Shown here one piece after another: positions 1 to 34,821 of a stretch of DNA of 34,821 nt (position 1 is the stretch's first letter; every line of letters starts with the position of its first letter). The DNA is from a virus, in IMG/VR virus record IMGVR_UViG_3300027969_000019, positions 1 through 34,821 of that record, one strand, 5' to 3'. The position numbers and the translations under genes were made by a program. The notes below the pieces were generated by a model. The model searched no databases, had not been told where the DNA came from, and was given only the letters and a program-made list of their open reading frames with translations.

Positions 1-25
1 AAAATGAGCCTATGAACAAGGCTCA
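1..25 (-). terminator. Intrinsic terminator of the leftward operon (spans the circle junction)
   Basis: TGAGCC (5-10) and GGCTCA (20-25) form a perfect 6-bp stem with a 9-base loop. Read leftward, the stem is followed by TTTT and, across the junction (34684-34694 in the right copy), by a CGTG break and seven more T residues. It lies 11-31 bases beyond the stop of the last leftward gene. It also lies inside the last codons of the converging rightward gene 34577-34729. In the rightward direction no T-tract follows. Confidence 0.6.
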
Positions 26-127
26 CCCCAAGTAATTATTTAATTCTTACAACTTTAGCTTTACGCAATACTTGTTCGTATTGTTCTTTGGCTTGGTCAT
101 CTAAACTACGTAATGGAAGGTTTTGAT
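1..127. repeat. Terminal direct repeat, left copy (circular assembly overlap)
   Basis: Bases 1-127 are identical to 34695-34821. The length, 127, equals a maximum k-mer commonly used by de Bruijn assemblers, so this is most simply the overlap left when a circular or circularly permuted genome is written as a line. The left copy holds the end of the 50-residue gene that starts at 34577 and the 3' part of the leftward gene 36-239. Confidence 0.95.
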
Positions 128-239
128 AATACTTCCATTTATCTTTGTATTCTTGAAGTTCTGATGGGGCAACCCAACCAGCAATTTTCCATCTAAGGGT
201 TATATCGGTGCCTGGTGCTGTCCAAATATGTTCGTTCAT
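36..239 (-). CDS. Hypothetical protein, 67 residues
   Basis: Small, charged, Trp- and Tyr-rich soluble protein with no signal peptide, membrane segment or recognised motif. The ATG is preceded by AAGGAGATAAC, a strong ribosome binding site. It is the last gene of the leftward operon, 9 bases after the lipoprotein gene, and its stop codon abuts that of the converging gene 34577-34729. Function unknown. Confidence 0.75.
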   Translation of the reverse strand: MNEHIWTAPGTDITLRWKIAGWVAPSELQEYKDKWKYYQNLPLRSLDDQAKEQYEQVLRKAKVVRIK

Positions 240-248
240 GTTATCTCC

Positions 249-695
249 TTAATATTTGTATTTAGGCATACAAGTGACTTCTACGGGAATATCAGCACTA
301 AAGCCATTAATTGAACGTTTAGTAGTGATTACGTGGGCACGTAGGCCAGCCCCTTCACATTCAGTAACACCGTGGATAACTTCATTCCTAGTCAATCCAG
401 CAACTTGTTTGTCTAATACTAACTGTTGATTTGGGGCTTGGCTATAAACGGTGCCTGGTGTTGAACAACCAGTTAAAAACAATAAACCAACAACAAAAAC
501 TACAAACAATAAACCCACTATAACTTCATTGGCTTTATTTTTCCAACGCTGAATACGGGCACGTTTTGTTTCCCAAGCTAATAGCTTTTTGTATTCTTCA
601 CGGTCACCCCAACCTTTATCGGCCATGCGCTGTAAATTTTCTTGTTTAGCTTCATACGCCCAAAATGCCTGGGCTTGTTTTTCTTCATTATTCAT
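249..695 (-). CDS. Membrane-anchored protein with an internal lipobox, 148 residues
   Basis: The first ~55 residues are charged and rich in Lys, Glu and Trp. Residues 57-74 form one strongly hydrophobic segment that ends in a lipobox-like LTGC (Cys77), followed by a ~70-residue region with two further Cys residues. This resembles a lipoprotein signal placed behind a cytoplasmic domain: either a lipoprotein that loses its N-terminus or a type II membrane protein. The ATG at 695 has AAAGGA upstream; a GTG at 716 would lengthen it but has no better binding site. It follows its own promoter. A role at the envelope, such as superinfection exclusion, is only a guess. Confidence 0.7.
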   Translation of the reverse strand: MNNEEKQAQAFWAYEAKQENLQRMADKGWGDREEYKKLLAWETKRARIQRWKNKANEVIVGLLFVVFVVGLLFLTGCSTPGTVYSQAPNQQLVLDKQVAGLTRNEVIHGVTECEGAGLRAHVITTKRSINGFSADIPVEVTCMPKYKY

Positions 696-714
696 TTTTA
701 ATCCTTTATTTATC

Positions 715-730
715 ACCGCAACATTGCGGT
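715..730 (-). promoter_or_regulatory. 5'-terminal mRNA hairpin (copy 1 of 3)
   Basis: In the leftward RNA, ACCGCA-AUGU-UGCGGU forms a 6-bp stem starting one base after the predicted transcription start. It is followed by GUGAUAAAUAAAGGA, which contains the ribosome binding site. Compared with copy 2, one C-G pair has become G-C, a compensatory change that supports a real RNA stem. A 5'-end stem of this kind would be expected to protect the mRNA from decay or bind a regulator. Confidence 0.6.
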
Positions 731-766
731 ATTGGTTACTTTACTAAAGACTACTTTAGTTGTAAA
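725..766 (-). promoter_or_regulatory. Promoter with palindromic spacer (copy 1 of 3)
   Basis: Read leftward: -35 TTTACA (766-761), a 17-base spacer, -10 TAAAGT (743-738), and a predicted start near 731. The spacer contains the perfect dyad ACTAAAG-N4-CTTTAGT (743-760), which a regulator could occupy to block RNA polymerase. It serves the lipoprotein gene and the 67-residue gene as an internal promoter after the exonuclease gene. The same arrangement recurs at 2913-2948 and 3627-3662. Confidence 0.65.
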
Positions 767-767
767 G

Positions 768-1556
768 CTATTTGTGATTATTTTTTAACTGCCAAAATTC
801 CAACAATTTAGTAAACATTAGCCAGCTACGGTCCAAATCATCTAGTTCATGTTCAATAACTTTTACCCCAGTAAGCTGGGTAATGCCGTTAACCATCTTG
901 TAACCAACAAATACATTGGCACAACGGGCTTTTGGCATATTAAAACCTTGGCGGTAGGCCGCTAATTGCATCCCATGCTCCGGCCAAACATCAACCTTAG
1001 AAATATCTTCTGTTTCTTTGGTTTTTATATCAATACATACGCCATCAAAATCATGCCTTGATTTAGCTATCAAATCGGCTTTACCGCCGTACCCAAGGGT
1101 ATGGGCAAAGGATAGTTCCGGCAATAGCAAAAGTTCCCCAAAATGCGTTTTAATGGCTTCTTCAACTGGCCGGCAAATCTGCATATTTTCAGGTATTAAT
1201 GCGCCTTCAAAGAACGATTGAATAATGGCATGAATAGTAGTGCCACGATCAGCCGCTACACGTCCAGTTTGTTTAGAATCCATCATTACCCGTTCAAGCC
1301 AATCTTGTTCAGGTTCGCCATCTTGGCGTGGAAGGGTTAAAGCAGACAATAGAACTTGTTGTTGTTTCCAAGTGTCTAATCCTGGCTTGGCCGCAACGCC
1401 AATAATGGTAGTTACTGATGGGCATAAATCCATAGTACGAGCATCACGTAGCGTTGTAGGCCTTAATTTTCCGTTCTTTCCAGTTACAGAATATGCACTT
1501 TGACCATCACGTGTATACCAATGGCCTGATTCCGATTGACGTTCTTTAATCAACAT
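768..1556 (-). CDS. RecB-like PD-(D/E)XK exonuclease, 262 residues
   Basis: Predicted DNA exonuclease of the RecB/Cas4-like PD-(D/E)XK fold. In order: a G-TTIH motif near 105-109, Glu147 (PELSF), Asp161 in GGKADL, the core D-I-K (176-178), and the Gln197-Tyr201 helix (QLAAYR), which is the usual motif order for the family. ATG 1556 gives an 11-base overlap with the preceding gene; an in-frame TTG at 1604 would lie well inside that gene and is disfavoured. Together with the ssDNA-binding protein upstream in the operon it suggests a phage recombination pair. No annealing protein of the Bet or Erf type was recognised. Confidence 0.85.
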   Translation of the reverse strand: MLIKERQSESGHWYTRDGQSAYSVTGKNGKLRPTTLRDARTMDLCPSVTTIIGVAAKPGLDTWKQQQVLLSALTLPRQDGEPEQDWLERVMMDSKQTGRVAADRGTTIHAIIQSFFEGALIPENMQICRPVEEAIKTHFGELLLLPELSFAHTLGYGGKADLIAKSRHDFDGVCIDIKTKETEDISKVDVWPEHGMQLAAYRQGFNMPKARCANVFVGYKMVNGITQLTGVKVIEHELDDLDRSWLMFTKLLEFWQLKNNHK

Positions 1557-1770
1557 TTTTTGGTTTTCTTCCCCGTTTTGGTGGTTCTTCAAATTTAATT
1601 TCAAACTTTTGAATTGGTTCTTCTTGGGCTGGTGTAACTAAAACAATTTTGCTGGAATATTCTCCACACCAATCATGTTGGCTTTTGTTTGCCGTTTGTG
1701 GATAACGTTTGCATACACCATAGGTATCGTTGACTTGACCAACGTACCATTTACATTCAATACATTTCAT
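1546..1770 (-). CDS. Small Cys-rich protein, possible zinc-binding, 74 residues
   Basis: The N-terminal half has Cys at 3, 6, 20 and 35 (C-x2-C-x13-C-x14-C), a plausible single zinc site. The C-terminus is a basic tail (PKRGRKPK) like those of nucleic-acid-binding proteins. The ATG directly follows the stop codon of the upstream gene, with AGGTGA as binding site, and its 3' end overlaps the exonuclease start by 11 bases, so the genes are probably translationally coupled. No family name is assigned. Confidence 0.75.
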   Translation of the reverse strand: MKCIECKWYVGQVNDTYGVCKRYPQTANKSQHDWCGEYSSKIVLVTPAQEEPIQKFEIKFEEPPKRGRKPKNVD

Positions 1771-1974
1771 TTATTCACCTAATGTTTTTAGAATTAAATT
1801 TCTATCTTCAGGGTCCTTTACCATACAAGCCGCTTCAGTAATTAAAGCTTTAGTAAATTTAGACAATGCTTCATAACTGAAACCAATGATTTCAGTTTCT
1901 TCATCGTGGCCTATATCTTGAATTGTTTTCAAAGTGTAGCAATCACAAACAATAAACTTAACCATTGGTTTCAT
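1771..1974 (-). CDS. Hypothetical protein, 67 residues
   Basis: Small acidic soluble protein, no recognised domain. Strong binding site AAGGGGC six bases before the ATG. It sits between the ssDNA-binding protein gene and the Cys-rich protein gene in the leftward operon, so a role in DNA metabolism is possible but not shown. Confidence 0.7.
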   Translation of the reverse strand: MKPMVKFIVCDCYTLKTIQDIGHDEETEIIGFSYEALSKFTKALITEAACMVKDPEDRNLILKTLGE

Positions 1975-1983
1975 GTTAGCCCC

Positions 1984-2622
1984 TTAAAATGGTATATCGT
2001 CATCAATCAATTCTGACGGGGCAGAACTGACCGCTGGCGCATTAGGTTCAAATGTATTACGGTATTCGGCAGATTTTTTAATAACGCCTTGCATACCTTC
2101 TGATAACTTATTAAATTTATCTTGATCAAACGGATCAAGGGTAAAAATCATAGGTTCATTTACGCCAACTGGTTCACCTAACTTTTTCAATGCTGATGGC
2201 ACCTGGCTAATGTTGGCAATGTTTGCGTATTCTTTGCCATCGTATGTGGAATGGGTAACGTTAACCATACAGCACTTGCCCAGCAAGACTTCTAGGTTAA
2301 AACCATCTAGTTCTTCTTGAGTAAATGCTTTGCCACGCCAAGCTTCTAAATCCTTACGCAATGTGGCTTTTTCGTCCAAAGATAGCGTATAGCGCTTAGA
2401 TACAATCAATGGCTTACCTTCTGCGGTTTGCAACGGCTGGCCATCGTTATCTTCACCATGTAATTCAAACATTGTGATAATTTTGCGTTGCATCTTTTTC
2501 TTACCCATCCATTCGGTGGTTTGGGTGCCAATGTCAATAATGCGGTACAGACGAGCCAAGAAACTGCCGGCTGGTGGTAGTTTAAAGTCACTACCGGAAC
2601 TGGTTTGTTTTGCAATAATCAT
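1984..2622 (-). CDS. Putative single-stranded DNA-binding protein, 212 residues
   Basis: The protein ends in a run of Asp residues followed by Ile-Pro-Phe (DDDIPF), the acidic tip typical of bacterial and phage ssDNA-binding proteins, where it recruits partners. The body has features of a phage family commonly annotated as ssDNA-binding: an N-terminal PPAGSFLARLYRIID strand, a central SKRYTLSLDEKATLRKDLE segment, and a later GKEYANIANIS strand. ATG 2622 with GGAAAG eight bases upstream is preferred over the overlapping GTG at 2631. It is two genes upstream of the exonuclease's Cys-rich neighbour, consistent with recombination and replication. The assignment rests on remembered family resemblance. 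Confidence 0.6.
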   Translation of the reverse strand: MIIAKQTSSGSDFKLPPAGSFLARLYRIIDIGTQTTEWMGKKKMQRKIITMFELHGEDNDGQPLQTAEGKPLIVSKRYTLSLDEKATLRKDLEAWRGKAFTQEELDGFNLEVLLGKCCMVNVTHSTYDGKEYANIANISQVPSALKKLGEPVGVNEPMIFTLDPFDQDKFNKLSEGMQGVIKKSAEYRNTFEPNAPAVSSAPSELIDDDIPF

Positions 2623-2627
2623 TTTTT

Positions 2628-2876
2628 TCACTTTCCAAACATTTTTTTAGTTTCTTCATCAAATTTTTTAAAATCACTACCAAAAATTGTGCTGAAGTCA
2701 TTGATCACATCACGTAACAATGGGTTAACGTGGCTATTACGAGGTTTTCCACAAGCTTGACGTATGCAGTCAACTTGTTGCTGGGTTAAGAAGTCATTAC
2801 TGAATTCCATGTCATCTAATGCCTTTTCAAGAAATTCTTCATGTTCCAACATCAATTGATTTAATTCGCTACTCAT
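2628..2876 (-). CDS. Hypothetical protein, first gene of the leftward operon, 82 residues
   Basis: Glu-, Leu- and Phe-rich, probably helical, no recognised family. The ATG at 2876 has an AAAGGAAATAAAC leader; an in-frame TTG at 2894 would begin inside the leader hairpin and is rejected. It overlaps the GTG alternative start of the next gene. As the first gene behind the main leftward promoter it would be made early. Confidence 0.7.
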   Translation of the reverse strand: MSSELNQLMLEHEEFLEKALDDMEFSNDFLTQQQVDCIRQACGKPRNSHVNPLLRDVINDFSTIFGSDFKKFDEETKKMFGK

Positions 2877-2896
2877 GTTTATTTCCTTTATCAATC

Positions 2897-2912
2897 ACGG
2901 CACCATTGCCGT
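2897..2912 (-). promoter_or_regulatory. 5'-terminal mRNA hairpin (copy 2 of 3)
   Basis: In the leftward RNA, ACGGCA-AUGG-UGCCGU forms a perfect 6-bp stem that begins at the predicted start, followed by GUGAUUGAUAAAGGA and then the ATG at 2876. The third pair is G-C where copy 1 has C-G. Confidence 0.6.
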
Positions 2913-2934
2913 ACTATCAAATGTAAAGTAAAAT
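2906..2934 (+). promoter_or_regulatory. Rightward promoter of the Cro/YdaS-like gene
   Basis: TTGCCG (2906-2911), 17-base spacer, TAAAAT (2929-2934, five of six matches to consensus), predicted start near 2941. It runs opposite to and overlaps the leftward promoter, a layout like the divergent control regions of temperate phages. Confidence 0.55.
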
Positions 2935-2948
2935 TTAGTTTGTGTAAA
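2913..2948 (-). promoter_or_regulatory. Main leftward promoter (copy 2 of 3)
   Basis: Read leftward: -35 TTTACA (2948-2943), 17-base spacer, -10 TACATT (2925-2920), predicted start near 2913. The spacer holds only degenerate half-sites (ACTAAA and ACTTTA) compared with copies 1 and 3. It overlaps the rightward promoter of the regulator gene, so occupancy of this segment would affect both directions. Confidence 0.65.
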
Positions 2949-2975
2949 GCAATATTGAGTAAAAAAGGAAAATAA

Positions 2976-3212
2976 ATGACAGATGCACAACTAATTGATA
3001 TGTTGGGCCGACCAGCAAAGGTAGCAAAGCTATGTGGCGTAACGGTTCAAGCGGTGTGTCAATGGCGCAACAATAACCAAATACCAGCGGCACCATTGAT
3101 GTTAATTGCGGCAACAATTGAAAAAGAAAGCCACGGATTGGTGACTAGAAAAGACCTTTTTCCTAATACCTGGCAGTTAATTTGGCCGGAGTTACAAGAA
3201 ATAAATTTGTGA
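2976..3212 (+). CDS. Cro/YdaS-like DNA-binding regulator, 78 residues
   Basis: Small helix-turn-helix protein. Residues 13-37 match the HTH of the Cro/YdaS group, with Ala and Val in the supporting helix and a VTVQAVCQWR recognition helix. The C-terminal RKDLFPNTWQLIWPEL block is characteristic of YdaS-like proteins. Binding site AAAAAGGAAAATAA before the ATG. It lies immediately beside the divergent promoters, so it probably binds operators there and perhaps the related dyads at 743-760 and 3633-3650. No CI-type repressor is present, so it may be the only regulator of the early switch. Confidence 0.85.
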   Translation: MTDAQLIDMLGRPAKVAKLCGVTVQAVCQWRNNNQIPAAPLMLIAATIEKESHGLVTRKDLFPNTWQLIWPELQEINL

Positions 3213-3218
3213 TATAGT
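3191..3218 (+). promoter_or_regulatory. Promoter of the candidate small RNA
   Basis: GTTACA (3191-3196), 16-base spacer, TATAGT (3213-3218) preceded by TGA to give an extended -10. The predicted start is near 3225, just past the regulator gene. No start codon with a binding site follows closely, so it most likely drives the non-coding RNA that ends at the terminator near 3351. Confidence 0.6.
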
Positions 3219-3224
3219 TCTAAA

Positions 3225-3351
3225 CATTGAGGACTGGAATACTCGATGAATAGGGTTTTAGAGGTAACTTTGTGGGTTTAGGAAATAAGATAAGAGGTAT
3301 TTCCTAAGTCATTCCAGCATAAAGCTACCCCTAAAGCCCTTTTTGTTTTTT
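3225..3351 (+). ncRNA. Candidate ~125-nt small RNA with intrinsic terminator and crossing helices
   Basis: Three helices are visible. Helix A: 3252-3271 with 3321-3340, 20 positions with one wobble and two A-C mismatches, followed directly by T5-G-T6, a classic terminator. Helix B, inside A: 3275-3287 with 3298-3310, 13 bp including two wobbles, with a 10-base loop. Helix C: CTGGAAT (3234-3240) with ATTCCAG (3311-3317), 7 perfect pairs. Helix C crosses helix A, so the RNA either forms a pseudoknot or switches between two folds. It has its own promoter and sits between the regulator gene and the early operon, where phages often keep small antisense or regulatory RNAs. No known family was recognised. 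Confidence 0.6.
3252..3351 (+). terminator. Rho-independent terminator of the small RNA
   Basis: Long stem 3252-3271/3321-3340 enclosing a second hairpin, followed by TTTTTGTTTTTTC at 3340-3352. It would also stop read-through from the Cro/YdaS-like gene into the early operon unless helix C (3234-3240 with 3311-3317) hinders the stem. Confidence 0.65.
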
Positions 3352-3352
3352 C

Positions 3353-3560
3353 AGTTCCCATCGTTCTGATTGGGGATTCACCACCACCAGCGGTCAGGAT
3401 AGAAGCGTTACTGGGGGATTAAAGGATGCAATAGCGCAAAGTAGGTGGCGAAGATAGTGCCTACTCCTTGAACGACTGTCGGGTTCTGTGGCTCCGAAAA
3501 GGAAAACAGTTGAAGGCGAACCAGGTGGGCGAGGTTCGTCCACCAAAAAGGAATGTTACT
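3353..3560 (+). other. Gene-free, GC-richer structured stretch; possible second RNA or origin
   Basis: No convincing reading frame, yet about half G+C by eye in an AT-rich genome. Helices seen: a CCCA/TGGG hairpin at 3357-3374; AAGGA (3422-3426) with TCCTT (3465-3469) enclosing a GTAGG/CCTAC hairpin; ACTGT (3475-3479) with ACAGT (3506-3510); GGTTC (3482-3486) with GAACC (3518-3522), which crosses the previous pair; and a strong 9-bp hairpin at 3524-3544. GGGGATT occurs twice (3373 and 3414). It could be the downstream part of a longer RNA, a separate RNA, or a replication origin. No promoter was identified for it. Confidence 0.4.
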
Positions 3561-3626
3561 TATATACAACAAATAACTAACTTTCTAAGGAAAACCCTAA
3601 TACATCAAAAAAAGATACAAAAAGTG

Positions 3627-3662
3627 TTTACAAGTAAAGTTTTCTTTAGTAAATTATCCATA
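3627..3662 (+). promoter_or_regulatory. Early rightward promoter with palindromic spacer (copy 3 of 3)
   Basis: TTTACA (3627-3632), 17-base spacer, TAAATT (3650-3655), predicted start near 3661-3662. The spacer carries AGTAAAG-TTTT-CTTTAGT (3633-3650), one mismatch from the perfect dyad of copy 1. It drives the early operon that begins at 3698. Confidence 0.65.
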
Positions 3663-3677
3663 CGGCAACACCGCCGT
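3662..3677 (+). promoter_or_regulatory. 5'-terminal mRNA hairpin (copy 3 of 3)
   Basis: ACGGC-AACACC-GCCGT, a 5-bp stem at the predicted 5' end, followed by GATAGATAAAAGGA and the ATG at 3698. It has the same placement relative to promoter and binding site as the copies at 715-730 and 2897-2912. Confidence 0.6.
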
Positions 3678-3697
3678 GATAGATAAAAGGAAAAATC

Positions 3698-3856
3698 ATG
3701 AATCATCCAATAATTGCTTCAGTAATTCAAACATTCAATTATTCAGGCCCAAAAGCCGCTAAGAAATGTTTTAAATTATTACTTCAAATTCACGATGTAG
3801 ATAAAGCAACATCAAAAAAACTTTCTTCAGTTTTAAATTCTTATATCAATTATTAA
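3698..3856 (+). CDS. Hypothetical small protein, 52 residues
   Basis: First gene of the early operon. Basic, helical-looking protein (SGPKAAKKCFKLLLQIHD in the middle) with a strong AAAAGGAAAAATC binding site behind the leader hairpin. No recognised family. Its position as the first product of the strongest-looking early promoter suggests a host take-over or regulatory role, which is inference only. Confidence 0.7.
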   Translation: MNHPIIASVIQTFNYSGPKAAKKCFKLLLQIHDVDKATSKKLSSVLNSYINY

Positions 3857-3866
3857 AGGTTTAATT

Positions 3867-4055
3867 ATGAAAATTGATACTGCTTGCAAAATAATTGAAA
3901 AAGAATCAAAGTTTTTGGGTATTCACCCTGATCTTTTGTTGCTAGAAGTTAAAAAATACGGCACTTTGGTTTTTTCTGACAAAGTTGTAGAAGCTTGCAA
4001 AGTTTATACAGACAGAATAGATGCAAGAAAAGCTGAAATAGAAAGAAGCTATTAA
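3867..4055 (+). CDS. Hypothetical protein, 62 residues
   Basis: Lys- and Glu-rich, probably all-helical, two Cys residues, no recognised motif. Binding site AAAGG seven bases before the ATG. Its stop codon directly abuts the ATG of the methyltransferase, so the two are probably translationally coupled. Confidence 0.7.
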   Translation: MKIDTACKIIEKESKFLGIHPDLLLLEVKKYGTLVFSDKVVEACKVYTDRIDARKAEIERSY

Positions 4056-5333
4056 ATGAACTATTTAAGCGTATGTAGCGGTATAGAAGCCGCTACTGTT
4101 GCATGGCATGATCTTGGCTGGAATCCTATAGCTTTTTGTGAAATTGAAAAGTTTCCATCACAAGTTCTTGCCCATCATTACCCAAATGTCCCAAACTTAG
4201 GGGATATGACTAAATATAAGGAGTGGGATTTTGGAACAAACCGATTGGATTTACTCGTTGGGGGAACCCCATGCCAATCCTTTAGCGTTGCTGGATTGCG
4301 AAAAGGGCTTGATGACCCAAGGGGAAACCTTGCCCTTACTTATGTTGGAATTCTTGACAAGTTTAGACCCAAGTGGTGCGTTTGGGAAAACGTGCCAGGT
4401 GTCCTCAGTTCAGGCGGTGGAAGGGATTTTGGTGCCTTCCTTGGGGCGTTGGGCGAACTCGGGTATGGGTGGGCATATAGGGTGCTTGATGCTAAACACT
4501 TTGGAGTACCACAGCGCCGCAGAAGAGTGTTTGTTGTTGGATGTTATGGAAACTGGGAACGTGCCGCAAAAGTTTTATTTGAGCCCGAAAGCTTGCGCTG
4601 GGATACTAAACAGAGCCAAAGTAAGAGGAAAAAAACTACCACCAGCATTATTCCAAGCATTGCAAATTGTATCCAAACAACTTGTAACGACTACAGCAGA
4701 GCCGATGGATTCAATATGATTCCTGAAGTTATTGGAACAATGACTACTAGAGTTGAAAGCGGCACTTCAGAATGGTTTGAAGGTTATATTCAGCCAATAG
4801 CTTTAGCTGAAAATACTATTGGCAGACAACCACAAAACGGTGGTAATGGCGATGGATTTACTGAAAACGGTCCAATGTACACATTAAATGCTACTGGAGT
4901 TCATGGAGTTGCTTATTCTTTTGATAGTCTTGCAAGCAATTCAATGAAATCAGCAAACCCTCATAGTGGATGCCGAGAAGTTAATTTAGCTAAAACTTTA
5001 GATACAACTGATCCATCACCAAGCAAAAATCAAGGTGGTATAGGTATTTTGCAAGCACAATTTGTTGATACATACAATGGAACTATTCAAGGTGATGTAG
5101 CGGCAACTATGACTGCTGATATGGCTGGTCCTACACATAGTGGCCCTAAACTTATGCAAAACATGGCGGTTCGTAAGTTAACACCAATAGAATGTGAACG
5201 TCTTCAAGGATTTCCCGACAATTACACCAACATTAAAGAAAATTGCCCTGATGGCCCAAGATATAAAGCATTAGGGAATTCAATGGCAGTACCAGTAATG
5301 AGCTGGATTGGCGAAAGGATTGCTAATGTTTGA
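4056..5333 (+). CDS. C5-cytosine DNA methyltransferase (Dcm family), 425 residues
   Basis: Transfers a methyl group from S-adenosylmethionine to cytosine C5 in DNA. Family motifs in order: SAM-binding motif I (CSGIEAATVAW, 7-17), motif IV PCQSFS with catalytic Cys73 (72-77), motif VI ENVPG (111-115), motif VIII QRRRR (153-157), a variable target-recognition region of roughly 200 residues, then IX/X-type motifs (LTPIECERLQGFPDNY and YKALGNSMAVP) near the C-terminus. No cognate restriction enzyme is adjacent, so it looks like an orphan methylase that protects phage DNA from host restriction or modulates expression. The recognition sequence cannot be read from the protein. It overlaps the next gene by 8 bases. 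Confidence 0.95.
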   Translation: MNYLSVCSGIEAATVAWHDLGWNPIAFCEIEKFPSQVLAHHYPNVPNLGDMTKYKEWDFGTNRLDLLVGGTPCQSFSVAGLRKGLDDPRGNLALTYVGILDKFRPKWCVWENVPGVLSSGGGRDFGAFLGALGELGYGWAYRVLDAKHFGVPQRRRRVFVVGCYGNWERAAKVLFEPESLRWDTKQSQSKRKKTTTSIIPSIANCIQTTCNDYSRADGFNMIPEVIGTMTTRVESGTSEWFEGYIQPIALAENTIGRQPQNGGNGDGFTENGPMYTLNATGVHGVAYSFDSLASNSMKSANPHSGCREVNLAKTLDTTDPSPSKNQGGIGILQAQFVDTYNGTIQGDVAATMTADMAGPTHSGPKLMQNMAVRKLTPIECERLQGFPDNYTNIKENCPDGPRYKALGNSMAVPVMSWIGERIANV

Positions 5334-5700
5334 ACAATTTTGGCAACATTATCCAAGAAAAATAGCTAAACGTGCGGCACAAGCGGCATTTAATCGTCTT
5401 AGCAAACAAGAGCAATCTGATGCTATTGAAGCAATTGAACAACACGTAGCGTACTGGAAGCTTAAAGGAACAGAAATAGATTTCATATGTCATGCAACCA
5501 CGTGGCTAAACCAAGGCAGATGGGAAGATATTTTGGACATGACCCCCAAAGAACTAAAGCGACCTTCATTACCTTGGTATAGTAATGATGAACTTACTTT
5601 GGCTAAAGGCCGGGAACTTGGATTAAATGCTTACGCTGGGGAATCTATGGGACAGTATCGACAACGAATCAGCCAAACAATTGGAAAGGTTCAGGTATGA
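5326..5700 (+). CDS. Replication-protein C-terminal-like protein, 124 residues
   Basis: The start FEQFWQHYPRKIAKRAA and the block HATTWLNQGRWED (about 57-69) match a domain usually found at the C-terminus of phage replication initiators. Here it stands alone, without an N-terminal winged-helix origin-binding domain or helicase. ATG 5326 overlaps the methyltransferase stop and has AAAGGA upstream; a TTG at 5308 is disfavoured. It may help load host replication proteins, but the isolated domain's role is unknown. Confidence 0.65.
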   Translation: MFEQFWQHYPRKIAKRAAQAAFNRLSKQEQSDAIEAIEQHVAYWKLKGTEIDFICHATTWLNQGRWEDILDMTPKELKRPSLPWYSNDELTLAKGRELGLNAYAGESMGQYRQRISQTIGKVQV

Positions 5701-5866
5701 GTGCGAAATACGCCAGCTACTTAAATATAGAAATCAACTCGGCCTTGTGGGGTTTAGGAATTATTTTTCTAACAAACACTTTGACAATAGACGCAACACG
5801 CTTACTGCCGATTTATGGGATCAATGGAAAAAAGGAAACCGGGGCGAACCTGGTAAATGGTTATGA
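5627..5866 (+). CDS. Hypothetical protein with QWKKGNRGEPGKW-type C-terminus, up to 79 residues
   Basis: The C-terminal LWDQWKKGNRGEPGKWL resembles a motif seen in many small phage proteins, which supports this frame. The N-terminal boundary is doubtful: the ATG at 5627 lies 74 bases inside the preceding gene and lacks a binding site, and no closer in-frame ATG exists, so a non-ATG start near 5680 is possible. A second open frame (5697-5873) overlaps it almost completely. Function unknown. Confidence 0.55.
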   Translation: MLTLGNLWDSIDNESAKQLERFRYECEIRQLLKYRNQLGLVGFRNYFSNKHFDNRRNTLTADLWDQWKKGNRGEPGKWL

Positions 5867-6204
5867 ATCCTGAAGATAAAGTTGTTGATCCCAATGATTG
5901 TGTAGATTTTTTATACAATTTTGCCCCGGAATACGCAAAAGCAAAGGGTGAGTTGGCCGAACTGGAAGCTTACAAATCTAGCTTAAAAGCAATTATGATG
6001 AAAAAATCTAATGAGCAAACTATTGGTGCCCAAGAACGTGAAGCGTATGCCAGCCAAGAATACCAAGATTTATGCAAAAACATTAACACGGCTACTTACA
6101 ACACCGAATTGTGGAAATATCGTTTAGAAGCGGCAAAAATGCGTTTTGAAGCTTGGAGAACAATGGAAGCCAGTAATCGCAACCTTGAAAGGTTAACCAA
6201 ATGA
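5863..6204 (+). CDS. Coiled-coil phage protein of unknown function, 113 residues
   Basis: Almost entirely charged helix, with heptad-like Leu/Ala spacing and a conserved-looking AQEREAYASQEYQDL centre and AAKMRFEAWRTMEA end, seen in many phage early regions without known function. The ATG at 5863 forms an ATGA overlap with the previous stop; another ATG lies six bases upstream. Probable DNA-metabolism accessory by context. Confidence 0.7.
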   Translation: MNPEDKVVDPNDCVDFLYNFAPEYAKAKGELAELEAYKSSLKAIMMKKSNEQTIGAQEREAYASQEYQDLCKNINTATYNTELWKYRLEAAKMRFEAWRTMEASNRNLERLTK

Positions 6205-6587
6205 AAGAAGAATGGAATAAGGGTTACGAAAAGGGCCGTGATGACTACTGTTGCAATGGCAACTGCAATCAGGGTAGAGATTGCCCTAGACGCAGTAAAT
6301 GCAGTCTGTCAGAAGAAATAACAGAAGGTTTTAAAGCACTTGAAGCTATGCGTAACAATAAACCAGTAGCGTGGAGAAACCTATGCGTAGGCAACATAGG
6401 TAAAGATTCTGAATGGATTTATAACGAAATCGGTCAAGGTGAACCACTCTACACCCATCCAGCAAAGACACTAACAGATGAGGAAATATTGTTGATTGTA
6501 GATGAAGTAGATGTGCCTGACGAACCTGATACAAAAGATTTAATTGATTTTGCTAGAGCAATACTAAGAAAGGCGCAAGAGAAATGA
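6201..6587 (+). CDS. Small Cys-rich early protein, 128 residues
   Basis: N-terminal Cys cluster (CCNGNCNQGRDCPRRSKC, 17-34) suggests metal binding. The middle PVAWRN...GEPLYTHPAKTLTDEEI pattern recurs in many small phage proteins of unknown function. The C-terminus is acidic. ATGA overlaps at both ends and GAAAGGT as binding site show tight coupling within the early operon. Confidence 0.7.
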   Translation: MKEEWNKGYEKGRDDYCCNGNCNQGRDCPRRSKCSLSEEITEGFKALEAMRNNKPVAWRNLCVGNIGKDSEWIYNEIGQGEPLYTHPAKTLTDEEILLIVDEVDVPDEPDTKDLIDFARAILRKAQEK

Positions 6588-6685
6588 ACGATTTTTTAGA
6601 TTACTGTTTTGGAATTACATTGCTTATGTTTGGATTGGCTATGCTAATTATTTCTGTTGGCTTGGTTTGTGGTTATATTAAATAA
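6584..6685 (+). CDS. Single-pass membrane peptide, 33 residues
   Basis: After a short polar start, residues 9-31 form one long hydrophobic segment (with LLMFGLAMLIISVGLVC), ending in GYIK. ATGA overlap with the gene before and AAAGG upstream argue for real translation. Probable inner-membrane protein; function unknown. Confidence 0.6.
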   Translation: MNDFLDYCFGITLLMFGLAMLIISVGLVCGYIK

Positions 6686-6701
6686 GAAAGGCACAAGAAA
6701 A

Positions 6702-6848
6702 ATGAACCAGTTAACAGAAGATTTTGAAGAATGGACACCGTTATTACTGCATTTAATTGAATGTAACAAACTAAAAGCAGAAAACGAACTTTTACGCAGT
6801 CAAATTAAACATTTAGAAAGTCAAGTTTACGGGGGATCCACCAAATGA
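6702..6848 (+). CDS. Leucine-zipper-like small protein, 48 residues
   Basis: Leu residues recur at heptad-like spacing through LLLHLIECNKLKAENELL and on to SQIKHLESQV, so a short coiled coil is likely. ATG 6702 follows GAAAGGCACAAG. A longer frame from a TTG at 6657 would overlap the membrane peptide and is disfavoured. Ends in an ATGA overlap. Confidence 0.65.
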   Translation: MNQLTEDFEEWTPLLLHLIECNKLKAENELLRSQIKHLESQVYGGSTK

Positions 6849-7018
6849 TTGATTATTCAACGCCATATCTTGGATTGCACAAATTATTAAAAGATTTCCA
6901 TGCCGCCACAATTCAAGGTGACTTTGAAAAAGCATATGAAATTGCTATAAAAATTACTGATGTTTGCCAAAATTTAGAAAATATTGCTAAAGGTTTAGCT
7001 GATGCCTATAGAGATTGA
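6845..7018 (+). CDS. Hypothetical small helical protein, 57 residues
   Basis: Begins in an ATGA overlap and ends inside the next gene (17-base overlap). Predicted helical (LHKLLKDFHAATIQGDFEKA). No recognised family. Confidence 0.6.
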   Translation: MIDYSTPYLGLHKLLKDFHAATIQGDFEKAYEIAIKITDVCQNLENIAKGLADAYRD

Positions 7019-7481
7019 ATTAGATTACCCACAAATTATGATGGGGGTCTATGCTGGTGGTGTAAGGCATTTACAATTTCTTAAACGCAACGCTAGGCCC
7101 ATGTACGGCAAAAACGTATCAACCCTATGGGGTGAACAAATAGAAGGCGCATTGTCAGAATATGCACTTGCAAAGCATTTAAACGTGCATTGGGAAGGCG
7201 TAGGCGTTGCCGGTGGGGATGATTTAAAGGATGAAGAAGTACGTGTTACAACGTACGAAAACGGCAGTTTGTTATTGCATCCACCCGATAAAGACAATAA
7301 ACGTTATTGGCTATTGACGGGTTCTAATGGAAAATACACAATTCATGGGTACATTTACGGCAAAGACGGCAAACAACAACAATACTGGCGTGATCCAGTT
7401 GGTGGCCGCCCAGCATTTTTTGTGCCGCAATCAGCTTTAATAAAACCACAAAATAAAGAAAAAGATTGGTTAGATGACTAA
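7002..7481 (+). CDS. Conserved phage protein of unknown function, 159 residues
   Basis: Resembles a recurring phage protein with the blocks IEGALSEYALAKHL (about 48-61), EVRVTTYENGSLLLHP (about 78-93) and GRPAFFVPQSAL near the end. A Glu-bearing helix followed by an acidic strand with V-R-V-T-T loosely recalls nuclease-like folds, but no complete PD-(D/E)XK signature can be shown. AAAGG lies eight bases before the ATG. It precedes the Ref-like nuclease with an 8-base overlap. Confidence 0.7.
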   Translation: MPIEIELDYPQIMMGVYAGGVRHLQFLKRNARPMYGKNVSTLWGEQIEGALSEYALAKHLNVHWEGVGVAGGDDLKDEEVRVTTYENGSLLLHPPDKDNKRYWLLTGSNGKYTIHGYIYGKDGKQQQYWRDPVGGRPAFFVPQSALIKPQNKEKDWLDD

Positions 7482-7746
7482 GAATGAGAAAGAAATTTAC
7501 AAAAGAATTGCTGAATTGGGATGTTCATTATGTAGGCATCAAGGTAATGAAGGAACTCCAGCAGAATTGCATCACATTAGACGAACTGGCAAGCGAAACC
7601 TTGCGCCTGTTATCCCACTATGCCCCTACCATCACAGAGGATCAAATACCAGTATTCACGGAATGGGCCGTAAGCGATTTGAAAGGGAATATGGCACAAC
7701 TGAAGAACTACTACTTGCACAAACATTGGAACTAATAGGTGAGTAG
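7474..7746 (+). CDS. Ref-like HNH nuclease, 90 residues
   Basis: Matches the phage P1 Ref (recombination enhancement) type, a RecA-dependent HNH-related endonuclease. Visible: C17-x2-C20, the HH pair at 33-34 (ELHHIRR), PLC at 48-50 followed by HH at 53-54, and IHGMGRKRFEREYG. The Cys and His residues would bind structural and catalytic metals. Together with the exonuclease, ssDNA-binding protein and RusA it makes a recombination and repair set. Overlaps both neighbours by 8 bases. Confidence 0.75.
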   Translation: MTKNEKEIYKRIAELGCSLCRHQGNEGTPAELHHIRRTGKRNLAPVIPLCPYHHRGSNTSIHGMGRKRFEREYGTTEELLLAQTLELIGE

Positions 7747-7885
7747 CTGGCTAATCATTGTTACAGGATTAATTTATGCTTATATTTCTGCTGAACAAGG
7801 GTACAAAGGGAATATGGGATTGGCTTGTATGTATGCTGGATATTGCTTTGCAAATTTTGGGGCTTACTTAATTGCTACAAAATAA
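7739..7885 (+). CDS. Small two-segment membrane protein, 48 residues
   Basis: GTG start inside the end of the HNH gene (8-base overlap). Two hydrophobic stretches (WLIIVTGLIYAYIS and MYAGYCFANFGAYLIA) flank a polar EQGYKGN turn, the pattern of a small phage inner-membrane protein. It is the last gene of the early operon. Confidence 0.55.
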   Translation: MSSWLIIVTGLIYAYISAEQGYKGNMGLACMYAGYCFANFGAYLIATK

Positions 7886-7889
7886 AAGA

Positions 7890-7953
7890 TTTCCTGAACG
7901 GGTAATTTAAACAAAAAAGTGCATGAAATTTTAATAAAATTCCCGAACGGGAA
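7890..7953. repeat. Paired dyads TTCCYGAACGGG, 49 bp apart
   Basis: TTTCCTGAACGGGTAA (7890-7905) and the perfect dyad TTCCCGAACGGGAA (7940-7953) share a CCYGAACGGG core. They lie in the 184-bp gene-free space between converging operons. Neither has a T-tract, so operator or methylation-linked sites are more likely than terminators. Confidence 0.45.
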
Positions 7954-8052
7954 ATGATTAAATGACTTATAAATAAGGCTTTAACCTACTTAAAGATTCT
8001 TTTATGAGCCAAAATACAAAATGTATTACTTGTATTACAAATACCGACAATT

Positions 8053-8070
8053 AGTAACATAAATGTTACT
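8053..8070. repeat. Perfect dyad AGTAACAT-AA-ATGTTACT
   Basis: 8-bp inverted repeat at the junction of two converging transcription units, its last base being the first base of the leftward stop codon. It may act as a weak bidirectional terminator, though no T-tract follows on either strand. Confidence 0.4.
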
Positions 8071-8417
8071 TATAACTCTAGTGGATCAAACCCAAGTTCA
8101 TCGCAAATTTGTTTGGTACGGGAACGAAAAACAGCATCGTGATGCGACCATTTGGATGTTTTCCAACGGGACATATGAACACATTCGTGTAATAACACAC
8201 GGATTACTGTTGACAAATGCCCACATCGTTTAGTTGAAATAGTAATGGTATGTTCGTAATCATCGGAATCTGAATAAAGATAAGTTCCCATTTGTTCCGG
8301 ATCATCATCCACTATCCATTTCACATTTTCAGGCAATGGCATATCCCACCGATCAAACGGTTTCATGCAATACAAAGCAGAGTATAAGTTTCGTAGAATG
8401 GCGGGAGTTAGTTTCAT
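8070..8417 (-). CDS. SprT-like zinc metalloprotease, 115 residues
   Basis: Zinc-dependent protease-like fold. The motif H77-E-x-x-H81 (LLHECVHM) is the zincin signature, and the following WSHHDAVFR supplies the third His ligand (92 or 93), as in SprT/Spartan-like proteins. It lacks the C-terminal zinc-ribbon of cellular SprT and is short, as expected for a phage version. The substrate is unknown; cellular relatives cut proteins cross-linked to DNA. Start ATG 8417 has an ATGA overlap with the phosphoesterase; an upstream TTG is disfavoured. Confidence 0.75.
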   Translation of the reverse strand: MKLTPAILRNLYSALYCMKPFDRWDMPLPENVKWIVDDDPEQMGTYLYSDSDDYEHTITISTKRCGHLSTVIRVLLHECVHMSRWKTSKWSHHDAVFRSRTKQICDELGFDPLEL

Positions 8418-9634
8418 TTCCAACTAATCCATTCTGTATGAAGTTTCTTTTTCTTTCTGTCCACATATACAGGCATACTAAAAGTTAAACCATGTTCCGG
8501 ATGGGTTAACCATAAAGCCTGGCGTGGTGGTTCAAAACCAAAATTGTTAGCATAAGCGTATTCATCATAACCTTTAAGACTGCCATTGACTATAAGGCGT
8601 TCTAGCTGTATTAATTGATGCCAATGGCCTAATAACATTGTGTCGTATTCCATGTCAATTTGGGCGTTTCTAGAACGTTTGCGATGGTCACCCCTAATAA
8701 TTGGACCTAAAGCACCAATAACACCGTCACCCCCACGAAATTGATCCCCATGTGTAAGTAGGTATTTGTGTCCGTAAATTGAATAATATGCATCTGAACC
8801 ATCGGGAATGTGAAATTGAACACGTTTATCATTTTCAAATCGCTTACTTAAAAATTGATAAAGTAACCAATCAAACGAAGTGAAATTACGACCTTTTGCC
8901 CTTATTTTGTGCGTGTTACGTCCATGATTGCCGCTTACGCATGGAACAAAGACATTACCAAATTCATTAGCTAATGTTTCAATACACCAAATTAAAACGC
9001 CAAATAAATCAATTACTGTAGGCATAATTTCCATAGAATTGGTGGCCATTAGTTCTTCATGAATATCGCCTGACACCATGTCACCGCCCAAAACAAAAAC
9101 TATTCCTTCATAATTAGAATGGGCCACATGATTTTTTAGCAAATCTATTGTTTTTTCAATCATTACTTTGGCCCGATCCTGACCAATTGCAACGTTGTAT
9201 TCATTGACCCCATTAATTTGATTAGGATCAACTACTTCACCCCAATGCCAATCTGAAGCAAACAGAGTTGGAATACCAGCAACTACTTTACCTTTAGGTG
9301 GTTTTACCAACCAATTAGGAATAGAAACTTTACTACTAGACATTTTTAAAATAAATTTTTTAATGTATTCTGATGTTAACTTTTCTTCTTGTTGGCCGTT
9401 AAGCATAGATTCAAGTTGCCGAATCTTATCTTTAGCTTCCAAAAGTCCAGTAAGTTCTTTATTTGCTACTGAAATTGTGGGTTTAATGCCTTTAGCTTTA
9501 CAAACTGCCATCCTAGAATGAAAAGTGCTAGGATTCATGTTTAATAAATTAGCCGCTTCAGTCTTATTGCCTGTTTTAGCGTAAGCGTTCATTATTTCTT
9601 GCATTTCTGCGTGTGACAAAGGTTTTTGCGCCAT
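8414..9634 (-). CDS. Metallophosphoesterase with HTH-like N-terminus, 406 residues
   Basis: Calcineurin-like phosphoesterase. Motifs in order: D128-W-H130 (SDWHWGE), GGD (183-185), GNHGR (235-239), THGDQF with His295 and Asp297, and a late GHWH; these bind two metal ions. Residues about 10-50 (TGNKTEAANLLNMNPSTFHS) look like a Fis-type helix-turn-helix, followed by a short coiled coil at 60-90. This makes a DNA-acting nuclease or phosphatase likely. ATG 9634 has AGGCAAATT upstream; a TTG at 9685 lies upstream of the likely promoter. Transcribed leftward with the SprT-like gene. Confidence 0.85.
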   Translation of the reverse strand: MAQKPLSHAEMQEIMNAYAKTGNKTEAANLLNMNPSTFHSRMAVCKAKGIKPTISVANKELTGLLEAKDKIRQLESMLNGQQEEKLTSEYIKKFILKMSSSKVSIPNWLVKPPKGKVVAGIPTLFASDWHWGEVVDPNQINGVNEYNVAIGQDRAKVMIEKTIDLLKNHVAHSNYEGIVFVLGGDMVSGDIHEELMATNSMEIMPTVIDLFGVLIWCIETLANEFGNVFVPCVSGNHGRNTHKIRAKGRNFTSFDWLLYQFLSKRFENDKRVQFHIPDGSDAYYSIYGHKYLLTHGDQFRGGDGVIGALGPIIRGDHRKRSRNAQIDMEYDTMLLGHWHQLIQLERLIVNGSLKGYDEYAYANNFGFEPPRQALWLTHPEHGLTFSMPVYVDRKKKKLHTEWISWK

Positions 9635-9662
9635 AATTTGCCTGTAAAATAAAGTTTGTCTA

Positions 9663-9690
9663 ATATTAACAAAATTTAATTGCAAATCAA
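9663..9690 (-). promoter_or_regulatory. Promoter of the phosphoesterase/SprT operon
   Basis: Read leftward: TTGATT (9690-9685), 16-base spacer, TGT-TAATAT (9671-9663, extended -10), predicted start near 9656, 22 bases before the ATG. The divergent rusA gene starts at 9700, so its promoter must overlap this one. I see no good rightward promoter here. Confidence 0.5.
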
Positions 9691-9699
9691 TTACTTACA

Positions 9700-10047
9700 A
9701 TGATTATTATCAAATTGCCATATCCACCTAGCGTTAATACCTATTGGCGTAACTTTAGGGGCAATACTGTTCTAAGCAAATCCGGCCGTGAATTTAAAAC
9801 CGCTGTATCAGAATGTGTAATAGAACAAAACGTGCCCAAATTTGGCAATAAACGGCTAGAGGTGACATTGTGGCTATATCCACGGTCAAAGATAGTCACA
9901 GATTTAGATAACCGCTTAAAAGCCGTTTTAGACGGTTTAGAAGATGCTGGCGTTTATGACAATGACGGCCAAATTGATGTGCTAATGATTCAACGTGGAG
10001 AAATCCGTAAGGGCGGTGGCGTTGATGTAATGATAGAAGTCATTTAA
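9700..10047 (+). CDS. rusA: RusA-family Holliday junction resolvase, 115 residues
   Basis: Homodimeric endonuclease that cuts four-way DNA junctions. The N-terminal LPYPPSVNTYWR is typical. The catalytic acids are D68 and D70 (TDLDNRLKAVLDGL) and D89 (YDNDGQI), matching the spacing of D70, D72 and D91 of the E. coli protein; K74 is also present. The likely role is to resolve recombination and replication junctions before packaging. There is no clear ribosome binding site before the ATG, so start recognition is unusual. It is the first gene of the long rightward block. Confidence 0.9.
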   Translation: MIIIKLPYPPSVNTYWRNFRGNTVLSKSGREFKTAVSECVIEQNVPKFGNKRLEVTLWLYPRSKIVTDLDNRLKAVLDGLEDAGVYDNDGQIDVLMIQRGEIRKGGGVDVMIEVI

Positions 10048-10055
10048 AATTAAGC

Positions 10056-12557
10056 ATGGCCTACGAAGAATACGATTACTACAATGAACCAGCCGGGGAA
10101 AGTAAATCCCTAAAAGAATCATTGCGTGAAATTCTTAATGGGTTAAAAAATGAAAAGAATTTACGTGAAGCCGGAACAAGCTTAAAAGAAGCTTTGCAAT
10201 TAACCCCTAATGTTTCAGAATCATTAGCCCGTGGTGGGGTAGCCCAGGCCATAGGCACAAGCGGTGATTTGCGTGAATTACGCAATACTATTAATAGTTA
10301 TTTGCCAAAATCCATAAGAAACATGACACAGGCGGCAGAATTCCTTGCTAATCCATACGCAACCGCAATACAGCAAACCGCCCCAACAACTGAAGAAACA
10401 TTAGATTTTGTACCACGTGTAACCGATACATATAAAGGTTACAAACAACATGAAACCCTAGGCGAATACATTGCCCCATCTTTAGGTTATTTTGGCGGAA
10501 AAGCGGCAAAAGCTTATGGAAACTATGTTGGCCCTACTGCATACAAAGCCGTAGAAGATTACCTAGTTAAAACCGGTGGAATATTAAATGCAGTTGAACC
10601 AAGTGAAGCAAAGAAGATACAAGAATCCTTAATAGATGAATTAGGGTTTCATTCCCCGTTAGAAAACGCTATATTAAAAATCCAACAACCAAAAGGTACT
10701 GGTGATCAATTTTTAAAGCAATTGGAAAAGACACCAGGCGTAAAAACTGAAGAACTTGATGTAACTGGAGTAAAGCAATATTTACTTGACCATCCAAACG
10801 TTACCAAGCAAGAACTTTTGGATTACATGGGTTCTAGCCGGTTAAAGCTTGAAAACAAGATTTTAAATGAAACTGGTGTTAATGACATTGAAGATTATCA
10901 ATTGCGTGGCGGCGAAGTTTATCACGATGACGATTACATAAGTTCAATAGCTGACGATTTGCATTACGACATGAAAAATGATCCAGTAATACGTGATCAA
11001 GAACGCCAAGCATTGTTAGAAGCTGATCCTGAACGCTATGCAGATTACGATACAAATCCTTATTCTCAAGCTAGGCTAGAAGAAGATATTGATGGGGTTT
11101 TGTTTGAAAACGCCAAACAACAAGCTAATGATATGTATTACGAAAACCCTATACGTCATTATTACGATGAAGAAGGATATGAAATATTTGGCAATGATGA
11201 CTTGGGATATACGTTTAAAGACCCATCTGGGGGTTTTTTAGAAATTGGCAGTAGAAATGGCACTTATGATTTAAGCGAAGCTGAACAAGCATTGCGTGAA
11301 TATCATTTTGAAACTGGAAATTTAAGAACCAATGAATTTGGACCTAAATACGAAGATTACACGCTACCTGGCAATTACACTAATTATCGAGAAGTGCTAA
11401 CAACTTTGCCAAGTCAATCAGATTTTGACAAAGCAAGCATGAATATGTTCGAATTCAGAAAAGCAGTTAACAAACGTTTAGATAAGCCAACTGGCGGCTG
11501 GGATTATGAAGAACTAACGCCCCAAGAACAAATGAAATATGACATTCTTAATGAAAGAATGTTAAGAGCAAGTAAAAATAAAACAAATTATGAATCAAGC
11601 CATTTTGATGAACCTAACATTCTTGCCCATACAAGGCTAAATGACCGCATCATTAATGGTAAAAAGACTTTAATGGTAGAAGAAATTCAATCAGATTGGC
11701 ACCAATCTGGGCGTAAAAAGGGTTATGACACCCCCGAAGTGCGTCAAAACATAGCAAAAGAACGCCAAAGATTATTAGATCAAAAAGATTATTACGCTAA
11801 ATTAGCAGAACCTTATGCCGCACAAGGCAAAGATTCGCCGCCTGATGTTATAGAAGGATGGACAATTGCCGCTAACGGTTTGCAAGAACTGCAAAAAGTA
11901 GAAAACAATATGAGCAAAGCCGTGCCAAACGCCCCATTTAAGAAAAACTGGCATGAACTAATGATGAAACAGATTCTTAATGAAGCAGTCAAAGGTGATT
12001 ACGATGCCATAGCATTTACCACCGGCAAACAACAAGCTGAACGGTATAGTTTATCTAAACAAATTAGCGGTTTAAGTTACATGAATGATGGTGTATTAAG
12101 GGCTTTTGATAAAAATGGTAATACTGTTATCAATAAAAAATTAAATAATCCTGATGAATTAGAAGATTACATCGGTAAAGAAGCCGCTAAAAAGCTTATG
12201 GAAAAAGAACCGGAAGATTTATATGTTACCGAATATAACGGTCAATATATTGCTCACGACAATCCTAATGTATTTAAAGGACGTGAATTAAGCGGTATTG
12301 ATTTAGACGTAGGCGGCGAAGGTATGAAAGGCTTTTACGACAAGATATTGCCGGACTTTGTTAACAAATACACCAAAAAATGGGGTATGGGCGTAAGAAA
12401 AGCTAATACATTATCGTCATTACAAGGTGAGCAAGTTCATATGGTAGATTTAACTGATGCCGCCAAAAAAGACATTAAATTTAAAGGCCAACCATTGTTT
12501 AGTGGCATAGGTTTAGCGGCACCACCCTTGCTAATGGACAATGAAGAAGATAATTGA
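10056..12557 (+). CDS. Large polyvalent-type protein, 833 residues, function unknown
   Basis: Long, mostly hydrophilic protein with a very acidic, Tyr-rich middle (about 290-400). Residues about 535-560 (VEEIQSDWHQSGRKKGYD), 635-665 (NWHELMMKQIL to TGKQQAERYSLSKQI) and the C-terminal WGMGVRKANTL...GQPLFSGIG block match a set of motifs I associate with phage and plasmid large polyvalent proteins, which are often delivered with the DNA. The enzyme activity is not known. The binding site is weak (TAAG). Its position ahead of the packaging genes fits either an injected protein or an early protein. Calling it virion-associated is inference. Confidence 0.6.
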   Translation: MAYEEYDYYNEPAGESKSLKESLREILNGLKNEKNLREAGTSLKEALQLTPNVSESLARGGVAQAIGTSGDLRELRNTINSYLPKSIRNMTQAAEFLANPYATAIQQTAPTTEETLDFVPRVTDTYKGYKQHETLGEYIAPSLGYFGGKAAKAYGNYVGPTAYKAVEDYLVKTGGILNAVEPSEAKKIQESLIDELGFHSPLENAILKIQQPKGTGDQFLKQLEKTPGVKTEELDVTGVKQYLLDHPNVTKQELLDYMGSSRLKLENKILNETGVNDIEDYQLRGGEVYHDDDYISSIADDLHYDMKNDPVIRDQERQALLEADPERYADYDTNPYSQARLEEDIDGVLFENAKQQANDMYYENPIRHYYDEEGYEIFGNDDLGYTFKDPSGGFLEIGSRNGTYDLSEAEQALREYHFETGNLRTNEFGPKYEDYTLPGNYTNYREVLTTLPSQSDFDKASMNMFEFRKAVNKRLDKPTGGWDYEELTPQEQMKYDILNERMLRASKNKTNYESSHFDEPNILAHTRLNDRIINGKKTLMVEEIQSDWHQSGRKKGYDTPEVRQNIAKERQRLLDQKDYYAKLAEPYAAQGKDSPPDVIEGWTIAANGLQELQKVENNMSKAVPNAPFKKNWHELMMKQILNEAVKGDYDAIAFTTGKQQAERYSLSKQISGLSYMNDGVLRAFDKNGNTVINKKLNNPDELEDYIGKEAAKKLMEKEPEDLYVTEYNGQYIAHDNPNVFKGRELSGIDLDVGGEGMKGFYDKILPDFVNKYTKKWGMGVRKANTLSSLQGEQVHMVDLTDAAKKDIKFKGQPLFSGIGLAAPPLLMDNEEDN

Positions 12558-12582
12558 CAAAGTAGTAAAATAGACGAAAATG
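12554..12582 (+). promoter_or_regulatory. Putative rightward promoter before the packaging block
   Basis: Perfect TTGACA (12554-12559), 17-base spacer, AAAATG (12577-12582). The -10 is poor, so activation by a phage factor is possible. It overlaps the end of the 833-residue gene and lies 36 bases before the next ATG. Confidence 0.4.
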
Positions 12583-12618
12583 TAGTTTGTTATACCCCAT
12601 CACATAGGAGAACTAATC

Positions 12619-12852
12619 ATGGGCAAAATGGATTCAATGAAGGGCGTACCTTCAACAACTGGCGCAACTGCACCTAAAGGCGCTACTTCATCCGATACAT
12701 CCGGCGAACGCATGGGTAAAATCGTTGGTGGTGTAGCAATGGGCAAAGAAGATATGGTAGGTAATGACAAATTGTTCAATACTGGCCGTACAGAAGGTAT
12801 TTGCTATACGCATACACGTAAAGCTTACAGTTGCGCTGACGATAACTGCTAA
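12619..12852 (+). CDS. Hypothetical small protein, 77 residues
   Basis: Gly-, Ser-, Thr- and Lys-rich, low complexity at the start, ending in TRKAYSCADDNC with Cys at 62, 72 and 77. Strong AGGAGA binding site, so well expressed. No recognised family; a minor structural role is possible from its position. Confidence 0.65.
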   Translation: MGKMDSMKGVPSTTGATAPKGATSSDTSGERMGKIVGGVAMGKEDMVGNDKLFNTGRTEGICYTHTRKAYSCADDNC

Positions 12853-12854
12853 TC

Positions 12855-13070
12855 ATGCCTTTTACCGCTGATTTAAACCCAAAAAAATCCGGCATGGATT
12901 TGTTGGAATTAATGAAGATGGAAGATTATTTGGGGCGCAAAACTGCAAAGTCAGCGGCAAAAACCGCAACACCGACCGCAGATGCAATATTAGCTAAACC
13001 AAATAACATGGTTAAAAGCAGTTCTGATGATGTTGGCGTAGAGTTTAGATTTAATAGAAACCAAGAATAA
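12855..13070 (+). CDS. Hypothetical protein sharing an N-terminal motif with an ejection protein, 71 residues
   Basis: Starts two bases after the previous stop without a binding site of its own, so it is probably coupled. Residues 3-19 (FTADLNPKKSGMDLLEL) closely resemble residues 5-21 of the protein encoded at 28848-30287 (FSADLNPKSNAMSLADI). The rest is Ala- and Lys-rich. The shared segment may be a docking or packaging signal for the virion. Function unknown. Confidence 0.6.
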   Translation: MPFTADLNPKKSGMDLLELMKMEDYLGRKTAKSAAKTATPTADAILAKPNNMVKSSSDDVGVEFRFNRNQE

Positions 13071-13075
13071 AGCGA

Positions 13076-13113
13076 AAAGCCCTAGCACGTGAAGGTAAAC
13101 TAGGGCCTTTCTA
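13076..13113 (+). terminator. Weak terminator-like hairpin
   Basis: GCCCTAG (13079-13085) and CTAGGGC (13100-13106), perfect 7-bp stem with a 14-base loop, followed by CTTTCT. The T-tract is short, so it may only attenuate transcription into the groES-like gene. Confidence 0.45.
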
Positions 13114-13139
13114 ACCACACAAGTAATCGGAGAACTTGC

Positions 13140-13457
13140 ATGGCTGATGTAGATTTTATATTAAAACCCCTTGGGGACAAGATAGTTGTTCGCCCGGATA
13201 AACGCATCTTGAGTTCTACCATTATTGTTAATAACAAAGAAGTGGACAATATGGGTACGGTAGTTGCCATAGGACCAGGCAAGAAGGTTAAAGGCCGCCG
13301 TGAAGCTATGCCAGTACAAATAAACGATTACGTCAGATTTGGTACCATGGGTGGTGATGAATACTTAAAATATCAAGAATACTTTACTAATAATGAACGT
13401 TATCTGATAATGTCATGGCAAGACGTATGTTTTATTACTGACAGGGAACAAGCATGA
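13140..13457 (+). CDS. GroES-like co-chaperonin, 105 residues
   Basis: Cpn10 fold: LKPLGDKIVVRPD at 8-20 aligns with the start of GroES, then a mobile-loop region with the hydrophobic triplet IIV (28-30) in the place of the GroES IVL that contacts GroEL, then MGTVVAIGPGKK (38-49), and a final GDEY...ERYLIMSWQDVCFI block. Slightly longer than E. coli GroES (97). It would cap the host GroEL chamber. The P22 coat is known to need GroEL/GroES to fold, and this gene lies just before the packaging and head genes, so help with coat folding is a sensible inference. GGAGA lies seven bases before the ATG. Confidence 0.75.
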   Translation: MADVDFILKPLGDKIVVRPDKRILSSTIIVNNKEVDNMGTVVAIGPGKKVKGRREAMPVQINDYVRFGTMGGDEYLKYQEYFTNNERYLIMSWQDVCFITDREQA

Positions 13458-13669
13458 GCATTGATATACATGATCCGCAAGATACATTAATTGAAAAAAT
13501 CATGGCCCATTTTGGCTGGTACAAGGTTAAAAAAGTTGAATTACCAGTTGAAAACCTTGAAATTAATCATATATTTACTATAAAAGCTTTAGAAGAAAAA
13601 ATTCCTGAATTTCCACTAAAACCAACTGCAAAAAAAGCTACTACTAGAAGGAAAGTAAATGCCAAGTAA
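13454..13669 (+). CDS. Hypothetical protein, 71 residues
   Basis: ATGA overlap with the groES-like gene and AGGGA as binding site. Mixed charged protein with a basic Lys/Thr/Arg C-terminus. No recognised family. Confidence 0.65.
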   Translation: MSIDIHDPQDTLIEKIMAHFGWYKVKKVELPVENLEINHIFTIKALEEKIPEFPLKPTAKKATTRRKVNAK

Positions 13670-13823
13670 ACCCGGTTTGTATTCCAATATCCATAAAAAG
13701 CAAGAACGGATAGAAAAGCAAAAGGAAGCTGGCGGCAAAGTAGAACGTATGCGTTCACCTGGTAGCAAAGGTGCCCCAACCGCCAAAGCATTTAAAGAAT
13801 CCGCTAAAACTGCAAAGAAATAA
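13659..13823 (+). CDS. Small basic phage protein, 54 residues
   Basis: Very Lys-rich. The pattern KPGLYSNIHKKQERI...MRSPGSKGAPTAKAF is a common small phage protein found near packaging genes, function unknown. Binding site GAAGGAAAG; overlaps the preceding gene by 11 bases. Confidence 0.7.
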   Translation: MPSKPGLYSNIHKKQERIEKQKEAGGKVERMRSPGSKGAPTAKAFKESAKTAKK

Positions 13824-13825
13824 CT

Positions 13826-14104
13826 ATGGCTACTAAAAAACACGACAAGCCAATAGAACATAAAACTACCGGCAAGGGTAAGACATACAATCCTACCGAT
13901 AAAGGTGCTGGGATGACCGCTAAAGGCCGTGCAGAATATAATGCTAAGAATGGTAGTAACTTAAAAGCCCCAGCCCCCAATCCAAAGACAGATAAAGATA
14001 AAGGGCGTAAAGCTTCTTTTTGTGCAAGGATGCAAGGTGTAGTAGATAAAGCTAAAGGTCCGGCTGAAAGGGCTAAAGCATCACTTAAAAATTGGAACTG
14101 TTAA
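13826..14104 (+). CDS. Basic phage protein of DUF6321 type, 92 residues
   Basis: The blocks GAGMTAKGRAEYNAKNGSNLK (about 28-48), KASFCARMQGV (63-73) and the ending KASLKNWNC fit a widely distributed small phage protein (DUF6321 by memory), function unknown. Highly basic, so nucleic-acid contact is plausible. Begins two bases after the previous stop. Confidence 0.7.
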   Translation: MATKKHDKPIEHKTTGKGKTYNPTDKGAGMTAKGRAEYNAKNGSNLKAPAPNPKTDKDKGRKASFCARMQGVVDKAKGPAERAKASLKNWNC

Positions 14105-14106
14105 CA

Positions 14107-14256
14107 ATGCCATTAAAGAAAAGTGCCAGCCCTAAAGCATTTAAAGAAAACATTAAGACTGAAATTAAAGAAGGCGGCAAACCAGTAAAACAAGCAGTAG
14201 CAATTAGTTATGCAGTAAAACGTGAAGCATCAAAAACAACGAAAGGTAAAAAATGA
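14107..14256 (+). CDS. Small basic phage protein, 49 residues
   Basis: MPLKKSASPKAFKENIKTEI followed by GGKPVKQAVAISYAVKRE: a common short phage protein pattern (DUF6496-like) near terminase genes. Function unknown. Ends in an ATGA overlap with the next gene. Confidence 0.65.
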   Translation: MPLKKSASPKAFKENIKTEIKEGGKPVKQAVAISYAVKREASKTTKGKK

Positions 14257-14456
14257 TTATTAATTTTGGCGATTTAACTATACAAGAAGCACAAATCATC
14301 ATAGCTGGCTTAAAAAAGCTTCCTATGGAAGTAGTTGAAGTATTAAGTAACCGCTTAACAACTTTAGCTAATGAGCAATATTTAGCCCAACAGCCACAAG
14401 TAAACCCTGACGATATTACAGTTGTCAAAAAGGCAGAAGATCAGGAAGTTGCATAA
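14253..14456 (+). CDS. Hypothetical protein, 67 residues
   Basis: Helical, with a hydrophobic face (AQIIIAGLKKLPMEVVEVL). GAAAGG precedes the ATG, and its stop overlaps the small-terminase start codon (TAATG), so the two are coupled. No recognised family. Confidence 0.65.
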   Translation: MIINFGDLTIQEAQIIIAGLKKLPMEVVEVLSNRLTTLANEQYLAQQPQVNPDDITVVKKAEDQEVA

Positions 14457-14869
14457 TGACTAACCCAGTAGGCCGTCCCACAACTTATGACCCATCGTAT
14501 TGCGATAAGGTCAGGGAACTTGGCAAACTGGGTAAATCGTTTGAGCAAATGTCAGCGCAACTTGATGTTTCATATAGAACTTTATGCAATTGGCGTGATA
14601 CTCATGAAGAATTTTTTCATGCCTTGGAAGATGCCCATGCATTAAGTCAATCATGGTGGGAAGAAATGGCGCAATCACACATGGTGGAACACAAGGATGG
14701 GGAACGTTTAAACGCTAGTCTATGGTCACGTTCTATGGCGGCTAGGTTTCCTAAGAACTATTCAGACAGAGTTAAGCAAGAAATTAGCGGCCCTAATGGA
14801 TCACCGTTAAAAACAGGATTTGTATTAACTTTTGAAGAACCAAACAATGGCAACGATTCAGGAAGCTAA
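14456..14869 (+). CDS. terS: Terminase small subunit, 137 residues
   Basis: DNA-recognition subunit of the packaging motor. The start GRPTTYDPSYCDKVRELGKLGKS and the HTH-like SFEQMSAQLDVSYRTLCNWRDTHEE (about 28-52) are typical of small terminases of this type, and the C-terminal tail is acidic and Gly/Asn-rich. It overlaps the large subunit gene by 23 bases. A pac site often lies in or near this gene, but none could be identified. Confidence 0.85.
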   Translation: MTNPVGRPTTYDPSYCDKVRELGKLGKSFEQMSAQLDVSYRTLCNWRDTHEEFFHALEDAHALSQSWWEEMAQSHMVEHKDGERLNASLWSRSMAARFPKNYSDRVKQEISGPNGSPLKTGFVLTFEEPNNGNDSGS

Positions 14870-16127
14870 AACCAAGGCACGGTTTCCAGCCAAATTAAAG
14901 TGTTTATTTGAGCCAGCCAAAGCACGGTACAGGGTTCTTTATGGTGGCCGGGGTGGTTCTAAGTCATGGAACATAGCCAGGGCGTTACTGCTTAAAGGCT
15001 GTGAACAAACCATTAGGGTGCTATGCGCTCGTGAATATCAAACCAGTATTAAGGATTCGGTTCATAAATTGCTATGTGATCAAATCCATAATCTTGAAAT
15101 TGAAGCCCATTATGAAGTAACAGACCGCACCATAAGGGGCATAAACGGTACTGAATTCATATTTGTAGGTGTAAAGAACAATACCAATAATGTTAAATCT
15201 ATTGAAGGTATTGATATTTGTTGGGTAGAAGAAGCGCAATCTGTAAGCCCCAATAGTTGGAACGTGCTAGTTCCTACAATTCGTAAAGCTGATAGTGAGA
15301 TATGGATTAGCTTTAACCCTGAACTGCCCACCGATGAAACCTGGAAGCGGTTTGTAATGAACCCACCGGAAAACGCAGTAATTCAAAAAATTAACTGGTC
15401 AGATAATCCTTGGTTCCCTGAAGTATTAGATTTAGAACGCCGTGCCTTAAAGGGTAGGGATATTGAAGCATATAACAACGTATGGGAAGGTATTCCCCGT
15501 CAAACGGTAGATGGTGCCATCTTTGCTAAAGAAGTCACTATGGCTGAATTAGAAGGCCGTATTTGTAATGTGCCATACGATGCAACCAAACCCGTTCACG
15601 CAATTTTTGATTTGGGCTGGGCCGACCAAACTGCTTGTTGGCTATTGCAATTTATTGGCCAAGAAACCAGGTTAATACGATATTTTGAAGATAGCCAGCA
15701 AACCATGAGTTATTACATTGCTAAACTTCAATCATTTGGCTACGTATATGACACAATATGGCTACCCCATGATGCCAAAGCTAAATCATTGGGCACCGGT
15801 AAATCCATAGAAGAAATAGTACGAGCTACCGGCATGAAAGTACAAATCCTTGGCCGTGTACCAGTTGCAGACAGTATTAATGCCGCTAGAACGATATTCA
15901 ATAAATGCTATTTCGATAGGCAAAATACTGAAGAAGGCTTACAATGTTTAAGACATTACCGGTATGACGTTGACCCTGACACGAAAATGTTTAGTGCCAA
16001 GCCACTACATGATGAATATTCGCACGGGGCCGATGCGTTCAGGTACATAGGATTAATGATTAATGAACCTAGAAAAGCCCAACCACAAAAGGCTAGTCAA
16101 AGGGTACCAATAGGATGGATGGGCTAA
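14847..16127 (+). CDS. terL: Terminase large subunit, 426 residues
   Basis: ATP-driven packaging motor plus nuclease that cuts the concatemer. ATPase: Walker A GGRGGSKS (33-40), Walker B ICWVEEA (124-130), coupling-motif-like WISFNPE (153-159). The C-terminal RNase H-like nuclease domain starts at FDLGWAD (254-260) and ends with HGADAFRY. PBSX-like large-terminase type. ATG 14847 is chosen over a TTG at 14832. The circular assembly fits headful packaging with permuted ends, an inference from the P22-like head. Confidence 0.95.
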   Translation: MATIQEAKTKARFPAKLKCLFEPAKARYRVLYGGRGGSKSWNIARALLLKGCEQTIRVLCAREYQTSIKDSVHKLLCDQIHNLEIEAHYEVTDRTIRGINGTEFIFVGVKNNTNNVKSIEGIDICWVEEAQSVSPNSWNVLVPTIRKADSEIWISFNPELPTDETWKRFVMNPPENAVIQKINWSDNPWFPEVLDLERRALKGRDIEAYNNVWEGIPRQTVDGAIFAKEVTMAELEGRICNVPYDATKPVHAIFDLGWADQTACWLLQFIGQETRLIRYFEDSQQTMSYYIAKLQSFGYVYDTIWLPHDAKAKSLGTGKSIEEIVRATGMKVQILGRVPVADSINAARTIFNKCYFDRQNTEEGLQCLRHYRYDVDPDTKMFSAKPLHDEYSHGADAFRYIGLMINEPRKAQPQKASQRVPIGWMG

Positions 16128-16129
16128 AT

Positions 16130-18295
16130 ATGGCTGATTATTACGAAGATAAGAAATATTACGGCGATTTAGATGGAGATTCTCGTATTACCGAAGCCAT
16201 TGAATTCTTACGCCAAGCCGCTGAAGCTGATACTACTAACCGTCAAGAAGCTTTAGATGATGTAAAGTTTGCCGCTGGTGACCAATGGCCAGTAGAAATC
16301 CAAAATAGCCGTACATTAGAAGCAAGACCTTGCTTAACTATTAACAAAGTAGATGCTTATGTAAGACAGATTTGCAACCAGCAACGCCAGCAACGCCCAC
16401 GTATTAAGTGCCAGGGCATGAACAATGAAACTGATGCCAAAATGGCAGAAATCATTACCGGTATTTGCCGCCACGTTGAAGTCAATTCAAATGCTGACCA
16501 TGCTTATGACACCGCTTTTGACTTTGCAGTACGTATGGGATGGGGATATTGGCGTGTAACTACTGATTATGTGCGCCCTGATTCGTTTGATCAAGAAATC
16601 TACATTAAACCAATTGACAATCCATTTACCGTTTACTTTGACCCTAATTCGGTAGCCCCTGATGGTTCTGATGCAGAGAAATGCCTTATAACCGTAGTAA
16701 TGGCTAAAGAAAACTTTAGGAAAATGTACCCTGATGCTGATGATGGTGGTAGCTTTTCTGCACGTGGTACTGGTGATAGCAATTCAGAATGGGTTACTAA
16801 GCATGATATTCGCATTGCAGAATACTTTTATACCCGTATTGAAAGCACCTATTTAGTTCTTTTATCTGATGGCACAAGTGCTTATGAAGATGAATTGCCA
16901 ACTAAAGAAACGTTAGAATTGGCTGGAATTTATGAAGTAAGCCGCCGTAAAACCTTTAAAAAAACCATTAAATGGTGCAAATTAACTGCAATGCAAGTGC
17001 TAGAAGAAGGCACTTGGGCTGGTAAATACATTCCAATCGTGCCAACTTACGGCCAGCAATGCGTAGTGGATAACAAACGTAAGAAGTTTGGCCTGGTACG
17101 CATGGCTAAAGACCCACAAAGGATGTATAACTTTTGGCAAACATCCATGACTGAATCTGTTGCCCTAGCACCACGGGCTAAATGGATAATGGCTGAAGGC
17201 CAAGATGAAGGTCATGAATCTGAATGGTCAAACGCTAACAATACTGCTTATTCGTATCTGCGTTACAAGATGACCGATATTAATGGTCAGCCAGCACCAC
17301 CCCCAATACGTCAAGTTCCTGAACAACCACCTACTGGCATCATGGCGGCGGCACAATCAATTACCCAAGATTTACAAGCTGTAGTAGGTATTTTTGATCC
17401 AAGCCAATTACCACAGGGCATGATGAGTGGTAAAGCATTGCAAGGCCAGCAAATGCAAGTGGATATGACTAACTTCCACTATTACGACAATTTGACCCGT
17501 TCTATTGCCCATACTGGACGTATCATCCTTGACCTGATTCCTAAGATTTACAGCCAAGAACGTGTAATGCGAATTATTGGGGATGATGGCAAACCTGAAT
17601 TAACCACAATTAATGAAAAAACAGTTGGTAAAGATGGCGTAGAAATGATCCTAAATGATGTAACTGTAGGTGAATATGACGTAGTGATGGAAACTGGCCC
17701 TGGTTACAACACCAAACGCCAAGAAGCAGTTGATTCCATGATGACTTTATTGTCCGCTGATCCAGGATTAATGCAACAAGCCGGTGATTTAATCTTTAGA
17801 AATATGGATTTCCCTGGTGCAGAAATTATTGCTGACCGTCTTGCCGCAAGCAATCCATTAGCACAAATTGATGAAAAATCACCAATACCACCACAAGTTC
17901 AAATGCAGTTGGCACAAAGCCAGCAACAAATGCAAGCAATGGCCCAGCAAATTCAAGCATTGCAAATGATGATTAAGAATCGTCAAGACGTTGAACAAGT
18001 ACGTCAAACTGGTGAAGATAGACGTGCAGTATTGGCGGCTGAAGTCAAGTTACATGACCAAAATACCCGTTCTGTTACTAGCCAAAACAAGACTGAAATT
18101 GATGCATTAATGAAATTAATCCTTGGCCACATGGACACAGCACGTTTAGAAGCTGAAATTGCTTCACGTAATGCTGACCAAGGCGTTTACATGGATCGTG
18201 CGGCAAATAGCATTGTTGACAATATGCAAGCAATGATGCCACCACCGCCACAACAACAAATGCCGATAGAACAACAAGGGCAACAAATGATGTAG
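16130..18295 (+). CDS. P22-type portal protein, 721 residues
   Basis: Forms the dodecameric ring at the head vertex through which DNA passes. The length is close to P22 gp1 (725). The N-terminal part (FAAGDQWPVEIQNSR, RPCLTINKVDAYVRQICNQQRQQRP) and GWGYWRVTTDY match the P22-like portal family. The C-terminal ~130 residues are a Gln- and Met-rich coiled coil ending in a PPPPQQQ tail, like the P22 portal barrel. ATG 16130 is two bases after the terL stop; ATG 16115 within terL is an alternative. Confidence 0.9.
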   Translation: MADYYEDKKYYGDLDGDSRITEAIEFLRQAAEADTTNRQEALDDVKFAAGDQWPVEIQNSRTLEARPCLTINKVDAYVRQICNQQRQQRPRIKCQGMNNETDAKMAEIITGICRHVEVNSNADHAYDTAFDFAVRMGWGYWRVTTDYVRPDSFDQEIYIKPIDNPFTVYFDPNSVAPDGSDAEKCLITVVMAKENFRKMYPDADDGGSFSARGTGDSNSEWVTKHDIRIAEYFYTRIESTYLVLLSDGTSAYEDELPTKETLELAGIYEVSRRKTFKKTIKWCKLTAMQVLEEGTWAGKYIPIVPTYGQQCVVDNKRKKFGLVRMAKDPQRMYNFWQTSMTESVALAPRAKWIMAEGQDEGHESEWSNANNTAYSYLRYKMTDINGQPAPPPIRQVPEQPPTGIMAAAQSITQDLQAVVGIFDPSQLPQGMMSGKALQGQQMQVDMTNFHYYDNLTRSIAHTGRIILDLIPKIYSQERVMRIIGDDGKPELTTINEKTVGKDGVEMILNDVTVGEYDVVMETGPGYNTKRQEAVDSMMTLLSADPGLMQQAGDLIFRNMDFPGAEIIADRLAASNPLAQIDEKSPIPPQVQMQLAQSQQQMQAMAQQIQALQMMIKNRQDVEQVRQTGEDRRAVLAAEVKLHDQNTRSVTSQNKTEIDALMKLILGHMDTARLEAEIASRNADQGVYMDRAANSIVDNMQAMMPPPPQQQMPIEQQGQQMM

Positions 18296-18324
18296 TTGCA
18301 AAACACAACATTTAGTATTAATAT
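18296..18324 (+). promoter_or_regulatory. Putative promoter before the scaffold gene
   Basis: TTGCAA (18296-18301), 17-base spacer, TAATAT (18319-18324), start near 18331. The 83-base gap between portal and scaffold is one of the longer ones in the late block, supporting a separate transcript for scaffold and coat. Confidence 0.45.
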
Positions 18325-18339
18325 ATCTTTACAACACTA

Positions 18340-18358
18340 CCTATGGTGTATTCATAGG
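18340..18358 (+). promoter_or_regulatory. Leader hairpin before the scaffold ribosome binding site
   Basis: CCTATG-GTGTATT-CATAGG, perfect 6-bp stem with a 7-base loop, ending nine bases before GGAG. No T-tract follows, so it is not a terminator. P22 scaffold is known to control its own synthesis after transcription, so a translational control site here is a reasonable guess. Confidence 0.4.
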
Positions 18359-18378
18359 GTTAATTCTTGGAGTTATCC

Positions 18379-19287
18379 ATGTCAGAAGCACAAGTAGTGG
18401 ACCAGCCCAAACAGGCCAGTTCAATAGTAACAAGTGAAAATTTAGCTGAATACAATGCTGATAAATTAGGTTTAGCTTCCGAATCAAGCCCAACTGCGGC
18501 TACTGTTGATGAAAATCCAGTAGAGCCAGCGGCCGAAAAAGGACAGAGTGAACCACAATTAGCGGTGGATGAAGCGACCGAAACAGAAGAAAAGAAGCAA
18601 AACCCAAAGTTAGAAAAGCGTTTTTCTGAATTAACTAGGCAACGCAAAGAAGCAGAAGCCAAAGTTAAAGACTTGGAAGAACGTTTAGCGGCTAAAGAAA
18701 GTATTCGGGAGCCACAACCGGCACCTGAAAACAATCGAAAGCCAACGCCGGACGATTTTAAAGATGCTTTTGAATATGCAGAAGCATTAGCAGATTGGTC
18801 AGCGGAGCAAGCATTAGCAAGACGTGAACTGGAAGTTAAGCAAAAGGAAGTTGAAGCTAAACGTGCCACGGTTATAAAGACCTGGCAAGAAAAGCTAGAA
18901 GCAACCCAAGCAGAATTACCTGATTACGAAGATATGGTGGCATCTAGTGATGTGAAAGTAAATGACACAATACGTGATGCAATCCTTGAAAGCGATGTAG
19001 GACCAAGAATCCTATATGAACTAGCAAGTGATGACGATTTAGCTGAAAAGCTGTCCACCTTAACTACTGCCGGTGCTTTAAAACTTATTGGGAAGCTGGA
19101 AGCACAGTTTGAAAAAACTGAAACCCCAGCGAAAGCGGAAAAGAAAACTGTAGCGGCGAAGTCTAAAGCACCTGAACCTATTCGTCCTTTAAGGTCCACG
19201 GGTGGCGTAGCCGAAGTTAGTTTGGATGGCAATGACATTCCTTACCAACAATGGAAAGCCGCACGGCAAGCCGGGAAGATTAGATAA
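18379..19287 (+). CDS. Scaffolding protein, 302 residues
   Basis: Highly charged, Glu-, Lys- and Ala-rich, with a long coiled-coil stretch (about residues 65-100 and 140-175) and a basic C-terminal end, as expected for a scaffold that directs coat assembly and then leaves. The length nearly equals P22 gp8 (303), and the position between portal and coat is conserved. ATG 18379 has GGAG upstream; a TTG at 18367 is disfavoured. Confidence 0.8.
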   Translation: MSEAQVVDQPKQASSIVTSENLAEYNADKLGLASESSPTAATVDENPVEPAAEKGQSEPQLAVDEATETEEKKQNPKLEKRFSELTRQRKEAEAKVKDLEERLAAKESIREPQPAPENNRKPTPDDFKDAFEYAEALADWSAEQALARRELEVKQKEVEAKRATVIKTWQEKLEATQAELPDYEDMVASSDVKVNDTIRDAILESDVGPRILYELASDDDLAEKLSTLTTAGALKLIGKLEAQFEKTETPAKAEKKTVAAKSKAPEPIRPLRSTGGVAEVSLDGNDIPYQQWKAARQAGKIR

Positions 19288-19320
19288 GGTTAAACCTAAT
19301 TTAATTTTGAAAGAAATATC

Positions 19321-20559
19321 ATGGCAAATAATTTATTAACCATTAGCAAGATCACCAACGAAGCGTTGATGGTTCTTGAAAACGAATTAACCTTTACTGG
19401 TCAAGTTGACCGTAACTATGATGACCAATTTGCCGTAGTTGGCGCAAAAATTGGCCAAACTGTAAACGTTCGCCGTCCTGGACGTTTTATCGGTGCTGTA
19501 GGCCCACAATTGGTAGTTGAAGATTTTAACGAAACTTCTGTACCAGTTACATTGTCAACACAGTTCCAAGTTTCTACCCAATTCACAACACAAGATTTAG
19601 CATTGTCTTTAGATATGTTCTCTGATCGTATTCTGAAGCCAGCTATTGCTACTGTTGCTAACAAAATGGACCGTGATGGCCTATTAGTTGCTAAAAACAA
19701 CACAGCCAACATCGTTGGTACTGCTGGTACTGCACCAACTGGTTTGATTACCTATTTGACAGCCGCCGCTTACCTTGATTCTGAAGGCGCACCACGTGAT
19801 GGCCGTCGTTCATGCACAATCGAGCCATTTACTTCTTCAACAATCGTTGATAGCTTAAAAGGTTTGTTTGTTCCTACAGAAGCTATTTCTAGCCAATACA
19901 CAAAAGGCTTGATGGGCCGTGATTCAGGTGGTATGAACTGGTATATGGACCAAAACGTTGTTTCACAAACATTCGGTTCTTATGCTTCTGCAACATTGTC
20001 ATGCAACGTAACAACTGCAACTGGTTTCTTGACAACTGGCTGGGCTTATTCAAGCAACATTACTATCGGTTCTGCTTCTGCGGCTTCTACATTGAACCAA
20101 GGTGATACATTTACTATTGCTGGCGTATTTGCGGTTAACCCACAAAACCGTCAGTCTTATGGCAAATTGCGTAACTTTGTAGTTCAATCTACAACTGCAA
20201 TTGGTTCCGGCGGTACTGCAACTGTTACTGTTGTTCCAGCCGTTATTACTGGTGGTCAGTTCCAAAACGTTAGCGTTACATCAAGCGGTTCACAGACAGT
20301 TACACCATTTAACAATACTGGCGTAACTTCACCACAAAACATTTTGATGCATCGCAATGCGTTTACATTGGCTTGTGCTGACTTGGAATTGCCTGAAGGC
20401 GTTCATTTTGCTGGCCGTGCAAGCGACAAAGAATTGGGCTTATCAATTCGTGTGGTTCGTCAATACACCATCAACAACGATAGTATTCCTACTCGTTTGG
20501 ATGTTCTGTATGGCTGGGCGCCGTTGTATCCTGAACTTGCTTGCCGTATCGCATCGTAA
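19321..20559 (+). CDS. P22 gp5-like major coat protein, 412 residues
   Basis: The N-terminal ITNEALMVLENELTFTGQVD, RPGRFIGAVGP and the TTQDLALSLDMFSDRILKPA helix match the P22 coat family (HK97 fold). Residues about 220-340, with GDTFTIAGVFAVNPQNRQSY, correspond to the inserted I-domain that stabilises P22 coat. Slightly shorter than gp5 (430). The codons look regular, as expected for a highly expressed gene, and an intrinsic terminator follows directly. Confidence 0.9.
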   Translation: MANNLLTISKITNEALMVLENELTFTGQVDRNYDDQFAVVGAKIGQTVNVRRPGRFIGAVGPQLVVEDFNETSVPVTLSTQFQVSTQFTTQDLALSLDMFSDRILKPAIATVANKMDRDGLLVAKNNTANIVGTAGTAPTGLITYLTAAAYLDSEGAPRDGRRSCTIEPFTSSTIVDSLKGLFVPTEAISSQYTKGLMGRDSGGMNWYMDQNVVSQTFGSYASATLSCNVTTATGFLTTGWAYSSNITIGSASAASTLNQGDTFTIAGVFAVNPQNRQSYGKLRNFVVQSTTAIGSGGTATVTVVPAVITGGQFQNVSVTSSGSQTVTPFNNTGVTSPQNILMHRNAFTLACADLELPEGVHFAGRASDKELGLSIRVVRQYTINNDSIPTRLDVLYGWAPLYPELACRIAS

Positions 20560-20564
20560 TGAAA

Positions 20565-20590
20565 TAGGGGGCGTAAAACCCCCCATTTTT
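20565..20590 (+). terminator. Intrinsic terminator after the coat gene
   Basis: GGGGG (20567-20571), loop CGTAAAA, CCCCC (20579-20583), followed by C-A-TTTTT. It starts five bases after the coat stop codon. It would let coat be made in excess over the downstream tail proteins. Confidence 0.8.
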
Positions 20591-20617
20591 AAACAATAAA
20601 TTTAAGGAAATATAATC

Positions 20618-21040
20618 ATGGCAAATCCAGGACCAGCAACCACAGTTGCAAATCACCCATCAAACCTATCAACTAACCAAGCAATTCGTTTGTTAGCTTC
20701 TTATCAAGGCGTAAACGTTAATGCAACCGGCGATACAGTATTGCCAGTTCTTAACACTACAAACTATTCAGTTTCTAACGTTATTTTTACAAATGCTTCT
20801 GTTAGTTTATCAAGTGCCGCCGCTGGCTTGTTTACTGCACCATCTGCTGGCGGTACAGGAATCGTAGCTAATGCCGCATTGTCAGCATTAAGTGCTTCAA
20901 CTGTTGTAAGCCAACGTACTGTTGCTTCAACTGCTACCCAAACCGGTCCAAATCTTTATGTAAACGTTGGTACTGCACAAGGTGCGGCCGCCACTATGGA
21001 CGTTTATGTTTATGGTTACGACTTAACCTTCCTACCTTAA
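20618..21040 (+). CDS. Putative minor structural or decoration protein, 140 residues
   Basis: Ser-, Thr-, Ala- and Val-rich beta-type sequence with no charged helices, as in head decoration or fibre proteins. Binding site AAGGAAATAT, the same as before several other structural genes. Lies directly after coat between two terminators. No family recognised. Confidence 0.6.
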   Translation: MANPGPATTVANHPSNLSTNQAIRLLASYQGVNVNATGDTVLPVLNTTNYSVSNVIFTNASVSLSSAAAGLFTAPSAGGTGIVANAALSALSASTVVSQRTVASTATQTGPNLYVNVGTAQGAAATMDVYVYGYDLTFLP

Positions 21041-21062
21041 TAAGGACTAGGAAATAATGGAA

Positions 21063-21092
21063 GAAGCCACCCCCAAAAAGGGTGGTTTTTTT
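21063..21092 (+). terminator. Strong intrinsic terminator
   Basis: CCACCC (21067-21072), loop CCAAAAA, GGGTGG (21080-21085), then seven T residues. It ends the coat/decoration transcript. A TATAAT at 21105-21110 follows and could restart transcription, but no good -35 is visible. Confidence 0.85.
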
Positions 21093-21137
21093 CGCTTATA
21101 CGCTTATAATTAATTATCCTCATTTAAAGGAAATATC

Positions 21138-21461
21138 ATGTCAAAAACTACAATCTGCCGTGGAAATGTATTAGCCCACACTATTGTTCAAGTAACATTC
21201 CCAAGCACTACATTTTCAACAACAACTACTGAAGTTTCATTGTCAGTACCAGGTGTTAAAGCTACTGATAAAGTACAAGCACAAATTGATGCCGCTATGA
21301 CAACTGGCGTAATTATTGGTAACGTTTACACAACTGCTGATAACGTGGTTATTGTTCGTTTAGCTAACTTAACTGGTGCTTCTGTAACCCAAGCCGCCGC
21401 AGTTTGCTTAATTAGTGTTAAACAATGTGAAGATAGCCCAATTCCAGCAAGCGTGGTGTAA
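21138..21461 (+). CDS. Putative structural protein, 107 residues
   Basis: Beta-rich, Thr- and Val-rich (TFPSTTFSTTTTEVSLSV), two Cys in the last third. Binding site AAAGGAAATATC. First gene after the strong terminator. Probable small virion protein; no family recognised. Confidence 0.6.
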   Translation: MSKTTICRGNVLAHTIVQVTFPSTTFSTTTTEVSLSVPGVKATDKVQAQIDAAMTTGVIIGNVYTTADNVVIVRLANLTGASVTQAAAVCLISVKQCEDSPIPASVV

Positions 21462-21463
21462 TT

Positions 21464-21793
21464 ATGACAACTACAATTGGAATTAGACCAGTTGGCAAAA
21501 CAACCATTATTGCGGTCACTACTTCTGCTTCTACACCGGTATTAATTACCACTAGCAGTAATGATCAAATTAATTGGGCTGAATTTGCCAATACTGGTAC
21601 ACAACCAGTTGCTATAAAGATTGCTACTGCATCTACAAATGCAGTACATCCCGTAGCTGGAACGCCTGGCGATTATATTTTGAACCATGATACTTCTGTA
21701 GTTTTATCTGTTCCAACTATTCCGTATTATGTTTCAGCAATTACCGTTACCGGCACTTCAACTTTGTATGTAACACCAGTAGATGCACAATAA
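21464..21793 (+). CDS. Putative structural protein, 109 residues
   Basis: Beta-rich, Thr-, Ile- and Val-rich without Cys, similar in composition to the preceding protein and starting two bases after its stop, so translation is likely coupled. Function unknown. Confidence 0.6.
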   Translation: MTTTIGIRPVGKTTIIAVTTSASTPVLITTSSNDQINWAEFANTGTQPVAIKIATASTNAVHPVAGTPGDYILNHDTSVVLSVPTIPYYVSAITVTGTSTLYVTPVDAQ

Positions 21794-21799
21794 AATTTT

Positions 21800-21922
21800 A
21801 TGACTAAACCATTTTTACTAACTTGGTATCCTGAAACTGGGGTGGTTTTTGCCCCTATTTCTACTGGCACATATAGCAAATTTGTAACATTAAATTATTC
21901 AATTCTTCATAATGCTAATTAA
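21800..21922 (+). CDS. Small hypothetical protein, 40 residues
   Basis: Short beta-type peptide (FLLTWYPETGVVFAPIS) filling the gap between two structural genes. No ribosome binding site is visible, so the call is uncertain. Confidence 0.4.
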   Translation: MTKPFLLTWYPETGVVFAPISTGTYSKFVTLNYSILHNAN

Positions 21923-21931
21923 GGAAATATT

Positions 21932-23179
21932 ATGTCAGGAACCAATCAAGTAGCAAATCAAAGCACCCAAAATACAGTACCAGTACAAGCAGTTTTTGAT
22001 GTAAATGGTGTTTGTTTAGGTTTAATTAGTCAGGGGCAATTTTTTAGCCCACCCATTACACAAGATACGATTACCAGTTCAACTATTACTAGTTCAACGA
22101 TTGATAGCACAACTATTGGTGCTACTACTCCAAGCACAGGCGCATTTACTACTCTATCTTATTCAAGCACATTAACTGGCGGTACAGGAATTGTTAATTT
22201 AGGCTCAGGACAGTTTTATAAAGATGCTAGTGGTAATGTTGGGATTGGTACAAGTAGTCCTATTTATAAATTAGATGTACAAAGTACTGGGGCTAATCAG
22301 ATTAGGTTAAAAGGTGGTACAGGCACAAATCAAGGTAGTTCAATCTTTATTACAAACGCAAATAATTCCAATACATTTATGGCTATTGGAGATTTAGCAA
22401 GCATAACAGGTGGAACTCCTGATGCACTTGCTGGATGGTACACAAATACTTCTGTTCCTATTGTTTTTTTACCATCAGGTACAGAGCGTATGCGTATTAC
22501 CTCTGGTGGCAATGTAGGTATTGGTACAAGTAATCCAACCACACAATTACAAATAGAAAGTGCAACTACAGCAACAATAACCTTAACAAGTACTAGTAAT
22601 AACAATCTTATTTTATCTTGTACATCTACAACAGCTTCTATAGGTTCTCCAAACGGGGTACCTTTGTTTTTTAGTACTTCAAACATAGAGCGTATGCGTA
22701 TTGATATTAGTGGTAATGTTGGAATTGGTAATACAGTAGCCACAACTATTGCGGCAGTAAATGGCGGTGGTACTTTAGTTGTTGGTAATGGTGGTGCAAA
22801 TAATCAAGGTATAACAATTTACACAGGTTCTTCTAATAGTGGAATTTTAAACTTTGCTAATGGAACTACAACAACATCAACTTACGCTGGATATATTGCT
22901 TATAACCATACTGGCAATAGAATGGAGTTTGGTACTAATGCTACAGAACGGATGCGTATTGATTCTGTTGGTAACATAGGTATTGGTACTATTAGCCCTT
23001 CTTCTTCAGCAATATTAGACGCACAAAGCACTACAAAAGGTGTTCGTATGCCAAACATGACTACGACACAAAAGAACGCTATTGCTAGTCCTGTTGCTGG
23101 ATTAATGGTGTTTGACACAACCCTTGCAAAGCTATGTGTTTATAGTGGTTCTGCTTGGCAAACAATAACTTCAGTTTAA
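21932..23179 (+). CDS. Tail-fibre-like repeat protein, 415 residues
   Basis: Contains four copies of a phage fibre repeat built on ERMRI-x-x-x-GNVGIGT-x-x-P (about residues 100-112, 184-203, 252-269 and 338-357), which form beta-helical shafts. It ends with GVRMPNMTTTQKNAIASPV and a Trp-bearing tip. No S74 self-cleaving chaperone is present, so it relies on another trimerisation mode. The position between head and tail genes could also fit a head fibre. Binding site AAGGAAATAT. Confidence 0.7.
   Translation: MSGTNQVANQSTQNTVPVQAVFDVNGVCLGLISQGQFFSPPITQDTITSSTITSSTIDSTTIGATTPSTGAFTTLSYSSTLTGGTGIVNLGSGQFYKDASGNVGIGTSSPIYKLDVQSTGANQIRLKGGTGTNQGSSIFITNANNSNTFMAIGDLASITGGTPDALAGWYTNTSVPIVFLPSGTERMRITSGGNVGIGTSNPTTQLQIESATTATITLTSTSNNNLILSCTSTTASIGSPNGVPLFFSTSNIERMRIDISGNVGIGNTVATTIAAVNGGGTLVVGNGGANNQGITIYTGSSNSGILNFANGTTTTSTYAGYIAYNHTGNRMEFGTNATERMRIDSVGNIGIGTISPSSSAILDAQSTTKGVRMPNMTTTQKNAIASPVAGLMVFDTTLAKLCVYSGSAWQTITSV
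22223..23000 (+). repeat. Internal coding repeats of the fibre gene
   Basis: Four imperfect copies of a GGTAATGTTGGTATTGGTAC-like unit, three of them preceded by GAGCGTATGCGTATT or a close variant, near 22230, 22485, 22690 and 22945. Such repeats allow recombination that changes fibre length. Confidence 0.7.
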
Positions 23180-23188
23180 GGAATCAAA

Positions 23189-23488
23189 ATGGAATTTACA
23201 TGGAATGTAGTACAGATGGACAGATTAACTTCTGATAGCTTTGTAGTCACAGTACATTACACAGTTAACGCTGTTGATGGTGATTACACAGCTTTTACTT
23301 ATGGCACAGTAAGTTACACACAAGAGCCTGACGAGCAATATATTCCTTATGATGAGTTGACCGAAGCTGAAGTAGTTGGCTGGGTTCAAGATTCATTGGG
23401 TAAAGACATAGTAGAAGCTAGTCTTACTGCACAGATTGAACTAGAAAAGAATCCCGTGCAAGAAACAGGATTGCCTTGGGTGGCATGA
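23189..23488 (+). CDS. Conserved phage protein (DUF7936-like), 99 residues
   Basis: MEFTWNVVQMDRLTSDSFVV, IPYDELTEAEVVGWVQDSLG and the GLPW end match a small phage protein family found among tail and fibre genes (DUF7936 by memory). Function unknown; perhaps a fibre-associated or assembly protein. Binding site AAGGAATC. Confidence 0.65.
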   Translation: MEFTWNVVQMDRLTSDSFVVTVHYTVNAVDGDYTAFTYGTVSYTQEPDEQYIPYDELTEAEVVGWVQDSLGKDIVEASLTAQIELEKNPVQETGLPWVA

Positions 23489-23533
23489 TTTATTTAGTGT
23501 TGTATTGGTTTATCAAATAATTAAGGTTTAAAT

Positions 23534-24526
23534 ATGGCCAAGCCAATAGACATTATTACAGGCGCATTAAAAGATATTGGCGCATTAGCGGCGGGTGAAA
23601 TACCAACTGCTGATGCGGCACAAGATGCTTTAGAAATGATGAATTTGTTGTTAGATCAATGGTCTAACGAAAATATGATGGTATTTAACATCCAAGAAAT
23701 CATTTTTAATGTTGTACCAGGTCAAGTTCAATACACGATTGGACCAAACCATACCACAGCCAACTTTATTGGGGCGCAATACACGGGTTCTATTGCTGGA
23801 AACGTATTGACTGTAACTGCCATATCTAGCGGTGCCGTAGTAGTAAACCAATATTTGAGTGGAACAGGAATTACTGAAGGAACTAAGATTATTGCCACAT
23901 TAACTGGTGCTGGCGGTAATGTTAACGAAGTTGGTACATATTTACTTAATGTTACTTATTCAAGCCAAGTAGCTTCTCAGCTAATTCAAGCTTATTATGC
24001 CAAGCCGCTAAACATTAATTCAGCTTATGTGCGTATTAATACTAGCCAAAGTAGTGGTAGCCCCATTTTAACTGGTGGTATTGACTATCCAGTAGCTTGT
24101 ATTGCCCTTGAAAACTACAATGCAATTGGACTAAAGACGTTAAGCGGTCCTTGGCCAAAAGCTTTGTATTTCAACGCCAATGAAGATTCAGGCAACGTTT
24201 TTTTATGGCCAAGCCCATCACAAGGCGAAGTGCATATGTTTGCTGAAACCCTTTTTAGAAATTACAGTTCACTTTATGACGATGCAACTTTGCCACAAGG
24301 TTACACAATGGCATTGCGTTGGTGCCTTGCTGAACGTCTTATGCCAATGTATGGCAAAACAAACCCAGTATTGTTAGCCCAAATTGGGGCTTTTGCCGCA
24401 CAAGCTAAAGCCACTTTGAAATCAACAAACATGGCACCTATGCGTGTTTCACGTTATTCAGATGCTTTACTTATGAGTAGGGCAAAAGATGCTGGCTGGA
24501 TTCTTACCGGCGGCTTTACACAATAA
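23534..24526 (+). CDS. gp4-like tail accessory factor with inserted module, 330 residues
   Basis: In P22, gp4 closes the portal and holds the packaged DNA. The N-terminal [20 protein letters not shown] and [18 protein letters not shown] are the family hallmark. The C-terminal part ([38 protein letters not shown]) completes it. Residues about 84-150 are an inserted beta module ([20 protein letters not shown] onward) also present twice in the gp10-like protein, which partly explains why this protein is about twice the length of P22 gp4 (166). Confidence 0.8.
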
Positions 24527-24535
24527 GGACTATTT

Positions 24536-25222
24536 ATGGCATCCACTACTTTTATTGATAATCAAACCACTATCTATGCGGCATGGCTAAATGATGTCAA
24601 TAATGCTGTTTATAACGGTATATTTGCCGCTTCTAGCATTAGCCCTACTAACTTGGTTTGTAACGGTTCTGTATCAGGCACGGGCTTTACTGGGCTAGTA
24701 AACAATACTTTAAGCGCACCCGGTGCAATTGGTTCAGTTACCCCAAATACAGGCGCATTTACTACACTAACAGCTAGTAACCCAATTGCAGTAAGTTCAG
24801 GTGGTACTGGTTTAGCTACTTTAACGGCCAATAACGTTCTTTTAGGTAATGGAACAAGTGCGGTGCAAAGAATTGCCCCAAGCACAACTGGTTATGCTTT
24901 ACGTTCTAATGGAACAACTTGGACTTCTCAAAAACTTGGTCTTGGAATGACTGGTGAAACATGGACTGATGTAAGTGGCACAAAAACATCAGGCACAACT
25001 TATACAGCCCCAGCTTACCCAATTATGGTTTCTGTTGGCACTACACAAACAAATCCTCAACATGGTGTAGTAGCTACTGTTGCTGGAGTAACAGTTTTAA
25101 ATACTTCTGCTGGTGCTAATAACTATACTTCTGTTCAAAACGGCAGTTTTATTATTCCGGCTAATGCAAGTTATGTAGTTACTATTACTGGCACAGTTGG
25201 TTTTTGGGCTGAACTTTCTTAA
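24536..25222 (+). CDS. Short tail-fibre-like protein, 228 residues
   Basis: N-terminal FIDNQTTIYAAWLNDVNNAVY is the attachment segment typical of many podophage fibre proteins. SGGTGLATLTANNVLLGNGT and TPNTGAFTTL are common fibre-shaft phrases. The C-terminal part is a small beta domain ending in GFWAELS. It is placed between the gp4-like and gp10-like genes. Confidence 0.7.
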   Translation: MASTTFIDNQTTIYAAWLNDVNNAVYNGIFAASSISPTNLVCNGSVSGTGFTGLVNNTLSAPGAIGSVTPNTGAFTTLTASNPIAVSSGGTGLATLTANNVLLGNGTSAVQRIAPSTTGYALRSNGTTWTSQKLGLGMTGETWTDVSGTKTSGTTYTAPAYPIMVSVGTTQTNPQHGVVATVAGVTVLNTSAGANNYTSVQNGSFIIPANASYVVTITGTVGFWAELS

Positions 25223-25230
25223 GGATTTAT

Positions 25231-27426
25231 ATGCCTGATTTTGGGTTTGTAGGGCCTTCATATGAAGCACCGTCCATCTATCAAGATGCACAGGAGTGTA
25301 TTAATTTTCGCCCTGAAATTGACCCATTAAAACAACCTGGTCAATACGGTGTAATTGCGCTTTATCCAACCCCAGGTCTAGTTACTAAAGTTACATTGAA
25401 CTATGCTGAAGTACGTGGTATGCGTAACGTTTCAGGTGGCCAATACATGGTGGTGGTTTGTGGTGGCGATGTATATGTTTTAAATTCAACATTAACGCCA
25501 ACCCGTATTGGTTCATTAAACACAAGTACCGGCATTGTTGGCATTACTGATAATGGCACAAACGTTTATATCGTAGATGGCGCTTATCGCTATACATGGC
25601 GTATTTCTAACCCAGCATCCGCTGAATTTATTGGTTCTGTATCAGGTACAACGCTTAACGTTACATTAATGAAGTCAGGAACAATTGCTATTGGCCAACA
25701 ATTGTTTGGTTCAGGCGTATTTGCTGAAACTGTTATTACTGCATTAGGAACTGGTTCAGGCGGTACTGGCACTTATGCTATTAATCTTACTCAAACATTA
25801 CCTTCACAAAATTTTAATTCATCTAACGTTGGTGCAAGAGTTACTGGTTCTATTTCAGGAACAGTTTTAACAGTAACCGCAGTAGCTAGTGGCATTTTGT
25901 ACCCCGGCCAAACTATTCAAGGAACTGGCGTTGCCGCTGGCACTATTATTACTGCCCTTGGTGGTTCTGCCGCATTGTCTTTTGCAATTACTGCCGCTGG
26001 TACGGGTTATGCCGTAGGTGACACAATTACCGTTACTGGTGGTATATACAGTCAACAAGCTACTTATACAGTAGCAACTATTGGTGGTAGCGGAGCAGTT
26101 ACCGGACTTACAACGGTCAGCAATGGCGTATATACAGTAGTGCCAGGAACCCCAGCATCTACTACAACTAGCGGTAATGGAACAGGGTTAACCCTTACAT
26201 TAACATTTGGTACCGGTACTGGCAATACTGGTTCTTATGTTGTCAGTTCTTCACAAACAGTAACTTCAACTACTTTATATGCGCTTAACTTTAGTATTTT
26301 GCCTTCTAATGATGGCCCATTCCAAGGAGCAGACGTAGTTGATATAGTAGATAACTATTTTGTTTACAACCGCCCAAACACCCAGCAATGGGGTTCTTCT
26401 AATATCTTATCGCCTATTTCTTCAGCATTAGCATTTAGTTCTAAAGACGGTGGGCCTGATAATTTAGTATCAATGATTGTGGATCACCGTGAAGTGTATT
26501 TGCTAGGCGAAACTTCTTCAGAAGTATGGGTAGATAGCGGATTATTTCCATTTGCTTTCCAACGTATTCCTGGAACATCCACCCAACACGGTATTGCCGC
26601 TAAATTTTCAGTAGCTAGACTAGGCAATTCTTTTGCTTATTTAAGTAAAAACATCCGTGGTGATGGCCAAATAATGATGATGAATGGCTATATTCCTACT
26701 AGAATTAGCACCCATGCCGTAGAAAACAGCATAGAAGGTGCTGAAATTGGGGATGCTAGGGCTTGGACTTATCTTATTGAAGGCCATGAAGTTTATGTAA
26801 TTAGTTTCCCTGGTTTAGATTTAACTTGGGCTTATGACATTGCTACGGGAATGTGGCATAAATGGCTTTGGGTAGATTCTAGTAACGTATTTCACCGTCA
26901 CCGTGGAAATTGCCATACCCATTTTCAAAACATGAATTTGGTGGGGGATTGGGAAAACGGACAGATTTATATGCTTGATCCTAATACCTACACAGATGAT
27001 GGTGGTGAAATCCGTAGGGTTCGCCGGGCACCACATTTGGTATCAGACTTTCAACGTCAATATTTTTCAGAGTTACAAATATTATTCCAACCTGGCGTTG
27101 GTTTAACTGGCAACGTTATTGGGGTAAATAGCCCAACTAATGCTGTAGCTGGATTAGCTGTAGCCGGATTAGCAATAGCTGGACAAAACGATTTAGCGAC
27201 TTTAGGTGCTGATCCACAAGCTATGTTGCGTTGGTCAGACGATGGGGGTTCTACTTATTCAAATGAACATTGGACCAGCATTGGTACTCAAGGAAGATAT
27301 AAGAACCGTGCTATTTGGCGTAGATTAGGCCAAGCACGTGACCGCATATTTGAAGTAGTAGTAACTGATCCAATTAAAGCCGTGATTGTAGCGGCAAACC
27401 TTAAAGCTGAAGCTGGAGATAACTAA
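25231..27426 (+). CDS. gp10-like packaged-DNA stabilisation protein with nested inserts, 731 residues
   Basis: Tail-hub protein below gp4. The gp10 core is seen at 1-125 (SIYQDAQECINFRPEIDP; LYPTPGLV) and again from about 365 to the end (IVDHREVYLLGETSSEVWVD; WAYDIATGMWHKW; WRRLGQARDRIFEVVVTDP). About 220 residues between them (133-349) are extra compared with P22 gp10 (472). They comprise one complete GSVSG module (135-192), then a second (206-348) that is itself split by an AGTGYAVGDTITVTGG-type module (about 246-330). Binding site AAGGATTTAT. Confidence 0.85.
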   Translation: MPDFGFVGPSYEAPSIYQDAQECINFRPEIDPLKQPGQYGVIALYPTPGLVTKVTLNYAEVRGMRNVSGGQYMVVVCGGDVYVLNSTLTPTRIGSLNTSTGIVGITDNGTNVYIVDGAYRYTWRISNPASAEFIGSVSGTTLNVTLMKSGTIAIGQQLFGSGVFAETVITALGTGSGGTGTYAINLTQTLPSQNFNSSNVGARVTGSISGTVLTVTAVASGILYPGQTIQGTGVAAGTIITALGGSAALSFAITAAGTGYAVGDTITVTGGIYSQQATYTVATIGGSGAVTGLTTVSNGVYTVVPGTPASTTTSGNGTGLTLTLTFGTGTGNTGSYVVSSSQTVTSTTLYALNFSILPSNDGPFQGADVVDIVDNYFVYNRPNTQQWGSSNILSPISSALAFSSKDGGPDNLVSMIVDHREVYLLGETSSEVWVDSGLFPFAFQRIPGTSTQHGIAAKFSVARLGNSFAYLSKNIRGDGQIMMMNGYIPTRISTHAVENSIEGAEIGDARAWTYLIEGHEVYVISFPGLDLTWAYDIATGMWHKWLWVDSSNVFHRHRGNCHTHFQNMNLVGDWENGQIYMLDPNTYTDDGGEIRRVRRAPHLVSDFQRQYFSELQILFQPGVGLTGNVIGVNSPTNAVAGLAVAGLAIAGQNDLATLGADPQAMLRWSDDGGSTYSNEHWTSIGTQGRYKNRAIWRRLGQARDRIFEVVVTDPIKAVIVAANLKAEAGDN

Positions 27427-27680
27427 TGGCAATAGCACCAGGCAATCAAGGTGGAATTTGGGCTAATAGTCAAAATAACCCTTATCCACAATCCCCATTA
27501 TTAGACGAACAAACCAAACGTCCAACCAGGGCTTGGCAACAATTCTTTCTTGGAATACTCAACTTTACTTCAGCTACAACTGCTACCAAAGGTGCGGCTA
27601 CGTTACCAGCTAATCCAGTAGGATTTATTAACATAACTGTTAACGGCCAACCATTTAAAGTGCCTTATTACAATCCATGA
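27426..27680 (+). CDS. Small tail-operon protein, 84 residues
   Basis: Begins on the stop codon of the gp10-like gene (TAATG). Pattern NPYPQSPLLDEQTKRPTRAWQQFF and a VGFINITVNGQPFKVPYY ending, seen in small proteins downstream of gp10 homologues. Function unknown. Confidence 0.65.
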   Translation: MAIAPGNQGGIWANSQNNPYPQSPLLDEQTKRPTRAWQQFFLGILNFTSATTATKGAATLPANPVGFINITVNGQPFKVPYYNP

Positions 27681-28084
27681 TTAATTACAAGCCGCTTTCT
27701 GAACAAGATTCTGACCGCCAAGCCGCTTTAGCTATGGTTTATGAATCTGTAAAAGATAGGCTAAACATGGAGTTTAAACAGTTTGAAATTGCAATGAAAG
27801 ATTGGGAAGTAACGCCATTACAAGAACAAGGATGGATTATTGGTGGTGTTATATCAAAAGAAAATGAAGTGCATATAGGTTATGGAATAAAACCATCTTC
27901 ATCTATTCGTGGTCATTTAAAAGCTACTTTAAGAAAAGTGCTTGATCAATACGGAAGTGCAATTACTTCTGTAATGGAAGAAAACAAAAAAGGTATTAAT
28001 TTTTGTAAAAGATTAGGTTTTATTGAATTTAAACAGGAAAAAGGTAAAATCTACCTTAAATGTGATAGGTGCAACTATGTATAA
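27677..28084 (+). CDS. GNAT-fold acetyltransferase-like protein, 135 residues
   Basis: GYGIKPSSSIRGHLKATLRKVL (about 75-96) looks like the acyl-CoA-binding region of GNAT enzymes, followed by NKKGINFCKRLGFIEF, the typical closing strand and helix. It ends in KCDRCNYV with two Cys. The usual R/Q-x-x-G-x-G/A signature is degenerate, so activity is uncertain. ATGA overlap with the gene before. Confidence 0.6.
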   Translation: MINYKPLSEQDSDRQAALAMVYESVKDRLNMEFKQFEIAMKDWEVTPLQEQGWIIGGVISKENEVHIGYGIKPSSSIRGHLKATLRKVLDQYGSAITSVMEENKKGINFCKRLGFIEFKQEKGKIYLKCDRCNYV

Positions 28085-28838
28085 AAAAGTCTATTTAAGC
28101 CGTGCAATGACTAAATCAATGTCAGCGGAATACCCAATTGGTGATCCGACTGGTGGTCCAGCTTACGGCGAAAGAAATGATCCTGTTACAGCCGCAGTTG
28201 TAGTTGGTGGTGGGCTTGTTGGTGGCTATATGCAATCACAAGCCGCTGGTAAAGCCGCAGACCAATATACTGAATCCGCTAATCGTGGAATGGAATACAA
28301 CCAACGAATGTTCGACATAATTAACGAACAAAATGCTCCATATAGACAATTAGGCGAATCAGGTGCAAAAACGTATCAAGGTTTGATGGATAGTGGCTAT
28401 TTAACTGCCCAACCATCAATGAATGATTTAACCCGTTTAATGCCAAATTATCAATTTGGATTAAACCAAGGTTATGGTCAATTAAATTCACAAATTAATG
28501 CTGGCGGCGGTGCAATAGGCGGTAATGCTATTCGTGGGGCACAAGAGTTTGCCCAAGGTTACGCTGGAAATGCTTTAACTGATGCCTTCAATCAATTTCA
28601 GGTTAACCGTTCAAACGTAGCAAGTAACGTAGGTGCCGCTACAGGATATGGTTTAAATGCTAATCAAATTGGTGCCGGTGCCGCTACTGGTGCCGCTTCA
28701 AATGCTTCCAATTTATTGTCTAGCATTGGTAACGCACAAGCCCAGGGAACAATGGGCCAAGCTAATGCTTGGGCTAGTGGTTTAAATAACGTAAGTAATT
28801 ATGCAATGCTGTACGGCATGATGAATAAAAAGGCGTAA
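28077..28838 (+). CDS. Putative DNA-transfer (ejection) protein, 253 residues
   Basis: An Ala-, Gly-, Asn- and Gln-rich protein with one small hydrophobic segment (TAAVVVGGGLVGGYM) and a long repetitive region (GAQEFAQGYAGNALTDAFNQ) like the P22 gp7-type ejection proteins that leave the head with DNA and form a conduit across the envelope. ATG 28077 overlaps the GNAT-like stop, with AGG upstream. Confidence 0.65.
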   Translation: MYKKVYLSRAMTKSMSAEYPIGDPTGGPAYGERNDPVTAAVVVGGGLVGGYMQSQAAGKAADQYTESANRGMEYNQRMFDIINEQNAPYRQLGESGAKTYQGLMDSGYLTAQPSMNDLTRLMPNYQFGLNQGYGQLNSQINAGGGAIGGNAIRGAQEFAQGYAGNALTDAFNQFQVNRSNVASNVGAATGYGLNANQIGAGAATGAASNASNLLSSIGNAQAQGTMGQANAWASGLNNVSNYAMLYGMMNKKA

Positions 28839-28847
28839 GGAAATATT

Positions 28848-30287
28848 ATGGCCGCACAATTTTCCGCAGATTTAAACCCAAAAAGCAACGCTATGTCACT
28901 TGCTGACATTATGAAAGCTGGAATGTATAGCGCAGAAATGGACGTTCTTAACCGACAAGCGCAAGTTGCTCGTGAAAAAGAAAAAGAACTTCCTATTATT
29001 CAAAATTGGGCAAAAGACCAAAGCAATAAGTTGCCGGATGGAAGTTTTGATTTAAAACAATTGCCTTCATTGATGGCTATGGCACCTATGACCGGCCCTG
29101 AATTTGCTAAAAATATTACTGATTTAACAAAAAATCATATTGAAACCAATCGTGCAATGAATCAACTTTCCAATGAAAATAGGCAAAATTTTGCTTCTAT
29201 TTATGGAAATTACGGGCAAATGGCGGCACAAGGAAGGCCAGTAACAGCACCTGAAATTATTGCTTCTTTTGAAAGATTGAAAGAATACAATCCTCAATTA
29301 GCTACAGTTGCTGATGGCCACATTAGAGGTTTAAAAGCTTTTGGAAATAAACCGCTTCCAGCCGAAGAATTAATGAAATACCGTAATGAATCATTAACGC
29401 CAAAAGAACTTATTGATCAATTTAGTCCTAAAGTTACTACTGGTGAAATTGGTGGCCAAAAAGTTGGAATTACAACTACACCTTCACTTCTTGGTGAACA
29501 GCCTAAAGTTTCTACTAGCCCATTGGGTGGTGGCCAACCACAGACTACTGGTATGCCATCAACTGGCGCACCAAAAACCAAAGTATTACCTGACCTTATT
29601 AAAGAAGACCCGGATTTTAATTATTCCGGTCCCGTTAATCCTTTAAATTTGGGCGATATTAGACAAAAAGCTTACGATGATGGTAAAAAAGTTTATAAAG
29701 AAGCCCCATTAAATGCAATGGCGGCTGAAGAAGGCAAGCAATATGTACGTAAAGTAGAAGAAGTTGCTTTTAAAGCCAGCGGTGCTGGTGCTTACAAAAC
29801 TGCTCAAGATTGGGCAAGACTTATTGTGGCACAACCTGATTTAGATACATTGCGTAAAAACATTGCCGGTGTAATGGTACAAAATGCCAATACTATGGGA
29901 TTAAACAAAACTGATTCTAGCCGTGGTGATGCCGCAACTATTAGCGGTAGTGATGCAATTAGCCCTGAAGCATTGCGTGACATTATGCAACGTGCTGATG
30001 CTCAATTTACAGCAACTGCTAAATTTGCTGAAGGACTTAAAAATTACCGTGAAAAACGTGGTGAAATAAATTCTGCCCTTAATGCTGATAGATTTCAAAG
30101 CGCATGGGCTTCAAATTATGATTCCCGTATATTTCAATTGCAAAACATTCGTGATTCCAACTACCCGGAAGCCGTTAAAAAGCAACGTTATGAAGCATTA
30201 ACTAAATCCATGTCAGAAAAAGAATTTGATGAATTGGATAAAAAAGCAAAAGCAATTGATCGTTTAGTTCAAGGTGCCTACAAATGA
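28848..30287 (+). CDS. Putative internal virion/ejection protein, 479 residues
   Basis: Helical, Lys-, Ala- and Gln-rich, with a Pro/Thr/Gly-rich linker around residues 205-245. Its placement between the gp7-like protein and the M15-bearing protein fits one of the three ejection proteins of P22-type phages. Residues 5-21 share the ADLNPK motif with the protein encoded at 12855-13070. ATGA overlap at its 3' end. Binding site AAGGAAATAT. Confidence 0.6.
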   Translation: MAAQFSADLNPKSNAMSLADIMKAGMYSAEMDVLNRQAQVAREKEKELPIIQNWAKDQSNKLPDGSFDLKQLPSLMAMAPMTGPEFAKNITDLTKNHIETNRAMNQLSNENRQNFASIYGNYGQMAAQGRPVTAPEIIASFERLKEYNPQLATVADGHIRGLKAFGNKPLPAEELMKYRNESLTPKELIDQFSPKVTTGEIGGQKVGITTTPSLLGEQPKVSTSPLGGGQPQTTGMPSTGAPKTKVLPDLIKEDPDFNYSGPVNPLNLGDIRQKAYDDGKKVYKEAPLNAMAAEEGKQYVRKVEEVAFKASGAGAYKTAQDWARLIVAQPDLDTLRKNIAGVMVQNANTMGLNKTDSSRGDAATISGSDAISPEALRDIMQRADAQFTATAKFAEGLKNYREKRGEINSALNADRFQSAWASNYDSRIFQLQNIRDSNYPEAVKKQRYEALTKSMSEKEFDELDKKAKAIDRLVQGAYK

Positions 30288-32653
30288 TTGAATATTTAGA
30301 TGATGCGCCTGGTTTATCTTTTGTTGGCCGCCCAAAAAAATCTTCTGTAACTGTTGATTTAACCAGTTCCCCGGTTATTGAACCTACAAAGCCAAGCAAA
30401 TCATCTATTAATTTAGACAACCTTACACCTGAAATACAGGAAAGATTGTCTATATTGTCAGACTTATGGAAATCAGATACCAAACTAAACCCTAAAGGCG
30501 AAGATTTGCCCATTACTAGCGGTTTTAGAACTAGAGAACAACAACGTCAGCTATATTTAGATCGTCTTAAAAACCCTAATTTAGTAGCTGAACCTGGAAA
30601 AAGCCGGCATGAAGGTGGTGCGGCAATTGATTTGCACCCACGGGTACCTGATACATTATTAGAACAAGTTGGTTTCTACCGTCCACACGGTACTAAAGAT
30701 ATGTATCACGTAGAAATTAATCCAAGTTCTAGTTTTGCACCATCAACTGCAAATGAAGATGATAATTATGGCATTAAATATGCTAAACCTACAACATTTG
30801 CCGAAACAAAGCCAAGCAGTTTTGCCGAAGATTTTAGAAAAACCGTTGGCGAAATGTCATATGAAGATTTTAAAAACAAAAGTTTAATTGCTTCTGCCGC
30901 TAAATATACTGGCGCAACATTAGGATTGCCAGGGTTTGCTGAAGAAGATAAAAAACAATTAGAAGAAAAAGCAAAAGGATTTGTTCAAGGGGTTAAGACT
31001 GCCGTTGAAAGCCCAGTTGAAACCGCTAAAAACGTTTATAAAGCCGTTACTGAACATCCAGGTACCGTATTAGGTGAAATGGTAAAAGGGGCTGTATATG
31101 ACCCTGAATTAATGTTTTTACCGGGCGTTAAGCAAACCGCACAATTAGCTGGCGAAGGCGTTAAAGCAGTTGGCCAAGGCGTTAAAACTGGTGCCCAAGC
31201 CGTGCGTGGCGCAGTTATGCCTTCAGAACAGCAATTAATTGCCCAATTTAATGCCCGTAGAAATGCTTCCGGTGCTAGTGTCGGTGCAATGGCAACACCC
31301 GATAAAGCAACCGTTGATGCTATGTTGGCTAGTGCCAGCCCTGAATTACGGGCAACCATATCTTCTTACCCAACTGAATTGGTAGATATTAAAGCCCTTG
31401 AAAATCAATTAAAAGGCGATAAGTTTGGTTATCAATTAACCAAAGGCGAAGCATTGCAAGATGCCGCTATGATGTCAGATGAATTTAATAAACGGGCTAA
31501 AAATCCTGAATTGTTAAGCCGTTTAGAAGATCGTGATGCCAAGATTACCCAAGGGTTTTCTACTTTGGCTGAAAAAGCCGCCCCTGATTTACCTGGCGGC
31601 ATGAACCTTGTAGATTATGGTCAAACTGCTATTGACCAATTGCTTGTTAAAGATAGAGCAAGATTAAAAGATATTAATACTAAATATCAAGCTTTGGAAA
31701 AAGCTAATGGGGGCAATTTCCCAATTGATACTAATAAGCTTAAAGCTGATGTAGATGCAGAATTATCCAAAAAAGTTCTTAAATCGTATGCTTCCGACAA
31801 TATGCGGTCATATCTTAAAGACCTTGAAAATTTCCAAAAACGTGGAAACATGACTTTTGATGAATTTGAAAATCTACGCACTAATATGGCTGAAGAAATG
31901 CGTTCCAATCCTAATGGAAACGCCCGTAGAGTTGCTGGCATCATTCGTCAAGAACTTGAAAAACTGCCAATGACAGAAGATTTACAAGGCATTAAACCAT
32001 TAGCTGATTTAGCTAGGGCCGCAGTACGTGAACGTTATCAAGTGTTAGACACTAATCCAGCATACCGTGTAGCCGTCAAAGATACTCGTTTAGATAATGA
32101 ATTGGCTAATGGCCTAGAACACGTAGCGGCTGATAAATTTGTTAAAAAGTTTGTTGTAGATGGATCAACCGCTGACGTTAAACGTTTAATGACTGAACTT
32201 GGATTAGATACGCCAGGACATCAAGCCGCCCAAGCTGGTTTAATTAAGCATCTTGAAAACGTTGCAGTTGGTTCTAAAGGCGTTATTAATCAAAAATCAT
32301 TTAATGATGCGCTAAACAAAACTGTAGGTAAAAAACTTTTTGATGTAATGCCAAATGAAGTAGCCGTTGATTTAAAAGATTTGGCTGATTTAGCTAGATT
32401 GACAGAACACGTTGGCGGTAAAGGGTTTGCTAATACAAGCAATACCGTTCCAGCTATGATGCGTGAAGGTGCATTAAATGCCGCTGAAATGGGCATTAAC
32501 GTTAAAACTGGATCACCTATTGGCAGTATTGGTAGGGCCGCAATGGAAAAGCTAACCGCTAATCGTAAAATTAAAGAATCTTTAGAAATTGGTGCTGGTG
32601 TAAAACGCCCCATTAAAGATATGTTAAAAGACTTAGAAAACGAAGGTAAATAA
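30284..32653 (+). CDS. Ejection protein with N-terminal M15-type murein peptidase domain, 789 residues
   Basis: Residues about 45-146 form a D-Ala-D-Ala/L-Ala-D-Glu peptidase of the M15 type: SGFRT (79-83), S-R-H109-EGGAAI-D116 with two zinc ligands, and Y-H142-V-E144 with the third ligand and a likely catalytic Glu. It would cut peptidoglycan cross-links or stems. The rest (about 190-789) is helical, Ala- and Lys-rich, like large phage ejection proteins. The P22 ejection proteins carry no such peptidase, so this is a distinct wall-entry solution. It starts in an ATGA overlap with the 479-residue gene. Confidence 0.8.
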   Translation: MIEYLDDAPGLSFVGRPKKSSVTVDLTSSPVIEPTKPSKSSINLDNLTPEIQERLSILSDLWKSDTKLNPKGEDLPITSGFRTREQQRQLYLDRLKNPNLVAEPGKSRHEGGAAIDLHPRVPDTLLEQVGFYRPHGTKDMYHVEINPSSSFAPSTANEDDNYGIKYAKPTTFAETKPSSFAEDFRKTVGEMSYEDFKNKSLIASAAKYTGATLGLPGFAEEDKKQLEEKAKGFVQGVKTAVESPVETAKNVYKAVTEHPGTVLGEMVKGAVYDPELMFLPGVKQTAQLAGEGVKAVGQGVKTGAQAVRGAVMPSEQQLIAQFNARRNASGASVGAMATPDKATVDAMLASASPELRATISSYPTELVDIKALENQLKGDKFGYQLTKGEALQDAAMMSDEFNKRAKNPELLSRLEDRDAKITQGFSTLAEKAAPDLPGGMNLVDYGQTAIDQLLVKDRARLKDINTKYQALEKANGGNFPIDTNKLKADVDAELSKKVLKSYASDNMRSYLKDLENFQKRGNMTFDEFENLRTNMAEEMRSNPNGNARRVAGIIRQELEKLPMTEDLQGIKPLADLARAAVRERYQVLDTNPAYRVAVKDTRLDNELANGLEHVAADKFVKKFVVDGSTADVKRLMTELGLDTPGHQAAQAGLIKHLENVAVGSKGVINQKSFNDALNKTVGKKLFDVMPNEVAVDLKDLADLARLTEHVGGKGFANTSNTVPAMMREGALNAAEMGINVKTGSPIGSIGRAAMEKLTANRKIKESLEIGAGVKRPIKDMLKDLENEGK

Positions 32654-33375
32654 TGGCAAGCGTACTTTTATCCCCAGTTGGCAATGGCCAACAATTTTTT
32701 GATAACAATGGTTTGCCATTAGCCGGTGGATTGATTTATACCTACCAAGCTGGTTCTAGCACCCCATTAGCTACTTACACAACCAATAACGGCACAACCC
32801 CAAATTCAAATCCTATTATTTTGGATGCGGCTGGCCGTACTCCACAAGAAGTTTGGATGCAAACCGGCTACAGCTATAAGCTAGTTTTGCAAACTTCTGC
32901 TGGTGTGACTTTGCAAACGTTAGATAACTTATACCCAATATTACAAACTTCTACATCAACTTCTAGCCCATTTACTGCCGGTATGATTATGCTTTGGTCA
33001 GGAAGTATTGGTTCTATTCCTAGTGGATGGGTACTTTGTAATGGCACAAGCGGAACGCCTGATTTACGTGATCGTTTTGTTGTTGCCGCTGGTTCTACTT
33101 ATGCAGTAGGTGCAACTGGTGGTTCTAATGATTCTATTGTTGTAAGCCATACCCATACAGCTACTGTTACTGATCCTGGGCATTTGCACAATGCTACATC
33201 AACTGGTTCAGGAACCCTTATTAATACAGGCGCTACTGGTTTAACTGGTGCAAGCACTTCTACAACCGCTACTGCAACAACCGGCATTTCTGTAACCAAT
33301 GCTTCAACTGGTTCTAGCGGAACTGGCGCAAATCTTCCACCTTACTACGCATTAGCGTACATTATGAAAACATAA
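32653..33375 (+). CDS. Receptor-binding tail protein with collar domain, 240 residues
   Basis: The N-terminal ~90 residues (FFDNNGLPLAGGLIYTYQAG; PIILDAAGR) resemble the head-binding domain of podophage tailspikes. Residues about 109-160 (GMIMLWSGSIGSIPSGWVLC and DLRDRFVVAAG) are a phage tail-collar domain. The His-bearing SHTHT and the Ser/Thr-rich tip, ending NLPPYYALAYIMK, are typical of receptor-binding tips. It overlaps the preceding stop by one base. Confidence 0.85.
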   Translation: MASVLLSPVGNGQQFFDNNGLPLAGGLIYTYQAGSSTPLATYTTNNGTTPNSNPIILDAAGRTPQEVWMQTGYSYKLVLQTSAGVTLQTLDNLYPILQTSTSTSSPFTAGMIMLWSGSIGSIPSGWVLCNGTSGTPDLRDRFVVAAGSTYAVGATGGSNDSIVVSHTHTATVTDPGHLHNATSTGSGTLINTGATGLTGASTSTTATATTGISVTNASTGSSGTGANLPPYYALAYIMKT

Positions 33376-33377
33376 TC

Positions 33378-33614
33378 ATGGAAGATAACAGCAAAATTGA
33401 TTTAGTTCGTTATGGCGTACTTTGGCAAAAAGTAGAAAATTACGAAGAAAAATTTGATTCAATGCAAAAAAAAATGGACAAGATGGAAGCTAATCTTGAA
33501 CATTTAATTGCTCTTGCTAACCAAGGCCGTGGCGGATTTTGGATGGGGATGTTGCTAGTATCAGGGGCAAGCGCAGTTATTGGCTGGATTATTCATTGGG
33601 TTACTGGAAAATGA
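33378..33614 (+). CDS. XhlA-like membrane protein, possible holin partner, 78 residues
   Basis: An N-terminal coiled coil (KVENYEEKFDSMQKKMDKME) is followed by GRGGFWMGMLLVSGASAVIG, one transmembrane segment, like XhlA/haemolysin-type lysis accessories. It lies directly before the holin with an ATGA overlap. Possible holin regulator. Confidence 0.65.
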   Translation: MEDNSKIDLVRYGVLWQKVENYEEKFDSMQKKMDKMEANLEHLIALANQGRGGFWMGMLLVSGASAVIGWIIHWVTGK

Positions 33615-33979
33615 TTTTAGAAACCATCATTGGCGCATTAGTCCCCGTAGGAATAGATGGCATTAAAAGTCTTATTGGAATGTTTACAGGCGGTGTTAAG
33701 CCATTAAATGTAGATGACCAAATAAAGCTAGACCAAAACGAAATAGCAAAGCTAGAAGCCATTGCAAAGCTAGACAACCCTTACGGTACACCTAGTCAAT
33801 GGGTAATCGATTTAAGAGCATCTAGCCGTTATCTAGGGGCATTGTTTGTAATTGTTGTAGGCATAGGCACATTGTTTTTGCCAGTAGAACCTGAAATCCA
33901 AAGAATAGGCATAGAAGCCGCTAACATTGCATTTGGTTTTTTATTTGGCACACGCATTATGGCAAACCTTAAAAAATGA
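33611..33979 (+). CDS. Holin (three-segment type), 122 residues
   Basis: Three hydrophobic parts: an amphipathic start (ILETIIGALVPVGIDGIKSL), YLGALFVIVVGIGTLFLP and GIEAANIAFGFLFGTRIM. Similar to the 3-TM holin group. It would make holes that release the endolysin. The ATG overlaps the stop of the preceding gene, and the ATGA at 33976 couples it to the lysin. Confidence 0.7.
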   Translation: MILETIIGALVPVGIDGIKSLIGMFTGGVKPLNVDDQIKLDQNEIAKLEAIAKLDNPYGTPSQWVIDLRASSRYLGALFVIVVGIGTLFLPVEPEIQRIGIEAANIAFGFLFGTRIMANLKK

Positions 33980-34587
33980 CTAATGATCAATTAAAAGCCC
34001 TTGGACTTGGCGAACAATGGCTTGATCCATTAAACGAAACATTTGCCAAATATGATATTTCAACCCCTAAACGTCAGGCGTGCTTCTTAGGGCAAACATT
34101 GCACGAATCCGGTAACTTTAAATTTACCCGTGAAAATTTGTATTATTCGGCACGTGCGCTTATGAATACTTGGCCAAGCCGTTTTCCTAATATTGAAATT
34201 GCTAATCAATATGAACGTCAACCTGAAAAAATAGCGGCAAAAGTTTATATTGGACGTATGGGTAACGAAACGCCTGAAGATGCCGCTAAATACATCGGTA
34301 GGGGCCTTATTCAAGTTACTGGCAAGGAAGCGTATCAACATTGCGGCCAAGCCCTTGGCATTGATTTAATAAATAATCCTGAACTATTAGAACAACCTAA
34401 CTATGCCGCATTATCTGCTGGCTGGTTTTGGAACAAAAAAGGGTTAAATGCTTTGGCAGATGAAGGCACTAAAGATTCTTTTGAAGTAATGACAAAACGT
34501 ATTAATGGGGGATTGCTGGGTATTGATGACCGGAAATCTAAAATGATAGAAGCACTTAAAGCACTAGGTGGACAAAATGCACAATGA
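33976..34587 (+). CDS. GH19 chitinase-type endolysin, 203 residues
   Basis: Family-19 glycoside hydrolase, used by phages as muramidase-like endolysin. Catalytic Glu44 in TLHESGNF (41-48), second acid Glu53 (TREN), then KYIGRGLIQVTGKEAYQ (about 105-121) and KRINGG near the C-terminus. No signal peptide, so export depends on the holin. It is the last clear gene of the lysis cassette. Confidence 0.9.
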   Translation: MTNDQLKALGLGEQWLDPLNETFAKYDISTPKRQACFLGQTLHESGNFKFTRENLYYSARALMNTWPSRFPNIEIANQYERQPEKIAAKVYIGRMGNETPEDAAKYIGRGLIQVTGKEAYQHCGQALGIDLINNPELLEQPNYAALSAGWFWNKKGLNALADEGTKDSFEVMTKRINGGLLGIDDRKSKMIEALKALGGQNAQ

Positions 34588-34729
34588 AAAAAAAGAAGAA
34601 ATTGAATCAAAATCTATGCAAAAAAAAGAAAATAAACAAATGATTCAACTGCGTAGTGGATTATTTGAACTAAAAAAAGAATTAAAAAAACACGAAAATG
34701 AGCCTATGAACAAGGCTCACCCCAAGTAA
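34577..34729 (+). CDS. Small charged protein, 50 residues
   Basis: Starts inside the endolysin gene (11-base overlap). Almost entirely Lys and Glu with no hydrophobic segment, so it is not a spanin. Its last codons carry the terminator hairpin of the converging leftward operon, and its stop abuts that operon's last stop. Function unknown; start uncertain. Confidence 0.5.
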   Translation: MHNEKKEEIESKSMQKKENKQMIQLRSGLFELKKELKKHENEPMNKAHPK

Positions 34730-34821
34730 TTATTTAATTCTTACAACTTTAGCTTTACGCAATACTTGTTCGTATTGTTCTTTGGCTTGGTCATCTAAAC
34801 TACGTAATGGAAGGTTTTGAT
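34695..34821. repeat. Terminal direct repeat, right copy
   Basis: Exact copy of bases 1-127. Positions 34730-34821 repeat the 3' part of the leftward gene annotated at 36-239 and should not be counted as a second gene. Joining the copies gives a 34,694-bp circle with no gene cut. Confidence 0.95.

Follow-up and report, generated by a model that had tools for sequence, protein, structure and literature searches.

A phage-encoded RNA with covarying crossing helices and a terminator-like 3' end, located ahead of an exchangeable RNA slot

The HK022 put RNA is a structured RNA encoded close to where early transcription of the phage begins; it suppresses termination downstream (PMC9378689), and the GOLLD and ROOL RNAs, which are phage or environmental, are oligomers (PMC12286853). 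The phi29 pRNA is also a phage RNA that forms oligomers, its loops pairing between molecules to give a ring on the packaging motor, and its kissing loops co-vary between phages. The window analysed in the present study, the whole 34,821 nt of the 34.8-kb virus record IMGVR_UViG_3300027969_000019, carries terminase, portal and endolysin genes and, directly 3' of a Cro/YdaS-like regulator gene, a structured element at positions 3225-3351. The match to the Betaproteobacteria-1 RNA (RF02932) begins 12 nt 3' of the element and is followed by two small ORFs and a DNA methyltransferase gene. A sequence-only reading of the window had placed the element next to the early operon; this needs correction, since the next feature is the Betaproteobacteria-1 RNA, which that reading missed. 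The features of the locus are as follows.

2976-3212, + strand: Cro/YdaS-like regulator gene, 78 aa (Pfam YdaS_toxin 9e-9, P22_Cro 3e-7; PHROG transcriptional repressor 5e-16)
3191-3218, + strand: predicted promoter, GTTACA (3191-3196), a 16-nt spacer and an extended -10 with TG 5' of TATAGT (3213-3218), TGATATAGT; consensus match (9 of 12 positions), -10 position common to homologues
3225-3351, + strand: the element in full, an RNA predicted to be ~127 nt long; only window match of the second-subgroup model (3211-3342, E = 1.7e-13)
3225-3248, + strand: P1 hairpin, 3225-3231 with 3242-3248, 10-nt loop; 98.7% of cells paired in 34 relatives
3234-3240, + strand: kissing helix K1, 5' strand (CTGGAAT), inside the P1 loop; 100% of cells paired, 5 of the 7 pairs showing two-sided changes
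3252-3271, + strand: 5' strand of the terminator stem P2; 95.0% of cells paired, two-sided changes at 9 of 20 pairs
3278-3307, + strand: P3 inner hairpin, 3278-3287 with 3298-3307; 95.6% of cells paired in 34 relatives
3311-3317, + strand: K1, 3' strand (ATTCCAG), lying 3' of P3 and 5' of the second P2 strand; perfect 7-bp match, covariation and partner-swap test
3321-3340, + strand: 3' strand of P2; covariation over 34 relatives
3340-3351, + strand: U-tract T5GT6, read from the sequence; T-tract common to homologues
3363-3484, + strand: Betaproteobacteria-1 RNA (RF02932), the module that comes next in the cassette; 86.8 bits (gathering score 49.4)
3627-3655, + strand: promoter-like site TTTACA-17-TAAATT, 5' of the next genes; consensus match only

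The terminator stem P2 comprises 20 positions, with 18 standard pairs (one of them G-U) and two A.C mismatches, and forms together with P3 a nearly continuous helix of ~30 bp. The 7 bp of K1 cross P2 without a mismatch, and K1 is a kissing interaction because its 5' strand is the loop of P1. Folded alone, the 125-nt segment reaches -40.5 kcal/mol, compared with -26.7 +/- 3.4 kcal/mol for shuffled sequences (z = -4.1), and none of 200 shuffles was equally stable. A consensus terminator scan did not report P2, because it permits loops of 3-8 nt only. An 11-codon ORF at 3246 was considered as a leader peptide and rejected, its ATG being missing in several relatives.

None of the 4227 families of Rfam 15 reaches its gathering score over 3225-3351, RF02932 at 3363-3484 being the only match, and permissive scans of the segment returned sub-threshold matches only, mostly to microRNA hairpins. 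The RNA family is thus absent from Rfam 15 and new there, while an earlier description cannot be excluded, the literature search having been limited to open-licence papers; in the papers searched, no description of RF02932 or Betaproteobacteria-1 was found either. Homologues were sought from two starting points, the protein of the regulator gene and the core of RF02932, and ~200 viral loci were obtained. Two core patterns of the element matched 61 and 100 viral contigs, a few of the 100 by chance, so that, counting pattern matches, the family extends over well over 100 contigs of uncultivated phages. A DNA search of isolate phages with three queries gave no match, and among 84,980 species genomes there were six pattern matches, only one of them genuine; it lies on a short contig that had been binned to a Bacteroidota MAG. 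With regard to type III antitoxins (ToxI-like), in which short tandem repeats precede a toxin gene, reading of 3225-3351 by eye revealed no repeat unit, and what comes next is RF02932, two small ORFs without family assignment and a DNA methyltransferase gene.

The helices are supported by comparison of two subgroups of homologues. In subgroup 1, the 34 relatives of the window, the paired share of all cells is 96.5%, and a model built from the second subgroup only still recovers the window element; minus-strand matches of the model were rejected as lower-scoring mirror matches of the palindromic stem. K1, which played no part in making the subgroup 1 alignment, shows 49 two-sided changes in that subgroup and takes the forms CTGGAAT/ATTCCAG, CTTGAAC/GTTCAAG, ATTGAAC/GTTCAAT, CTGAAAC/GTTTCAG, CTAGAAC/GTTCTAG, ATCGAAC/GTTCGAT, ATTAGAC/GTCTAAT and CTGATAC/GTATCAG. 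When partners were swapped between relatives, the own partner of a strand formed 6.97 bp on average and those of relatives with a differing sequence 3.72 bp, indicating that K1 is not a chance pairing. In subgroup 2 (36 sequences), 99.2% of the K1 cells are paired and each of the seven pairs has two-sided changes; own and swapped partners form 7.08 and 4.29 bp, respectively. The strands of K1 thus change freely yet stay complementary, as sequence comparison shows. Alignment shuffles ignore relatedness; the two-sided changes across many sequence types and the swap test are independent of such shuffles, though the sequences are still related.

Subgroup 2 has a second crossing helix, K2, between the P1-P2 linker and the P3 loop, with 30 distinct duplexes and 7.86 bp for own against 5.28 bp for swapped partners. 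The window's subgroup has lost K2, own partners (3.15 bp) pairing no better there than swapped ones (3.22 bp). The sequence of P3 is nearly frozen in subgroup 2, unlike those of K1 and K2. One 44.4-kb contig, IMGVR_UViG_3300047557_000594, holds two copies of the element 35.2 kb apart, L101 (281-405) and L264 (35495-35619), in which P2 and P3 are identical and K1 and K2 differ with compensation. The whole block of regulator, element and RNA is doubled in this contig, and the two elements differ mainly at compensated kissing positions; we infer that the copies are probably strain variants joined in assembly.

The ends of the element are conserved as well. A -10 hexamer (at least 5 of 6 matches to TATAAT) stands 7-11 nt 5' of P1 in 51 of the 52 elements of a wider set, against a background of 2.9%, and these elements stand behind many different upstream genes. 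A T-tract (at least 6 T in 8 nt) follows P2 in all 66 distinct elements, compared with 18% of random stretches. Because both are conserved, the predicted transcript runs from P1 to the U-tract and would be a discrete RNA of ~127 nt in the window. With P2 and the U-tract conserved, the element has the structure of an intrinsic terminator, termination itself being inferred, and the -10 puts the predicted transcription start where the structure begins, as for an independent small RNA, on computational evidence only. The existence and structure of the RNA are thus well supported by comparison, whereas its function is inferred and no experiment backs its expression.

All the parts that the sequence-only reading had described are present. 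The extended -10 promoter 5' of the segment (GTTACA-16-TG-TATAGT) keeps its -10 in homologues, the 20-position stem ending in T5GT6 is kept in them, and the perfect 7-bp helix crossing that stem is paired throughout the 34 relatives. The proposed small RNA, with a promoter and terminator of its own and crossing helices, is supported by the promoter position, the U-tract, the covariation and the lack of an Rfam match, and the remark that no known family was recognised also held in the covariance-model search, RF02932 lying only downstream. Neither of the two outcomes named beforehand as refuting, a significant match to a trivial known element or loss of the helices in homologues, was seen. The hairpins P1 and P3 are additions to that description.

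The element is part of a cassette. Among 69 elements, 66 are directly followed by the Betaproteobacteria-1 RNA (33) or by another recurring RNA type (~21 of one type, 8 and 4 of two more); of the remainder, one element is followed by a possible fifth type, one contig ends too early to tell and one locus, L082, has an ORF between the element and the Betaproteobacteria-1 RNA. At least four RNA types, unrelated to one another, thus occupy the slot behind the element; only one of them is in Rfam, and structure is shown by covariation for the commonest other type only. This type, of ~240 nt, is found at L263:8851-9091 (+), in L132 and L128 and at about 18 other loci; it has no Rfam match, and 16 of its 34 predicted pairs covary. 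Two further downstream types, perhaps three, also without Rfam match, were noticed at L254:6649-6879 (+) and 7 loci, at L317 and 3 loci, and at L296.

The RF02932 core lies 229-255 nt 3' of the regulator match in close relatives and 100-135 nt, without the element, in others; the element and the Betaproteobacteria-1 RNA each occur without the other. Where the element is absent, a -10-like hexamer (at least 4 of 6 matches) is present 4-9 nt upstream of the Betaproteobacteria-1 RNA in 14 of 14 loci, whereas at the 10 listed loci with the element no upstream hexamer exceeds 2 of 6; both sets are related sequences and not independent samples. Comparison thus shows the element, on the basis of a predicted promoter, to have a promoter on its 5' side and a second structured RNA on its 3' side. 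This is the placement of an attenuator, and the second RNA is without a -10 in the presence of the element only. Since its own -10 is then missing, the downstream RNA would have to be made by read-through of the element's terminator, barring a non-canonical promoter. The genes further 3' need not rely on the element, because the promoter-like site at 3627-3655 precedes them.

Several further observations were made on the surroundings. The Betaproteobacteria-1 RNA occurs in phage, its core motif being found in more than 100 viral contigs, and in the window conserved-looking sequence runs past the Rfam match to ~3550; the RNA probably extends further 3' than that match. Varied genes lie directly 5' of the element in L075, L102, L111, L254, L260, L302 and L310, with stop codons 4-22 nt before it; by eye, they resemble sulfurtransferase/PAPS-reductase-like, sugar-nucleotide enzyme, glycan-related and methyltransferase-like genes, and several are inserted between regulator and element, an apparent insertion hot spot. 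Repeated GTAAA/TTTAC blocks accompany promoter-like sites at 3627-3660 (next genes) and 2905-2960 (regulator), and, judged from sequence alone, are probable shared operators of the Cro-like protein.

Considering these results, we favour a conditional terminator, that is, an attenuator-like leader with a kissing pseudoknot, which would also release a stable small RNA; this function is inferred, without transcript, termination or read-through data, and the reading is as likely to fail as to hold. P1, P3 and then K1 would be able to form during transcription, ahead of the synthesis of the P2 3' arm. Because the P1-P2 linker is only 1-4 nt in the window's subgroup, K1 and full P2 should strain each other, and closing of P2 against the K1-locked structure would decide whether transcription stops, setting the ~127-nt RNA free, or continues into the downstream RNA. 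The balance could be set by the infection state, a phage or host protein, or dose, and the released RNA may itself be functional. No classical antiterminator is apparent in the element, because K1 and P2 have no bases in common and the argument for exclusion is steric only; in a search for mutually exclusive terminator and antiterminator folds, no clear alternative pairing was found, leaving only a possible steric conflict between K1 and P2. The ORF in L082 counts against the conditional-terminator reading, and read-through could possibly be simple leakage. The sequence-only reading had left the choice between a pseudoknot and a switch between termination and read-through, and this is not decided here; the placement before an RNA without its own -10 favours the switch, by inference.

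The main rival, which we consider clearly less likely than not, is a stand-alone small RNA, acting in trans or as a homodimer, in which the terminator merely forms the 3' end. In the homodimer version, K1 (and K2) would form between two copies, the P1 loop pairing with the open strand of the other copy to give a self-specific complex. Fixed 5' and 3' ends and the very stable fold support a stand-alone RNA, the short P1-P2 linker makes K1 and full P2 awkward in one molecule, and covariation is blind to whether pairing is intra- or intermolecular. However, this rival leaves unexplained the constant position before another RNA and the lost -10 of that RNA, and the K1 strands showed no consistent target elsewhere. 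A trans target was rejected: 31 nearby copies were counted against 17 expected, but these are either scattered or belong to generic motifs that recur at set positions within the genes for the regulator and the downstream RNA.

A bolder reading, which we regard as unlikely, takes the kissing strands, hypervariable yet matched throughout, as a self-recognition code by which the RNAs dimerise within one phage and not with the RNAs of relatives; if true, a phage-specific RNA dimer would control downstream read-through, sensing dose or excluding co-infecting relatives. Also improbable is a processing or protection module, in which the P2-P3 rod would be cut, for example by RNase III, to define the downstream 5' end, or the pseudoknot would block 5' exonucleases. 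The long, nearly continuous helix, the tight abutment to the downstream RNA and the frozen P3 sequence speak for it; however, such a module would need no promoter at P1 and no conservation of the U-tract, and element-free phages have the same downstream RNA. An ordinary regulator-operon terminator elaborated by drift, which would end the transcript of the regulator or of a gene inserted behind it (a stop codon usually lies 4-23 nt upstream), is very unlikely and already disfavoured, as it would not preserve K1, K2, P1 and a -10 at fixed spacing.

The conditional terminator remains our preferred reading. Whichever reading holds, the analysis adds an RNA family that is missing from Rfam, whose crossing helices covary unusually strongly and which occurs in a group of widespread uncultivated phages, and reveals a cassette in which a conserved terminator-pseudoknot RNA stands ahead of an exchangeable RNA slot. 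It allows the effect of a loop-strand kiss on terminator folding to be tested directly, and raises the question of the rapid diversification of a matched strand pair. As kinds of RNA, terminators, leaders and kissing RNAs are all known; what is new to us, within a limited literature search, is their combination with two hypervariable crossing helices and an exchangeable downstream RNA. The Betaproteobacteria-1 RNA shares the locus and strand and is adjacent, but is a separate RNA starting at 3363. The phi29 pRNA and the GOLLD and ROOL RNAs differ from the element in fold, size and gene context, and oligomerisation of the element is speculative. Like the HK022 put RNA, the element is a structured RNA near the start of early transcription with an inferred link to termination control, whereas put is not described as a terminator itself (PMC9378689). 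Put is a two-hairpin RNA that renders RNA polymerase resistant to terminators further downstream, and the likeness to it rests on context, without a sequence or family link. The element resembles intrinsic (Rho-independent) terminators and the phage tR1-type terminators behind cro in its G-C-rich-based stem, its U-tract and the Cro-like gene upstream, but differs from them in having its own promoter, conserved kissing helices, a conserved inner hairpin and a second RNA directly behind it.
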